From Rubrivivax sp. A210 (GTDB lineage: Bacteria > Pseudomonadota > Gammaproteobacteria > Burkholderiales > Burkholderiaceae_C), in NCBI RefSeq assembly GCF_904426505.1, contig NZ_CAJGBN010000056.1:124001-188000 (forward strand): a stretch of 64,000 nucleotides of DNA, given 5' to 3'. The notes below the pieces were generated by a model that ran no database searches, was not told the origin of the DNA, and saw only the letters and a program-made list of their open reading frames with translations. Position 1 is the first letter of the stretch, and each line of letters begins with the position of its first letter. Both the position numbers and the translations under genes were made by a program. Positions 1 to 64,000 of the stretch are shown here, in pieces.

Positions 1-2555
1 ATGCGGTCCATCACGACACGGTTCTCACCCTGCAGCTGGCGCTCGGCAATGCGGTATTCGAGGGTCAGCGAGAGCTTGCCCGAGGCGATGCGGCGGCCGG
101 CAAAGGTGGCGGTATAGGGCGTCAACGAGGTCATCTCGACATTGCGAAAACGCAGCCTCAGGTCCATGAAGGCAGCGGGATCGAAAAGCTGCAGCTGGCC
201 GTGGAGGCGGGCGTCGCCGAAATCGTCGACGCGGCCGTCCAGTTCCACCGCGGTGCGTGCGCCGGGCGCGTTGGCGATGCCGACGATCTGGCCTTGCAGA
301 TCGTGGATGCGGGCGCCGAAGGGCAGCACCAGGCTGAGGTCGGAGAAATCGATCTGGCCATGGCTCAGGCGCAGGCGGGCGATGGCGATCTTGAAGGCGC
401 TGTCGGCAGCGGGCCTTCCGCCAGCGGTGGCCACCGGGCTGGGTGGTGGAGGTGGTGGAGCGGGCGCAGGCGGACCGGCCAGGTCAGGCGAGAGCGCACG
501 CACCAGGTTGAGTGTGCGGTCCTTGTAGATGGTGAAGGTGCCGCCCAGTCCATCCAGGCGCAGTTCGCCCATGGACAGGCCTGCCTCCGAAACCGCCAGC
601 GCGGGGGACGACAACTCCTTGAATCCGAACAGGGCGGCGCCAGAGGCGCGCTCGTCCAGCCGCAGCTCTCGCAGCGCGGCACGACCGGCGTACTGCCAGT
701 GCGCGCCGGCCAGTTGCAGCCGGCCCCGCGCATCCAGGCTGCCGCCACGAAGTGCCAGCGCCGTGTACCGGGCCAGATAGGGCGCGGCCGGCGCCAGCAC
801 CAGGGCGGCAACATCGAGGTTCAAGTCGAGCGCCGGCCGCCCGGGCCATACCGTGCCACGCGCCGCCAGGCGACCGCCGCTGGCGAGCTTCAGTTGCAGG
901 GACAGCGGCAGCGGCGCGTCGAGATCGCCATCGAACGCAGCCCATTCGGCCTGCACTTCGCGCAAGACCAGGCTGGCGGCAGGGGTGACGCTGCGGTCGC
1001 CGGCCTTCAGCTCGAAGCCCGCCAGCTTCACCGGGCCGCTGCTGATGCGCCAGGCTGGCGATGGCGTGGCGGCCGGTGGGGCTGGCGGCACGGGCTGTGC
1101 CGGCTGCAGCGCCTGCATGAGCACCAGGCGGCCCTTGGCATCGCGCTCCAGTTCCACCCGCCCGCCCTGCAGTGCCAGCGCCCCCAGGGCCAGGCGGCGC
1201 TCATGCAAGGCCAGGCGGCTGTCGGCCAGCTTCAGGCTGTCCAGCGTGAACCAGGGCAGGCCCGCGCTGGCCAGCTTCAGTCCGCCGGCATCGATGCTCA
1301 GGCCCTCGACCGTGAGGCGGGGCGCGGCGGTATCGAACTCGGCCTCGGCGCGCAGGGCCAGGCCCAGGCGCGCCACTTCGGCTGCCAGCGGCTGGGCCAG
1401 GCTGACATCGTCCAGGCGCAGCGCCAGATCCTTGATGCCGGCTGCGGCCACGCGCAAACGCCAGGGCGGGCCCGGCGACTCGCGGGCGGGCGCGGCGGCC
1501 GGCTGGGGCTTGAGCCAGGCCTGCAGGTCGAGATTGCCGCGCGCATCGCGCTTCAGCGCGAGGTGGCCGCTGTTCAGCGCCAGGCTGTCGATCTCGATGC
1601 GGCGCGCGCCGAGGTCGACGCGGCCGCCGTCCAACGCCAGTTCGCCCAGTGCCAGCGCGGGCTCCTTGGCCTCGCGCCCGTGCACGGCCAGGCCTTGCAG
1701 GCGCAGGCGAATCCTGTCGAGGCTGGCCTCCACCGGCATGCCGGCCGCCTGCACCACACGGTAGGCCATCGCCACGCCCAGCCGTCCCTGCGGCGGCGCA
1801 GTGTCCAGCAGAGTCTGGAGATAAGGCCACAGCGTTTGGAGCGCCAGGCCGTCGAGCTTGACCTCGCCGCTGGCATTCAGGGGCGCCAGCGCCAGGCGGC
1901 CTTCGGCGCTGAGCGTGGCACCGTGCTCGCTGCGCGCCTGCAGGCGGTGGCGGGCCGGCTCGGCGGCAAAGGTAGAGAGGCCTGCGGCGTCGAACTGCAG
2001 CGCCTCGATGGCGGCGTGGAAACCACCGACCGGCAAGGCATCGTCGACCACGATACGACCGTCGGCGACACGGAGCCGGGCCAGTTCAACACGAGGCGGC
2101 GATGACGCGGCCTCGGCGGTGGGCGCAGCCTGGGGCGGGCCGGCCAGGGCGCTGAGAAAGCGCGCCCAGTCGCTGCTGCCATCGGCGCCGCGCTGCCAAT
2201 GCAGCACCGGCGTGCGCAACTCGATGGCCTCGATCAGCAGCGCGCCGCGCCAGAGGCTGGCGCCGGCCAGATCGACGCCCAGCCCGTCCAGCGCCAGCAG
2301 CGGCGCGCCGTCAGGCGTGTGCAGCTTCAGGCCCTGCACTTCCAGCGCCAGCGCCCAGGGCCGCCACTGCACGCGCTCCAGGCTCAGGCGGTGGCCGCCA
2401 TGCTCGGCCAGCCATTGCGTCGCCCAGCGCCGCGCCAGGGGCTCGAAGGCGAAGCTGGCCAGGGCCTGGTAGGCCAGCAGCAGGGCGGCCAGCGCCAGGC
2501 CCGCGCCCACCAAGAGGCGGCGCAGGCGCGGCGTGTTCGCAGTGGGCTCGTTCAT
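1..2555 (-). CDS. DUF748 / AsmA-like envelope protein, C-terminus beyond window
   Basis: Large cell-envelope protein of the DUF748 (AsmA/YhdP-like) group. About 851 codons are visible and the frame stays open to the left edge, so the C-terminal end is missing. The ATG at 2555 is followed by a short polar stretch and one hydrophobic anchor (about residues 13-32), then a long Ala/Leu-rich region with repeating beta-type phrases such as LALGALALQGGRVELERD. The last visible part (about residues 800-850) reads NVEMTSLTPYTATFAGRRI followed by GKLSLTLEYRI, which closely fits the DUF748 core. Family members are large, anchored in the inner membrane and project into the periplasm; roles in lipid transport or outer-membrane integrity are suggested for relatives, but none is established for this one. 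It is divergent from the LysR gene with about 100 bases between starts. Confidence 0.85.
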   Translation of the reverse strand, partial: MNEPTANTPRLRRLLVGAGLALAALLLAYQALASFAFEPLARRWATQWLAEHGGHRLSLERVQWRPWALALEVQGLKLHTPDGAPLLALDGLGVDLAGASLWRGALLIEAIELRTPVLHWQRGADGSSDWARFLSALAGPPQAAPTAEAASSPPRVELARLRVADGRIVVDDALPVGGFHAAIEALQFDAAGLSTFAAEPARHRLQARSEHGATLSAEGRLALAPLNASGEVKLDGLALQTLWPYLQTLLDTAPPQGRLGVAMAYRVVQAAGMPVEASLDRIRLRLQGLAVHGREAKEPALALGELALDGGRVDLGARRIEIDSLALNSGHLALKRDARGNLDLQAWLKPQPAAAPARESPGPPWRLRVAAAGIKDLALRLDDVSLAQPLAAEVARLGLALRAEAEFDTAAPRLTVEGLSIDAGGLKLASAGLPWFTLDSLKLADSRLALHERRLALGALALQGGRVELERDAKGRLVLMQALQPAQPVPPAPPAATPSPAWRISSGPVKLAGFELKAGDRSVTPAASLVLREVQAEWAAFDGDLDAPLPLSLQLKLASGGRLAARGTVWPGRPALDLNLDVAALVLAPAAPYLARYTALALRGGSLDARGRLQLAGAHWQYAGRAALRELRLDERASGAALFGFKELSSPALAVSEAGLSMGELRLDGLGGTFTIYKDRTLNLVRALSPDLAGPPAPAPPPPPPSPVATAGGRPAADSAFKIAIARLRLSHGQIDFSDLSLVLPFGARIHDLQGQIVGIANAPGARTAVELDGRVDDFGDARLHGQLQLFDPAAFMDLRLRFRNVEMTSLTPYTATFAGRRIASGKLSLTLEYRIAERQLQGENRVVMDR

Positions 2556-2658
2556 GCTCCAGGCGAAGCCTAAAGCAACTGCGGTGGCCTCGCGGCCAGC
2601 CGCCCAGGCAGCGGCATGCGATAAACCGCGCCTGCACCAGCCAGCCAGCGCCGCCGCC

Positions 2659-3558
2659 ATGGACAAGTTCATCGAGATGCAGACCTTTGCCGCCGTCGTC
2701 GACGCTGGCAGCTTTGTGCGCGCCGCCGAGGCCCTGGGGCAGAGCAAGGCCGCGGTCTCGCGCTATGTGGCCGAACTCGAGGCGCGCCTGGGCGTGCGCC
2801 TGCTGCACCGCACCACCCGCAAGCTCTCGCTCACCGACGAGGGCCAGGTCTTCCACCTGCGCTGCAAGACGCTGCTGGCCGACCTTTCCGAGGCCGAGGC
2901 CGAGATCACCTCGCGCAGCGGCCAGGCCAGCGGGCTGCTGCGCGTCAACGTGCCGGTGACCTTTGGCATCCTGCACCTGGCGCCACTGTGGGCCGCCTTC
3001 GGCGAACGCCATCCGGGGCTGACGCTGGAAGTGACGCTGGCCGACCGCATCGTCGATCTGGTCGAGGAAGGCTACGACCTCGCGGTGCGCATCGCGCGCC
3101 TGCCCAGCTCATCCCTGGTGAGCCGCAAGCTGGCCTCGACGCGCATGATCCTGTGCGCCGCACCGCGCTACCTGGCCGAGCACGGCGCGCCGGCCCATCC
3201 GTCCGACCTGGCCGGGCACGCGGTGCTGGCCTACACCCTGCTGTCGGTGGGCGAGCAATGGGGCTTCGAAGGGCCCGAAGGCCCGGTCTCGGTGAAGGTG
3301 GCGCCCTGGCTGCGCAGCAACAGCGGCGACACCTGCCGCGCCGGCGCGCTGCAGGGCCGCGGCATCGTGATGCAGCCTTCCTTCCTGGTGGAAGACGATG
3401 TGCGCGCCGGCCGCCTGGTGGAGGTGCTGCCGCAGTACCGCGGCATGGCGCTGGACATCGTTGCCGTCTACCCCAGCCGCCAGCATGTGGCGCCCAAGGT
3501 GCGGCTGGTGATCGACTTCCTGGCCCAGGCCTTTCGCAGCCCGCCCTGGCGCGGCTGA
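2659..3558 (+). CDS. LysR-family transcriptional regulator
   Basis: 299-residue LysR-type regulator. Residues 1-60 form the winged helix-turn-helix (FIEMQTFAAVVDAGSFVRAA, then SKAAVSRYVAELEARLGVRL); residues about 90-290 are the periplasmic-binding-protein-like effector domain of the CrgA-like kind (LRVNVPVTFGILHLAP, DLAVRIARLPSSSLVSRKLA). The ATG at 2659 is chosen because the HTH begins directly there; the frame is open upstream to 2533 but that part does not look like protein. LysR genes often regulate the divergently transcribed neighbour, here the DUF748 gene, but nothing in the sequence proves this. The 3' end lies 7 bases from the convergent DUF2789 gene. Effector and regulon unknown. 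Confidence 0.93.
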   Translation: MDKFIEMQTFAAVVDAGSFVRAAEALGQSKAAVSRYVAELEARLGVRLLHRTTRKLSLTDEGQVFHLRCKTLLADLSEAEAEITSRSGQASGLLRVNVPVTFGILHLAPLWAAFGERHPGLTLEVTLADRIVDLVEEGYDLAVRIARLPSSSLVSRKLASTRMILCAAPRYLAEHGAPAHPSDLAGHAVLAYTLLSVGEQWGFEGPEGPVSVKVAPWLRSNSGDTCRAGALQGRGIVMQPSFLVEDDVRAGRLVEVLPQYRGMALDIVAVYPSRQHVAPKVRLVIDFLAQAFRSPPWRG

Positions 3559-3565
3559 CGGGCGA

Positions 3566-3814
3566 TCAGGCGGCGGCCGGGGCGCGGCGCAGCAGGGCGT
3601 CGAACTGGTCGACGATCTCGGCCCAGTCGGCGTCGTCGGCGATGGTCTCGCGCAGCATGCGCGCCTGGGAAGGGCTCCAGAAGGGCGCGTCGGCCAGGCG
3701 CAGGGTGCCGGGCAGCGGCGCGTGGCTGGCGATGAACTCGCGCATACCGGCCGTGTCGGTGGGCAGGCCGAGCTGGGCGAAGAGTTCGGACAGGCGGTGG
3801 TGGATCGCTTCCAT
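3566..3814 (-). CDS. DUF2789 family small protein
   Basis: 82-residue protein whose whole length fits DUF2789: it opens with HRLSELFAQLGLPTD, has the central phrase PLPGTLRLADAPFWSPSQA and ends with DDADWAEIVDQFDALLR. DUF2789 proteins are short, mostly helical, common in beta- and gammaproteobacteria, and have no known function. A Shine-Dalgarno GGGAGG stands 6 bases before the ATG. It lies 101 bases downstream of eutC on the same strand, so it may be the distal gene of the eutBC transcript, but a link to ethanolamine use is only positional. Confidence 0.88.
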   Translation of the reverse strand: MEAIHHRLSELFAQLGLPTDTAGMREFIASHAPLPGTLRLADAPFWSPSQARMLRETIADDADWAEIVDQFDALLRRAPAAA

Positions 3815-3915
3815 GAGTGGCCTCCCTGGTGCTGCGGCAGCATAGGGGCCGCCGGTGACGCAGCGCCGGCAGCCGGCCCAAGACCCTGACGGCGGCAGGC
3901 GTTGCGCGGCCGGCC

Positions 3916-4683
3916 TCAGCCCGGCGGCGCCAGCAGTTCGATCTCGCTCTCGTCCTTGAGCGCCACGCCACTGAGGCGCCGGCGCAACGCCTCACGCAGC
4001 AGCCAGGCGATGCGCCCGGCCGCCCTGTCCATGGCCAGGCCGGCGGGCCGGATATTGCTGACGCAGTTGCGCTGGGCATCAAGCCGGCCGACGGCCGGGG
4101 CAAACGTGAGGTAGGCGCCCAGGCTGTCGGGCGAGCTCAGCCCCGGCCGCTCGCCGACAAGGATGAGGCTCATGCGCGCCTGCAGCAGCGCGCCGATCTC
4201 GTCGGCCAGCGCGACGCGGGCCTGGGTGGCGATGACCACCGGCGCCCAGCTCAGCGCGCCGCCCAGGGCCTGGCGCAGCTCGCGCAGCAAGGGCAGGCCG
4301 TGGTTCTGCACCGCGATGGCCGAGAGGCCGTCGGCCAACACCACGGCCAAGTCGACCGGCGCCGCGGCCAGCGCCTGCAGCCGCAGCGCATCGGCATCGG
4401 CGAGGCGGCGGCCGAGGTCGGGCCGGCGCAGGTATTCGGGCCGGCTGGCGGCGCGGCTTGTCACGCGGATGCTGTCCCAGCCCTCATCAATCAAGGCCTG
4501 CCGCAGCGCGGCCCCATCCAGCGCCACATGCACCGCATCACGCGCCTGGGCGTGGGCGGCGGCAAAGGACAGCACCGCGGCCGTGGGCAGCGCCACGCCG
4601 CTGCGGCCCAGCGCGATGCGCGCTGGCGTGTGGCGGGCCAGTTCGGCCCAGGGGTCGGGCAGGGGCGATGCAGGCGCGGTCAC
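3916..4683 (-). CDS. eutC: ethanolamine ammonia-lyase small subunit EutC
   Basis: 255-residue small subunit of the adenosylcobalamin-dependent ethanolamine ammonia-lyase, which converts ethanolamine to acetaldehyde and ammonia together with EutB. Family signatures include TPARIALGRSGVALPT near the N-terminus, a middle segment with IAVQNHGLPLLRELR and LILVGERPGLSSPDSLGAYL, and the C-terminal block RNCVSNIRPAGLAMDRAAGR. The length is shorter than the E. coli protein (about 295) mainly at the N-terminus, as is usual outside the enterobacteria. Its ATG overlaps the eutB stop by 4 bases, so the subunits are translationally coupled. The enzyme depends on B12, for which an uptake operon lies at 33.1-38.6 kb. 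Confidence 0.95.
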   Translation of the reverse strand: MTAPASPLPDPWAELARHTPARIALGRSGVALPTAAVLSFAAAHAQARDAVHVALDGAALRQALIDEGWDSIRVTSRAASRPEYLRRPDLGRRLADADALRLQALAAAPVDLAVVLADGLSAIAVQNHGLPLLRELRQALGGALSWAPVVIATQARVALADEIGALLQARMSLILVGERPGLSSPDSLGAYLTFAPAVGRLDAQRNCVSNIRPAGLAMDRAAGRIAWLLREALRRRLSGVALKDESEIELLAPPG

Positions 4684-6080
4684 AAAGCCACCCCCGGCAA
4701 CAGCCGCGCCAGCGAGGCCGCCAGCGCCGGCGCCGCGGTCGGCGGCTGCAGGCGGCCGTCGGCGCCGGTGATGCCCATGCGCTGCAGCCAGGCCTCGAAC
4801 TCCGGCGCCCGCTTCAGGCCCAGCAGGCGGCGCACGAAAAGCGCGTCGTGGAAGGAGGTGCTCTGGTAGTTGAGCATCACGTCGTCGGCGCCCGGCACGC
4901 CCATCACGAAGTTGACGCCGGCGGTGGCCAGCAGCACCAGCAGGTTGTCCATGTCGTCCTGGTCGGCCTCGGCATGGTTGGTGTAGCAGATGTCGCAGCC
5001 CATGGGCAGGCCCAGCAGCTTGCCGCAGAAGTGGTCTTCGAGGCCGGCGCGGATGATCTGCTTGCCGTCGTACAGGTACTCCGGCCCGATGAAGCCGACC
5101 ACGGTGTTCACCAGCAGCGGCCGGTAGCGCCGCGCCACCGCATAGGCGCGCGCCTCCAGCGTCTGCTGGTCGACGCCGTGGTGGGCGCCGGCCGAGAGCG
5201 CGCTGCCCTGGCCGGTCTCGAAATACATCACGTTGTCGCCCAGGCTGCCTCGCTGCTGCGCCAGCGCCGCGGCATGGGCCTCGTCGAGCAGCGCCAGGTC
5301 GATGCCGAAGCCGCGGTTGGCGGCCTCGGTGCCGGCGATGGACTGGAACACGAGGTCGACCGGCGCGCCGCGTTCGATGGCCTGCAGCGTATTGCTCACA
5401 TGCGTGAGCACGCAGGCCTGGGTGGGAATGGCGTGGCGCTGCAGCAACTCGTCCAGCAGGTGCAGCAGCCGCGTCAGTTCGGGCAGGCTGTCAGCGGCCG
5501 GGTTGATGCCGATCACCGCATCGCCGGCGCCGTACATCAGGCCGTCGAGCACGCTGGCCAGGATGCCGGCCGGACTGTCGGTGGGATGGTTGGGTTGCAG
5601 CCGCACCGCCAGATGGCCGGCCAGCCCCAGCGTGTTGCGAAAGCGCGTGACGACGCGGCAGCGCGCTGCCACCGCGATCAGGTCCTGGTTGCGCATCAGC
5701 TTGCTCACCGCGGCCACCATCTCGGGCGTCAGGCCCGGCGCCAGCGCGGCGAGCGTTGCGGCGTCGGCGGCATCCGACAGCAACCAGTCGCGCAGGCCGC
5801 CCACCGTGAGGTGGGCCACCGGCGCATGGGCGCGTGCGTCGTGGCCGTCGATGATGAGGCGGGTGACGGCGTCGTCCTCGTAGGGCACCAGGGCCTGCTG
5901 CACAAAGGTGGCCAGCGGCAGGTCGGCCAGCGCCTGTCGCGCCGCGACGCGCTCTCGCGCGCTGCCGGCGGCAAGGCCGGCGAGCTGGTCGCCCGAGCGC
6001 TCGGGCGTGGCCTTGGCCATCAGCTCGCGCAGATCGGCGAATCGAAAGCGCTCGCCACCCACCGTGGCAGCGTGCGTCAT
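4680..6080 (-). CDS. eutB: ethanolamine ammonia-lyase large subunit EutB
   Basis: 466-residue large, catalytic subunit of ethanolamine ammonia-lyase, a TIM barrel that binds ethanolamine and AdoCbl. Recognisable blocks are RFADLRELMAKATPERSGDQ at the N-terminus, [77 protein letters not shown] and VMGVPGADDVMLNYQSTSF. Length is close to the usual 450-460. Followed by eutC with a 4-base overlap. There are no microcompartment shell genes, no eutA reactivase and no permease in the window, which fits the short, non-compartment eut systems of betaproteobacteria. It is divergent from the H1-like gene at 6203. Confidence 0.96.
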   Translation of the reverse strand: MTHAATVGGERFRFADLRELMAKATPERSGDQLAGLAAGSARERVAARQALADLPLATFVQQALVPYEDDAVTRLIIDGHDARAHAPVAHLTVGGLRDWLLSDAADAATLAALAPGLTPEMVAAVSKLMRNQDLIAVAARCRVVTRFRNTLGLAGHLAVRLQPNHPTDSPAGILASVLDGLMYGAGDAVIGINPAADSLPELTRLLHLLDELLQRHAIPTQACVLTHVSNTLQAIERGAPVDLVFQSIAGTEAANRGFGIDLALLDEAHAAALAQQRGSLGDNVMYFETGQGSALSAGAHHGVDQQTLEARAYAVARRYRPLLVNTVVGFIGPEYLYDGKQIIRAGLEDHFCGKLLGLPMGCDICYTNHAEADQDDMDNLLVLLATAGVNFVMGVPGADDVMLNYQSTSFHDALFVRRLLGLKRAPEFEAWLQRMGITGADGRLQPPTAAPALAASLARLLPGVAL

Positions 6081-6162
6081 GGGCGGGAATCCGGGCCGTT
6101 CATGGCCGGCAAGGGTAGCCGAAAGTGCCCGCGCGCCAGCGCACTTGCGCGGCGCCGAATAA

Positions 6163-6185
6163 ACGGTATAAACTGTTTATACCGT
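6163..6185. promoter_or_regulatory. perfect 23-bp palindrome, likely operator
   Basis: Two 11-base arms, ACGGTATAAAC and GTTTATACCGT, are exact inverted copies around a single T. The element is much richer in A/T than the surroundings and ends 17 bases before the ATG at 6203, next to the ribosome-binding site AAAGGAG (6187-6193). It lies between the divergent eutB and H1-like genes. The arms contain TATAAA/TTTATA, so the site may overlap a -10 element. A symmetric site of this size suggests a homodimeric or tetrameric DNA-binding protein. The ribbon-helix-helix-like tail of the adjacent gene product is one candidate binder; this is inference. Confidence 0.75.
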
Positions 6186-6202
6186 AAAAGGAGACTGCAG
6201 CC

Positions 6203-6739
6203 ATGAACATCCAGAACATGCCGGCGCCGGACACCGAGACGCCATCCCCGCTGCCCGCCGAAGCTGTCAAGCCTGCTTCCCCGCCGCCCAAGGTCGCGCG
6301 GGCAGCCAAGGCGCCGAAGGCTGCCAGGGTCGACAAGGCCGCGAAGCCCGCCAAGCCCGAGGCAGCGCCGCGCAAGAAGGCGCAGGCCTCCCTCAAGCCC
6401 GCGGACAAGCCGGTCATGCCGCCTGCGCCGGCGAAGAAGGTCACCAAGCCGGCGACGCCGCCCCAGGGCACCAAGCCCGTGGTCGAAGCCAAGCCGGTGA
6501 AGAAGCCGGCCAAGCCGCGGCCCCAGCTGGTGCGCGACAGCTTCACCATGCCCGAGGGCGATTTCGGCCTCATCGCCGCGCTCAAGGCACGCGCGCTCAC
6601 AGCGCACCGCGCGGCCAAGAAGAGCGAGCTGCTGCGCGCCGGCCTGCAGGCACTGGCCGCACTGGACGCAGCGGCACTGGCCGCCGCTCTCGACCGCCTG
6701 GCGCCAGTCAAGACCGGCCGGCCGAAGAAGGGCCGCTGA
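6203..6739 (+). CDS. histone-H1-like Lys/Ala/Pro-rich protein with RHH-like C-terminus
   Basis: 178-residue very basic protein. Residues about 20-110 are a low-complexity Lys/Ala/Pro tail with repeats such as KAAKPAKPEAAPRKKAQ and KPVKKPAKP, like eukaryotic H1 tails and bacterial AlgP/HctB-type proteins. The C-terminal 60 residues are ordered: a possible beta strand VRDSFTMP, a helix DFGLIAALKARALTAHRAA, then KKSELLRAGLQALAAL, which matches the strand-helix-helix plan of ribbon-helix-helix DNA-binding domains, and a final basic GRPKKGR. I infer a nucleoid-associated or regulatory DNA-binding protein; such genes are frequent in Burkholderiales. A good Shine-Dalgarno AAAGGAG precedes the ATG, and a perfect palindrome lies just upstream, consistent with autoregulation. 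Function not proven. Confidence 0.75.
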   Translation: MNIQNMPAPDTETPSPLPAEAVKPASPPPKVARAAKAPKAARVDKAAKPAKPEAAPRKKAQASLKPADKPVMPPAPAKKVTKPATPPQGTKPVVEAKPVKKPAKPRPQLVRDSFTMPEGDFGLIAALKARALTAHRAAKKSELLRAGLQALAALDAAALAAALDRLAPVKTGRPKKGR

Positions 6740-6752
6740 GGCCGGGGCTGCA

Positions 6753-7181
6753 ATGATCAACGCCATGCCTGACGCCATGAGCGAAACTGCGGCCATGAAA
6801 TCCGCCAGCGCCTTCAGCCTGCTGCGCGTGGTCCGCGCCGCGCGTTATTCCGGACAGGGTTTTGTCCTCGCCTGGCGTGACGAGGCCGCCTTTCGCCAGG
6901 AGTTGATGCTGGTGGTGGCGCTGGCGCCGCTGACGCTGTGGCTGCAGCTGCCGCGGCTGGACACGGTGCTGCTGCTGGCCCTGATGGCCCTGGTGCTGGT
7001 GGCCGAGCTGCTCAACTCCGGCATCGAGGCCGTGGTCGACATGGCCGCGCCTGAATTCAATGCTCTCGCCGGCAAGGCCAAGGACTGCGGCAGCGCCGCC
7101 GTCTTCGTGGCCCTGCTCACCCTGGCCGGCGCCTGGCTGGTGCTGGCCGGGCCGGCGCTGTGGCAGCGCATCGCCGCCTGA
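6753..7181 (+). CDS. dgkA: diacylglycerol kinase DgkA
   Basis: Small integral-membrane diacylglycerol kinase that phosphorylates diacylglycerol to phosphatidate and recycles lipid from envelope glucan synthesis. The core begins at LLRVVRAARYSGQGFVLAW, with the family motif DEAAFRQELMLVV and the active-site segment AELLNSGIEAVVDM. Three membrane helices are seen: about LMLVVALAPLTLWL, TVLLLALMALVLVAE and AVFVALLTLAGAWLVLA. Four in-frame ATGs (6753, 6765, 6777, 6795) compete; the last would give about 128 residues, closest to the usual 120-125, so the true start may be downstream of the one given. It follows the H1-like gene by 13 bases. Confidence 0.93.
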   Translation: MINAMPDAMSETAAMKSASAFSLLRVVRAARYSGQGFVLAWRDEAAFRQELMLVVALAPLTLWLQLPRLDTVLLLALMALVLVAELLNSGIEAVVDMAAPEFNALAGKAKDCGSAAVFVALLTLAGAWLVLAGPALWQRIAA

Positions 7182-7203
7182 GCCTCGCGGCCGGAACCGT
7201 GGC

Positions 7204-7986
7204 CTAGTCGCCGCGGAACACCGGCTTGCGCTTTTCCTTGAAGGCGCGGATGCCCTCGGTGTAGTCGTGGCTGTCGTAGACCGCGCGCCGCAGACCCTGG
7301 ATGCGCTCGTAGCCCTGCGGTGACATCGGCTTGGCGCCGGCCAGGATGCGCAGCTGCTCCTTCATCACCGCGATGCTCAGCGGTGCGTTGTCGGCGATGT
7401 CACCCGCCAGCGCCAGCGTGAAGGCCTCCAGCTCGCTACTGGGCACGACATAGTTGATCATGCCCAGGCGCTCGGCACGTTCGGCCGAGATCGGCTTGGC
7501 CGTGTAGGCCATCTCGCGCACGATGCGCGGCGAGGCGGCATTGAGGAAGGTGAGCATGCCGCTGATGTTGTAGGGCACGCCCCACTTGGCCGGCGTCACG
7601 GCGAAGGTGACCTCGGGCGCGGCGACGATGAGATCGCAGGCGAAGACGGTCTCGCAGGCGCCACCCCAGACGCCACCCTCCAGCATGGCGATCACCGGCG
7701 CCGGGTGGTTCTCGATCTCGCGCACCAGGTAGCGCAGCGGGTCGTCCCAGCCCAGCGGGTCGCGGCGCGACTCGGGCAGCTCGGCGATGTCGTGCCCGGC
7801 CGAGAAGACGGGCGCTCCGGGCTGGGCGCGCAGGATGGTCACGCGCAAGCGGCGCTGGGCGAAGTCGGCCAGCGCCGCCATCACCTCGTCGACCAGTGGC
7901 TTGCTCAGCGCATTGCGCTTGGCCGGGTTGTCGAGCGTGATGATGCCGATGGGGCCGCGGACTTCGGTGTGGGTGCTGCTGGGCAT
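7204..7986 (-). CDS. scpB: methylmalonyl-CoA decarboxylase (crotonase fold), ScpB-like
   Basis: 260-residue crotonase-fold enzyme that matches E. coli ScpB/YgfG rather than a hydratase along its whole length. Key points: VFSAGHDIAELPESRRDPL with the active-site His, VWGGACETVFACDLIVAAPE forming the oxyanion-hole region, and WGVPYNISGML with the Tyr that corresponds to the catalytic Tyr140 of the E. coli enzyme. It ends with RIQGLRRAVYDSHDYTEGI and AFKEKRKPVFRGD. The likely reaction is decarboxylation of methylmalonyl-CoA to propionyl-CoA. No mutase or other sleeping-beauty-pathway gene is next to it; it lies 62 bases downstream of the chemoreceptor gene. A different acyl-CoA substrate is possible. 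Confidence 0.85.
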   Translation of the reverse strand: MPSSTHTEVRGPIGIITLDNPAKRNALSKPLVDEVMAALADFAQRRLRVTILRAQPGAPVFSAGHDIAELPESRRDPLGWDDPLRYLVREIENHPAPVIAMLEGGVWGGACETVFACDLIVAAPEVTFAVTPAKWGVPYNISGMLTFLNAASPRIVREMAYTAKPISAERAERLGMINYVVPSSELEAFTLALAGDIADNAPLSIAVMKEQLRILAGAKPMSPQGYERIQGLRRAVYDSHDYTEGIRAFKEKRKPVFRGD

Positions 7987-8048
7987 GCGGGTCTCCGGTG
8001 GAGGGCCGATTGTCGCGGCCCGCCCTTCGAAGACCGCGTCGGCGCGCC

Positions 8049-9986
8049 TCAGGCGGCGTGGTCGGCCAGCTTGAACGAGTCGACCACGGCCACCAGCTGC
8101 TGCGCCTGCTGGCGCAGGCTCTCGGCCGCCGCCGCACCCTCCTCCACCAGGGCCGCGTTCTGCTGCGTCACGCGGTCCATCTGGGTCACGGCCTCGCCGA
8201 CCTGGCCGACGCCGCTGCTCTGCTCGCTGCAGGCGCTGCTGATCTCGGCCACCACGTCGCAGACGCGGCGGATCGCGGCCACGACCTCGTTCATCGTCGC
8301 GCCCGCTCGGTCGACCTGGGCCGTGCCGAGCTCGACGCTCTCCGCGCTGCGGGTGATGAGTTGCTTGATCTCGCGCGCCGCCTCGGCCGAGCGACTGGCC
8401 AGCTGGCGCACCTCGCCGGCGACCACGGCAAAGCCGCGCCCCTGCTCGCCCGCCCGCGCCGCCTCGACCGCGGCGTTGAGGGCCAGGATATTGGTCTGGA
8501 AGGCGATGCCATCGATGGTGCCGATGATCTCGGAGATGCGCTGCGAGCTGGTGGCAATGCCCTTCATCGTCTGCACCACCTGGCCGACGGCCTCGTTGCC
8601 ACGCTGCACCGCCGTGCTGGCGCTGCGCGCCAGCTGGTCGGCCTGGTTGGCGTTGGCGGCCGTGTTCCTGACCGTGGAGCCCAGCTGGTCCATCGTCGCC
8701 GCGGTCTGCTCGAGCGCGGCAGCCTGCTCCTCGGTGCGGCTGGAGAGGTCGAGATTGCCCTGGGCGATCTCCGAGCTGGCACTGGCCACGCTCTCGGCGT
8801 TCTGGCGCACCCCGGTCACCACTGTGGTCAGGCCAGCGCTCATGGCGTCCAGCGCGCGCAGCAGTTCGGCAATCTCGTCATGGCCTTCGGCCTTCACCTT
8901 CATGCGCAGGTCGCCCGCAGCCACGGCCCGGGCCAGGCCCAGGGCGCTGGCCAGCGACGCGGTCGTGGTGCGCGTGGCCACCGCCATCACCCACAGCCCC
9001 AGCGCGGCCAGCACGCCCAGGCCACCGAGCAGCAGCCACAGGCTCTGGCGTGCCGCGGCGGCTTCGCGGTGGAGTTGTTCGCCCAGCAACTTGAAACCGG
9101 CGTCGATGAGCTTGAACTGCAGGTCGATGCTGCGCGTGTAGGTGGCGAAATACTCGGCCGCCGGATGGCTCAGCACCTCGGCACGCAGGATTTGTTCGTC
9201 CAGCAGCTTGTGCGCCTGCTGCGCGGCGGCGGCAGCGGCGGAGCGGGGCTCGGCCAGGGTCGCACCCAGGGCCGCGTCGTAGCGGGTGACAAGGCCCAGC
9301 AGTTTCTCGGCCTCGGCGCTGCTGCGCGCCAGCGCGCCGGACATGGCCTCGAAGCGGGCCTTGTCCTCGGGCGGGGCCGTGCCACGGGTGAGTACAGCGG
9401 CGCCGCGCGCCCGCATCTGGCCCAGATCCTCGGTGATGCGGGGCAACGCTTGCAGCATTGCGGTCTGCAGGAAGTACAGCGGCGGCGACTCCTCGAACAC
9501 GATGCCGCTGACATGGCTGATGTCCTCGAGCAGGGCCAATTCCTCGGCGATCAGTCCGGTGTGGCGGCTGAAGCTCCGGGGGGTGTCGATGGCACGCGCC
9601 GCGACATCGGCCGACAGTTGCTTCCAGCCCTGGGCGATGCGCGCCAATCCGGCGACGAGCTTGTCGTCACCCAGCGCGGCAAGCGCGGCCTGCACCTCGC
9701 CAAAGGCCTTGTCCACCTCGGCCTGCTTGGCCTGGCGCGAGCCTGCCATGGCCGCATTGCCGGCCAGCATGCCGGCCGAGAGGCCGCGGTGCTGCTGGGT
9801 CAGGCGCACAAGTTGAAGGGTGGCGCCCGAAGGTGCGATGCCGCCGGCCTCGGCCTCGGCCGTGTGGACGCGCTCCAGGCGATCCTGCACCACCAGCACG
9901 CCCGGCACGGCCAGCATCAACGTGCCAATCAAGCCCAGCAGCAGGAACTTGTGGGCCATGCGGAGATTGCTGATGAGTGACTTCAT
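8049..9986 (-). CDS. methyl-accepting chemotaxis protein with NIT-like sensor
   Basis: 645-residue transmembrane chemoreceptor. The ATG at 9986 is preferred over the open frame to 10076 because GGAGG stands nine bases upstream and the protein then starts [19 protein letters not shown]. Membrane helix 1 covers about residues 11-32 and helix 2 about 328-350 ([20 protein letters not shown]). The periplasmic region of about 290 residues is all-helical and carries [11 protein letters not shown], resembling the conserved segment of NIT (nitrate/nitrite) sensor domains. A HAMP linker and a full cytoplasmic coiled-coil follow, with the tip motif [17 protein letters not shown]. There is no CheR-tethering pentapeptide at the end (SFKLADHAA). 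Ligand unknown. No other chemotaxis gene is nearby, so it is an orphan receptor. Confidence 0.93.
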
Positions 9987-10106
9987 GACCTGTGCCTCCG
10001 GCCCTGCCGTTGCAATTGCGAACTGCCCTCGACGACAACCAAGCCACCGTCGCCCGGCCAGGGCAGGCACGGGCACGGCGGGCGGATGCGACCATCCCCC
10101 GAGGGG

Positions 10107-10133
10107 TCATCGGCGGTGCGGCGGAAAAATGAA
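10107..10133 (-). promoter_or_regulatory. possible sigma-28 (FliA) promoter of the chemoreceptor
   Basis: On the minus strand TTCATTTT (10126-10133) and GCCGATGA (10107-10114) are separated by exactly 11 bases. The flagellar/chemotaxis sigma-28 consensus is TAAAGTTT, 11 bases, GCCGATAA; the match is 5 of 8 and 7 of 8. It would start transcription about 115 bases before the chemoreceptor ATG. Chemoreceptors are common FliA targets, which supports the reading, but the -35 match is weak. Confidence 0.4.
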
Positions 10134-10187
10134 GCCGACTAGCATGGCGGCCGCGGCAATTGGACGCGACGCGACAAGGATGAACGT

Positions 10188-10961
10188 ATGCGCTGGATGC
10201 GTTGGGCCCGCCAGGGCCGGCCCGAACTGGGCCTGATCGAAGGCGACACCGTGGCCGTGTACGAGGGTTCGCTGTTCGATGCGCCCAGGGCCACTGGCGA
10301 GCAACTGGCACTGGCCGACGTCGCCGCCGCCGACTGGCTGCCGCCCTGCCAGCCCGGCCAGATCGTCGGGCTGTGGAACAACTTCCGTGGCGCCGCCGCC
10401 AAGAACGGCTGGGCCGAGCCGGCCGAGCCGCTGTACTTCCTTAAGTCGCCGGGCAGCGCCACCGGCCACGGGCAGCCCATTGCCGCACCGCCGCCCGCGG
10501 TGGGCCGCGTCTTCTTCGAGGGTGAACTGGCCGTCGTCATCGGCCGCCCCACCCACCGCGTGACGCCGGCCGAGGCCTCCGCCTGCATCTTCGGCTACTG
10601 CTGCGCCAACGATGTCACGGCGCTCGAACTGCTGCAGCGCGACGCCAGCTTCCCGCAATGGACGCGGGCCAAGAGCTTGCCCGGCTTCGGCGCCTTCGGC
10701 CCCTGGATAGAGACCGATTTCGACCCCGCCGCCGCCGGCCTGCGCACGCTGGTGGGCGGGCGCGAGCGTCAGAACTACGCCTTCGCCGACATGTTCTTCG
10801 CCCCCGCAGCCATCGTCTGGCACCTGTCGCAGGATCTGGTTCTGGCGCCGGGCGACGTGATCCTCTGCGGCACCTCGCTGGGCGCGATGCCGATGAAGCC
10901 GGGCAGCACGGTCGAGGTGGTGATAGACGGCCTGGGCACGCTGCGCAACGTCTATGGCTGA
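10188..10961 (+). CDS. fumarylacetoacetate hydrolase (FAH) family protein
   Basis: 257-residue protein of the FAH superfamily, metal-dependent hydrolases, decarboxylases and isomerases acting on diketo or hydroxy-dienoate acids. The metal-ligand motif is in VFFEGELAVVIGRPTHRV (Glu-Gly-Glu), followed by CIFGYCCANDVTALELLQRD, KSLPGFGAFGPWIETDFDP and the C-terminal DVILCGTSLGAMPMKPGSTV. An AAGGA Shine-Dalgarno at 10176-10180 supports the ATG at 10188; a second ATG lies three codons on. It stands alone between a divergent chemoreceptor and the DUF3297 gene, so the substrate cannot be told from context. Similar single-domain proteins in this order include 2-hydroxyhepta-2,4-diene-dioate isomerase-like enzymes and oxaloacetate decarboxylase-like enzymes. 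Confidence 0.88.
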   Translation: MRWMRWARQGRPELGLIEGDTVAVYEGSLFDAPRATGEQLALADVAAADWLPPCQPGQIVGLWNNFRGAAAKNGWAEPAEPLYFLKSPGSATGHGQPIAAPPPAVGRVFFEGELAVVIGRPTHRVTPAEASACIFGYCCANDVTALELLQRDASFPQWTRAKSLPGFGAFGPWIETDFDPAAAGLRTLVGGRERQNYAFADMFFAPAAIVWHLSQDLVLAPGDVILCGTSLGAMPMKPGSTVEVVIDGLGTLRNVYG

Positions 10962-11039
10962 GGTCTGCGGCCGGGGCCTGGAGCCGCACCTGCCGCGGCT
11001 CCGGGACAATGCTGGCTTTTGCCGACCCGACCCCAAGCC

Positions 11040-11288
11040 ATGAGCGACACCGCCGACCGCCCCGCCATCCCCGACCGCCTGAGCATCGATCCGCGCAGCC
11101 CCCACCATGTGGCCGCGGTGTTCGAGCACGACATCGGCATCCGCCTGAACGGCAAGGAGCGTTCCGACGTGGCCGAATACTGCATCACCGAAGGTTGGGT
11201 CAAGGTGCCGGCCGGCAAGTCGGTGGACCGCCGCGGCCAGCCGCTGCTGATCAAGCTCAAGGGCAGCGTCGAGGCCTATTACCGCTGA
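11040..11288 (+). CDS. DUF3297 family protein
   Basis: 82-residue protein fitting DUF3297 over its length: DRLSIDPRSPHHVAAVFEHD, GIRLNGKERSDVAEYCITEG, and WVKVPAGKSVDRRGQPLLIK. The ATG at 11040 is used since the seven codons upstream in frame are not conserved-looking. The family is small, soluble, widespread in Proteobacteria and of unknown function. A strong hairpin terminator follows 24 bases after the stop, so it ends its transcript. The gene is 78 bases after the FAH gene and may be co-transcribed with it. Confidence 0.88.
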   Translation: MSDTADRPAIPDRLSIDPRSPHHVAAVFEHDIGIRLNGKERSDVAEYCITEGWVKVPAGKSVDRRGQPLLIKLKGSVEAYYR

Positions 11289-11311
11289 CGCAGAAGCGGG
11301 CGCACAAAAGA

Positions 11312-11339
11312 AAATGCCCTGCGAGGCAGGGCATTTCTT
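11312..11339. terminator. intrinsic terminator after the DUF3297 gene
   Basis: Arms AAATGCCCTGC (11312-11322) and GCAGGGCATTT (11326-11336) pair perfectly over 11 bp with a GAG loop and run into TTTCTT. On the other strand the stem is followed by TTTTCTTTT, so it could terminate transcription from either side, including read-through from soxYZ. Confidence 0.9.
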
Positions 11340-11657
11340 GGCGCCACTGAAGGTGGCTTGCCACATCACACGGGGGCGATGTTGGCCGGCAACTAGATGC
11401 CGGTGCAGGGGTGAGTGCTGGGGTGAGGCTTGGCTATGAGACTGCCCTCCTTTCACTGCTTCCAGCGACGCTTCGGTATCTGAACCGAGTCACAGGCCTG
11501 TCGCTGTATGGCCCCAGTAGACGCCTATCCGCGCGCCGCGTCAAGCCACCCCCGGCAGGCGGCGGCAAAGCCCTTGCGCTCGATCAGGAAGCTGGCAACG
11601 GGCCGCCCCGGCAGCCGCCGACTGCGCCAGACTCATGGGTTAGCAACCGTCTCGCAT
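11340..11657. other. 318-base gap without a recognisable gene
   Basis: Between the terminator and the end of soxZ no open frame looks coding. One structured patch is visible: CAGCGAC (11463-11469) pairs with GTCGCTG (11500-11506) and encloses a small TCGGT/ACCGA hairpin. A short stretch on the minus strand (about 11540-11610) can be read as an Arg/Ala-rich peptide without stops, but it has no start, no family resemblance and no conserved feature. It could be a decayed gene, the 3' leader of soxYZ, or a small RNA; none is demonstrated. Confidence 0.4.
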
Positions 11658-11969
11658 TCAACTCACGGTGGCTTCGTCGCTGCGGCGCTCGCCGCGGTTG
11701 TCGACCCAGGCAATGGCGATCTTGTCGCCCGCCTTCGCGCCCCTGAGGTTGAACTGCAGGAAGGGGTTCTTGGCCATCGAGGTGCCCCAATGCGCGGTAA
11801 GCACCGTCCTGCCATTGAGCTGGGCCGTGACCTCGCGGATGTACCAGGCCGGAACCAGCTTGCCGGACGTGTCCTTGCGCTGGCCGGTTTCCATCTCGTG
11901 CGCCATCAGCACGCGCACGGTGGCCTTGTCGCCTGCCATCTGGGCGCGAATGCGCATCGGCTCTGCCAT
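11658..11969 (-). CDS. soxZ: thiosulfate oxidation carrier protein SoxZ
   Basis: 103-residue SoxZ, an immunoglobulin-like beta sandwich that binds SoxY; the SoxYZ pair carries sulfur intermediates on the SoxY C-terminal cysteine in the periplasm. Signatures: MRIRAQMAGDKATVRVLMAH, EMETGQRKDTSGKLVPAWYI, WGTSMAKNPFLQFNLRGAKA and the end IAWVDNRGERRSDEA. AGGAG lies 7 bases before the ATG. It has no export signal, as expected because SoxZ travels with SoxY through the Tat pathway. It follows soxY by 36 bases. No soxA, soxX, soxB or soxCD is in the window. Confidence 0.96.
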   Translation of the reverse strand: MAEPMRIRAQMAGDKATVRVLMAHEMETGQRKDTSGKLVPAWYIREVTAQLNGRTVLTAHWGTSMAKNPFLQFNLRGAKAGDKIAIAWVDNRGERRSDEATVS

Positions 11970-12005
11970 GTTCGATCTCCTGTTCGTGTGCTGGCCAGGG
12001 CCGGC

Positions 12006-12473
12006 TCAGCCGCCGCAGCCGCCCAGCGTGACCTTGATGTCCTTGACCGCATAGAGAACCTTGCCGTCGCCCATCATCGCCACCGCATAGACATTGGACG
12101 ACTGGGCCATCTTCACGCGCGTCGAGACACTGGCCTCGACCCCCTCGCCCAGGTGGAAGATGGCCGACAGCATGGCCGGGTTCTTCTCGACCAACACCAG
12201 CAGACGCTTGACGCCTGCCAGCGTGGCGGCGGCCACCAGCGGCACGACGGCGCCGTTCTCGGCGACATCGGGTCCGCTGATCGTGACCTCCTTGCTCTCG
12301 GCCGGCGCCGCCGCACCCAGGGCCTTCATCAACTCGGCCAGGCTGCGGGCCTCGAAGGCGGCGCCGGGGTAGCCGGCCGGCTGGGCCCGCACCAGTTCGG
12401 GCAGCAAGCCCAGCGTGGCCAGCATGCCGGCCAGGCGGGCCGAGCGGGTGATCATCTGTCTTCGGTCTTGCAT
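12006..12473 (-). CDS. soxY: thiosulfate oxidation carrier protein SoxY
   Basis: 155-residue SoxY. The C-terminus VTLGGCGG is the hallmark swinging-arm sequence whose cysteine carries the sulfur substrate. The N-terminus MQDRRQMITRSARLAGMLATL has a twin-arginine-like RR followed by a hydrophobic helix, consistent with the known Tat export of SoxYZ. The body holds VTISGPDVAENGAVVPL and LLVLVEKNPAMLSAIFHLGE. AGGAG nine bases upstream fits the ATG at 12473. The gene is divergent from mutS with about 100 bases between. The remaining Sox enzymes must be elsewhere, or SoxYZ serves another sulfur pathway such as one using SoxB-independent steps. Confidence 0.96.
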   Translation of the reverse strand: MQDRRQMITRSARLAGMLATLGLLPELVRAQPAGYPGAAFEARSLAELMKALGAAAPAESKEVTISGPDVAENGAVVPLVAAATLAGVKRLLVLVEKNPAMLSAIFHLGEGVEASVSTRVKMAQSSNVYAVAMMGDGKVLYAVKDIKVTLGGCGG

Positions 12474-12577
12474 CTGAGCGCACTCCTGATGCTGCCTATC
12501 ATCGCGCAGCCAGGCCCCTATAGTTGCCGCCTTTCCCCGCCCTGCCTGGCCACGCGCCCCAGAAACCCGTGCAAACC

Positions 12578-15178
12578 ATGAGAGCCGATGCCGCCGGCAA
12601 CGCGCCAGCGGATCTCGCCGGCCACACGCCCATGATGCAGCAGTACCTGCGCATCAAGGCCGGCTTCCCCGACACGCTCGTCTTCTATCGCATGGGCGAT
12701 TTCTACGAGCTGTTCTTCGACGATGCGCGCCGCGCCAACCGGCTGCTCGACATCACGCTTACCACGCGCGGACAGAGCGCGGGTGAGCCGGTGGTGATGG
12801 CCGGCGTGCCGGTCCACAGCGTCGAAGCCTACCTGGCGCGGCTGATCCGCCTGGGCGAGGCGGTGGCGGTGGCCGAGCAGGTGGGCGATGTCGCCACGGC
12901 CAAGGGGCCGGTCGAGCGCAAGGTGGTGCGCGTCGTCACGCCGGGCACGGTGACCGACAGCGAGCTGATGGCCGAGCGCGCCGACACCCTGCTGCTGGCC
13001 ATACACAGGCAGCGCGCCACCTGGGGCCTGGCCTGGCTGGGCCTGGCCAGCGGCCAGCTCGGCGTCACCGAATGCGGCGAGCGCGAACTGGGCGGCTGGC
13101 TGGCGCGGCTGGACGCGGCCGAGATCCTGCACGAAGGCGCCGAATTGCCGGCCACCGTGCTGCAGGCGCGCGGCGCCCGCACCGCGCGGCCGCCGTGGCA
13201 GTTCGACAGCGCCCTGGGCGAGCGCAAGCTGCGCGAGCAGCTGCAGGTGGCCTCGCTGGCCGGCTTCAACGCGCAGGAGCTGAAGGTGGCCCACGCCGCG
13301 GCGGCAGCGCTGCTGAGCTTTGCCGAGCACACCCAGGGCCAGGCCCTGGCCCATGTGCGCAGCCTGCAGGTCGAGCGCGCCGGCGAGCTGCTCGACCTGC
13401 CGCCGGCCACCCATCGCAACCTCGAGCTGGTGCAGACCCTGCGCGGCGAGGAGGCACCGACCCTGCTGAGCCTGCTCGACACCTGCCGCAGCGGCATGGG
13501 CAGCCGCCTGCTGCGCCACTGGCTCACCCACCCGGCGCGGGACCGCACCGCGGCGGCCGAGCGCCATGCCGCCATCGCGCAATTCATCGCCCAAGGCTGC
13601 GAGCCCTTGCGCGAGGCGCTGCGCGGCGTCAGCGATGTCGAGCGCAGCACCGCACGCACCGCGCTGCGCCAGGTGCGCCCGCGCGAGCTGGCCGGGCTGC
13701 GCCAGACCCTGGCCCTGCTGCCCGTGCTGCGCGAACGCGCGCCGCGCGGCACGCCGCTGCTGGACCGCCTGCATGAGGGCCTGGCGCCGGCGCCCGATCT
13801 GGCCGCGGCCCTGGCCACGCTGGCCGACGAGCCGGCCGTGCTGCTGCGCGACGGCGGCGTCATCGCGCCCGGCGTCGATGCCGACCTCGACGAGCTGCGC
13901 GGCATCAACAACAACTGCGACGCCTACCTGCTGGACCTGGAGGCGCGCGAGCGCACGCGCACCGGCATCACCAACCTGCGCGTGCAGTTCAACAAGGTAC
14001 ACGGCTTCTACATCGAGGTCACGGCCTCGGGCCTGGACAAGGTGCCGGCCGACTACCAGCGCCGCCAGACGCTGAAGAACGCCGAGCGCTACATCACGCC
14101 CGAGCTCAAGAACTTCGAGGACAAGGCGCTGTCGGCGCAGGAGCGCGCGCTGACGCGCGAGAAGTTTCTCTACGAGCAACTGCTCGATCAGCTGCAGCAG
14201 TTTCTCCCCACGCTGCAGGCGCTGGCGCGTGCGCTGGCCGCGCTCGACGCCCTGGCCACGCTGGCCGAGCGCGCCGCCACGCTGGGCTGGTGCCGGCCCG
14301 AGTTCGTGCCCTATCCCTGCATAGCGATCGAAGCCGGCCGCCATCCGGTGGTCGAGGCCCGCCTGGCCGAGACGGCCGGCACGCCCTTCATCGCCAACCA
14401 TTGCCGGCTGGACGCGCGCACGCGCATGCTGGTCATCACCGGCCCCAATATGGGCGGCAAGAGCACCTTCATGCGCCAAGTGGCGCTGATCGTGCTGATG
14501 GCGGCCATGGGCAGCTATGTGCCGGCCAGCGCCTGCCGCCTGGGGCCTGTGGACGCCATCCACACCCGCATCGGCGCGGCCGACGACCTGGCCAATGCCC
14601 AGAGCACCTTCATGCTCGAGATGACCGAGGCCGCCGCCATCGTGCACGGCGCCACCGAGCAAAGCCTGGTGCTGATGGACGAGATCGGCCGCGGCACCAG
14701 CACCTTCGACGGCCTCGCCCTGGCCGGCGCCATCGCCACCCAGCTGCACGAGCGCAACAAGAGCTTCACCCTCTTCGCGACGCACTATTTCGAGCTGACC
14801 GACTTTCCCAGCCGCCACGAGCGCGCGCTCAACCTGCATGTGGGCGCGGTGGAAAGCGGGCACGACATCGTCTTCCTGCACCAGATCGAGCCCGGCCCGG
14901 CCAGCCGCAGCTACGGCGTGCAGGTGGCGCGCCTGGCCGGCATGCCGGCGGCCCTGGTGCGCCAGGCGCGTGCCACGCTCGAGGCCCTGGAGGCCAAGGC
15001 CCAGCAGGGCCAGGCCCAGGTCGATCTCTTCGCCGCGCCGCCGCCGGCCATGGCCGCCGCCGAGCCTTCGGCGGTAGAGAGTGCGCTGGCGTCAATCGAG
15101 CCTGATAGCCTCACGCCCAGGGAGGCGCTGGAGGCGCTGTACCGCCTGAAACAGCTGCACAAAGAAAGCAAGTCATGA
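12578..15178 (+). CDS. mutS: DNA mismatch repair protein MutS
   Basis: 866-residue mismatch-recognition ATPase, from the ATG at 12578 (an open frame reaches 12524). Domain I carries the mismatch wedge [20 protein letters not shown] with the Phe-x-Glu motif. Connector, lever and clamp domains follow ([47 protein letters not shown]). The ATPase domain has Walker [14 protein letters not shown] at about residue 622, [19 protein letters not shown], Walker [19 protein letters not shown] and [11 protein letters not shown]. The final 60 residues include the tetramerisation-type tail [17 protein letters not shown]. Complete. Its stop overlaps the next start by 4 bases, coupling it to the Anbu gene. 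Confidence 0.98.
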
Positions 15179-15999
15179 CCTATTGCGTCGGCATCCGGCT
15201 CAACGCCGGCCTCGTCTTCCTGTCCGACTCGCGCACCAACGCGGGACTGGACGCGATCAGCACCTTCCGCAAGATGATGATCTACGAGAAGCCGGGCGAC
15301 CGCTTCATGGTCATGCTCTCGGCCGGCAACCTGTCCACCAGCCAGAGCGTGCGCGAGATCCTGCAGGTTGAGAAGATCGACAACGGCGACGAGCCACCGA
15401 TCACGATCTGGAACGCCAAGAGCATGTTCGACGCCACGCGCGTGCTGGGCGCGGCGGTGCGCCGCGTCTACAGCCAGGACGGCCCCTCGCTGCGCGCCGC
15501 CGGCATCGACTTCAACGCCAGCATGATCTTCGGCGGCCAGATCGCGGGTGAGGCGATGCGCCTGTTCCTCGTTTATTCGGCCGGCAACTTCATCGAGGCC
15601 ACGCGCGAGACCTGCTTCTTCCAGATCGGCGAGAGCAAGTACGGCAAGCCCATCCTCGACCGCGTGCTGACACCGGCCACGCAGCTTGACGAGGCCGCCA
15701 AGTGCGCCCTGGTGTCGATGGACAGCACGCTCAAGTCCAACCTCAGCGTCGGCCTGCCGCTGGACCTGATGGTCTACCGCGCCGACGCGCTGCAGTCCGA
15801 CGAGCATGTCTGCATCGATGAGCACAACCCGTACTTCCAGATGATCCACACCACCTGGGGCCAGCGCCTGCGCGAGGTCTTCGAGGGCATCGAAGACCCG
15901 CGCTGGGACGGCGGCGTCGCGCTGCATCCGCTGATGGTGGGCAGCGGGCGTTACGAGCAGATGCGCAAGATCGCCACGCCGGGGGAGCGCATCGTCTGA
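15175..15999 (+). CDS. Anbu / proteasome-type protease
   Basis: 274-residue bacterial proteasome-fold protein of the Anbu (BPH) family. It starts [20 protein letters not shown], so a Thr follows the initiator Met and would be the N-terminal nucleophile once Met is removed, as in Ntn hydrolases. Next come [60 protein letters not shown] and [16 protein letters not shown], all typical of Anbu. Anbu forms large open helical or ring assemblies with weak or undetermined peptidase activity. In most genomes it sits with genes for a transglutaminase-like protein, an alpha-E protein and a circularly permuted ATP-grasp enzyme; none is here. Instead it overlaps mutS by 4 bases and the next hydrolase gene by 1 base. 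Confidence 0.93.
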
Positions 16000-16829
16000 T
16001 GGCGGCAGCCGTGCCCGGCGGCCAGGCCGGCACCCTGGTTTTCAGCCATGCCAACGGCTTCCCGGCCGGCACCTACCGCCTGCTCTTCGAGATCTGGCGC
16101 GCGGCCGGCTGGCGGGTGCTGGCGGTGGAGCGCTACGGCCACGACGAACGCTGGCCGGTCAGCAGCAACTGGCCCCATCTGCGGGATGAACTGCTGGCCT
16201 TCATCGCCGCGCAGGCGCCGGGTGAGAAGGTCCACCTCGTGGGGCATTCGCTGGGCGGTTATCTCAGCCTGCTGGCAGCCTGCAAGCGGCCCGAGATTGC
16301 CGCCGGGCTGGTGCTGCTGGATTCGCCGCTGCTGGGCGGCTGGCGCGCGCACAGCCTTCACGCGATGAAACTGAGCCGGCTGCTGCCGCGCATCACGCCC
16401 GGCCGCGTCTCGGTGCGGCGCCGCCGCCAATGGCCCTCGGCCGCCGCCGCCCACGCCCACTTTGCGTCCAAGAGCGCCTTCGCGCGCTGGCAGCACGAGG
16501 TGCTGGCCGACTACATCGCCTGCGGCCTTGAGCCCGACCCCGAAGGTGGCAGCCCCGATGCCGTGCGCCTGGCCTTCAGCCGCGAGGTCGAGACGCGCAT
16601 CTACAACACCCTGCCCCACCACCTGGACGGCCTGATGCGCCGCCACCCGCCGGGCTGCCGGGCTGCCTTCATTGGCGGCACGCGCTCGACCGAATTGCAC
16701 CGGGCCGGCCTGGCGACGACACGCGCGCTGGTGGGCGAGCGCCTGTCGTGGATCGAGGGCTCGCACCTCTTTCCGATGGAGAAGCCGGGCGCGGCAGCGG
16801 CGGCGGTGCTGCACTGGCTGACCCCCTGA
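15999..16829 (+). CDS. alpha/beta hydrolase
   Basis: 276-residue cytoplasmic alpha/beta-hydrolase-fold protein. It opens with TLVFSHANGFPAGTYRLLFE, where SHANGFPAGTY is a motif of a Burkholderiales/gamma subgroup, has the nucleophile elbow VGHSLGGYLSLL (Ser in GHSLGG), an acidic candidate in the loop after VLLDSPLLGGW, and a late catalytic His in WIEGSHLFPMEKPG. The middle section with RRRRQWPSAAAAHAHFASKS forms the cap. The ATG shares one base with the Anbu stop, so mutS, the Anbu gene and this gene form one coupled operon. The substrate is unknown. Confidence 0.9.
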   Translation: MAAAVPGGQAGTLVFSHANGFPAGTYRLLFEIWRAAGWRVLAVERYGHDERWPVSSNWPHLRDELLAFIAAQAPGEKVHLVGHSLGGYLSLLAACKRPEIAAGLVLLDSPLLGGWRAHSLHAMKLSRLLPRITPGRVSVRRRRQWPSAAAAHAHFASKSAFARWQHEVLADYIACGLEPDPEGGSPDAVRLAFSREVETRIYNTLPHHLDGLMRRHPPGCRAAFIGGTRSTELHRAGLATTRALVGERLSWIEGSHLFPMEKPGAAAAAVLHWLTP

Positions 16830-16899
16830 GCGCGGGTATCCACGTTCCCCACATGAGTGGCAACGGCGACGAGAATCGCGCCCTTGTTCGGAGGGCTTG

Positions 16900-18780
16900 A
16901 TGATCAAGAATCGAATCCTTTCCCTGACGGCCCTGGTGGTGGTGGCCTGCGCCGCTGCGCCGGCCCTGGCCCAACCGGCCCCATCGGCCGCACCCGCGGA
17001 GGGCGCCATGCCCCTGGTGTGGGACTTGACCCGCCTCTTCCCGAGCGACGAAGCCTGGGACCGCGAACGCATCGCCCTGGCGGCCGAAATTGCGGCACTG
17101 CGCGGGCTGAAGGAGGGCTTCGGCCGCGACGCCGCATCGATGCGCGCCGCGCTCGACCAGATGTCGGCCGCCAACCGCCGCCTCTCAAGGCTGTGGACCT
17201 ATGCCAGCACCCAGGTGTCCACGGCCAACGGCGAGCGCCGCAACCTCGAGCGCAGCGCGCTGATGTCGTCGCTCTGGGGCCAGTTCAGCAGCGCACTGGC
17301 CTGGGTCGACCCGGCCATCCAGGGCCTGGGCGCGGCCAAGGTGGCGGCCTGGCAGGTCGCCGAGCCCGAGTTGCAGCGCCATGCCACCCGCCTGCGCAAG
17401 ACGCTGGCCGAGGCATCGCACACGCTGGCGCCCGAGGCCGAAACGGCGCTGGCCGCGCTCACACCCGTGCTGGGCTCGTTCTCGGGCACGCGCGAACTGC
17501 TCATCAATGCCGACATCGAATGGCCCAGCCTCACGGTCGACGGCCGCGCCGAGCGCCTGTCCGACACCGGCTATGTGCGCCTGCGCGCCCACCCCGACCG
17601 CGGCGTGCGCAAGCAGGCCTTCGACAGCTTCTGGAAGACCTATGGCCAGTACGAGAACACCCTGGGCGCCCTGCTCGCCCAGCGCGTGCAGGCGGGCGTG
17701 ATCAACGCGCAGCTGCGCAAGCATCCCACCGCGGTGGCGGCCTCGCTGGCCGGCGTGGAAGTGCCCGAGGCGGTGATGCGCAAGCTGGTGGCCGAGGCCA
17801 ACAAGGCCCTGCCCACGCTGCACCGCTACTTCAGGCTGCGCCAGAAGCTGCTGGGCCTGCCCGACCTGCACTACTACGACATCTACCCCAACCTGGTGAG
17901 CACGACGCGGCGCTACCCGGTGGCCGAGGCCGCCGCCGTCACGCTGGCGGCCATGAAGCCGCTGGGCGACGAATACCAGGACCAGCTGGGCCTGGCGCTG
18001 CGCTCGCGCACCATGCATGTGAAGCCGGCACCGGGCAAGCGCAGCGGTGCCTATGCCGCCAGCGTCTACGGCCAGACGCCCTTCATCTTTCTCAACCACA
18101 ACGACGATTTCGAGAGCCTGGTGACCTTTGCCCACGAATGGGGCCACGGCATGCACTCGGTGCTGGCGCAGCGCGCCCAGCCGTATGAAACCGCCAGCTA
18201 CCCGCTGTTCCTGGCCGAGATCGCCTCCACCACCAACGAGGTGCTGCTCACTGAACACATGCTGGCCCAGGCCGCAAGCCGCGACGAGCGCATCTTCATC
18301 CTCACCGAGGTGCTCGAGCGCCTGCGCGCATCGTTCTTCCGCCAGACCATGTTTGCCGAGTTCGAACTGCTGGCCCATGACGCCCAGCAGCGCGGCGAGG
18401 CACTCTCGGGCAAGCGCTTCACCGAGATGTACTGCGGCCTGCTGCGCAAGTACCACGGCGCCGACGCCGGCGTGATGGCCATCGACCCGGCCTACTGCCG
18501 CGAGTGGGCCTACATCCCGCACTTCCACCGCCCCTTCTACGTCTACGCCTACGCCACCAGCGCAGCGGCGGCGCAATTCTTCGGCGAGCGCATCGCCCGC
18601 GGCGTACCCGGCGCACGCGAGGCCTACCTGGGTGTGCTGCGCTCCGGCAGTTCGGTGCCGCCGCACGAGTTGCTGCAGCGCGCCGGACTCGACCTCAGCA
18701 GCGCCACGCCCTACGAGGCGCTGATCCAGCGCATGAACGCGGCGCTGGACGAGATCGAGAAGCTGCTTGCCAAGGGCTGA
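16900..18780 (+). CDS. secreted oligoendopeptidase F (M3B family)
   Basis: 626-residue zinc metallopeptidase of the PepF/M3B type. Residues 1-25 are a signal peptide ending ALVVVACAAAPALAQ, so the enzyme is periplasmic, whereas PepF of Gram-positives is cytoplasmic. The N-terminal PepF domain covers about 40-200. The zinc motif is in LVTFAHEWGHGMHSVLAQRA (HEWGH), with the third ligand Glu in LFLAEIASTTNEVLLTEH. The C-terminal AYIPHFHRPFYVYAYATSAA is typical. GGAGGG five bases before the ATG decides the start; a TTG lies directly upstream. It begins 70 bases after the hydrolase gene. It presumably trims oligopeptides in the periplasm and may act with the peptide importer at 20.7-26.4 kb. Confidence 0.93.
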   Translation: MIKNRILSLTALVVVACAAAPALAQPAPSAAPAEGAMPLVWDLTRLFPSDEAWDRERIALAAEIAALRGLKEGFGRDAASMRAALDQMSAANRRLSRLWTYASTQVSTANGERRNLERSALMSSLWGQFSSALAWVDPAIQGLGAAKVAAWQVAEPELQRHATRLRKTLAEASHTLAPEAETALAALTPVLGSFSGTRELLINADIEWPSLTVDGRAERLSDTGYVRLRAHPDRGVRKQAFDSFWKTYGQYENTLGALLAQRVQAGVINAQLRKHPTAVAASLAGVEVPEAVMRKLVAEANKALPTLHRYFRLRQKLLGLPDLHYYDIYPNLVSTTRRYPVAEAAAVTLAAMKPLGDEYQDQLGLALRSRTMHVKPAPGKRSGAYAASVYGQTPFIFLNHNDDFESLVTFAHEWGHGMHSVLAQRAQPYETASYPLFLAEIASTTNEVLLTEHMLAQAASRDERIFILTEVLERLRASFFRQTMFAEFELLAHDAQQRGEALSGKRFTEMYCGLLRKYHGADAGVMAIDPAYCREWAYIPHFHRPFYVYAYATSAAAAQFFGERIARGVPGAREAYLGVLRSGSSVPPHELLQRAGLDLSSATPYEALIQRMNAALDEIEKLLAKG

Positions 18781-18892
18781 GGCGCGCGGGGCGGCTCAAT
18801 TCGGCTGAAGTCTGAGCATTCTCAAAGCACCGCCAAACGCTGGCCGGAGCGGGCTGACGCGGGCCGGGGCCGACCACTATGATGCCGGCACC

Positions 18893-19618
18893 ATGAAACG
18901 CCACATCGCAATCATTCTCATTCTGGCCGCAGCCGCGGTCGGTTCCCCGGCCCCCGCGCTGGCACAAGCGCCCTTGAAGGGCGAGGTGCTCGAGGTGCGC
19001 GACACCGAGAGCTACACCTATCTGCGCCTGAAGACCAAGGAAGGCGAGACCTGGGCCGCCGTGACCAAGGCCAACGTCGCCAAGGGCGCCCAGGTGAGCA
19101 TCGAGGCACCGATGGTGATGCACAACTTCGAGAGCCGTGCGCTCAAGAAGACCTTCGACAAGATCGTGTTTGGCTCCATCGCCGAGCCCGGTGCCGCGGG
19201 TGCCGGCGCGGCCATGACCGCAGCGCCCCATGGCGGCGCTGCGCCGGGCGCGATGGCCATGCCCAAGCCCGCCCCTGCTGCCGCGCAGGCCCCCATCAAG
19301 GTGGCCAAGGCCAGCGGCAAGGACGCGCACACGGTGGCCGAGATCGTCGGCGGCAAGGACAAGCTCAAGGACAAGAGCATCACCCTGCGCGGCCAGGTCG
19401 TGAAGGCCAATATGGGCATCAAGGGCAAGAACTGGTTCCACCTGCAGGACGGCAGCGGCAATGCCGGCGCCGGCACCAACGACGTCGCCGTCATCTCCAG
19501 CGACCAGGCCGCCGTCGGCGACGTGGTCACCGTCAAGGGCAAGGTCAAGACCGACGTCAAGGTCGGCCCGGGCTACGAGTACGCGGTGCTGGTCGACGAG
19601 GCCTCGGTGCGCAAGTAG
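18893..19618 (+). CDS. secreted tandem OB-fold protein
   Basis: 241-residue exported protein. Residues 1-24 are a signal peptide (ILAAAAVGSPAPALAQA). The first beta domain (about 27-98) reads GEVLEVRDTESYTYLRLKTK, GETWAAVTKANVAKGAQVSI and FESRALKKTFDKIVFGSI. A flexible Ala/Pro/Met linker (about 100-145) follows. The second domain (about 150-241) has HTVAEIVGGKDKLKDKSITL, GQVVKANMGIKGKNWFHLQD and DVVTVKGKVKTDVKVG, an OB-fold pattern of the nucleotide-binding-like kind. Related two-domain proteins are found beside c-type cytochrome or redox genes in other bacteria, but no such gene is adjacent. No enzymatic motif is seen; a periplasmic binding role is possible. Confidence 0.8.
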   Translation: MKRHIAIILILAAAAVGSPAPALAQAPLKGEVLEVRDTESYTYLRLKTKEGETWAAVTKANVAKGAQVSIEAPMVMHNFESRALKKTFDKIVFGSIAEPGAAGAGAAMTAAPHGGAAPGAMAMPKPAPAAAQAPIKVAKASGKDAHTVAEIVGGKDKLKDKSITLRGQVVKANMGIKGKNWFHLQDGSGNAGAGTNDVAVISSDQAAVGDVVTVKGKVKTDVKVGPGYEYAVLVDEASVRK

Positions 19619-19646
19619 GGCGCCGCCGGTCCACAGACCGGAGCCG

Positions 19647-20615
19647 TCAATCTTCCCAGCGGCCCAGCCGCACCGCCGTGGCGCCCGGCGCCAGCCGGCG
19701 CGTGGCCGGCATCACCAGCACCGTGTCGTCGTGGGGCGCGCGCCAGACATGGTCGCCGTCCTCGGCGATGACCGTGCCGGCCTTGGGCACGGCCGAAAGC
19801 CCCACGGCCGGCACCAGCAGCCGAAATGCGCTGCTTCGCGCCACCACGGCCTCGCTCACGCGCACCAGGCGCTGGCGCGGCGGCAGCGCCAGCCGCGTGT
19901 GCGCCGCCACCCAGGCCGCATCGGCCAGGCCGCTGAGGCCGAGAAAGCGCACCAGCGTGTCGATGGCCACCTCGGCCGCGCCGCGCTCCCAGTGCTGGCC
20001 GCATTCGATGAGCAGGGCGCGCTTCGCGCTGGCCGGATCGGCAAAGCCGCCGCGGTCGACCATGCGCAGGCCGGCCGGGTGGCCGGTGTCAATGAGCAGA
20101 TCGCCCGGCACACCCAGTTGGCGCGCATAGGCGGCATTCTTGTCGGCCTGGCCGCACACCATCAGCGGACGGCAGGGTTCGCTCATGCTGTGGATGTCCA
20201 GCAGCCGATCGGCCGCGTCGACATAAGGCCGCAGCGCACGCGCCCGCCGCAGCTCGGCGCTGTCGCGCGGGCCGTCCAGCCTCTCGTCGCTCCAGACGCG
20301 GTTGTAGTCCTCGTCGACGCAGCGCGAAGCGAAAGGATCGCCGGCGTCGAAGCGGGCATAGGCCTGCACGTTGGCGAAGGCCAGCGTCAGCCGCCCCGCT
20401 TGCGGGCGCCAGCCGCTGGCGGCGATGTGGCGCAGCAGCCAATCCAGCGCGATGGCGCCGCAGATCTCGTTGCCATGGGTCAGCGCCTGCACCAGCACGC
20501 ACGGGCCGGGTGCGCCGCTGTCGAGTTGATGCACCCAATCGACGCCGCTGCCGCCCTCGCGCCAAGGCTGGATGTCGGGCGGGCTCAGTTCCAGCGGCGG
20601 ATTCTTCTCTGCCAT
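19647..20615 (-). CDS. succinylglutamate desuccinylase/aspartoacylase-type zinc hydrolase
   Basis: 322-residue M14-like zinc deacylase. The ATG at 20615 is chosen because GGGAGG stands four bases before it; an open frame continues upstream. Zinc ligands are visible: ALTHGNEICGAIAL gives His-x-x-Glu and LLDIHSMSEPCRPL gives the second His. The general base Glu sits in ALLIECGQHWE. Other family marks are CVDEDYNRVWSDERL and a C-terminal beta domain ending TRRLAPGATAVRLGRW. It has no signal peptide, so it acts in the cytoplasm, probably releasing an acyl or amino-acid moiety from an N-acylated substrate. It is divergent from the peptide transporter, which could supply the substrate; this is an inference from position. 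Confidence 0.88.
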   Translation of the reverse strand: MAEKNPPLELSPPDIQPWREGGSGVDWVHQLDSGAPGPCVLVQALTHGNEICGAIALDWLLRHIAASGWRPQAGRLTLAFANVQAYARFDAGDPFASRCVDEDYNRVWSDERLDGPRDSAELRRARALRPYVDAADRLLDIHSMSEPCRPLMVCGQADKNAAYARQLGVPGDLLIDTGHPAGLRMVDRGGFADPASAKRALLIECGQHWERGAAEVAIDTLVRFLGLSGLADAAWVAAHTRLALPPRQRLVRVSEAVVARSSAFRLLVPAVGLSAVPKAGTVIAEDGDHVWRAPHDDTVLVMPATRRLAPGATAVRLGRWED

Positions 20616-20745
20616 GCGACCTCCCGGTCGGGATAGTGGCGACCCCGATGGCCGCCCGTCGGCGAGCCTATAGCATGGCCGCCCAGGCGCCTTGGTGGCG
20701 CAAAAGCTGCTTCCCAGCGGCATGTCATTGGCAACCGGAGGCCTC

Positions 20746-22539
20746 ATGCACGAAAACCAACTGCGCCAGATGATCGAAGAGGTGCGCGAAGGCGCCCTGC
20801 CCCGGCGCGGCTTCATCCAGCGCCTGGTGGGCCTGGGCCTGAGCGCGCCGATGGCCGCCATGCTGCTGATGCACGCCGGCGTGGCCAGCGCGCAGACTGC
20901 GGCGCCGCCCTACAAGCCCACCAAGCGCGGTGGCGGCGGCGCGCTGCGCGTGCTGTGGTGGCAGGGCACGACCCTGCTGCAGCCCCACTTCGCCAACGGA
21001 ACGAAAGACCAGGAAGGCTCGCGCATCTTCTACGAGCCGCTGGCCGTGTGGGACGCCGACGGCAACCTCGTGCCGATACTCGCCGCCGAGATCCCCACGC
21101 GCGAGAACGGCGGCCTCTCGGCCGACGGCAAGAGCGTCACCTGGAAGCTCAAGAAGGGCGTCACCTGGCACGACGGCCAGCCCTTCACCGCCGACGACGC
21201 CGTCTTCACCTGGGAATACGTGCGCGACCCGGCCACCGCGGCCGTGACCAATGGCGTCTACAAGGACGTGACGGTGGTCAAGATCGATTCGCACACCATC
21301 AAGGTCAGCTTCCCCAAGCCCACGCCCTTCTGGGCCACCGCCTTCGTCGCGGCCGAGGGCATGATCATCCCCAAGCACCTGTTCGGCCCCTATGCCGGCG
21401 CCAAATCACGCGAGGCGCCCAACAACCTCAGGCCGGTGGGCACGGGCCCCTACAAGTTCGTCGATTTCAAGCCGGGCGACATGGTGCGCGGCGAGATCAA
21501 CAACAACTACCACATGCCCAACCGGCCCTTCTTCGACACCATCGAGATGAAGGGCGGCGGCGACGCGGTCTCGGCCGCGCGTGCCGTGCTGCAGACCGGC
21601 GAATACGACTACGCCTGGAACCTGCAGGTCGAGGATGAAGTGCTCAAGCGCATGGAAAGCGGCGGCAAGGGCCGCGCCTACATCGTGCCCAGCGGCGACA
21701 TCGAGTTCCTCCAGCTCAACCCCACCGACCCGGCGACCGAGGTCGACGGCGAGCGCTCCAGCGCCAAGACCCGCCACTTCGCCTTCAGCGACCCCGCGGT
21801 GCGCCAGGCCATGGCCCTGCTGGTCGACCGCCAGAGCATCCAGGAATTCATCTACGGCCGCACCGGCGTGGCCACGGCCAATTTCCTGAACAACCCACCG
21901 CGTTACCGCAGCCCCAACAACAGGTTCGAGTTCAGCATCGACAAGGCCGGCCAGATCCTCGACGCCGCGGGCTGGAAGAAGGGCGGCGACGGCATCCGCG
22001 AGAAGAGCGGCAAGAAGCTCAAATTCGTCTTCCAGACCTCGGTCAACGCGCTGCGCCAGAAGGAGCAGGCCGTCATCAAGCAGGGCTGCCAGAAGGCCGG
22101 CATCGAGCTTGAGCTGAAGTCGGTGACGGCCAGCGTCTTCTTCTCGTCGGATGTCGCCAACCCCGACACCTACGGCAAGTTCTACGCCGACATGCAGATG
22201 TACACCACCACCATGACCCAGCCCGACCCCGAGCGCTTCATGGACCAATACCTGTCGCGCGAGGTCTCGTCCAAGGCCAACAAATGGCAGGGCCGCAACA
22301 TCTGCCGCTGGGTCAGCGAGGAATACGACAAGACCTATGCCGCCGCCGAGCAGGAACTCGACCCGGTCAAGCGCACCGCCCTCTTCATCCGCCTGAACGA
22401 CCTGCCGGTGAAGGACGGCGTCATCATCCCGCTCATCAGCCGCCCGCGCGTGCGCGGCGCCAGCAACAAGCTGGTGACCTCGCTGACCGGCTGGGACCTC
22501 GATTTCGCCGGGCTGCAGAACTGGTACCGCGAAGCCTGA
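20746..22539 (+). CDS. peptide ABC transporter substrate-binding protein (SBP family 5), Tat-exported
   Basis: 597-residue DppA/OppA-like extracytoplasmic binding protein. GGAGG five bases upstream fixes the ATG at 20746. The leader contains LPRRGFIQRLVGLGLSAPMA, a twin-arginine signal ending about residue 50 (GVASAQ), which is unusual for this family, most of which use Sec. Family-5 blocks: FEPL-type ENGG/WKLKKGVTWHDGQPFTADD, VRDPATAAVTNGVYKDVTVV, LRPVGTGPYKFVDFKPGDMV, and FAFSDPAVRQAMALLVDRQS. First gene of a five-gene operon with two permeases and two ATPases. Ligand (di-, oligopeptide or another amide) cannot be told. Confidence 0.93.
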   Translation: MHENQLRQMIEEVREGALPRRGFIQRLVGLGLSAPMAAMLLMHAGVASAQTAAPPYKPTKRGGGGALRVLWWQGTTLLQPHFANGTKDQEGSRIFYEPLAVWDADGNLVPILAAEIPTRENGGLSADGKSVTWKLKKGVTWHDGQPFTADDAVFTWEYVRDPATAAVTNGVYKDVTVVKIDSHTIKVSFPKPTPFWATAFVAAEGMIIPKHLFGPYAGAKSREAPNNLRPVGTGPYKFVDFKPGDMVRGEINNNYHMPNRPFFDTIEMKGGGDAVSAARAVLQTGEYDYAWNLQVEDEVLKRMESGGKGRAYIVPSGDIEFLQLNPTDPATEVDGERSSAKTRHFAFSDPAVRQAMALLVDRQSIQEFIYGRTGVATANFLNNPPRYRSPNNRFEFSIDKAGQILDAAGWKKGGDGIREKSGKKLKFVFQTSVNALRQKEQAVIKQGCQKAGIELELKSVTASVFFSSDVANPDTYGKFYADMQMYTTTMTQPDPERFMDQYLSREVSSKANKWQGRNICRWVSEEYDKTYAAAEQELDPVKRTALFIRLNDLPVKDGVIIPLISRPRVRGASNKLVTSLTGWDLDFAGLQNWYREA

Positions 22540-22587
22540 ACAGCCCGCCACGGCCTCGGGGCCGCCTGAAGAACTGAAACGGAATCC

Positions 22588-23547
22588 GTGGGCCCCTACA
22601 TCCTGCGTCGACTGCTGATTGCGGTGCCCAGCCTGCTGGGCATCAGCGTCGTGCTCTTCACCGTGCTGGCACTGGCGCCGGGCGACCCTTTCGAGGAACT
22701 CGCCACCAATCCCAATGTGCCGGCCGAGGTCAAGCAGATGCTGCGCGCCAAGTTCGGGCTCGATGACCCGGTGTGGCAGCGCTATTTCCGCTGGCTGGCG
22801 GCCATGCTGCAGGGCGACTGGGGCTACTCCTTCATCAGCCGCGTCGATGTCGACCAGCTCATCGCACAGCGCGTGCCGGTGACGCTGGCCATCATCGGCG
22901 CCTCGCAGCTGCTGGCGCTGTGCGTGGCGCTGCCGGTGGGTGTGATCTCGGCCGTGCGGCCCTATTCCTGGTTCGACCGCATCGCCAGCACGCTGGCTTT
23001 CATCGGCTTCTCGCTGCCCACCTTCTTCACGGGCCTGCTGCTCATCCTGCTGTTCTCGATCACGCTCGACTGGCTGCCCTTCGTCTACCGCGCCGACATC
23101 GCCGGCAGCGGCTGGCCCTGGTGGTGGGCCCACATCAAGCAGGCCATCATGCCGGTGATGGTGCTGGGCCTGTTCCAGGGCGCGAGCTGGATGCGCTATG
23201 TGCGCTCGGCGGTGCTCGACGTGATCCGCCTCGACCACGTCACCACCGCGCGCAGCAAGGGCCTGGCCGAAGGCACGGTGGTGATGAAGCACGTCGTGCG
23301 CAATGCGCTGATCCCGGTGGTCACGCTGGTGGCGTTGCAGATGCCGGCGGTGTTCGGCGGCGCCATCGTCACCGAGCAGATCTTCCGCATCCCCGGTATC
23401 GGCAGCCTGCTGATCGACGCCATCCTGCGCAATGACACGCCGGTGATCATGGCCGTGACCTTTGTCTTCAGCTGCCTGGTCATCTTCTTCAACCTGATTG
23501 CCGACCTGCTCTATGGCTGGCTCGACCCCCGCATCTCCTACCGCTGA
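22588..23547 (+). CDS. peptide ABC transporter permease, DppB/OppB type
   Basis: 319-residue inner-membrane permease. It starts with GTG at 22588 and MGPYILRRLLIAVPSLLGIS, the normal DppB N-terminus. Six membrane helices can be placed; the cytoplasmic ATPase-contact (EAA-like) loop is TTARSKGLAEGTVVMKHVVR, followed by NALIPVVTLVALQMPAVFGG and IVTEQIFRIPGIGSLLIDAI. Length is usual for the family. The 3' end overlaps the next permease gene by about 35 bases, so translation is coupled. Confidence 0.94.
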   Translation: MGPYILRRLLIAVPSLLGISVVLFTVLALAPGDPFEELATNPNVPAEVKQMLRAKFGLDDPVWQRYFRWLAAMLQGDWGYSFISRVDVDQLIAQRVPVTLAIIGASQLLALCVALPVGVISAVRPYSWFDRIASTLAFIGFSLPTFFTGLLLILLFSITLDWLPFVYRADIAGSGWPWWWAHIKQAIMPVMVLGLFQGASWMRYVRSAVLDVIRLDHVTTARSKGLAEGTVVMKHVVRNALIPVVTLVALQMPAVFGGAIVTEQIFRIPGIGSLLIDAILRNDTPVIMAVTFVFSCLVIFFNLIADLLYGWLDPRISYR

Positions 23548-24456
23548 GCCCACGGTGGCGCACGCCGCGCCACGCGCGCAGGTGGCCTCGCCCTGGGCCG
23601 AGGCCTGGCGGCGCTTTCGCCGCCACAAGATGGCGGTGGCCAGCCTGGCGCTGCTGCTGCTGATGGTGGCCGCGGTGGTGCTGGGGCCGCTGGCCTGGCG
23701 CCTGGCCATCAACGACATCGACTTCAGCGCTCGCCTGGCCACGCCCTCGCTGGCCCACCCCATGGGCACCGACGACCTCGGCCAGGACATCCTGGCGCGC
23801 ATGCTCTACGGCGGGCGCATCAGCATCGCGGTCGGCCTGGCGGCGATGACCATGGCCATCTTCGTCGGCGTGCTGGTCGGTGCGGTGGCCGGCATCTCGC
23901 GCGGCTGGGTCGACACCGCGCTGATGTGGCTGACCGACCTCTTCCTCAGCCTGCCCCAGCTGCCACTGCTGCTGCTGGTGATCTACCTCTTCCGCGATCG
24001 CCTCAAGGCCGTCTTCGGCACCGAAGTCGGCGTCTTCATCCTCATCGTGCTGGTGATAGGCTGCTTCCGCTGGATGCCGGTGGCACGGCTGGTGCGGGCC
24101 CAGTTCTTCAGCCTGCGCGAAAAGGAATTCGTCGAGGCGGCGCGCGCCCTGGGCGCCAGCGTGCCACGCCAGGTGCTGCGCCACATCCTGCCCAACAGCC
24201 TGGGGCCGGTGATCGTGGCCGGCACCATCGACGTCGCCGCGGCCATCATCGCCGAGAGCACGCTGAGCTTTCTGGGCCTGGGCTTTCCGCCCGACATCCC
24301 GACCTGGGGCCGCATCCTCTTCGACAGCAAGGACTACCTCGACATCGCGCCGCACTGGGCGCTGTTTCCGGGCCTGGCGATCTTTCTCACCGTGCTGACG
24401 ATCAACTTCGTCGGCGACGGCCTGCGCGACGCGCTCGACCCGCGCCGGGTGATGTG

Positions 24457-24457
<1 letters not shown>
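23513..24457 (+). CDS. peptide ABC transporter permease, DppC/OppC type
   Basis: Second inner-membrane permease, about 314 residues. The N-terminal 30 residues are not conserved and the start is uncertain: ATG 23513 is used, with TTG 23498 and GTG 23555 as alternatives. Conserved parts are WRRFRRHKMAVASLALLLLM (helix 1), HPMGTDDLGQDILARMLYGG, SIAVGLAAMTMAIFVGVLVG and the EAA loop FVEAARALGASVPRQVLRHI, then LSFLGLGFPPDIPTWGRILF. Its TGA shares a base with the next ATG. Confidence 0.93.
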
Positions 24458-26423
<1,966 letters not shown>

Positions 26424-27067
26424 GCGGCGATTTCAGGCCCTGCAGGTAGCGGTCCACCGCCTGCGTGCCCACGCGCACCAGGTCGAAGGCCTCGTTGTCC
26501 AGCATCCAGTTGGCCATCAGCCCGTCGACCAGGGCGTGCAGGCCTATGGCGGCAGCGCGCGCCGGCACGCCGGCGTCGATCTGCCCCAGCCTGGCGGCCT
26601 GGCGCAGACCGTGCTCGACCTGGCGCAGCCGCTCGGCCAGACCGGCGACGCGACGCTCGCGCACGCCCGCCGTCTCCTCGACGTACTCGACCTTGAAGAG
26701 CGCGATCTCGAAGGTGCGGCGGGCCAGCGGGTCGGTGGCCGTGACCTTCAAGGCCCCCAGGAAGGCAGCGCGGATGCGGCCCAGCGGGTCGTCGTGGCCG
26801 GGCTCACCGCTGGCGCGGATCTCGCGATCAAGCGGCATCGTCACCCGTGTCAGCAGCGCATTGAAGAGATCGGCCTTGCCCTCGAAATGCCAGTAGATGG
26901 CGCCGCGCGTCAGGCCCGCGGCCTGGGCGATGTCCTGCAGCGAGGTGCGCGAGACGCCCTGCGCCAGAAAGCACTGCTCGGCGGTGTCGAGGATGAGCTC
27001 GCGCGTCGCCTGGGCTTCCTCCTTCGTGCGCCTCACCATGCCAAAAGCCCTTTCTGCCCGGTCTCCA

Positions 27068-27089
27068 ACATACATTCAACCTTGTATGT
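27068..27089. promoter_or_regulatory. AcrR-type operator between repressor and efflux operon
   Basis: Inverted repeat ACATACA (27068-27074) / TGTATGT (27083-27089) separated by 8 bases. The E. coli acrAB operator bound by AcrR has the same ACATACA and TGTATGT arms with the same 8-base spacing, and the left arm here also continues TT. The element is a clearly A/T-rich island 29 bases upstream of the repressor ATG and 112 bases upstream of the pump operon. Confidence 0.85.
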
Positions 27090-27201
27090 ATAGTAGACCC
27101 CGCAGCTCGCGCTGTCACCCCGCATACACCCCGTCCGGACCCACCGCCCTCTGCGCCGGTCCGTCGACACCCCACCGGCCACGAGCCGAAAGGTCTGCCC
27201 C

Positions 27202-28452
27202 ATGAGCCTCTGGCCCCCTCATTCCAGGCGCGCTTTGGCCTTTGCCCCCTTCGCCGGCGCGGCCTGTGCTGCCGCCCTGCTGGCCGCCTGCAGCCCCGGC
27301 ACCCAGGCCCCGGCCGGCGGACCCGGCGCGCCGCCGCCGCCCGAGGTGGGCGTGGTCACGGTGGCGCCCGGCGTCGTGGGCCTGGAAACCGAGTTGCCCG
27401 GCCGCACCGAGGCCTCGCGCGTGGCCCAGGTGCGGGCCCGCGTCGCCGGCATCCTGCTGCAGCGCCGCTTCCGCGAAGGCGCCGAGGTGCGCGCCGGCCA
27501 GGCGCTGTTCCAGATCGACGCCGCGCCCTACCGCGCAGCCCTGGCCGCGGCCGAGGCCGGCGTGGCGCGTGCCGAGGCCAATGTCGCCCAGGCCCAGGCC
27601 CTGGCCGAGCGCTACAAGCCGCTGGCCGAGGCGCGCGCCGTCAGCCAGCAGGAATACGTCAACGCCGTGGCCGCGCACAAGCTGGCGCTGGCCGACGTGG
27701 CCGCCGGCCGCGCCGCGCTGCAGACGGCGCAGATCAACCTCGGCTACGCCAGCGTGACGGCGCCGATCTCGGGCCGCATCGGTCGCGCCCTTGTCACCGA
27801 GGGTGCCCTGGTGGGCCAGGGCGAGGCCACGCAGCTGGCGCTGATCCAGCAGATCGACCCGCTCTACGTCAACATCACGCAGCCGGTGGCCGATGTGCTG
27901 CGCCTGCGCGCGGCCATCAGCGGCGGCAAGCTGCGCGCGGCCGAGTCGGCCGCGGTGCGCGTGCTGCTCGAGGACGGCAGCGTCTACCCGCTGGCGGGCA
28001 AGCTGCTGTTCAGCGATCTCACGGTCGACCCCAGCTCCGGCCAGATCACGCTGCGCGTCGAGCTGCCCAACCCCAAGGGCGCGCTGCTGCCCGGCATGTA
28101 TGTGCGGGCGCGGCTGGAGCAGGCCGCCGCCGCCGGCGCCGCGCTGCTGCCGCAGCAGGCGGTGCAGCGCTCGGCCCAGGGCGACAGCGTCCAGGTGGTG
28201 GGCGCCGACGGCAAGCTGAGCCCGCGCAAGGTGCGCGTGGGCCCGGGCAAGAACGGCCAATGGGTGGTGCTCGAAGGCCTGCAGGCGGGCGAGCAGGTGA
28301 TGGTCGACGGCTTCCAGAAGCTGCGCGGCCCCGGCCCGGTGAAGCCCGTGCCCTGGTCGGCGCCCGGCACGGCCAGGCCCGCATCGGGGGCGGCGGCAGC
28401 CTCCGGCGCTGCACCGGCAGCGGCACCCGCCTCAGCGGCCTCGCGCCCGTAA
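27202..28452 (+). CDS. RND efflux periplasmic adaptor lipoprotein (AcrA/MexA type)
   Basis: 416-residue membrane-fusion protein. The signal peptide ends with the lipobox LLAACS, so the mature protein starts with a lipidated Cys. Barrel-sandwich (biotinyl-lipoyl-like) halves are RTEASRVAQVRARVAGILLQ and INLGYASVTAPISGRIGRAL, with an alpha-helical hairpin between (EAGVARAEANVAQAQALAER). Beta-barrel and membrane-proximal domains follow (GQITLRVELPNPKGALLPGM; VGPGKNGQWVVLEGLQAGEQ). The last 40 residues are an Ala/Pro/Ser-rich tail of unknown use. First gene of the pump operon. Confidence 0.95.
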   Translation: MSLWPPHSRRALAFAPFAGAACAAALLAACSPGTQAPAGGPGAPPPPEVGVVTVAPGVVGLETELPGRTEASRVAQVRARVAGILLQRRFREGAEVRAGQALFQIDAAPYRAALAAAEAGVARAEANVAQAQALAERYKPLAEARAVSQQEYVNAVAAHKLALADVAAGRAALQTAQINLGYASVTAPISGRIGRALVTEGALVGQGEATQLALIQQIDPLYVNITQPVADVLRLRAAISGGKLRAAESAAVRVLLEDGSVYPLAGKLLFSDLTVDPSSGQITLRVELPNPKGALLPGMYVRARLEQAAAAGAALLPQQAVQRSAQGDSVQVVGADGKLSPRKVRVGPGKNGQWVVLEGLQAGEQVMVDGFQKLRGPGPVKPVPWSAPGTARPASGAAAASGAAPAAAPASAASRP

Positions 28453-28461
28453 AGGCAGGAC

Positions 28462-31400
28462 ATGGCCGCCTTCTTCATCGACCGCCCCATCTTCGCCTGG
28501 GTCATCGCGCTGTTCGTGCTGGTGCTGGGCGGCGTGTCCATCACGCAGCTGCCGGTGTCGCAATACCCGCCGGTGGCGCCGCCGTCCATCGTGGTCTCGG
28601 CCGGCTACCCCGGCGCCAGCGCGCAGACGCTGGAAGACAGCGTGCTCTCGGTGATCGAGCGCGAGATGAACGGTGCGCCCGGGCTGATCTACATGGAATC
28701 CGTGGCCCAGGCCGACGGCAGCGGCAACATCACGCTGAGCTTCCAGCCCGGCACCAGTGCCGACCTGGCGCAGGTGGAGGTGCAGAACCGCCTGGCGCGC
28801 GCCACGCCGCGGCTGCCGGCGGTGGTGACGCAGCAGGGCGTGCGCGTGGACAAGTCGCGCAGCAACTTCCTGCTATTCGCCATCCTGTCATCCACCAACC
28901 CGGCCTACGACCCCATCGCCCTGGGCGACTACGCGGCGCGCAATGTGCTGCCCGAACTGCAGCGCGTGCCCGGCGTGGGCCAGGCCCAGCTCTTCGGCAC
29001 CGAGCGCGCCATGCGGGTCTGGGTCGACCCCGCCAAGCTGCAAGGCCTGCGCCTGTCCAGCGCCGAGGTGGTGGCCGCCATCCGCGCCCAGAACGCGCAG
29101 GTGGCTTCAGGCTCCATCGGCGACCTTCCCAACGTGGCCGGCCAAGGTATCGCGGCCACGGTGGTGGTGCGCGGCCAGCTGGGCACGGTGGAGGAGTTCG
29201 GCCGCATCGCGCTGCGCGCCAACGCCGACGGCTCGACGGTGCGCCTGGCCGACGTGGCGCGCATCGAGCTGGGTGCGCAGGGCTACGCCACCCAGGCACG
29301 CCTGAACGGCAATCCGTCCACCGGCATCGGCGTGCAGCTCTCGCCCACCGGCAATGCGCTGGCCACCGCGGCGGCCATCCGCGTGAAGATGGACGAGTTG
29401 CAGCGCTACTTTCCGCCGGGCATGAGCTACAGCATCCCCTACGACAGCTCGCGCTTCGTCAAGATCTCCATCACCCAGGTGGCGATGACCCTGCTCGAGG
29501 CCGTGGGCCTGGTGTTCCTGGTGATGTACCTGTTCCTGCAGAACTTCCGCTACACCGTGATCCCCACCATCGTGGTGCCGGTGGCGCTGCTGGGCACCTT
29601 TGCCGTGCTGCTGGCGCTGGGCTATTCCATCAATGTGCTGACCATGTTCGGCATGGTGCTGGTCATCGGCATCGTGGTCGACGACGCCATCGTGGTGGTC
29701 GAGAACGTCGAGCGCATCATGAGCGAGGAAGGCCTGCCGCCGCGCCAGGCCACGCGCAAGGCCATGGGCCAGATCCAGGGCGCCATCATCGGCATCACCG
29801 TGGTGCTGATCTCGGTGTTCGTGCCGCTGGCCTTCTTTGCCGGCTCGGTGGGCAATATCTACCGCCAGTTCTCGGCCGTGATGGTGGCCTCCATCGCCTT
29901 CTCGGCCTTCATGGCGCTGTCGCTCACGCCGGCGCTGTGCGCCACCCTGCTCAAGCCGGTGCAGGCCGGCCACCACCTCGAGAAGGGCGGCTTTTTCGGC
30001 TGGTTCAACCGCTTCTTCAAGCGCCGCACCCAGCACTACGAAAGCGTGCTCGGCGGCATGGTGCGCAAGGCCGGGCGCTACCTCATCCTCTACGGCGTGA
30101 TCATCGGCGCCGTGGGTTGGGTCTACCTGCGCCTGCCCACGTCCTTCCTGCCGGCCGAAGACCAGGGCAACATGATCGTCAACGTGCAGCTGCCGCCGGG
30201 TGCCACGCAACAGCGCACGCGTGCAGTGATGGAGCAGGTCGAGGCCTACATCCTCAAGCAGCCCGAGGTGAAGAGCATGGTCGCGGTGCTGGGTTTCAGC
30301 TTCTCGGGCCTGGGCCAGAACGCCGGCCTGGCCTTCGTCACGCTCAAGGATTGGGACGAGCGGCCCGACCCGGCCAATTCGGCACAGGCCCTGGCCGGCC
30401 GCGCCTTCGGCGCGCTGATGGGCATACGCGACGCCTTCATCTTTCCGCTCAGCCCGCCGCCCATCCCCGAGCTGGGCACGGCCTCGGGCTTCAACTTCCG
30501 CCTGCAAGACCGCGGCGGCATGGGCCACGACGCCCTGGTGGCGGCGCGCAACCAGCTGCTGGGCATGGCCGGGCAGAGCAAGCTGCTGGCCCAGGTGCGC
30601 CCCGACGGCCTGGAAGACGCGCCGCAGCTGCAGGTGGAGATCGACCGCGACAAGGCCGCGGCCCTGGGCGTGGGCTTCGACAGCATCAACGCCACGCTGT
30701 CGACGGCGCTGGGTTCGGTCTATGTCAACGATTTCCCCAGCGCCGGCCGCCTGCAGCGCGTGGTGGTGCAGGCCGACGCGCCGGCGCGCATGCAGCCGCA
30801 GGATCTGCTGCTTCTCACCGCCAGCAACAGCCGCGGCGACCCGGTGCCGCTGGCCGCCTTTGCCAGCACGCGCTGGATCACCGGCGCCATGCAGACCGTG
30901 CGCTACAACGGCTACCCCGCCATGCGCCTGGGTGGCAGCGCGGCGCCGGGCTACAGCACCGGCGACGCCATGGCCGAGATGGAACGCCTGGCGGCGCAGC
31001 TGCCGGCCGGCTTCGGCTATGAGTGGACCGGCATCTCGCGCGAAGAGAAGATCGCCGGCAACCAGGCGCTCGTCCTCTACGGCTTTGCCATCCTGGCCGT
31101 CTTCCTGTGCCTGGCGGCGCTGTACGAGAGCTGGTCCATCCCGTTCTCGGTGATCCTGGTGGTGCCGCTGGGCGTGTTCGGCGTGGTGCTGGCCACGCTG
31201 ATGCGCGGCTACGCCAACGATGTGTACTTCCAGGTCGGCCTCATCACCATCATCGGCCTGGCGGCCAAGAACGCGATCCTGATCATCGAATACGCCAAGG
31301 ACTTGCAGGCCCAGGGCAAGAGTCCCATCGACGCCGCGCTGGAAGCCGCCCATTTGCGCTTCCGACCCATCGTGATGACCTCGCTGGCCTTCATCCTGGG

Positions 31401-31665
31401 CGTGATGCCGCTGTTCCTGGCCAGCGGCGCCGGTTCGGCCAGCCAGCGCGCCATCGGCACCGGCGTGGTCGGCGGCATGATCAGCGCGGTGACGCTGTCG
31501 GTGCTGTTCGTGCCGGTCTTCTTCGTCGTCGTGCGCCGCTTCTTCAAGGGCAGCGAACGCCAGCGCCGCCTCTACGCGCACGAGATGGATGGTCCCGCTG
31601 CACCCGCTATGCCCGCTTCACCCGCCGCACCCCCTGCGGTGCCGCCCGCCAGGAGCGACGCATGA
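28462..31665 (+). CDS. RND multidrug efflux pump, HAE1 family (AcrB/MexB type)
   Basis: 1067-residue inner-membrane proton/drug antiporter. It starts MAAFFIDRPIFAWVIALFVL and has twelve membrane helices arranged as two repeats. Proton-relay acidic pair: VIGIVVDDAIVVVENVERIM; relay Lys in LAAKNAILIIEYAKDLQAQG. Porter-domain blocks include SVLSVIEREMNGAPGLIYME, TFLPAEDQG-like SFLPAEDQGNMIVNVQLPPG and FNFRLQDRGGMGHDALVAAR. Length is a little above AcrB (1049) because of a Pro/Ala-rich tail. It begins 10 bases after the adaptor gene and overlaps the outer-membrane factor gene by 4 bases. Substrates are likely hydrophobic drugs and solvents. Confidence 0.97.
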   Translation: MAAFFIDRPIFAWVIALFVLVLGGVSITQLPVSQYPPVAPPSIVVSAGYPGASAQTLEDSVLSVIEREMNGAPGLIYMESVAQADGSGNITLSFQPGTSADLAQVEVQNRLARATPRLPAVVTQQGVRVDKSRSNFLLFAILSSTNPAYDPIALGDYAARNVLPELQRVPGVGQAQLFGTERAMRVWVDPAKLQGLRLSSAEVVAAIRAQNAQVASGSIGDLPNVAGQGIAATVVVRGQLGTVEEFGRIALRANADGSTVRLADVARIELGAQGYATQARLNGNPSTGIGVQLSPTGNALATAAAIRVKMDELQRYFPPGMSYSIPYDSSRFVKISITQVAMTLLEAVGLVFLVMYLFLQNFRYTVIPTIVVPVALLGTFAVLLALGYSINVLTMFGMVLVIGIVVDDAIVVVENVERIMSEEGLPPRQATRKAMGQIQGAIIGITVVLISVFVPLAFFAGSVGNIYRQFSAVMVASIAFSAFMALSLTPALCATLLKPVQAGHHLEKGGFFGWFNRFFKRRTQHYESVLGGMVRKAGRYLILYGVIIGAVGWVYLRLPTSFLPAEDQGNMIVNVQLPPGATQQRTRAVMEQVEAYILKQPEVKSMVAVLGFSFSGLGQNAGLAFVTLKDWDERPDPANSAQALAGRAFGALMGIRDAFIFPLSPPPIPELGTASGFNFRLQDRGGMGHDALVAARNQLLGMAGQSKLLAQVRPDGLEDAPQLQVEIDRDKAAALGVGFDSINATLSTALGSVYVNDFPSAGRLQRVVVQADAPARMQPQDLLLLTASNSRGDPVPLAAFASTRWITGAMQTVRYNGYPAMRLGGSAAPGYSTGDAMAEMERLAAQLPAGFGYEWTGISREEKIAGNQALVLYGFAILAVFLCLAALYESWSIPFSVILVVPLGVFGVVLATLMRGYANDVYFQVGLITIIGLAAKNAILIIEYAKDLQAQGKSPIDAALEAAHLRFRPIVMTSLAFILGVMPLFLASGAGSASQRAIGTGVVGGMISAVTLSVLFVPVFFVVVRRFFKGSERQRRLYAHEMDGPAAPAMPASPAAPPAVPPARSDA

Positions 31666-33080
31666 TGCCGCGCACCCTTGCCCCGCTGGCCACGGTGATG
31701 GCCTGCCTGCTGGCCGCCGGCTGCAGCACCCCCCCGCCGCAGCCGGCCTACCAGCGCCCGGCCGCCCCGGTGGCCGCGGCCTTTCCGGTGCCCGAAGTGG
31801 GTCCGCCGCCGGCCGCCACCGGCCCGGCCGCGGCCGAGATCCCCTGGCAGCAGTTCCACGGCGACCCGCGCTGCCGCCGTCTCATCGAACTGGCGCTGGA
31901 CAACAACCGCGACCTGCGCATCGCCGTGCTCGCCATGGCGCAGGCGCGCGCCCAGCTCGGCCTGCGCCGCGCCGACGAGACGCCCACGGTCAACGCCGGC
32001 ATTGGCGCCACGCGCCAGGCCACGAATGGCGGCGGCAGCACCGGCACTTACAGCGCCGGCCTGCTGGTGACGTCCTGGGAGGTCGATTTCTTCGGCCGCC
32101 TGAACGGCCTGTCCGACGCCGCCGCGGCCCAGTTGCTGGCCAGCACCGAGGCGCGCAAGGCAGCCCAGATCAGCCTGGTTGGCGCCGTCGCCAGCGCCTG
32201 CCTGACCGTGCAGGCCGACGAGGAACTGCTGCGCGTGACGACGCAAACGCTGGACACGCGCACCGAAACGCTGCGCCTGACCAAGCTGCGCGTCGACCAG
32301 GGCGCCGGCTCGCAGATCGAGCTGCGCGCGGCCGAATCGCTGCTCGAATCAGCCCGCATCGCGCTGGCCCAGACCCAGCGCCAGCGCGCGCTGGACGAGA
32401 ACGCGCTCGTGCTGCTGGTGGGCCGCCCGCTGCCCGACGACCTGCCCGCGGCGCCGGCCTACGGCAGCGCGCCGCCGCTGCAGGATTTGCCCGCCGGCCT
32501 GCCGTCGGAGTTGCTGGCGCGCCGCCCCGACGTGCGCCAGGCCGAGCAGTTGCTGCTGGCCGCCCGCGCCAATGTGGACGCCGCCCGCGCTGCCTTCTTT
32601 CCGCGCATCAGCCTCACCGGCAGCCTGGGCCTGGCCAGCACCGAGCTGAGCCGCTTGTTCAGCGGCGGCCTGGCCTGGAGCCTGGCACCCCAGCTGCTGC
32701 AGCCGCTCTTCGACGGCGGCCGCAACCAGGCCGGCCTGGACGCGGCCAAGGCCGGCAGCGACATCGCCGTGGCCCAGTACGAGCGCACGCTGCAGACCGC
32801 CTTCCGCGAGGTGGCCGACGCCCTGGCCGGCCGCGCCACGCTGGGCGAGCAGCTGCGTGCCCAGCAAGCACTGCTGGCGGCCGAGCAAGACCGCGCCGCC
32901 CTCACCGAGCTGCGCCAGCGCCATGGCGCCGCCAGCAGTCTGGACGTGCTGGACGCCCAGCGCTCGCTGTTCGCGGCCCGGCAGGCGCTGGTGCAGACCC
33001 AGCTGCAGCAGGCGCTCAACGGGGTGGCGCTCTACCGCGTGCTGGGCGGCGGCTGGATCGAGCCGACCGCGGCGCGCTGA
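31662..33080 (+). CDS. outer-membrane efflux channel lipoprotein (OprM/TtgC type)
   Basis: 472-residue outer-membrane factor of the NodT/OprM family that completes the tripartite pump. Lipobox LLAAGCS near residue 21 gives a lipidated N-terminus. Two repeats of helical and beta segments: WQQFHGDPRCRRLIELALDN, SWEVDFFGRLNGLSDAAAAQ, LTKLRVDQGAGSQIELRAAE, then LLARRPDVRQAEQLLLAARA, AAFFPRISLTGSLGLASTEL and PLFDGGRNQAGLDAAKAGSD. AGGAG six bases upstream of ATG 31662 supports this start (ATG 31665 also possible). Last gene of the pump operon. Confidence 0.95.
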   Translation: MMPRTLAPLATVMACLLAAGCSTPPPQPAYQRPAAPVAAAFPVPEVGPPPAATGPAAAEIPWQQFHGDPRCRRLIELALDNNRDLRIAVLAMAQARAQLGLRRADETPTVNAGIGATRQATNGGGSTGTYSAGLLVTSWEVDFFGRLNGLSDAAAAQLLASTEARKAAQISLVGAVASACLTVQADEELLRVTTQTLDTRTETLRLTKLRVDQGAGSQIELRAAESLLESARIALAQTQRQRALDENALVLLVGRPLPDDLPAAPAYGSAPPLQDLPAGLPSELLARRPDVRQAEQLLLAARANVDAARAAFFPRISLTGSLGLASTELSRLFSGGLAWSLAPQLLQPLFDGGRNQAGLDAAKAGSDIAVAQYERTLQTAFREVADALAGRATLGEQLRAQQALLAAEQDRAALTELRQRHGAASSLDVLDAQRSLFAARQALVQTQLQQALNGVALYRVLGGGWIEPTAAR

Positions 33081-33095
33081 TCCGTTTTCGGATCA
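33078..33095. terminator. hairpin spanning both stop codons of convergent genes
   Basis: TGATCCG (33078-33084) and CGGATCA (33089-33095) pair perfectly with a TTTT loop. The TGA of the efflux channel gene is the first three bases and the TCA stop of the convergent B12-binding gene is the last three. The stem is short (7 bp) and lacks a following T-run, so termination strength is doubtful; a second inverted repeat (10-bp arms) lies at 33099-33120. Confidence 0.45.
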
Positions 33096-33890
33096 GCAGG
33101 CCTGGGCCGCGGCCCAGGCCGCCAGCGCGCGGTGCAGCTGCTCCAGCCCGTCGGTCAACGCCGCCGGCCCCGGCTGCAGGATGTCGCAGCTCTTGATCTC
33201 GTGCAGCCGGCCCCATGCCACGGCCGGCACGGCGGCCCAGCCGGGCCGGGCAGCGAGATGTTCGGGCCGGAATTTCTTGCCGCACCAGGAGCCGAAGATC
33301 ACGTCCGGCGCGCGCCGCGCCGGCTCGGCCGCATCGGCAATCACGCGGTCGCGGCCCATGGCCTGCAGGGCCAGCTCGGGGAAGACATCGTCGCCACCGG
33401 CCAGCGTGGCCAGCTCCGACACCCAGCGGATGGCGCTGATCATCGGCTGGTCCCATTCCTCGAAGTAGACGCGCGGCCGGCGTGGCCAACGTGCCGCCGC
33501 GGCAGCGATTTCGGCGTGGCGGGCCAGGCAGCGAGCCATCCAGGCCTCGGCGCGGTCCTGCGCGCCCACCAGGGCCGCCACCATGCGCATCGTGGCGATG
33601 ATCTCGGCCACGCTGCGCTGGTTGGTCACCCACACATTGAGCCCGGCGCGTATCAGCTTGTCGGCCAGCGCCGCCTGCATGTCGCTGAATCCGATCACCA
33701 GATCGGGCTTCAGTTCGACGATGCGCTCTATCTTGCCGTCGAGAAAGGCCGAGACACGCGGCTTCTCCTGGCGCGCACGGCGCGGCCGCACCGTGTAGCC
33801 GCTGATGCCGACGATGCGCGCCTCCTCGCCCAGCAGGTAAAGCCACTCGGTGGTCTCTTCGGTGAGGCAGACGATGCGTTGTGGGCCCAT
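33093..33890 (-). CDS. cobalamin-binding protein without signal peptide (BtuF-like fold)
   Basis: 265-residue class-III periplasmic-binding-protein fold: PQRIVCLTEETTEWLYLLGE, RIVGISGYTVRPRRARQEKP, VELKPDLVIGFSDMQAALAD, LNVWVTNQRSVAEIIATMRM and VIFGSWCGKKFRPEHLAARP. These blocks define a group annotated as cobalamin-binding protein in Proteobacteria. The notable point is the missing export signal: the fold begins at residue 3, and an in-frame TAG at 33900-33902 lies four codons upstream of the ATG, so no leader can be added. It is the last gene of the B12 operon, 18 bases after the ATPase gene. It may handle cobalamin or a related corrinoid in the cytoplasm; this is not proven. Confidence 0.82.
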   Translation of the reverse strand: MGPQRIVCLTEETTEWLYLLGEEARIVGISGYTVRPRRARQEKPRVSAFLDGKIERIVELKPDLVIGFSDMQAALADKLIRAGLNVWVTNQRSVAEIIATMRMVAALVGAQDRAEAWMARCLARHAEIAAAAARWPRRPRVYFEEWDQPMISAIRWVSELATLAGGDDVFPELALQAMGRDRVIADAAEPARRAPDVIFGSWCGKKFRPEHLAARPGWAAVPAVAWGRLHEIKSCDILQPGPAALTDGLEQLHRALAAWAAAQAC

Positions 33891-33908
33891 TGCGCAAGCC
33901 TACAGCGC

Positions 33909-34679
33909 CTACAAGGCTGGAACTGCCACCCAGCGCGGCCCCTGGGTCGTGGCCACGCGCTCGATGCTGAAGGCGTCGCCGAACACCGCCACCAGGGCCG
34001 CCTGCAAGGCAGGGTCGGCCGGTGCGCCGTCGGCCACCAGGCGGCCGGCCTCCAGCACCAGCAGGCGGTCGGCGGCCAGCGCGAGGTTGACGTCGTGCAG
34101 CACCGCCAGCACCGCCTGGCCGGCCCGTGCGCGCGCCGCCAGGCTGCGCAGCAGCGCGCGTTGGTGAGGCGCGTCGAGGTGGGTGGTGGGCTCGTCCAGC
34201 AGCAGCACGCCGGCGCCGACCGCCAGCGCACGCGCCAGCAGCACGCGCTGGCGCTCGCCGCCAGAAAGCTCGCCCAGGCGGCGCCCGGCCAGCGCGCTGC
34301 AGGCGGTTTCTGCCATCGCGGCCGTGATAGCCGCGGCGTCCTCGGCATCGGCCGTGCCGAGCAGGCCGCGGCGCGGCAAGCGGCCCAGCGCCACGACGTC
34401 GCGCACGGCGATTTCGCCCTCGGCCTCGCCCACCTGGGCCAGCCAGGCCAGGCGCCGTGCGCGCTCGCGCGCCGGCCAGTCGGCGAGCGGGCGGCCGTCC
34501 AGCCTCACCTCGCCGACCGAGGCTGCGCGCAGGCCGGCCAGGGCCTGCAGCAGGCTGCTCTTGCCCGCGCCATTGGGCCCCACCACGGCGGCCCACTCAC
34601 CGCCGCGCAAGGCCAGCGTGACGCCGTCGACGACCACGCGGCCGCCCAGCTTCAGGCTCAGGCCGGTGCAGCTGATCAT
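33909..34679 (-). CDS. btuD: cobalamin ABC transporter ATP-binding protein
   Basis: 256-residue ATPase of the iron-siderophore/B12 importer family. Walker A VGPNGAGKSSLLQALAGLRA, signature ELSGGERQRVLLARALAVGA, Walker B VLLLDEPTTHLDAPHQRALL and switch AVLHDVNLALAADRLLV. The short linker and the ASVGEVRLDGRPLADWPARE section are typical of FecE/BtuD/HmuV. The ATG shares a base with the permease stop. The upstream riboswitch and BtuB-like gene indicate B12 rather than iron as the cargo. Confidence 0.92.
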   Translation of the reverse strand: MISCTGLSLKLGGRVVVDGVTLALRGGEWAAVVGPNGAGKSSLLQALAGLRAASVGEVRLDGRPLADWPARERARRLAWLAQVGEAEGEIAVRDVVALGRLPRRGLLGTADAEDAAAITAAMAETACSALAGRRLGELSGGERQRVLLARALAVGAGVLLLDEPTTHLDAPHQRALLRSLAARARAGQAVLAVLHDVNLALAADRLLVLEAGRLVADGAPADPALQAALVAVFGDAFSIERVATTQGPRWVAVPAL

Positions 34680-35713
34680 CAGCGCTTGCGCAACAGGGCC
34701 AGCAGGTAGGCGCCGCCAAAGACCGCGGTGAGCAGGCCCACCGGCAGCTCGCGCGGGGCGATCACGCTGCGCGCGGCCACGTCGGCGGCCAGCAGCAGCA
34801 CGCCGCCAGCCAGCGCCGACAACGCCAGCAGCGCGCCGTGGGTGACGACGACGCGGCGCCGCACCAGGTGCGGCGCCACCAACCCGACGAAGGCCACCAA
34901 CCCGGCCTGGGCCACGGCGCTGCCGGTGGCCAGGGCCACCAGGGCCAGCAGGGCCAGGCGCAGGCGCGGCAGGGCCAGGCCCAGGCTGGCGGCACTGGCT
35001 TCGCCCAGCACCAGGGCGTCGAGCACGCGCGCCAGCGGCACCGCCAGCGGCAACACCACCACCAGGGCCGCACCCAGCCAGGCCACGCTGGCCCAGCCGA
35101 AGAAGCTGGTGGTGCCGAGCAGGAAGACCTGCTTGCCGCGCAGCGCCTCGGGGGCGAGCAGGATGATCAGGTCCGACAGCGCCGTCAGCAGCACGCCCAC
35201 CACCACGCCGGCCAGCAGCAGCACCATGGGCCGACCGGCGCCGCGTGCCAGCACCAGGGTCAGCAGCATGCCGCCCAGGGCGCCGGCAAAGGCCGCGCCC
35301 ACCAGGCCCAGGCGCAACAGGGCCGAGGCCGCCGCGGGGCCGAATTCGCGCCCGATCAGGCCGCCCGCTGCCAGCACCAGCACCACGCCCAGGCCGGCGC
35401 CGGCCGCCGATCCCAGCAAGTAGGGATCGGCCAGCGGGTTGCGGAACAGGCCCTGGGCCAGCGCCCCGGCCAGGCCCAGCAGCGCGCCGGCGAAGAGCGC
35501 GCCCAGGGTGCGCGGCGCGCGGATGCTGGCGATCAGCTCGGCGTCGGCCGCCCAGTCCAGCGACCAGCCCTCGGCCCCGGCCGACAGGCCCGCCGCCACC
35601 AGCAGCAGCGCGGCAGACGCCAGCAGCAGGGCCAGGCGCTGGGGCGGGCTCAGGGCCGCGGTGGCGCCAACCGGGTCGATGCCGGGCGGTGGCAGGGTCG
35701 GGGTCCAGCTCAT
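34679..35713 (-). CDS. btuC: cobalamin ABC transporter permease (BtuC/FecCD type)
   Basis: 344-residue permease with about ten membrane helices. The start ATG 35713 (MSWTPTLPPPGIDPVGATAA) is inside a longer open frame whose upstream part is non-coding-like. Signatures: SIRAPRTLGALFAGALLGLA, GLFRNPLADPYLLGSAAGAG, QVFLLGTTSFFGWASVAWLG and the FecCD motif GLVAFVGLVAPHLVRRRVVV. The C-terminus is RELPVGLLTAVFGGAYLLAL. It is separated from the binding-protein gene by 130 bases containing a strong hairpin, unlike the other, tightly packed, junctions of the operon. Confidence 0.93.
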   Translation of the reverse strand: MSWTPTLPPPGIDPVGATAALSPPQRLALLLASAALLLVAAGLSAGAEGWSLDWAADAELIASIRAPRTLGALFAGALLGLAGALAQGLFRNPLADPYLLGSAAGAGLGVVLVLAAGGLIGREFGPAAASALLRLGLVGAAFAGALGGMLLTLVLARGAGRPMVLLLAGVVVGVLLTALSDLIILLAPEALRGKQVFLLGTTSFFGWASVAWLGAALVVVLPLAVPLARVLDALVLGEASAASLGLALPRLRLALLALVALATGSAVAQAGLVAFVGLVAPHLVRRRVVVTHGALLALSALAGGVLLLAADVAARSVIAPRELPVGLLTAVFGGAYLLALLRKR

Positions 35714-35770
35714 GGGACGAAGCTCCGCGCTGCGCGCTGCGGCATGAGCGCTTGGTGAGCTGAGGCCGGA

Positions 35771-35798
35771 CACGGACAGTCCCTGCGGACTGTCCGTG
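35771..35798. repeat. 12-bp perfect hairpin inside the B12 operon
   Basis: CACGGACAGTCC (35771-35782) and GGACTGTCCGTG (35787-35798) with a CTGC loop lie between the periplasmic binding-protein gene and the permease gene, both on the minus strand. No T-run follows. It could be an RNA stabiliser or attenuator setting the binding protein to permease ratio, or a copy of a dispersed palindromic repeat; no second copy was noticed in the window. Confidence 0.6.
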
Positions 35799-35843
35799 CC
35801 TGCCGAAGGCCATTGGCCTGCGGCCGATGGCGGCCCGGCGCGC

Positions 35844-36716
35844 TCATGGCAAGTCCTCCAACCGGCGCAGACAGGCAACGATGGCCTCGGCGGCCTCGCC
35901 CAGGCGCGGGCCGGCGCGCATCAGGGTGTCGAACTCGGCGCTGGCAAAGCCGCAGGTCTGGCGTCGGCGCAGCGCCTGCAGCGCGGCCCAGCCGGGGCGG
36001 GCGGGCATCTGGGCCAGTTCGTCGGCGCTGGCCATCAGCAGGGCCGGCTGGGCGCGCAGCACGAACTCCGGGTTGAGCTGGGGAAAGGGGCCCAGCGCGG
36101 CCGGCACGATGTTCACCAGCCCCAGGCCCGCCAGCAGTTCGCCCACGAAAGAGGCCTCGCCGGCCGCAAAGGGCGTGGCCGCGACCTCGAAATAGACGCT
36201 GCGCCCGCGCAGCCGCGCCGGCACGCCGGCGGCCGCGGCGGCGATGCGGCGTTCCACCGCCGCCACCAGGGCCGGCCCGGCCGCCGGCTCGCCCAGGGCC
36301 TGGGCCACGGCGGCGATGGCGCGGCGCGTGCCGGCCCAGTTGCGGGGTTCCAGCGCCAGCACCGGCAGGCCCAGGGCCTCGAGCCGCTCGACCGCACGCG
36401 TGGACACCGCGGCCAGCACCAGGTCGGGCTTGAGCGCGGCCAGGCGTTCGATCTGGGTGTCGTCCAGGCCGCCCAGCTTGGGCAGGCTGCGCAGCGCCTC
36501 GGGCCAGGTCGAATAGCGGTCGGTGCCGACCAGGCGGGCGCAGGCCTGCAGCGCACACACCGTTTCGCTGAGCGAGGGCGAGAGCGAGACGATGCGCTGC
36601 GGCACCCGCGCCAGCGTGACGCTGTGGCCGCGGTCGTCGACCACGGTCACCGGCGCGGCCAGGGCCGCGGCCAGCGACAGGGCCATCAGCGAGGCGGCAG
36701 CGATGCGCAGCAGCAT
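35844..36716 (-). CDS. btuF: cobalamin ABC transporter periplasmic binding protein
   Basis: 290-residue BtuF-like protein. The signal peptide MLLRIAAASLMALSLAAALA is followed by VTVVDDRGHSVTLARVPQRI and VSLSPSLSETVCALQACARL, the class-III binding-protein start. Further blocks are GTDRYSTWPEALRSLPKLGG and ERLAALKPDLVLAAVSTRAV. The YSTWP and GG-type patches line the cobalamin-binding cleft in BtuF relatives. The gene begins 6 bases after the receptor stop. Hemin or siderophore binding would be alternatives, but the B12 riboswitch makes cobalamin most likely. Confidence 0.9.
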   Translation of the reverse strand: MLLRIAAASLMALSLAAALAAPVTVVDDRGHSVTLARVPQRIVSLSPSLSETVCALQACARLVGTDRYSTWPEALRSLPKLGGLDDTQIERLAALKPDLVLAAVSTRAVERLEALGLPVLALEPRNWAGTRRAIAAVAQALGEPAAGPALVAAVERRIAAAAAGVPARLRGRSVYFEVAATPFAAGEASFVGELLAGLGLVNIVPAALGPFPQLNPEFVLRAQPALLMASADELAQMPARPGWAALQALRRRQTCGFASAEFDTLMRAGPRLGEAAEAIVACLRRLEDLP

Positions 36717-36722
36717 GGCCGC

Positions 36723-38567
36723 CTACTTCGGTGTGTAGCGCAGCGTGACGAAGGTTTCGCGGCGGGGCTGGTCGTAGCCCAGCGCCGTCTCGTAGGCCTT
36801 GTCGCCCGCATTGTTGAGCTTCAGGCCCAGCGCCAGTTCGCGCGAGACTGTCCACTCGGCGCGCAGATCCAGCGTGGCATAGCCGGCCAGGCGCGCGGTG
36901 TTGGCCGCATCGTCGTAGCGCGACGAGAAGGCAGCCAGCGTCGCACCGGCGGACCAGGGCCCGCGGGTCCAGTCGACGCCCAGCCGCAGCGCGTCCTGGG
37001 CCCGGCGCGGCAACTGCTTGCCGAAGCTGGCGCTGCCCGCAGTGTTGTTGCGCGGGTCGATGTGGTCGAGTGCTGCCGACATCGCCAGGTCGCGCCAGCG
37101 GCCTTCGTAGGCCAGCGTCACGCCGTCGATGCGTGTACGCGGCAGGTTGGCCGGCGTTGCGCCGCTGGTGATGAAGCCGCGGTAGCGGTTGTCGAAATAG
37201 GTCGCACGCACACTGTGGCCACTCGCTGTCCACTGCAGACTCAGCTCGCCGTGGCGGCCCGTTTCCGGGCGCAACAAGGGATTGCTGAAGCCCGGAAAGT
37301 AGAGGTCGCCAAAGCTGGGGGCACCAAAGCTGGTGCCGTAGGTGGCGCCCAGGCGCCAGGCTGGCGACAGCGCGTAGCCGTAAGCCGCTGCACCGGTGGT
37401 CGCACCGCCGAACTGCGAGTTCCGGTCGTGGCGCAGGCTGGCGTTCCAGGCATGCGGGCCGGCCCCACCGTCCAGGCCCAGCGCCACAGCGTCGATGTCG
37501 CGCCGGCTGACCGTGAACGGCTCGCCCGGACGGCTGACCGATTCGCTTTGCCGCTCGACCATCAGCAGCGCGTTGCCCAGCGGCGTCGCCACGGTGTTTT
37601 CCCAGCTCAACTGGCGTATGCGCGACTCGATCAGACCCAGGGGGGAGAAGGGGTCTGCCGTGCTGAGCGTGTCGTAGCCGTCGACGGACTCGGATGCGCT
37701 CAGGCGCATCTGCCAGCCAGCGCTGACGCGCCCGCTGGCCGAAATACCGACGACGTCGTTGCTCAGTCGGGCGCGCGCATCGACGCCGGGGCCGTCATCG
37801 ATGCGCGTGACGCCGCGCGAGTGCAGGCCCAGCAGTTCCAGCCGCCAGTCGGCCGTCGGCCGCCAGCCCAGCCGCAAGCCGCCGCCGGTCTGGCCAAAGC
37901 CGTCGCGATCCGGATTGAAGGCGCCGAAGGGCTCCTTGTCGTTGGTGGCCGAGACGCCTTGCACATAGGTTCTCTGCACCTGGACCGCGGCGTCGATGCT
38001 GCCATTGCCATAGGTGGCACCGCCTGCCACCTGGCCATAGCCGTGTGAGCCGGCGCTGGCCAGGGCGTTGGCCGTGACCCCCTGGCTGCCACGCCGTAGA
38101 AAGACCTGGATCACCCCGCCCATGGCGCCGCTGCCGTACAGCGAGGACATCGGCCCGCGAACGATCTCGATGCGATCCACCGCCTCCAGCGGCAGGTTGT
38201 CGAGCGAGGGCGTGCCGGACGTGGCAGAGCCGACGCGAACGCCATCCACCAGCAGCAGCGTGTGGCGAGACTGCAGCCCACGGATGAAGAGCGAGGCGTT
38301 CTTGCCAAGTCCCCCGCTGCTGCTGAATTGCAGACCGGCTTGCTGCGACAGCAATTCCACGAGCGTGCGGCCGGCGGCACGGTCCAGCATCGCGCGATCG
38401 ATGACGGTGACCTCAGCCACGACCTCGTTCACCCGCACCGGGGTGCGGGTCGCGGTGACGACGACACTCGAATCGACCTGGGCGGCCGCGTGATGCGCCG
38501 CGACACAGGTCAGCAAAAGGGAAAGCAGGCGCGCGAGCCGGCGGCGCCCATAGGCTTTGGCAAACAT
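36723..38567 (-). CDS. btuB: TonB-dependent vitamin B12 receptor (BtuB-like)
   Basis: 614-residue outer-membrane receptor. GGAGG five bases upstream selects ATG 38567 (MFAKAYGRRRLARLLSLLLT) over ATG 38585. After the signal peptide the mature end reads AQVDSSVVVTATRTPV, close to the BtuB TonB box. The plug domain shows VELLSQQAGLQFSSSGGLGK, ASLFIRGLQSRHTLLLVDGV and EIVRGPMSSLYGSGAMGGVI. The 22-strand barrel follows, with FGAPSFGDLYFPGFSNPLLR and PETGRHGELSLQW, typical of BtuB-like receptors, and the end RRETFVTLRYTPK. Length equals E. coli BtuB (614 with signal). It is under control of the cobalamin riboswitch just upstream and heads the five-gene operon. Confidence 0.94.
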   Translation of the reverse strand: MFAKAYGRRRLARLLSLLLTCVAAHHAAAQVDSSVVVTATRTPVRVNEVVAEVTVIDRAMLDRAAGRTLVELLSQQAGLQFSSSGGLGKNASLFIRGLQSRHTLLLVDGVRVGSATSGTPSLDNLPLEAVDRIEIVRGPMSSLYGSGAMGGVIQVFLRRGSQGVTANALASAGSHGYGQVAGGATYGNGSIDAAVQVQRTYVQGVSATNDKEPFGAFNPDRDGFGQTGGGLRLGWRPTADWRLELLGLHSRGVTRIDDGPGVDARARLSNDVVGISASGRVSAGWQMRLSASESVDGYDTLSTADPFSPLGLIESRIRQLSWENTVATPLGNALLMVERQSESVSRPGEPFTVSRRDIDAVALGLDGGAGPHAWNASLRHDRNSQFGGATTGAAAYGYALSPAWRLGATYGTSFGAPSFGDLYFPGFSNPLLRPETGRHGELSLQWTASGHSVRATYFDNRYRGFITSGATPANLPRTRIDGVTLAYEGRWRDLAMSAALDHIDPRNNTAGSASFGKQLPRRAQDALRLGVDWTRGPWSAGATLAAFSSRYDDAANTARLAGYATLDLRAEWTVSRELALGLKLNNAGDKAYETALGYDQPRRETFVTLRYTPK

Positions 38568-38699
38568 TTCATCCTCCATCCGCACGCCCCGTGCGGTCTA
38601 GACCAGCGGGCTGGGCCGTGAAGGATCAAAGGCAGAAAAGGGTGCGAAACCATCGGCCGCACCGCTGTCTGCACCGCCCACCGCAGCGCCAGCATCCAT

Positions 38700-38936
38700 G
38701 CACCGGGCCGGTATCCGGGCTCGCGAGTGCCGGACGGGAGGAGATTCCGTCCGGAGGCCTGCCGCGCCTTCCCAGTTCCAGAGGTGGAACCAGTGGCCTG
38801 TCGTGCGGCACGCTCCTCGCTGACCGTTGCGGGGGCAGCACCGGAATCGCGCTGGGTCGAACATCCGACCCGCGCTCACCGGTTTCCCGTTCAACCCGAC
38901 GCCCTGAACGGGGCGGCAGGCACCTGGTGCAAGCCC
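38700..38936 (-). promoter_or_regulatory. cobalamin (AdoCbl) riboswitch
   Basis: Read on the minus strand, all conserved parts of the cobalamin riboswitch occur in order: a 5' paired region (GGTGCCTGCC), GGGAAACCGGTG, the core CGGTGCTGCCCCCGCAACGG (38824-38843), the B12 box GCCACTG (38791-38797), GGGAAGGCG, and the closing GCGAGCCCGGATACCGGCC (38706-38724). It lies 130 bases before the receptor gene. Between it and the ATG a hairpin CCGCAC/GTGCGG (38580-38596) sits directly against the GGAGG Shine-Dalgarno, a possible translational expression platform. High cobalamin should switch off the operon. Confidence 0.96.
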
Positions 38937-38971
38937 CGCGATGCTAGCGCAGCGCCTTTGCCGCCCGCTGA

Positions 38972-42906
<3,935 letters not shown>

Positions 42907-42916
42907 GCCGGCACGC

Positions 42917-43195
42917 ATGCGCTGGGCCTCGGTCGTGCTGGCCGCCTTGCTGCTGGCCGTGCAAGGCGACCTCTGGTTCGGCAAGGGCAACCTGCCCTAT
43001 GTCGTGAGCCTGCACAAGCAGCTGGATGCGCAGCGCGCCGCCAATGCGGCGGCGCGCGAGCGCAATGCGCGCGTGGCCGCCGAGGTGAGCGATCTGAAGG
43101 AAGGCCTGGAGATGGTGGAGGAGAAGGCGCGCGCCGAACTGGGCATGGTGCGGCCCGACGAGATCCTCGTCCAGGTCAGCGGCCGGCGGCCGTGA
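42917..43195 (+). CDS. ftsB: cell division protein FtsB
   Basis: 92-residue bitopic division protein that joins FtsL and FtsQ in the divisome. One membrane helix (about residues 4-20, SVVLAALLLAVQGDLWFGKG), then a coiled coil KQLDAQRAANAAARERNARV ending in a conserved-looking LKEGLEMVEEKARAELGMVR and PDEILVQV, the FtsB C-terminal hallmark. It follows eno by 10 bases, the common betaproteobacterial arrangement, and overlaps pnuC by 4 bases. Confidence 0.94.
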   Translation: MRWASVVLAALLLAVQGDLWFGKGNLPYVVSLHKQLDAQRAANAAARERNARVAAEVSDLKEGLEMVEEKARAELGMVRPDEILVQVSGRRP

Positions 43196-43845
43196 TCGAC
43201 GGCCTGCTGCAGACCGCCGCCCCGCTGCTGGCGCCCGCCTTCACGCTCTGGGGCAGCGCGGTCACCTGGCTGGAGATCGCCGCCTTCGTGCTGTCGGTAT
43301 GGATGGTGCTGTGCAATATGCGCGTCAACCCGCTGGGCTGGCCGCTGGCCATCGCCTCGTCGGCGCTGTACGCGCTGTTGTTTGTCGGCAGCAAGCTCTA
43401 CGGCGAGGCCGGGCTGCAGCTGCTGTTCATCGCCATGGCGGGCTGGGGCTGGTGGCAGTGGCTGCGCGGCCACGGCGAAGGTGGCACAGCGCTGCAGGTG
43501 GGCCGGCTCACGCCGCGCCAGCGTGCGCTGGCCCTCGCCGCCACGCTGGCGGCCTGGCCGCTGCTGGCCCTGCTGCTGCGCCAGGGCACCGACAGCGACG
43601 TACCCTGGCTGGACGCCCTGCCCACCGTGGCCAGCGTCACCGGCACGCTGCTGCTGGCCAGGAAGCGCATCGAGAACTGGCCCACCTGGGTGGCGGTGAA
43701 CGTGTTCACCACCGGCCTGATGGCCTACAAGTCCCTGTGGCTCACGATGCTGCTGTACGCCCTCTTCACCCTGATGGCGCTGGTCGGCTGGCGCGCCTGG
43801 CAGCGCCTGGCGCCGCCGGCCACACCGGCCGTCGCGCCAGCCTGA
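43192..43845 (+). CDS. pnuC: nicotinamide riboside/mononucleotide transporter PnuC
   Basis: 217-residue inner-membrane facilitator of the PnuC family that imports nicotinamide riboside for NAD salvage. It starts with GTG 43192, overlapping the ftsB stop by 4 bases. About seven helices. Signatures: WLEIAAFVLSVWMVLCNMRV, NPLGWPLAIASSALYALLFV, the Trp-rich AGWGWWQWLRG, ENWPTWVAVNVFTTGLMAYK and SLWLTMLLYALFTLMALVGW. The next gene is a NadR-like kinase, overlapping by one base, which would trap the imported riboside by phosphorylation. Confidence 0.93.
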   Translation: MIDGLLQTAAPLLAPAFTLWGSAVTWLEIAAFVLSVWMVLCNMRVNPLGWPLAIASSALYALLFVGSKLYGEAGLQLLFIAMAGWGWWQWLRGHGEGGTALQVGRLTPRQRALALAATLAAWPLLALLLRQGTDSDVPWLDALPTVASVTGTLLLARKRIENWPTWVAVNVFTTGLMAYKSLWLTMLLYALFTLMALVGWRAWQRLAPPATPAVAPA

Positions 43846-44516
43846 TGCCGGCCTTGCGCATCGCCATCGTCGGCGCCGAAAGCACCGGCAAGACGACGCT
43901 GGCACAAACCCTGGCCGCGCGCCTGGGCGCCGAGACCGGACGGCGCGTCGCCTGGGTGCCCGAGCTGCTGCGTGAGTGGTGCGAGCAGCACGGCCGCACG
44001 CCGCTGCAGCAGGAGCAGGCGCCGCTGGCGCGCAGCCAGCATGTGCGCATCGCAGCCGCGGCGGCGGCGCACGACATCGTCGTCTGCGACACCACGGCGC
44101 TGATGACGGCGGTCTACAGCCGCATCGTCTTCGGCGACCGTTCGCTCGATGCCGAGGCCGCCGAGCTGCACCGCAGCGGCGTCGCGCTGACCCTGCTGAC
44201 CGCGCTGGACCTGCCCTGGGTGGCCGACGGCCTGCAGCGCGACGGCCCCCATGTGCGCCAGCCGGTGGACGATGCACTGCGCGAGCTGCTGCTGGCGCAG
44301 CGCCTGCCCTTCGCGGTGGTGGCCGGCGCCGGCGAACGCCGCATCGCCCATGCGCTGGCCGCCGTGGCGCCGCTGCTGCGGGGCCTGCCCGAGGGCAGCG
44401 CCACCCGCCGTGGCCTGTTCACCGGCCTGGGCGAACCGGGACGCGAGGCCCGGTGCGGCTGGGCCTGCGAGTGCTGCGACCCGGCGTCGGAACAAGCCCT
44501 GCTGCGGCAGCGCTGA
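43845..44516 (+). CDS. NadR-like ATPase, probable nicotinamide riboside kinase
   Basis: 223-residue P-loop protein matching the kinase half of NadR. Walker A is ALRIAIVGAESTGKTTLAQT (GAESTGKTT), followed by GRRVAWVPELLREWCEQHGR, HDIVVCDTTALMTAVYSRIV and LLTALDLPWVADGLQRDGPH. The kinase makes nicotinamide mononucleotide from riboside and ATP. Unlike E. coli NadR it has neither the N-terminal HTH repressor nor the adenylyltransferase domain. The C-terminal tail after LPEGSATRRGLFTGLGEPG holds a cysteine cluster, RCGWACECCDPASEQ (four Cys), which is not part of the known kinase fold and might bind metal. Coupled to pnuC by a one-base overlap. Confidence 0.85.
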   Translation: MPALRIAIVGAESTGKTTLAQTLAARLGAETGRRVAWVPELLREWCEQHGRTPLQQEQAPLARSQHVRIAAAAAAHDIVVCDTTALMTAVYSRIVFGDRSLDAEAAELHRSGVALTLLTALDLPWVADGLQRDGPHVRQPVDDALRELLLAQRLPFAVVAGAGERRIAHALAAVAPLLRGLPEGSATRRGLFTGLGEPGREARCGWACECCDPASEQALLRQR

Positions 44517-44535
44517 GCCGCCGCAGCCGGCGGCT
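44516..44535. terminator. hairpin between the convergent NadR-like and dctA genes
   Basis: AGCCGCC (44516-44522) and GGCGGCT (44529-44535) form a 7-bp stem that begins at the last base of the NadR-like stop codon and ends 3 bases before the dctA stop. No T-run. Possibly a shared weak terminator. Confidence 0.4.
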
Positions 44536-44538
44536 GGT

Positions 44539-45855
44539 TCAGGCCGCCATGTGCTGGTCGACCGCGTCCAGCACCTTTTCAGGCGCCTCGGCCTCCTCGT
44601 CGGTCTCGTTGTCGAGCTGGCGCCGCAGCCTTTCAGTGTCGAGGTCGCCGGTCCACTTGGCGACGACGACGGTGGCCACGCCATTGCCGATCAGGTTGGT
44701 GAGCGCACGCGCCTCGGACATGAAGCGGTCGATGCCCAGGATCAGCGCCAGCCCGGCCACCGGCACGCCGCCCACCGCCGACAGCGTGGCCGCCAGCACG
44801 ATGAAGCCGCTGCCGGTGACGCCGGCCGCGCCCTTGCTGGTGAGCAGCAGCACCGCCAGCAGCGTGAGCTGCTGCGTCATCGTCATCGGCGTGTTGGTGG
44901 CCTGGGCGATGAAGACCGCGGCCATCGTCAGGTAGATCGAGGTGCCGTCGAGGTTGAAGGAATAGCCGGTGGGAATGACCAGGCCGACCACCGACTTGCG
45001 CGCGCCCAGGTTCTCCATCTTGGCCATCATGCGCGGCAGCACCGACTCCGAAGACGAGGTGCCCAGCACGATGAGCAGCTCTTCCTTGATGTACTTGATG
45101 AACTTCCAGACCGAGAAGCCGTGCGCCCGCGCGATGCCGCCCAGCACCACGAAGATGAAGAGCAGGCAGGTGGCGTAGAAGGTGGCCATCAGCTGGCCCA
45201 GCTGCAGCAGCGACGAGACGCCGTACTTGCCGATGGTGAAGGCCATCGCGCCGAAGGCCCCGATGGGCGCCACCTTCATGATGTAGCCGACGATCACGAA
45301 CAGTACGTGCGAGAACTTCTCGATGAAGTCGAACACCAGGGTGCCGCGGCCGCCGAACTTGTGCAGCGCGAAGCCGAACATCACGGCGAACAGCAGCACC
45401 TGCAGGATCTCGCCCTTGGCGAAGGCGTCGACCACCGTCGACGGGATCACGTTGAGCAGGAAATCGGTCGTGTTCTGCATCTTGCCCGGCGCGGTGTAGG
45501 CGGCAATGCCCTTGGTGTCGAGCGAGGCGACATCGATGTTCATGCCCTTGCCGGGTTCGACGATGTTGATGATCAGCAGACCCACCAGCAGGGCCACGGT
45601 GCTGACAACCTCGAAGTACAGCAGGGCCAGGCCGCCGGTCTTGCCGACCTTCTTCATGTCTTCCATGCCGGCGATGCCCACCACCACGGTGCAGAAGATG
45701 ATGGGCGCGATGATCATCTTGATCAGCTTGATGAAGCCGTCGCCCAGCGGCTTCATGGCCGCGCCGGTCTGGGGCCAGAAATGGCCCAGCAGGACGCCGA
45801 TCACGATGGCCGTGATGACCTGGAAATAGAGCGACTTGTAGAACGGTTTGTGCAT
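44539..45855 (-). CDS. dctA: C4-dicarboxylate transporter DctA
   Basis: 438-residue sodium or proton:dicarboxylate symporter importing succinate, fumarate and malate. Starts [20 protein letters not shown]. Transport-core signatures: [20 protein letters not shown] (serine-rich re-entrant loop), [40 protein letters not shown] and [20 protein letters not shown] with the substrate-binding Arg/Asp region. Eight helices plus two hairpins are expected. The acidic tail [13 protein letters not shown] is usual for DctA of this order. No dctBD-like two-component genes are adjacent. Confidence 0.95.
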
Positions 45856-45977
45856 GGTCTCGCCTCCGGCGGCCCCGGGCCGCGCGACGCGAGTGTCTGC
45901 CTTCCGCTGCTGAAAGTCGTCCGTATTTGCCGCAACCCACGGCCGCGGCAGGGACTCGGCTCACGCCCGCTCCAGCC

Positions 45978-46946
45978 TCAGTTCACCGCCTGCGAGCCCG
46001 GCGCCTGGCGCCCCGGTGGCGTGAAGATGCCGGCCACGTCGACGGCGTCGAAACGGTACTGCAGGCCGCAGAACTCGCAGCCCACCTCGACCCGGCCGCG
46101 CTCGGCGATGAGCCCGTCGCTTTCCTCGCGCCCCAGCGACTGCAGCATGCCCGTCACGCGCTCGCGCGAGCAGCTGCAGGCAAAGCGCGGGCGCATTGGC
46201 TCGAACACGCGCAGCGGCTCTTCCCAGAACAGCCGGCGCAGGATCTGCTCGCTGCCCAGCGTCAGCAACTCCTCGCGCGTGAGCGTGGCCGCCAGCAGCG
46301 CGATGCGCGTGAAGGCCTCGGACTGGCCGATCTCGTCCTCGTTGCGCCGGCCACCCTGCCCACCACCGAGATTGCCCTCGCCTTCCACCGGCAGGCGCTG
46401 GATCAGCAGGCCGGCGGCCACGCGCTCGTCGGAAGCCAGCACCAGCCGGGTGTCGAGCTGCTCCGACTGCAGCATGTAGTGCTCCAGCACCTGGGCCACC
46501 TGCTGCAGCGGCTCGCGCTGGTCGCCGTGCAGCGGCACCACGCCCTGGTAAGGCTGCTGACCGGGCAGCTTGTCGCGCGGGTCCAGCGTGATGGCGCAGC
46601 GGCCCTTGCCGCCCGGGTTGCACAGCGCCGCCAGTTGGGCGCCCGGTGGCACCGCGCCCACCACGGTGGCGGTGGCGCGGAAGGCCAGGTCGGGTTGGAC
46701 CTCGGCCACCGCCAGCTTGACCGGGCCGTCACCGTGGATCTGCAGCAGCAGGGCGCCGTTGAACTTGATGTTGGATTGCATCAGCACGCCGGCCGCCGCC
46801 AGCTCGCCCAGCAGCGTGCGCACCTCGGGTGCGTGGGCGCCCACGGTCTGGCGTCGGCGCAGCAACTCCTGCCAGGCCTCGTCCAGGTACACCAACATGC
46901 CGCGCACCGGCAGGCCCTCGAAGAGGAACTTCACGAGCTCGCTCAT
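45978..46946 (-). CDS. hslO: redox-regulated chaperone Hsp33 (HslO)
   Basis: 322-residue holdase chaperone that becomes active on oxidation and zinc loss. The four zinc cysteines are at the C-terminus: RPRFACSCSRERVTGMLQSL (Cys-x-Cys) and VGCEFCGLQYRFDAVDV (Cys-x-x-Cys). The N-terminal domain has LQIHGDGPVKLAVAEVQPDL and the linker region around residues 195-215 is Gly-rich (LPVEGEGNLGGGQGGRRNED). ATG 46946 ([20 protein letters not shown]) is chosen; it overlaps the stop of the gamma-carbonic anhydrase gene. The two genes are commonly paired in Burkholderiales. Confidence 0.96.
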   Translation of the reverse strand: MSELVKFLFEGLPVRGMLVYLDEAWQELLRRRQTVGAHAPEVRTLLGELAAAGVLMQSNIKFNGALLLQIHGDGPVKLAVAEVQPDLAFRATATVVGAVPPGAQLAALCNPGGKGRCAITLDPRDKLPGQQPYQGVVPLHGDQREPLQQVAQVLEHYMLQSEQLDTRLVLASDERVAAGLLIQRLPVEGEGNLGGGQGGRRNEDEIGQSEAFTRIALLAATLTREELLTLGSEQILRRLFWEEPLRVFEPMRPRFACSCSRERVTGMLQSLGREESDGLIAERGRVEVGCEFCGLQYRFDAVDVAGIFTPPGRQAPGSQAVN

Positions 46947-47470
46947 CAGGCAATCCGCTTCATCGTGCGCGCGTGGCGCTGGGCGTTGGCCACGTAGTGC
47001 AGCGCACCGCTGCGCAGCCGCGCCAGCTGCTCGGGGCCGAGCGGACGCACCGCCTTGGCCGGCGCACCCAGGATGAGCCAGCCATCGGGGAATTCCTTGC
47101 CCTCGGTGACGACGGCGCCGGCACCCACCAGGCAGTGGCGACCGATCTTCGCGCCGTTGAGCACCACGGCCTGGATGCCGATCAGCGCCCCATCGCCCAC
47201 GCTGCAGCCGTGCAAAGTGACCTGGTGGCCCACGGTCACGTCCTCGCCCAGCGTGAGCGGCGAGCCGATGTCGGTGTGCAGCACGCTGCCATCCTGCACA
47301 TTGCTGCGCGCACCTATCGTGATCCACTCGTTGTCGCCGCGCAGCACCGCGCCGTACCAGACGCTGGCGCCCTCGGCCAGGGCGACGCGGCCGATGATCT
47401 GGGCGCTGTCGGCCACCCAGGCCCCGGGTGCAATGCGGGGCACGTCGTCCCCAAGCTGATAAATGGCCAC
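46946..47470 (-). CDS. gamma-carbonic anhydrase family hexapeptide protein
   Basis: 174-residue left-handed beta-helix protein of the YrdA/PaaY/CaiE group. Hexapeptide repeats run through [40 protein letters not shown] and [20 protein letters not shown]. Three His residues that bind zinc in the family are at VLHTD, VGHQ and TLHG. The terminal helix is [20 protein letters not shown]. The enzyme activity of this subgroup is often weak or absent in vitro. Its stop overlaps the hslO start, so the two are coupled. Confidence 0.93.
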
Positions 47471-47506
47471 GGCGACCCCTGCGTTGCGAAGCCGATAATT
47501 CTAGGG

Positions 47507-48301
47507 ATGGAGCTACGCGCCGCGGCCCTCGATGCCTGGAGACTGCCCGACCCCGCGGCCAAGGCTGCCGCCGTGCAGGCTTTGGCCGCCGCGGCGCCGG
47601 CGCCCGACCCGGCACTGCGGCTGCACGCCGAAGGCGCACCGGGCCATCCGCCACGGCCGCTGTTGGTGCCGCTTTCGTCCCTGCCCCGCCGCAGCCCCTT
47701 CACGGTCGAGGGCCGGGCCGCGCTGCTGCACGCGGTGGCCCACATTGAGTTCAACGCCATCAACCTGGCCCTGGATGCGGTCTGGCGCTTCGCCGCCATG
47801 CCGCCCGCCTACTACGCTGACTGGCTGCGCGTGGCCGCCGAAGAGGCCACCCACTACGGCCTGCTCGCCCAGCATCTGGCGACACTGGGCCATGCCTATG
47901 GCGACTTCGACGCCCACGACGGCCTGTGGGCGATGACGGCCAGGACGGCCGGCGACATCGTCGCCCGCATGGCCCTGGTGCCGCGCACGCTGGAAGCGCG
48001 CGGCCTGGACGCCACGCCGCCCATGCAGGAAAAGCTCAAGCGCGCCGGCGACCACGGCGCGGTGGCCATCCTCGACATCATCCTGCGCGACGAGATCGGC
48101 CATGTCGCGGTGGGCAACCGCTGGTACCGCTGGCTGTGCGAGCGCGACGGCCTGGAGCCTCTGGCCCACTACGCGCGGCTGGCGGCGCAACACCAGGCGC
48201 CGCGTTTGCGGCCGCCCTTCAACCAGGCGGCCCGGCTTGCCGCCGGCTTCAGCGCGGCAGAAATCGCGGCGCTCGAATCGGCGCCGGAATCGGCGCTTTG
48301 A
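47507..48301 (+). CDS. DUF455 ferritin-like protein
   Basis: 264-residue DUF455 protein with a ferritin-like four-helix di-metal core. Ligand motifs are in VAHIEFNAINLALDAVWRFA (His-x-x-Glu-like), AAEEATHYGLLAQHLATLGH (Glu-x-x-x-His) and LDIILRDEIGHVAVGNRWYR (Glu-x-x-His). The N-terminal part contains LLVPLSSLPRRSPFTVEGRA. Members are related to the tRNA hydroxylase MiaE, but the reaction of DUF455 proteins is not known. It is divergent from the gamma-carbonic anhydrase gene with 36 bases between starts. Confidence 0.9.
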   Translation: MELRAAALDAWRLPDPAAKAAAVQALAAAAPAPDPALRLHAEGAPGHPPRPLLVPLSSLPRRSPFTVEGRAALLHAVAHIEFNAINLALDAVWRFAAMPPAYYADWLRVAAEEATHYGLLAQHLATLGHAYGDFDAHDGLWAMTARTAGDIVARMALVPRTLEARGLDATPPMQEKLKRAGDHGAVAILDIILRDEIGHVAVGNRWYRWLCERDGLEPLAHYARLAAQHQAPRLRPPFNQAARLAAGFSAAEIAALESAPESAL

Positions 48302-48340
48302 CCCCTTAAACTCGGGCCCTTTCATCGAGGCCCAACCACC

Positions 48341-49207
48341 ATGACCCTGCTCAGCACCCGCCGTTTCCTGCAGATTGCCGGCCTTTCGGCCGCCGCCCTG
48401 CTGCTCGCCGCCTGCGGCAAGAAGGAAGCCCCGCCCGCGCCGCCCGCGCCCGCCGCCGTGGCCTCGGCGCCCGCGCCGACCCCGGCCAAGGTCTATGTGG
48501 TCGGCACCGATGCCGCCTACGCTCCCTTCGAGAGCCAGAACGAGAAGGGCGAGATCGTCGGCTTCGACATGGAAGTGGTGCAAGCCGTCGCCGCCAAGGC
48601 CGGCTTCGAGGTCAAGCTCGTCAACACGCCCTGGGAAGGCATCTTCAAGGCGCTCGAGCAGGGCGACCGCGACATCGTCGTCTCGGCCGTCACCATCACG
48701 CCCGAGCGCAAGCAGACGCTGGACTTCTCCGAGCCCTACTTCGACGCCCAGCAACTCATCGCCGTGGGCGAGAAGAGCAAGGTCACCAAGTTCGCCGATC
48801 TGAAGAAGCTCAAGGTCGGCGTGCAGACCGGCACCACCGGCGACGAGGCCGTGAGCAAGCTGCTGGGCAAGACCAGCGCCAACATCAAGCGCTTCGAAGG
48901 CACGCCGCTGGCACTGAAGGAACTTGAGTCCGGCGGCGTCGACGCCGTGGTGGCCGACAACGGCGTGGTCATCAACTACCTGGCCAACAACCCGGGCGGC
49001 AAGTTCAAGTCCATCTCCGACAAGGAGTTCGCGCCCGAGCAGTACGGCATGGCGGTGAAGAAGGGCAATGCCGAACTGCTGGCCAAGATCAACAAGGGCC
49101 TGGCCGACATCAAGGCCGACGGCAGCTACGACAAGATCTACACCAAGTACTTCGGCGCCCCGCCCGCTGCAGCGGCAGCCGCCCCGGCCCCGGCCGCCTC
49201 GAAGTAA
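48341..49207 (+). CDS. amino-acid ABC transporter substrate-binding lipoprotein (family 3)
   Basis: 288-residue polar amino-acid binding protein. The leader STRRFLQIAGLSAAALLLAA combines a twin-arginine motif (RRFLQI) with a lipobox LLAACG, so it looks like a Tat-exported lipoprotein. Family-3 signatures: VVGTDAAYAPFESQNEKGEI, VGFDMEVVQAVAAKAGFEVK, PWEGIFKALEQGDRDIVVSA and LDFSEPYFDAQQLIAVGEKS. Linkers before and after the domain are Ala/Pro-rich. The ligand is likely glutamine, glutamate, histidine or a related residue. The permease gene starts 15 bases on. Confidence 0.93.
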   Translation: MTLLSTRRFLQIAGLSAAALLLAACGKKEAPPAPPAPAAVASAPAPTPAKVYVVGTDAAYAPFESQNEKGEIVGFDMEVVQAVAAKAGFEVKLVNTPWEGIFKALEQGDRDIVVSAVTITPERKQTLDFSEPYFDAQQLIAVGEKSKVTKFADLKKLKVGVQTGTTGDEAVSKLLGKTSANIKRFEGTPLALKELESGGVDAVVADNGVVINYLANNPGGKFKSISDKEFAPEQYGMAVKKGNAELLAKINKGLADIKADGSYDKIYTKYFGAPPAAAAAAPAPAASK

Positions 49208-49222
49208 GACGGAAAGAAGGCG

Positions 49223-49975
49223 ATGGATCTTCGCTGGGAGATCCTCGCCGGCTATGGGCCGCTGTTCCTGGCCGGCCTGTGGATGACGGTGGAGCTCACG
49301 CTCGTGGCCATCGTCGTCGGGCTGGCGCTCGGCGTGGTCTTCGGCCTTGTCAGCACCTCGGCCGACGCGCCGCAGCCGCACAGCCTGGCGGCACGGCTGC
49401 TGCTGAGCCTGGCCCGGGGCGTGACGCGCCTTTACGTCACGTTCTTCCGCGGCACGCCGCTCTTCGTGCAGATCCTGCTGGTTCACTTCGCCCTGATGCC
49501 GGCGTTGATCCACCCCGACCACGGCCTGCTGCTGGCCGGCGAGGGCGCGCGCAGTTTCCGCCAGGAGCACGGCGCCTTCTTCTCGGGCTGCCTGGCGCTG
49601 AGCCTCAACGCCGGCGCCTATATCAGCGAGATATTCCGCGCCGGCATCCAGAGCATCCACCGCGGCCAGACCCAGGCCGCCTACAGCGTGGGCCTCACTC
49701 ACGGCCAGGCCATGCGCTTCGTGGTTCTGCCGCAGGCCTTCCGGCGCATGGTGCCGGCACTGGTGAACGAGGGCGTCACGCTCATCAAGGATTCCTCCCT
49801 GGTCTCGGCCATAGGCCTGGCCGAGCTGGCCCTGGCGGCCCGCACCGTGGCCGGTTCCTATTCGCGCTATTGGGAGCCGTACCTCGCCATTTCGGCGATT
49901 TACCTGGTGTTGACGCTGACGCTGTCGTTGCTGGCCCAGCGCCTCGAAGCCCCGGCCCACCTGCGCGGCCGCTGA
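49223..49975 (+). CDS. amino-acid ABC transporter permease
   Basis: 250-residue HisM/GlnP-type permease. Opens LRWEILAGYGPLFLAGLWMT. The conserved segments are TRLYVTFFRGTPLFVQILLV, SLNAGAYISEIFRAGIQSIH and the EAA loop GQTQAAYSVGLTHGQAMRFV, then LVNEGVTLIKDSSLVSAIGL. A periplasmic insertion (about residues 93-125, HPDHGLLLAGEGARSFRQEH) is present. No ATPase gene is next to this pair, so it must use one encoded elsewhere. Confidence 0.92.
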   Translation: MDLRWEILAGYGPLFLAGLWMTVELTLVAIVVGLALGVVFGLVSTSADAPQPHSLAARLLLSLARGVTRLYVTFFRGTPLFVQILLVHFALMPALIHPDHGLLLAGEGARSFRQEHGAFFSGCLALSLNAGAYISEIFRAGIQSIHRGQTQAAYSVGLTHGQAMRFVVLPQAFRRMVPALVNEGVTLIKDSSLVSAIGLAELALAARTVAGSYSRYWEPYLAISAIYLVLTLTLSLLAQRLEAPAHLRGR

Positions 49976-49984
49976 GCCCCTTAT

Positions 49985-49999
49985 TGGGGCATCGCCCCA
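49985..49999 (+). terminator. short GC hairpin after the permease gene
   Basis: TGGGGC and GCCCCA pair around ATC ten bases after the permease stop. There is no T-run, so it is a weak candidate. The remaining 188 bases to the porin start should hold the porin promoter and leader; I see no convincing -35/-10 pair there. Confidence 0.35.
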
Positions 50000-50187
50000 G
50001 CACGGGGCACTGCGCGTGTGACGCCGCCCCGACTGTTGTAATAAAGCTGCAACATGGGCGGGTTTCCAGATTACCGAGGGGTAAAGCGAGGGTTTATCCG
50101 AGCTTGCCCCCATAAACTGCTAGCCGTGGCGGGTCATTACGACCGCCCGAGTTTCCAATCCATCGTCATCCCAAACAAAGGATCCGC

Positions 50188-51150
50188 ATGAAGCGCACTC
50201 TCATCGCCGCCGCCCTGTCCACCCTGTTCGTTGGCGCCGTCCACGCCGAGTACTCGATCTACGGTCTCCTCGACGCCAGCATCGGCAAGAGCATTCCCGA
50301 TGACATGACCGACAAGCGCGTCAACTTCCACTCCGGCGGTGACAGCGACAGCGGCCAGGGCAACTCGACGACCCGCATCGGCGTCAAGGGCAGCACCGAT
50401 GTCGGCTCCGGCATCAAGATGAACTTCAAGCTGGAAACCGGCGGCATTGGCGCCGACGGCGCAATCACCAGCGCGGTGTTGTTCAACCGCCAGGCTTGGC
50501 TCGGCGCCTCCGGCAGCTTCGGCGAAGTGCGCTTCGGCCGTCAGGATTCGGTGCCCTTCCAGGCCCTCATCGACTACGACTACAACGGCTTCTCCAATGG
50601 CGTCACGGCCATCGGCTACGCCGGCGTGCCCTGGGCTGCCGGCCGCCAGAGCCGTTCGCTGCAATACATCTCGCCGACGGTCGGCGGCCTTAAGGGCCAA
50701 CTGGGCCTGCAACTGAAGGACAGCGACCGCACGGTCACCAACTCCAAGGACGTCGTCTCCGGCGCGCTGACCTACACCGCCGGCGGCCTGTCGGGCAGCG
50801 TGGCCTTCCAGTCCAAGGATGTTTCGGGCGGCAACAACTACTTCGGCGCCGCCGTCGGCTATGACTTCGGCATGGCCAAGGTCAGCGTCGGCTACCACGA
50901 CGTCAAGGATGTGAAGGGCATCTCCCTGGCCGCCCAGACCACGGTCGCCGGCTTCAACCTCGGTGCCATCTACGCCACCCAGACCACCGACAAGACCGAC
51001 GACGCCAAGGGCCAGGCGATCGAGCTCTACGTCAACAAGGAAGTCCTGAAGAACACCTACGCCTACTTCGAGCTGGGCAATGCCGACACCAAGGTGGCCG
51101 GCGCCAAGAAGGGCACCGGCTACGCCCTCGGCGTGATCTACGTGTTCTGA
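50188..51150 (+). CDS. general outer-membrane porin (Omp32/OmpC-like)
   Basis: 320-residue trimeric 16-strand porin of the betaproteobacterial type. The signal peptide MKRTLIAAALSTLFVGAVHA precedes EYSIYGLLDASIGKSIPDDM. Characteristic beta-strand blocks are STTRIGVKGSTDVGSGIKMN, FNRQAWLGASGSFGEVRFGR and RSLQYISPTVGGLKGQLGLQ. The chain ends GTGYALGVIYVF with the C-terminal Phe needed for Bam assembly. It is probably highly expressed: codon use is clean and a strong terminator follows 46 bases after the stop. Confidence 0.95.
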   Translation: MKRTLIAAALSTLFVGAVHAEYSIYGLLDASIGKSIPDDMTDKRVNFHSGGDSDSGQGNSTTRIGVKGSTDVGSGIKMNFKLETGGIGADGAITSAVLFNRQAWLGASGSFGEVRFGRQDSVPFQALIDYDYNGFSNGVTAIGYAGVPWAAGRQSRSLQYISPTVGGLKGQLGLQLKDSDRTVTNSKDVVSGALTYTAGGLSGSVAFQSKDVSGGNNYFGAAVGYDFGMAKVSVGYHDVKDVKGISLAAQTTVAGFNLGAIYATQTTDKTDDAKGQAIELYVNKEVLKNTYAYFELGNADTKVAGAKKGTGYALGVIYVF

Positions 51151-51196
51151 TCAACCTGCGGCGCCCCGCGCGCCGCACCGTCGACAAGACCGCAAG

Positions 51197-51229
51197 CACC
51201 CTCCCGGTTCACGCCGGGAGGGTGTTTTT
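51197..51229. terminator. intrinsic terminator after the porin gene
   Basis: CACCCTCCCGG (51197-51207) and CCGGGAGGGTG (51214-51224) form an 11-bp stem with loop TTCACG followed by five T. It lies between the convergent porin and xerD genes, 15 bases from the end of xerD. Confidence 0.95.
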
Positions 51230-51243
51230 CCTTGTGCCCGGCC

Positions 51244-52200
51244 TCAGCCGCGCGGATGGTGGGCCGCGTGCAGCAGGCGCAGCCGCTCGCGCGCCACATG
51301 CGTGTAGATGGTGGTGGTGGCGATGTCGGCATGGCCCAGCAGCATCTGCACCGCACGCAGGTCGGCGCCATGGTTGAGCAAATGGGTGGCGAAGGCGTGC
51401 CGCAGCGTGTGCGGCGACAGCGGCGTGTGGATGCCGGCCTGCAGCGCATGGCGCTTGATCAGGCGCCAGAACATCTGCCGCGTCATCGCCGCGCCGCGGC
51501 GCGTGACGAAGAGCGCCTCGCTGTCCTGGCCGCCCAGGATGGCCGGGCGCGCCTCCACCAGGTAGCGGCGCAGCCAGTCATGCGCCTCGTCGCCGAAGGG
51601 CAGCAGGCGCTCTCGCGCGCCCTTGCCGCTGACGTGTACGACGCCGGCGTCCAGAGCCAGACGCACTGCCGGCAGTTGCACCAGTTCGCTCACGCGCAGG
51701 CCGCTGGCATACATCAGCTCGATCATCGCGCGGTCGCGCAGACCCAGCGGCGTGTCCACATCGGGCGCGGCGAGCAGGGCCTCGACCTGGGCTTCCGACA
51801 GCACCTTGGGCACGCGCAGCGGCTGGCGCGCGGCCAGCAGGCGCAGCGTGGGATCGGCCGCCACCAGGTGCTCACGCAGCGCCCAGCGGAAATAACGCTT
51901 GAAGACGGTGAGCCGCCGGTTGGCGGTGGTGGCCCGCGTGGCCGCGTGCCGGTGGGCGATGAAGCCCAGCAGGTCGGACTCAGTGCTGGTGTCCAGGGCC
52001 CTGCCCTGCTCGGCCTGCAGCCACGCGGCGTAGAGGCTCAGGTCGCGCCGGTAGGCGGCCAGCGTCAGCGGCGCCAGGCCGTCCTCGATCCACAGCGCGT
52101 CGATGAAGCGGTCTATCGACGCCTGGGAAGCAAGCTGCGAAGAAGCCGCCGAAGAGGCCTGGGGGCAGGCCTGTCTGACCGTTGCCGGCGTCGCAGTCAC
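51244..52200 (-). CDS. xerD: tyrosine recombinase XerD
   Basis: 318-residue site-specific recombinase that resolves chromosome dimers at dif with XerC. The catalytic set is visible: Arg in LMYASGLRVSELVQLPAVRL, Lys in VHVSGKGARERLLPFGDEAH, His-x-x-Arg in LSPHTLRHAFATHLLNHGAD, His in VQMLLGHADIATTTIYTHVA with the Tyr nucleophile. The N-terminal SAM-like domain is WIEDGLAPLTLAAYRRDLSL. The start is a GTG at 52200; about 25 residues before the core are poorly conserved, so the true start could be further in. It lies 7 bases after a Bug-type binding-protein gene. Confidence 0.94.
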   Translation of the reverse strand: MTATPATVRQACPQASSAASSQLASQASIDRFIDALWIEDGLAPLTLAAYRRDLSLYAAWLQAEQGRALDTSTESDLLGFIAHRHAATRATTANRRLTVFKRYFRWALREHLVAADPTLRLLAARQPLRVPKVLSEAQVEALLAAPDVDTPLGLRDRAMIELMYASGLRVSELVQLPAVRLALDAGVVHVSGKGARERLLPFGDEAHDWLRRYLVEARPAILGGQDSEALFVTRRGAAMTRQMFWRLIKRHALQAGIHTPLSPHTLRHAFATHLLNHGADLRAVQMLLGHADIATTTIYTHVARERLRLLHAAHHPRG

Positions 52201-52207
52201 GCGCCCA

Positions 52208-53185
52208 TCAATCGAGCTTGAGCCCCTGCTTGGCGACGACGTTCTTGTAGACCGCGTACTCGGCCTTCATCTGTTCGGCAAACTGCGCCGGGGTGTTGCC
52301 GATGACGATGGAGCCGGTGTCCTCAATGCGCTTGCGCACGCCGGCGTCCTCGAGCGTCTTCTTCACCGCGCCGGCGATCTTGTCGACCACCGCCGCGGGC
52401 GTGCCCTTGGGCGCAAGCACGCCGTAGTAAGCCATGCGGTTGACCGGCTCCAGCCCCACGTCCTTGAAGGTGGGCACGTTCGGCAACTGCGCCAGGCGCT
52501 GCGGCGCCGCCACCACGATGGCGATGAGGCGGCCGTCCTTGATGAAAGGCAGGGCCGAGGGCAGGTTGTCGAAGATGATCTGCACCTGGCCGGCGACGGT
52601 GTCGTTGAGCGCCGGGCCCGCGCCGCGGTAGGGGATGTGGGTCATGAAGACCCCGGCCAGGCTCTTGAACAGCTCGGTCTGCAGGTGGCCGATGCCGCCG
52701 GTGCCCGAGGAGCTGTAGCTGTACTTGCCCGGGCTCTTCTTGAGCTCGGCGATGAAGCCCTTGTAGTCGCGCGCCGGAAAGCTGGGGTGAACCGCGATCA
52801 CATTGGGCGTGGCCGCGATGTTGGTGACCGGCATGAAATCAGTCGCCGGGTCATAGCCGATCTTGGGATTGATGGCCGGGTTGGCCGCGGTGGTGGACAC
52901 CGTGGCCATGCCCAGGGTGTAGCCGTCAGGGGCTGACTTGATGAGTTCGAGCGCACCGATGGAACCACCGCCGCCGGCCTTGTTCTCGACCACCACGGTC
53001 TGGCCCAGGGCTGCGCCCAGCTTCTCGCTCACCGTGCGCGCCACGATGTCGGTGGTGCCGCCGGGCGCAAAAGGGACGATCAGCCGCACCGGCTTGGTCG
53101 GGTAGGCCTGGGCCTGGGCGGACAGAGGCGCGGCCAGCGCCAGCAGGGCAGCGGCGGCCAGATTGAGCAAGCGCACGGGGGTCAT
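52208..53185 (-). CDS. Bug-family (TctC-type) extracytoplasmic solute-binding protein
   Basis: 325-residue binding protein of the tripartite tricarboxylate transporter family, greatly expanded in Burkholderiales. Signal peptide [20 protein letters not shown], then [60 protein letters not shown] and [20 protein letters not shown]. The PFAPGG and YSSSGTGG loops hold carboxylate ligands in this family. No membrane components (TctA, TctB) are adjacent, so it is an orphan. It lies between a chalcone-isomerase-like gene (20 bases) and xerD. Confidence 0.93.
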
Positions 53186-53205
53186 GGGGGCTCCGGTTTG
53201 GGGGT

Positions 53206-53799
53206 TCAGCGCGGCAGGCCGAGCAGGCCGGCACGCATGCGGGCATCGTAAGGCCGCTCGCCGATGAAGGCACGCAGCAGCGCGGTGTAGAAATCGTCAC
53301 CTGCCAGGGGTTCGGCCTGGAGTTTGCCATTCACGGCGAAGAGCAGGCCGCGGCCCGGATGCAGGTCGAGATCGACCACATCGCCGGCCTTCACCTTGCC
53401 CAGCGCCGCGATGCTGGCGCCCAAGGCCTGCAGCCGGCCCGCCAGGCGCGGCAGTTCGGCCGGCGGGCTGTTGCGCTCGACGCCCTGGCGCAAGGCCTTG
53501 ACGAATTCCGCCGCCGGCGCGTCGTGCTTCATGCGCAGTTGCAGGCGCTTCGGGCCGGCCATGGCCAGCGCCGCCGCCGCGCTGCCGGCCGATTCGGCCA
53601 GGTAGAGCGCGACCAGGTAGACCCTGAGCCACTTCACGCCGCGGTAGCCGGTGCCATTGAGCAGCAGATCGGCATCGGCCACGCGCAGGCGGCGCTCGAA
53701 GCGCTCGCCCTCGTAGACGATGGCGCCGCTCTGGGCCCGCAGTGGCGGCACGGCGGCCAGCAGCGCGGCCAGCATCAGGGTTCGGCGTGGGATGTCCAT
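53206..53799 (-). CDS. secreted chalcone-isomerase-like protein
   Basis: 197-residue protein of the chalcone isomerase-like superfamily (bacterial Chalcone_3 type). ATG 53799 gives a leader with [20 protein letters not shown], a cleavable signal that includes a twin Arg. The fold signature is [20 protein letters not shown], followed by [20 protein letters not shown] and [20 protein letters not shown], and the end [19 protein letters not shown]. Such proteins are periplasmic with unknown ligand, perhaps fatty acids; no flavonoid chemistry is implied. Divergent from the AEC carrier gene. Confidence 0.85.
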
Positions 53800-53897
53800 G
53801 GCAGAAGTGGACCCGCAGTGACGGGTGAAGTTCAGCAGCGATGCTGCCACGGCGCCATGTCCTACCCATTTGCAGCGCGATGGCGATACTTCGTGCC

Positions 53898-54803
53898 ATG
53901 GACGACGCCCTGCTGCTGCTGCCCGATTTCCTGCTCATCCTGGCCGGCTTCGTGGTCTGCCGCCGCACGCCACTCAACCGCCCGGTGTGGGATGCGGTCG
54001 AGCGCCTCGTCTACTTCCTGCTGTTCCCGGCCCTGCTGTTCCAGTCCATCCTGCGCCATCCGCTGTCGCTTGCCAGCGCGCTGCCGCTGGCCGGCGCCGG
54101 CCTGGGCGTGGTGGCGGTGGGCGTGCTGGCGGCCTATGGCCTGCGCGGCCTGCCCGGCGTCGACGCGCGCCTGCACGCCTCGGGCGCGCAGGTGGCCTTC
54201 CGCTTCAACTCCTATGTAGCGCTGGCGCTGGCCGAGCGCCTTTCGGGCGGCCAGGGCCTGGGCTGGATGGCGCTGCTGATGTCGGTCTGCGTACCGCTGT
54301 GCAATATCGCCGCCGTCTGGCCGCTGGCCCGCCACGGTGGCCAGCACTACCTGCGCGAGCTGGTGCGCAACCCGCTCATCGTCGCCACGCTTGCCGGCCT
54401 GCTGTGCAACCTGCTCGGGCTCCGGCTGCCGGAGCTGGCATCGATCACCCTGTCACGCATTGGCTCGGCGGCCCTGCCCCTGGGCCTGATGGCGGTGGGC
54501 GCGGGCCTGCAACTGGGCGCGCTGCGCGAAGCCCCTGGGCTGGCCGCCGCCCTGCTGGCGATACGCCACGCCCTGCTGCCGGCCTGGGCCGTGGCGCTGG
54601 TGGCCATGCTGGCATTGCCGCTGGGCCAACAGGCGGTGGTGGTGGCCTTCGCCGCCATGCCCACGGCGTCGAGCTGCTATGTGCTGGCGGTGCGCATGGG
54701 CGGCCACGGCGGCTACGTGGCCGGACTGGTGTCGGTATCGACGCTGCTGGCCATGGTGGGGCTGCCGCTGTGGCTGGCGCTGTGGCGCCTGTCGACGGCT
54801 TGA
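53898..54803 (+). CDS. AEC family (auxin efflux carrier-like) transporter
   Basis: 301-residue integral-membrane carrier with about ten helices: LLLLPDFLLILAGFVVCRRT, LVYFLLFPALLFQSILRHPL, QVAFRFNSYVALALAERLSG, VRNPLIVATLAGLLCNLLGL and VVVAFAAMPTASSCYVLAVR. The FRFN-x-Y and PTA-type helix breaks match AEC proteins such as MdcF/MleP, which move malonate or malate. ATG 53898 is preferred; an in-frame ATG is also at 53880. Substrate unknown. Confidence 0.9.
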   Translation: MDDALLLLPDFLLILAGFVVCRRTPLNRPVWDAVERLVYFLLFPALLFQSILRHPLSLASALPLAGAGLGVVAVGVLAAYGLRGLPGVDARLHASGAQVAFRFNSYVALALAERLSGGQGLGWMALLMSVCVPLCNIAAVWPLARHGGQHYLRELVRNPLIVATLAGLLCNLLGLRLPELASITLSRIGSAALPLGLMAVGAGLQLGALREAPGLAAALLAIRHALLPAWAVALVAMLALPLGQQAVVVAFAAMPTASSCYVLAVRMGGHGGYVAGLVSVSTLLAMVGLPLWLALWRLSTA

Positions 54804-54887
54804 AACGCCCGCCGCCGGGGCAGGCGAAAGCGTGCATCCTGCTCGTCCGCCTCGCACCCGCGACTCAAATTCCCCCTGCCTGCTGCC

Positions 54888-54901
54888 GGTATGACGTTTG
54901 C
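54888..54901 (+). promoter_or_regulatory. possible sigma-54 promoter of the PEP-CTERM/PrsT operon
   Basis: GG (54888-54889) and GC (54900-54901) are exactly ten bases apart, and the downstream half is TTTGCA, a perfect -12 type. The upstream half CGGTAT is a poor match to TGGCAC. It lies about 145 bases before the first PEP-CTERM gene. PEP-CTERM genes in several species depend on RpoN and the PrsK/PrsR pair, which makes it worth testing. Nothing else clear is seen in the 241-base gap apart from a direct ATGTAA repeat at 54930-54945. Confidence 0.3.
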
Positions 54902-55044
54902 ACGGCGCATCAAGGCTCGCCCGTGCTTGAATGTAAGTTGATGTAACAAACTTGCTTCCAGGCACCCGCTCAAGGTGCTACCGAGCTGCAGCGGCATGAG
55001 GCCGCGGCGGTCGGCCGGAGGCCTTGAAGTAGTGGGGCGCGGTA

Positions 55045-55728
55045 GTGAAGACTTTCCTGAACAAATCCTGGGTCGGCCTGGCCTGCGTGCTGGGACTTGC
55101 GGGTCCGGTGCATGCGATGTCGATGCAATTCGATGCCGTCGGCGACTCGTTCGCGGTGTCATTCGCGCCCGATGCCAACGCATCGCGCAGCCTGTCGGCC
55201 ACCCTGGTCTACACGCTCGAAGGCTTCAGCAATGGCGATGCCGACTTCAGGATCGACGTCCAGAACACCTCCAGCGGCGCCGGCAACAACGCCCTCGCCA
55301 GCTTTGGCGTGGTGGCCATCACGCCGCAGCCGCTGCTGGTCAATGACGCTGACCTGGCCTGGGACACCTTCACCAACCGCACCCTTTCCGGCCAGCAGGT
55401 CGATTTCTGCGCCCGCGTCGACATGGGCATCAGCGAGTTCGCCACCGGCGCTCCGCGCATCCAGTGCAACAACACCAGCTTCCGCTACGGCGTGTCGGCG
55501 GGCGAGACCAGCAGCCTGAACGTCACGATGTCCTTCGGCGGCGCCTTCGACCTGGCCCACAACGACATCAGCTTCGACGGCTTCGTCGTCCGCTTCATCG
55601 ATGTTGGCGCGGCCTTCGGGGTGCGCGCGCTGGCCGGCGTCTACAACGCCGTGCCCGAGCCTGTCTCGCTGGCGTTGGCCCTGCTGGGCCTGATGGCCAT
55701 CCCCGCCTTCCGCCGCCGTCGCGCCTGA
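55045..55728 (+). CDS. PEP-CTERM sorting domain protein (first copy)
   Basis: 227-residue exported protein. Signal peptide MKTFLNKSWVGLACVLGLAG with cleavage near VHA, beginning with a GTG start at 55045. The C-terminus YNAVPEPVSLALALLGLMAI plus PAFRRRRA is a PEP-CTERM signal: Pro-Glu-Pro, one membrane helix and a basic end, which exosortase recognises. The body is beta-rich: MQFDAVGDSFAVSFAPDANA, LEGFSNGDADFRIDVQNTSS and SFGGAFDLAHNDISFDGFVV, with two Cys (VDFCARVD, RIQCNNTS). It resembles the second copy at 58962 over the whole length. It may match the NCBI 'cistern family' PEP-CTERM model; not verified. PrsT follows by 18 bases. Confidence 0.9.
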   Translation: MKTFLNKSWVGLACVLGLAGPVHAMSMQFDAVGDSFAVSFAPDANASRSLSATLVYTLEGFSNGDADFRIDVQNTSSGAGNNALASFGVVAITPQPLLVNDADLAWDTFTNRTLSGQQVDFCARVDMGISEFATGAPRIQCNNTSFRYGVSAGETSSLNVTMSFGGAFDLAHNDISFDGFVVRFIDVGAAFGVRALAGVYNAVPEPVSLALALLGLMAIPAFRRRRA

Positions 55729-55746
55729 GCCGGCGCCGGGTTCGCC

Positions 55747-58554
55747 ATGAGACAGCCCCGACAGCACTCGCCATCAGCGCCGCGTGCGCCGCGCCTGCAA
55801 CTCGCCGCAGCCGCCGCGCTGCTGTGCCTGCTCACCGCCTGCTCACGGCCCGATCCGGCGGCCCTGGCCCAGTCTGCGGCGCAACGGCTGGAACGCGACG
55901 ACCTTGCAGGCGCCGTGCTCGACGCCCGGGCGGCCCTGCAGGCCCGCTCCGACAGCGCTGGCGCCCGCCTCACCCTGGCCAAGGCCTTGCTGGCCTCGGG
56001 CCAGCTCGAGGAAGCCGCCACCGAGTTGCGCCGGGCGCGTGAAGGCGGCTCGCCGCTGCGCGAGACGACGCTGGCCCAGGCCGCGCTGCTGCTGCGCCAG
56101 GGCGATGCGCGGGCGGTGATCGCGCTCGGCGCCACGGCCCGGCTCGAAACGCCGGCGGCGCGCGCCGACCTGCTGGTGCTGGTGGCGCGAGCCCATGCCA
56201 TGCAGCAACGCGACGACGCGATGGCGGCGGCCCTGGCCGAAGCCCTGCGCCTGGCACCCGAGCACACCGGGGCACGCCTGCAGCTGGCCCGCCTGGCTGG
56301 CGCCAAGGGCCAGTGGGCCAAGGCCGAAGGCCAGGTCGATGCGGTGCTGGCGCGCGACGCAAAGCAGGCCGAGGCCTGGCTGCTGAAGGGTGAGATCGCG
56401 CTGCAGCGCAAATCCGACGACAAGGCCGCCGAAGCCCTGCTGCGCAAGGCCATCGAGTTGCGGCCCGGCCTGCAGGCGGCCCACGCCCGCCTGATCCTGC
56501 TGCAACTGGCGCGCAAGGACCTGGCCGCGGCCACCACCCAGGCCCAGGCCATGGCCCGCGCGGTACACGGCGATCCGCGCACCGACCACATGCAGGCCCT
56601 GGTGGCCCTGGCCACCGGCCACCTGGAGCGCGCACGCGGCATGGCGCAACGCGCCACGCGGGCTGGCGACAGCTTTCCGCCGGCGCTCTACCTGGCCGGC
56701 ATCATCGAACAGCGCGCCGGCGCCACGGCCCATGCCGAGAAGCTGCTGGCCCATGCGATGAAGCTGATGCCTGCCGCGCCCGAGCCGCGGCGCGAGCTGG
56801 CCGCCCTGTACGCCAGCCAGGGCCAGGGCGCGCAGGCGCTGGACATCCTCACGCCCCTGCTCAAGCCGCAGTCCACGGATGTCGCGACCTGGCGCGCGGC
56901 CGGCCAGATCCACACCGTGCTGGGCGATTTCCGTCGCGCCGATGCCGCCTTCGCACGCGCCACCCGCCTCGACCCGCGCGACGCCGCCACCCGGTTGCAG
57001 AACGCGCAGTCGCTGCTGGCGCGCGGGTCGGTGGACCTGGGCATCGCGCAGATGCAATCGGCGGCGCGCCTGGGCGGCGACCACGGCGCCGACATGGCCC
57101 TGGTGGCGGCGCAGATGAGCCGCGGACGGCACGACGCGGCGCTCGAGGCCCTCGATGCGCTGGACCGCAAGCAGCCGCCCGGCGCGCTGAGCCAGCATGT
57201 GCGCGGCCAGATCCTGGCCGCCACCGGCAAGACCGAGGCGGCGCGCAAGGCCTTCGAGGCCGCGCTGGCCAAGGACGCCACCTACCTGCCGGCCGTACAC
57301 GGCCTGGCGGCCCTGGATGCCCGCGCCGACAACCTGGCCGCAGCGCGGGCACGCTACGAGGCCGTGGTGCAGCGCGATCCGCGCGCTGCCCCCGCTCTGC
57401 TGGCCCTGGCCAACATCACGCGCATGGCGGGCGGCAGCCGATCCGAGGCCGCGGGCTTTCTGGACAAGGCGGTGCGCATCGACCCGGGTGCCGTGAATGT
57501 CTGGCGCCAGGCCCTGGACCACCACCGCCGCGCCGGCGACACCGAAGGCCTGGTGGCGCGCGCCCGCGACGCCGTGGCCGCCGTGCCCGAAGACGCCGAC
57601 CTGCTGCTGGAGCTGGGCAGCGCGCTGACCTCGTCGCGCGATCCGCAACAGGCGTTGACGGTGCTGGAAAAGGCCGTGCGCGTGGCGCCGGGCTCGGCGG
57701 CGGCCCGGCTGCGTCTGGCCCAGGCCCTGATCGACGCACGCCGCCCGGAGAAGGCCGCGCCCCAGATCGGCAAGGCGCTGGCACTGGCGCCCGACTGGGC
57801 TCCGGCCCTGCGCAGCAACCTCGCCCTGCTGGCGCAGGATGCCAAGCCCGAGAAGGCGCTGGCCTTTGCCCGCCGCACCCAGGCCCGCCTGCCCAAGAGC
57901 GCCATCGGCTGGCAGCTCGAGGCCGAACTGGCGCAGCAGCGCCAGGATTCGAAATCCGCCATCGCGGCCCTGCGCACCGCGGTGGCCAAGGCAGACGGCA
58001 ACGAATCGGCCCTGCACCTGCACCGCGCGCTGATGGGCGCCGGCCAAGCCGCAGAGGCCGACCGCTTCGCCCAGGCCTGGCTCAAGGCCCATGCCGGCGA
58101 CGAGGCCATGAACACCGAACTGGGCCATCTGTCGCTGCGGCGTGCCGACTGGGCTCTCGCCGAAACCCACTACCGCGCCGCCCTCGGCAGCCATCCCGGT
58201 TCGCCGCTGCTGCTGAACAACCTGGCCTATGTGCTGTTGCAGCGCAAGGACTCGGGCGCGCTGGCCATGGCCCAGCGCGCCGTGCGCGGCGCACCCGACC
58301 TCGCGCCGGCGGTGGACACCCTGGCCCTGGCCTATGCGGCCAACGCCCACCTCGACAAGGCCATCGAATGGCAGAAGCGGGCGGTGGCGCTGGCGCCCAA
58401 GACAGGCCTGTTCAGGTTGCAGCTGGCCCGGTTCCACCTGCGGGCCGGCGAAAAGGACAAGGCCCGCGAACAGTTGATGCGCCTGCAGGATCAGGGCTCG
58501 GACTTCCCGGCCCAGGACGAGGTCCGTCGCCTGCTGGGGCGGATCGAGGCCTGA
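55747..58554 (+). CDS. prsT: PEP-CTERM system TPR-repeat lipoprotein PrsT
   Basis: 935-residue protein built almost entirely of tetratricopeptide repeats (phrases such as AEAWLLKGEIALQRKSDDKA, AATRLQNAQSLLARGSVDLG and LLNNLAYVLLQRKDSGALAM recur every 34 residues, more than twenty times). The leader LQLAAAAALLCLLTACSRPD contains a lipobox (LTAC), so it is a lipoprotein, probably in the outer membrane. Size, lipobox and repeat arrangement match PrsT, a marker of exosortase/PEP-CTERM systems and linked to exopolysaccharide loci, where it is thought to help export or sort PEP-CTERM proteins. It is co-transcribed with the first PEP-CTERM gene. No exosortase or polysaccharide gene is in the window. 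Confidence 0.9.
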   Translation: MRQPRQHSPSAPRAPRLQLAAAAALLCLLTACSRPDPAALAQSAAQRLERDDLAGAVLDARAALQARSDSAGARLTLAKALLASGQLEEAATELRRAREGGSPLRETTLAQAALLLRQGDARAVIALGATARLETPAARADLLVLVARAHAMQQRDDAMAAALAEALRLAPEHTGARLQLARLAGAKGQWAKAEGQVDAVLARDAKQAEAWLLKGEIALQRKSDDKAAEALLRKAIELRPGLQAAHARLILLQLARKDLAAATTQAQAMARAVHGDPRTDHMQALVALATGHLERARGMAQRATRAGDSFPPALYLAGIIEQRAGATAHAEKLLAHAMKLMPAAPEPRRELAALYASQGQGAQALDILTPLLKPQSTDVATWRAAGQIHTVLGDFRRADAAFARATRLDPRDAATRLQNAQSLLARGSVDLGIAQMQSAARLGGDHGADMALVAAQMSRGRHDAALEALDALDRKQPPGALSQHVRGQILAATGKTEAARKAFEAALAKDATYLPAVHGLAALDARADNLAAARARYEAVVQRDPRAAPALLALANITRMAGGSRSEAAGFLDKAVRIDPGAVNVWRQALDHHRRAGDTEGLVARARDAVAAVPEDADLLLELGSALTSSRDPQQALTVLEKAVRVAPGSAAARLRLAQALIDARRPEKAAPQIGKALALAPDWAPALRSNLALLAQDAKPEKALAFARRTQARLPKSAIGWQLEAELAQQRQDSKSAIAALRTAVAKADGNESALHLHRALMGAGQAAEADRFAQAWLKAHAGDEAMNTELGHLSLRRADWALAETHYRAALGSHPGSPLLLNNLAYVLLQRKDSGALAMAQRAVRGAPDLAPAVDTLALAYAANAHLDKAIEWQKRAVALAPKTGLFRLQLARFHLRAGEKDKAREQLMRLQDQGSDFPAQDEVRRLLGRIEA

Positions 58555-58961
58555 CGGCGGAGACACCCGCCGAAGAAAGGCTCGCAAACCTTCAGCGGCC
58601 TTTCGGCCCCCCCCCGACCGGCGCCCCTTGGGCGCCGGTTGTCCTTGGGCGCGACCTTCGCTCCTGCACCAGCACGCGGCCGCCCTCGCCTGGCGCGACG
58701 GAACCTCGCCCCTGTCGGGCAGGCCCATGGCCGGCCCGCGCGTGCCGTGCGCCCCGGGCCGCGGATGAAGCCGTGCAGGAACGGGCACAAATGCGCAGCA
58801 GCCCTGGTCTGGTTGGCCGCTCTTAAGGCGCTCCAATCTTAAAAATTTGATACTTAGTGTCACTAAACGTCATCAGGTGTCAAACATTGAAGATTCTTCG
58901 AAATGCAGCTGGCACCGGAGGCGGTTTCCCAACCCTGCCCTCACGGGCGCAAGGAGTACGC
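58555..58961. other. 407-base gap: hairpins after prsT, then an A/T-rich leader
   Basis: No gene is supported here. ACCGGCGCCC (58617-58626) and GGGCGCCGGT (58630-58639) form a 10-bp hairpin about 60 bases after the prsT stop, preceded by a smaller GGCC-TTTC-GGCC stem; either might end the prsT transcript, though no T-run follows. From about 58820 the sequence turns A/T-rich (CTTAAAAATTTGATACTTAG), the likely promoter zone of the second PEP-CTERM gene. TTGATA at 58847-58852 could be a -35 element, but no matching -10 is seen. Confidence 0.5.
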
Positions 58962-59678
58962 ATGTCCAGCAAGTTGAAAACGGCCCTGGCTGGGGCGATC
59001 GGCATGATCTGCACGGGTGTTGCAGTGGCAGCGCCAGTGACTTTCGACGCGGTGGGCGACACCGCCAAGGCGCAGTTCAGCCAGAGCGGATCGACGTCGA
59101 TGGCAGCGAGCATGGTGTGGACGCTGACCAGCGCGGCCGGGCGCGACCTGAGCTTCCATGTGGTGCTCGACAACCTCTCGGCTTCCGGCTCGACGCCCAA
59201 GCTGGCCGGGTTCGGCCTCACCAATCTCACGCCCAACCCCAGTTCGGTGGGCGACGACAGCACGCTGTGGGACACCTACGCCACCGAGAAAGTGTCGCTG
59301 GGGGGCCAGGAGGTCGAGTTTTGCAGCCGTTTCGATGGCGCCTCCAGCAACTCGACCCAGGTCAAGTGCGACAGCAGCAGCACGCTGGGCCTCGCCGCGG
59401 GCGGGCATAGCGAGTTCAACCTGACGCTGCGCTTCGGCCCGAACTACAGCTTCCAGCGCGACCACGTCCGGTTCGACAGCTTCCTCGTTCGCTTCACCCA
59501 GGCAGGCAGCGGCGAGAACTCGGGCCGGACGCTGAGCGGTGGCGGCACGCTCTTCACCCTGCCGGGCAGCGGCAGTCTGCTGCAGAGCGGACCGACTCAT
59601 GCCGTTCCCGAGCCGGCCACTTTCTGGCTCGCCGGGCTGGCCCTGCTGGCACTGCCGCTGCGCCGTCGCGCCGCCTGA
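58962..59678 (+). CDS. PEP-CTERM sorting domain protein (second copy)
   Basis: 238-residue exported protein. AAGGAG five bases before ATG 58962 decides the start. Signal peptide KLKTALAGAIGMICTGVAVA ends AAP. The mature start VTFDAVGDTAKAQFSQSGST mirrors the first copy (FDAVGD), as do LWDTYATEKVSLGGQEVEFC, STLGLAAGGHSEFNLTLRFG and RDHVRFDSFLVRFTQAGSGE. Two Cys occur at the same relative places (VEFCSRFD, QVKCDSS). The C-terminus AVPEPATFWLAGLALLALPL plus RRRAA is the PEP-CTERM signal. Likely a paralogue from local duplication, with prsT between the copies; its own leader suggests separate transcription. Confidence 0.92.
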   Translation: MSSKLKTALAGAIGMICTGVAVAAPVTFDAVGDTAKAQFSQSGSTSMAASMVWTLTSAAGRDLSFHVVLDNLSASGSTPKLAGFGLTNLTPNPSSVGDDSTLWDTYATEKVSLGGQEVEFCSRFDGASSNSTQVKCDSSSTLGLAAGGHSEFNLTLRFGPNYSFQRDHVRFDSFLVRFTQAGSGENSGRTLSGGGTLFTLPGSGSLLQSGPTHAVPEPATFWLAGLALLALPLRRRAA

Positions 59679-59729
59679 CGCTCGCTCTCAGCCCCGCCCG
59701 CGGCGAGGCTCCGGGGGTGCCTGCCTAGA

Positions 59730-61739
59730 ATGGCCCCCCCTATGCCCAGCACCAAGAACGGCCCCATCTACGCCGAAGCCTCGATCCGCGTGCTCAAGGG
59801 CCTCGAGCCCGTCAAGCAGCGGCCGGGCATGTACACGCGCACCGACAACCCCCTGCACATCGTGCAGGAGGCCATCGACAACGCAGCCGACGAGGCCCTG
59901 GCCGGCGTGTGCAAGCGCATTGCCGTCACGTTGCACGCCGACGGCTCGGTCAGCGTCGACGACGACGGCCGCGGCATCCCTTTCGGCCTGCACCCGCAGG
60001 AACAGGTGCCGGTGCTGGAGATCGTCTTCACGCGGCTGCACGCCGGCGGCAAGTTCGACAAGGGCGCCGGCGGCGCCTACAGCTTCAGCGGCGGCCTGCA
60101 CGGCGTGGGCGTGAGCGTCACCAATGCGCTGGCGACCCGGCTGGCAGTGACGGTATGGCGCGAGGGCCAGGTGGCCACACTCGCCTTCGGCGGCGGCGAT
60201 GTCGTCGAGCCGCTGGTGCTGCGCAAGGCCACGGGCAGCGAGCGCCGCCACGGCACCTGCGTGCGCGTCTGGCCCGACCCGAAGTACTTCGAGAGCCCCG
60301 AGCTGCCGCGCGCCGACCTCATACACCTGCTGCGCAGCAAGGCGGTGCTGATGCCGGGCGTGACGGTGTCGCTGACGGTCGAGAAGCCGGGCCAGAAAGA
60401 CCCCGAGACGCAGAACTGGAAGTTCGAGGCCGGCCTGCGCGACTACCTGCTGCAGAGCCTGGCGGCCGAGCCGCTGATCCCGCTCTTCGAGGGCGCGCAG
60501 TACGCCGAGGCCAACGAGACCGAGAACTTCGCCGAGGGCGAGGGCGCGGCCTGGTGCGTGGCCTTCACCGACGAGGGCGGCCTGCTGCGCGAGAGCTACG
60601 TCAACCTGATCCCCACGGTGGCCGGCGGCACCCATGAGTCGGGGCTCAAGGACGGCCTCTTCGGCGCCATCAAGGGCTTCATCGAACTGCACGCCCTGCT
60701 GCCCAAGGGCGTGAAGCTGATGCCCGAGGACGTGTTCTCGCGCGCCAGCTTTGTCCTCTCAGCCAAGGTGCTGGACCCGCAATTCCAGGGCCAGATCAAG
60801 GAAAGGCTGAACAGCCGCGACGCGCTGCGCCTGGTCAGCAGCTTCGTCAAGCCGGCGCTCGAACTCTGGCTCAACCAGCACGTCGAGCAGGGCCGCAAGC
60901 TGGCCGAACTGGTGATCCGCCAGGCGCAGACGCGCCAGCGTGCGAGCCAGAAGGTCGAAAAGCGCAAGGGCAGCGGCGTGGCCGTGCTGCCGGGCAAGCT
61001 GACCGACTGCGAAAGCCGCGATCTCCTGCACAACGAGGTCTTCCTGGTCGAGGGCGACAGCGCCGGCGGCAGCGCCAAGATGGGCCGCAACAAGGAGACG
61101 CAGGCGGTGCTGCCGCTGCGCGGCAAGGTGCTCAACACCTGGGAGGTCGAGCGCGACCGGCTGTTTGCCAACAACGAGATCCACGACATCGCGGTGGCCA
61201 TCGGCGTCGACCCGCATGGCCCCGCCGATGCGGCCGATCTGTCCGGCCTGCGTTACGGCAAGGTCTGCATCCTCAGCGACGCCGACGTCGACGGCTCGCA
61301 CATCCAGGTGCTGCTGCTGACGCTCTTCTTCCGCCACTTTCCGCGCCTGGTCGAGGCCGGCCATGTCTACATCGCCAAGCCGCCGCTGTACCGCATCGAC
61401 GCGCCGGCGCGCGGCAAGCGGCCGGCGGCCAAGCTCTATGCGCTGGACGACGGCGAGCTCGAGGCGGCGCTGGACAAGCTGCGCAAGGAGGGCGCCAAGG
61501 AAGGCAGCTGGACCATCAGCCGCTTCAAGGGCCTGGGCGAGATGAACGCCGAGCAACTGTGGGAGACCACGCTCAACCCCGAGACGCGGCGCCTGTTGCC
61601 GGTGGGCTGGCTCGTGAACGGAGCCCAGGACTTCGAAGCCACCGTGGGCATGCTGACCAAGCTGATGGGCAAGGGCGAGGCGGCGGCCCGGCGCGAGCTG
61701 ATGGAGCTGCACGGCGACGCCGTGGAAGTCGATGTCTGA
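59730..61739 (+). CDS. parE: DNA topoisomerase IV subunit B (ParE)
   Basis: 669-residue ATPase subunit of topoisomerase IV, which unlinks daughter chromosomes with ParC. GHKL ATPase: LHIVQEAIDNAADEALAGVC, VDDDGRGIPFGLHPQEQVPV and YSFSGGLHGVGVSVTNALAT. Transducer: NLIPTVAGGTHESGLKDGLF. Toprim: NEVFLVEGDSAGGSAKMGRN and ILSDADVDGSHIQVLLLTLF. C-terminal: SRFKGLGEMNAEQLWETTLN. The length and the absence of the gyrase insertion (about 800 residues in GyrB) identify it as ParE. ATG 59742 is an alternative start. The stop overlaps the next gene by 8 bases. Confidence 0.96.
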   Translation: MAPPMPSTKNGPIYAEASIRVLKGLEPVKQRPGMYTRTDNPLHIVQEAIDNAADEALAGVCKRIAVTLHADGSVSVDDDGRGIPFGLHPQEQVPVLEIVFTRLHAGGKFDKGAGGAYSFSGGLHGVGVSVTNALATRLAVTVWREGQVATLAFGGGDVVEPLVLRKATGSERRHGTCVRVWPDPKYFESPELPRADLIHLLRSKAVLMPGVTVSLTVEKPGQKDPETQNWKFEAGLRDYLLQSLAAEPLIPLFEGAQYAEANETENFAEGEGAAWCVAFTDEGGLLRESYVNLIPTVAGGTHESGLKDGLFGAIKGFIELHALLPKGVKLMPEDVFSRASFVLSAKVLDPQFQGQIKERLNSRDALRLVSSFVKPALELWLNQHVEQGRKLAELVIRQAQTRQRASQKVEKRKGSGVAVLPGKLTDCESRDLLHNEVFLVEGDSAGGSAKMGRNKETQAVLPLRGKVLNTWEVERDRLFANNEIHDIAVAIGVDPHGPADAADLSGLRYGKVCILSDADVDGSHIQVLLLTLFFRHFPRLVEAGHVYIAKPPLYRIDAPARGKRPAAKLYALDDGELEAALDKLRKEGAKEGSWTISRFKGLGEMNAEQLWETTLNPETRRLLPVGWLVNGAQDFEATVGMLTKLMGKGEAAARRELMELHGDAVEVDV

Positions 61740-62289
61740 CGAGGCCGCCACGCCGGCGGGGCCACCGCTGCGCCTGCGCCCGACCATGCTGTCGGACCTG
61801 GACTTCGTGATCTCGGTCGAGAACGACCAGCGCAACCTGCCCTTCATCACCCCCTGGGACCGCACCCAGCATGAGGGCGCGGTGCGCATCCCCGATTTCC
61901 GCCACTTCATCGTCGAGGCCGGCGTCGATGGCTCGCGCGACGGCTTCGTCATCCTGCAGGGCTGCCGCAACCCGCACAGAAGCGTCGAGTTGAAGCGTGT
62001 GGTGCTGCAGAGCAAGGGCCGCGGCCTGGGCCGGCAATGCGTGCGCATGCTCAAGCGCATGGCCTTTCGCGACCTGCGCGCGCACCGCTTCTGGCTCGAC
62101 GTGAAATCGCTCAACACGCGGGCGCTGGCCCTTTACGCCAGCGAGGGCTTCGTCGAGGAAGGCCGATTGCGCGAGAGCGTTCGCATCAGCACCGATCTGG
62201 CCGAGGGCTACGACAGCCTGGTGGTGATGAGCCTGCTCGACCGCGAATTCCAGGCGCGGCAAGCGCTGGGGCTGGAACTCGATCCCTGA
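61732..62289 (+). CDS. GNAT-family N-acetyltransferase
   Basis: 185-residue acetyltransferase. The acetyl-CoA loop is KGRGLGRQCVRMLKRMAFRD, following beta strand ELKRVVLQS. The later parts are RFWLDVKSLNTRALALYASE and GFVEEGRLRESVRISTDLAE, typical of RimJ/RimL-like GNATs that acetylate N-termini or small amines. It overlaps parE by 8 bases and is probably co-translated. The target is unknown. Confidence 0.88.
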   Translation: MSDEAATPAGPPLRLRPTMLSDLDFVISVENDQRNLPFITPWDRTQHEGAVRIPDFRHFIVEAGVDGSRDGFVILQGCRNPHRSVELKRVVLQSKGRGLGRQCVRMLKRMAFRDLRAHRFWLDVKSLNTRALALYASEGFVEEGRLRESVRISTDLAEGYDSLVVMSLLDREFQARQALGLELDP

Positions 62290-62322
62290 CCGGGGCGTGA
62301 ATCCGTCGGTGTCGAGCCCAGG

Positions 62323-64000
62323 TCAGGGCTTGAACTCGTCGGTGGGAAGCGTGAGCACGAAGACACGTCCGCGCTCGCTGCCGGCACGGGCCGCAAGGCT
62401 GCCACCCATCTTCTGCGCCAGCTTCTGCGACAGCATCAGGCCCACGCTCAGGCCTGGCCCCGGTGCCGTGCCTGACGGGCCGGCAGCATGGTCCGGGGCC
62501 GGCAGCAGCGGCGCGAACAAGGCTGCCGGGTCATCCGTCGCCTCGGCCTCGTCGTGTACCTCGATCAGGATGTTGCCCTCGCGCACCTGCTTCTTGGCGT
62601 GCAGCGCCACCGTGCCATGCGCGGTGGCGGCGATGGCCTCGTGCAGCAGCTTGCGCAGCAGGCGCTCGACGCGCCGGGTGTCGCCGCGCGCATAGCCCAG
62701 GTCGTCGGCCAGCTGCAGGGCCAGGCCCAGGCCCTTGCGCTCGGCCTCGGGGCGCAGGCGGGTCGCGGTCTCGTTGAGAACCTCCCAGACGTCGAAGGCC
62801 TCGTGTACCAGCGCCACCCGGTCGGCCTCGAGCGCACCGTACTCCAGCACGTCCAGCACCGCCTCGTTGAGGCGCTCGGCCTGCGCCTGCAGCGCCGCCA
62901 GCGGCACACGCTGGCGTGGCGGCGTGGCGCCGTCGTCGTGCAGCAGCACGCCGGCGCGCGCCAGCAGCGTGGCCGCGGGCAGGCGTAACGCAAGCTCGAC
63001 GGCAGCCACGAAGGCGGCCTGCAGGCGCTCGGCCGCGTCGGCGCGCTCGACCGCCTGTTCCAGCTCGGCGCGGCCCGACTTGAGCGCCTCGACCTGGCGG
63101 GATACCGCGGTGCGCAGGCGCTCGGAATCGCTGATGTCGCGCACGACGCAGACCATGCTGCGGTCCTGCGGCGACCACTGCGCTGCCCACTGCAGATGGA
63201 CAACGCTGCCGTCCTTGCGACGCCAGCGGTTGCGCAGCACCTGGGCCGCCGTGCCGCGCGTGATGGCAGCCAGCTGGGCCTCGGTGCGGCGCTGGTCTTC
63301 GGGCAGGGCGTGCTCGATGGCCGGACGGCCGGTCAGCTCCTGCGCGCTCCAGCCCCACAGGCGCTCGCCGCCGGCGCTGATGCGCGTGATGCGGCCCTCG
63401 TCGTCGAGCAGGCAGGCGGCGTCCAGCGCCAGCTCGAACAGACGCTGCCACTCGCTATCGGCACGGCGCTCGCCCATGGTCGAGTCGACGGTTTCATTGC
63501 GGGCGCGGCGCAATGCCGCGCTCACCGTCTGCAGCCGCCACAGCGCAAAGCCGGCGATGCCCATTGCGGCCAGGCTGCAGGCCAGGGCCGCCCCCTGGGC
63601 CTGGTTGACACTGTTGGTGATGCGCGTCTGGCTGGCCTGGCGCTCGCCCTCGGCGTGCAGTTGCAACTCGGTCAGCGCGGCACGCACGCGCTCGTCCAGG
63701 CGCCGACCTTCGCCCGTGGCCTCCCAGGCTGCCACCGCCGCAAGGCCGCCGCGTCCGCCGCGCAGCGCGATCGCCTCGGCCATGCCCTCGAAGCGGCGCC
63801 CCAGCAGCGCGCCCAGCGCGATCAGGCGCTCGTAGCGTTCGACGCTGGGCGCATCGGTGCTGCGCAGCTCGGCCAGGCGGGCGTCGACGCCGTCCTTGGC
63901 ACGCCTGTAGCTGTCCAGCAGCGCCGGGTCGCCGGTGAGCACATGGCCGCGCATGTGGGACTCGGCCTCGTAGGTGCTGGCCTGCAGCGTGGCCAGCAGG
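62323..64000 (-). CDS. CHASE3-PAS membrane sensor with degenerate histidine-kinase core; N-terminus beyond window
   Basis: At least 559 residues; the frame continues past the right edge, so the first membrane helix is missing. Visible order: a helical CHASE3-type sensor (MRGHVLTGDPALLDSYRRAK), a membrane helix (ALACSLAAMGIAGFALWRL), a PAS domain (LDAACLLDDEGRITRISAGG to MVCVVRDISDSERLR), a coiled linker, then a HisKA/HATPase-like region. In the dimerisation helix, where kinases have F-x-x-x-x-S-H-E-x-R-T-P-L, this protein has FVAAVELALRLPAA, with Leu in place of the phospho-accepting His. The N-box reads KLLHEAIAATA (Glu instead of Asn), the G1 box DEAEATDD instead of D-x-G-x-G, and G2 is GLSVGLML. 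The C-terminus KMGGSLAARAGSERGRVFVL still matches the fold. It probably cannot autophosphorylate and may act as a pseudokinase. Confidence 0.8.
   Translation of the reverse strand, partial: LLATLQASTYEAESHMRGHVLTGDPALLDSYRRAKDGVDARLAELRSTDAPSVERYERLIALGALLGRRFEGMAEAIALRGGRGGLAAVAAWEATGEGRRLDERVRAALTELQLHAEGERQASQTRITNSVNQAQGAALACSLAAMGIAGFALWRLQTVSAALRRARNETVDSTMGERRADSEWQRLFELALDAACLLDDEGRITRISAGGERLWGWSAQELTGRPAIEHALPEDQRRTEAQLAAITRGTAAQVLRNRWRRKDGSVVHLQWAAQWSPQDRSMVCVVRDISDSERLRTAVSRQVEALKSGRAELEQAVERADAAERLQAAFVAAVELALRLPAATLLARAGVLLHDDGATPPRQRVPLAALQAQAERLNEAVLDVLEYGALEADRVALVHEAFDVWEVLNETATRLRPEAERKGLGLALQLADDLGYARGDTRRVERLLRKLLHEAIAATAHGTVALHAKKQVREGNILIEVHDEAEATDDPAALFAPLLPAPDHAAGPSGTAPGPGLSVGLMLSQKLAQKMGGSLAARAGSERGRVFVLTLPTDEFKP

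Follow-up and report, generated by a model that had tools for sequence, protein, structure and literature searches.

The right end of the window (the 64,000-nucleotide stretch of Rubrivivax sp. A210 DNA analysed here) carries a gene for a membrane sensor with a histidine-kinase fold, and the question is whether the encoded protein can still act as a kinase and, if it cannot, what it does. Its status as a pseudokinase is well supported by sequence, as losses at the catalytic sites are common to all five genomes that carry the gene (the carriers). From what is established for the family, a protein lacking these residues is very unlikely to autophosphorylate, to carry out phosphotransfer or to bind ATP in the ordinary way. 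We think it rather likely that this is a pseudo-histidine kinase relaying a CHASE3/PAS signal by protein contact. The features under discussion are:

62323..64000, (-) strand: last 558 of the 607 codons of the pseudo-histidine-kinase gene, from the stop codon (62323-62325) to the right edge of the window
63634..63996, (-) strand: CHASE3 sensor domain, in-window part (PF05227, 58.9 bits on the window part)
63535..63597, (-) strand: second membrane helix, approximate, a hydrophobic stretch placed by eye; the first helix lies beyond the window edge
63133..63453, (-) strand: PAS domain (PF00989)
62827..63030, (-) strand: DHp-like helices, limits by eye (sub-cut-off HisKA match; phmmer to GacS, DivL and RetS; alignment)
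62338..62685, (-) strand: HATPase_c (CA) fold (PF02518, 34.3 bits)
61732..62289, (+) strand: GNAT acetyltransferase, convergent neighbour (PF13302/PF00583), which also adjoins the gene in two other carriers (G475 and G023)
59730..61739, (+) strand: ParE, topoisomerase IV subunit B, neighbour (HATPase_c match there; genus search)

Gene and domain architecture

The full gene, which an earlier sequence-only reading of the window had proposed to obtain, was recovered from the adjoining stretch of the same contig (L009:324-2147, minus strand; 607 codons and amino acids). It starts with an ATG 146 bases past the right window edge (L009:2147). The frame is open up to that edge without interruption, and an orthologue in a Rubrivivax MAG (L048; 74% identical) matches residues 1-606. 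A frameshift or read error is thus rejected, in agreement with the earlier statement that the frame is fully open and free of frameshift decay. The gene faces parE and the GNAT gene on the left, and diverges from a chemoreceptor gene and parC (L009:4444-6810, beyond the window edge) on the right. The names parE and parC are our assignment from the sequences.

Searches of the full protein with Pfam place CHASE3 (64.5 bits, cut-off 28), PAS (35.8 bits, cut-off 22.6) and HATPase_c (cut-off 26.4) above their thresholds. HisKA reaches just 12.7 bits (cut-off 26.9), with a match that begins at residue 392, past the H-box. The same holds across the carriers: HATPase_c is over the Pfam cut-off in all five proteins, which places them in the GHKL/HATPase_c fold, and HisKA is below its cut-off or unlisted in all five. 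PF05227 passes its cut-off in P0013, P0014 and P0019, which we assign to the CHASE3 sensors, the domain lying between two membrane helices recognised by eye; CHASE3 is unlisted for P0021, and P0020 ends at a contig end. The CHASE3-like sensor, membrane helix and PAS domain had been described as well preserved, and this stands for CHASE3 and PAS by profile and for the helix by eye. In the protein of carrier G489 (L054, P0021) there is a Pro/Arg/Thr-rich low-complexity stretch ahead of the first membrane helix, and its start codon is unsure.

A predicted model of the protein is of low confidence overall (mean pLDDT 53.7, 4 rows), and most of the DHp part stays below 60. Values of 80-89 are reached at model residues 401-480, and values below 50 occur at 497-517 and in the lid region.

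Loss of catalytic residues

The H-box stretch FVAAVELALRLP occupies 62977-63012 (previously given as 62975-63012), and its phospho-accepting His is Leu385 (codon 62992-62994). The other boxes were read from a MAFFT alignment with 40 intact relatives, kinases picked by hand mostly on profile score, with the motif not used. The N-box Asn is Glu503 (codon 62638-62640) and the other N-box Asn is Lys499. The first G1 Gly is A534; the second falls in a gap column, and by eye is A536. In G2, GTGLG has become GLSVG. Comparison with solved structures using phmmer gave GacS (7z8n, E 2.6e-18), DivL (4q20, 3e-15) and RetS (6dk8, 1.3e-8) as top matches. In all three alignments the Leu lies at the phospho-acceptor site (His, Tyr and His, respectively) and the Glu lies at the N-box Asn. 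The sequence-only reading had named a different register, with His, Asn and Gly at the catalytic positions, as what would overturn it; neither phmmer nor MAFFT found one. Its substitutions of Leu for His and Glu for Asn and its altered G2 are therefore upheld. Its loss of both G1 glycines is upheld too, the first being Ala and the second an alignment gap (by eye Ala).

These losses extend to the other carriers. The phospho-accepting His, the Glu that follows it and the first G1 Gly are each present in 40/40 intact kinases and 0/5 carriers. The two N-box Asn are kept in 39/40 and 40/40 intact kinases and again in none of the five. Partial retention is seen at the second G1 Gly (40/40 intact, 1/5 carriers), the G1 Asp (Asp532; 40/40 and 3/5) and the middle Gly of G2 (40/40 and 2/5). 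The fold residues D489, R492, G511, MGG580-582 and G593 are retained in all five carriers. Losses thus hit catalytic sites more than the fold. With neither the H-box His nor the N-box Asn, and with the first G1 Gly also missing, these proteins fall outside the HisKA-type sensor histidine kinases. It had been asked whether the substitutions are conserved among orthologues. Loss of the His and N-box Asn is, and the replacement of the His is not, as the carriers read L, L, R, A, A at that site.

As a control we considered the other kinases of the genome. PF02518 finds 78 stretches, and 77 HATPase_c stretches were examined with parE omitted (the pseudokinase and 76 others). A pattern search recognised the N-box Asn in 75 of these 76 and flagged L184, where TNIS can be read by eye. 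The pseudokinase is thus the sole stretch of the 77 without it, and a general laxity of kinases in this genome is rejected. The D.G.G pattern is missing in the pseudokinase, L152 and L169, of which the latter two retain H and N. Of the 76 others, 55 show a canonical H-box by pattern, and L163 has one when read by eye; among the other 20 are what we take to be CheA-, MutL-, GyrB- and HtpG-like sequences.

Distribution and origin

A profile built from all five carriers identifies the gene in 5 of 81 genomes of the genus, with E values from 4e-295 to 3.5e-175. Next comes G467 (1.4e-110), an intact kinase with HELRTP followed by an apparent receiver gene; all other matches are at 2.6e-61 or weaker. 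A profile of four carriers had already recovered the fifth, G489 (E 5e-128). Identity to the window protein is about 75% for one carrier and 35-36% for three. Matches in G493 resembled further members, and were rejected as intact kinases. Single-protein and profile searches of samples of 399 genomes from the family and 399 from the order (G000, the genome of the window, included in each) yielded no further carrier; because three candidates per genome were scored, distant carriers could escape. Among the 23 other matches listed for the order, all 11 that were read have an intact H-box.

Midpoint-rooted trees of the DHp-CA region group the five carriers in one clade, with support of 99/98 (45 rows) and 100/99 (56 rows); G023 forms a long branch. 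The common loss of catalytic residues may strengthen this grouping, and the single interval in which the gene is located is independent support for it. The clade joins, with modest support, near PAS histidine kinases of the HELRTPLNSIIG type from the order, L100 among them, which have the highest profile scores outside it. Unlike the clade, these kinases have an intact H-box; in L100 the N, G1 and G2 boxes are present too, and an apparent receiver gene (by eye) follows. A parE tree (23 rows) does not group the carriers as one species clade; this tree is mostly unresolved and so does not separate descent with losses from transfer. With its apparent single origin and its intact relatives in the order, the clade makes it possible to ask how the loss of the boxes was sequenced and where selection continued to act once they were gone.

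Genomic context

In all five carriers the gene lies in the parE-parC interval, with both flanks seen in three (G000, G475 and G023). In G025 it follows parE after a further 5 kb, at a contig end, and in G489 it is beside parC on a short contig. For a survey of the interval, 36 of 40 fetched stretches adjoin parE, giving 37 with L009. Also visible is parC in 23 of these: three carriers with the gene between, and 20 non-carriers without a sensor match. The other 14 stop short of parC; they are G025 and 13 non-carriers, which are uninformative on the full interval.

The rest of the interval varies. In G000 a chemoreceptor gene (L009:2283-4364, plus strand; sCache_2, HAMP, MCPsignal and CZB) lies divergently between the pseudokinase gene and parC. 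At its place G475 has an OmpA-family gene, and parC follows directly in G023 and G489. Located 3' of the pseudokinase gene in G025 and G489 is an acyl-CoA-ligase-like gene, named by eye; these two genes (L098 and L054) are 86% identical over 250 residues, and the stretches fetched from the other three carriers show no counterpart.

A response-regulator gene near by is usual for HisKA kinases, and not required. The sequence-only reading had suggested looking for one, or for another kinase, past the right edge, where there is none within 14 kb. A scan of G000 covering 65 kb on the left and 14 kb on the right (C56:120.8k to 202.2k) identified no receiver domain, and no HATPase_c other than those of parE and the pseudokinase itself. 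The description of the gene as a conserved adaptor next to parE was right on position; its conservation is narrow (5 of 81 genomes), and the adaptor role was an interpretation, no partner gene lying near by.

Selection on the domains

Ratios were calculated by NG86 with a codon bootstrap for the single pair G000 and G475, and are a simple count. The PAS domain has an omega of 0.12 (0.05-0.24) and is 91% identical to that of the sister species. The linker is at 0.24 (up to 0.84; 30 codons), DHp at 0.40 (0.20-0.76) and the membrane and CHASE3 region at 0.51 (0.35-0.75), so CHASE3 is under looser constraint than DHp. The CA domain has the weakest constraint (0.67; 0.46-1.01). Alone it is not distinguishable from neutral and is near free drift, the strongest result against a role for it; because of this weak constraint, a part for CA in binding regulators is the least certain. 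Ratios for the neighbours in the same pair are about 0.15 (parE), 0.29 (parC) and 0.27 (GNAT gene). By identity, DHp is the lowest of the domains (60% between the sister species, and 44% over residues 401-425).

Core identity of the pseudokinase between these genomes is 0.643, versus 0.791 upstream. Nine other kinase pairs present in both (from the 30 of 83 G475 loci available) have enough sequence upstream for the comparison; in seven of them the core is the better conserved, and the other two show differences of 0.04 and 0.065. The usual order of conservation (core above upstream) is thus reversed in the pseudokinase. In a tenth pair (L149), with too little upstream sequence for the comparison, core identity is 0.636, so low core identity alone is not unique.

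One explanation, which we consider unlikely, is that the gene is in slow decay: having lost catalysis and with CA drifting, it would keep an open frame for the time being (or CHASE3 and PAS alone would still matter). The upper bound on the CA ratio, a core identity among the lowest of the kinase pairs compared and the patchy presence of the gene are as expected from this, whereas the matched frame contains no stop codons in any of the five carriers, despite the 35-36% identity of three. Also against decay are the PAS ratio, a DHp ratio with an upper bound of 0.76, the retention of fold residues in every carrier and a GC3 of 0.895, near that of parC (0.925). The fold kept, the catalytic residues lost and the gene under selection together characterise a pseudo-histidine kinase, with CA alone near neutral.

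Known pseudo-histidine kinases and probable function

To our knowledge, few pseudo-histidine kinases have been studied; Collins and Childers reportedly reviewed them in 2021. RetS is a hybrid protein carrying receiver domains, and differs in this from the pseudokinase, which has none. RetS and GacS (PDB 6dk7/6dk8, 7n0e, 7z8n) are among the nearest proteins by sequence and fold, and by its title entry 7n0e is a solved structure of their complex. A laboratory-evolved ChrS variant is reported as another pseudo-histidine kinase. RocA of Streptococcus, accessory to CovS, is alike in being a membrane sensor with a CA domain without catalytic residues that works via a partner kinase; it retains a candidate His246, which is dispensable (PMC7028121). 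Its sensor region differs, and its partner is known.

Pseudo-histidine kinases are thus already known (DivL, RocA), and the five-member clade is more fully degenerate, being distinguished by the joint loss of His, N-box and G1, by its sensor and by its fixed place. No paper on this gene was among the matches listed in open-licence PMC literature on pseudo-histidine kinases or Rubrivivax kinases. A 2025 paper gives loss of the His in 0.9% of HisKA domains (722/76,471), counted on recognised HisKA domains (PMC12632262). As the five proteins are below the cut-off or unlisted for HisKA, such a census probably omits them, and may therefore underestimate how many there are.

With sensing parts and kinase shape kept and the phosphorylation residues lost, the protein probably signals by touching other proteins. 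A CHASE3/PAS signal would shift the dimeric DHp helices, and the pseudokinase would then act on another protein. The most likely partner is a working histidine kinase, reached through a mixed dimer or cluster, for which RetS on GacS and RocA on CovS would be models. The CA domain would then be mainly a structural remnant. We favour contact with a partner kinase encoded elsewhere because phosphorylation is very unlikely, PAS is the best kept domain and near by there is no receiver gene and, parE apart, no other HATPase_c gene; the partner step is drawn by analogy with the RocA-CovS and RetS-GacS pairs. Against relay by contact are the low identity of DHp, the part expected to dock a partner, the looser constraint on CHASE3 than on DHp, the low confidence of the model and the few genomes with the gene.

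Less likely, the pseudokinase might hold a response regulator, as DivL does. We judge it quite improbable that a (phosphorylated) response regulator docks on DHp and has its state passed on in this way. DivL, the Caulobacter pseudo-histidine kinase (PDB 4q20), shares the PAS and DHp-CA fold and a replaced His, and is the best VIA-align match and second by sequence. The DivL core works without kinase or phosphatase activity in vitro, binds DivK~P and has a conserved receiver-docking surface (PMC4211667). DivL has Tyr for His and keeps its N, F, G1 and G2 boxes (PMC4211667), whereas the pseudokinase clade loses His, N-box Asn and G1. Its boxes lost and its DHp poorly conserved, the protein falls outside the DivL family; also unlike DivL, it has a CHASE3 sensor and occurs in a Rubrivivax-type genome, with no receiver domain within 14 kb.

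A speculative and highly improbable extension is that, in a single event, a histidine kinase became a conformational receptor working without phosphate, with PAS-linker-DHp as output and GHKL only as scaffold. Its fixed parE-parC place would then mean that it is co-regulated with topoisomerase IV or chromosome segregation, or acts on one of them. It is scarcely credible that the protein is still an enzyme, with another residue accepting phosphate or ATP bound in an unusual mode: the HATPase_c scores and the G1 Asp of three carriers speak for it, and against it are the absence of a common replacement for the His, the lack of both the N-box Asn and the first G1 Gly from every carrier, and the low-confidence lid of the model.

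Other genes in the window

A predicted secreted protein is encoded at 58857-59678 (plus strand). It ends with VPEPATFWLAGLALLALPLRRRAA, which by eye resembles what we take to be a PEP-CTERM sorting signal. Upstream of this gene, at 55747-58554 (plus strand), is a gene for a lipoprotein-like protein of 935 aa with repeats that look TPR-like by eye, which may be part of an exopolysaccharide/PEP-CTERM system.
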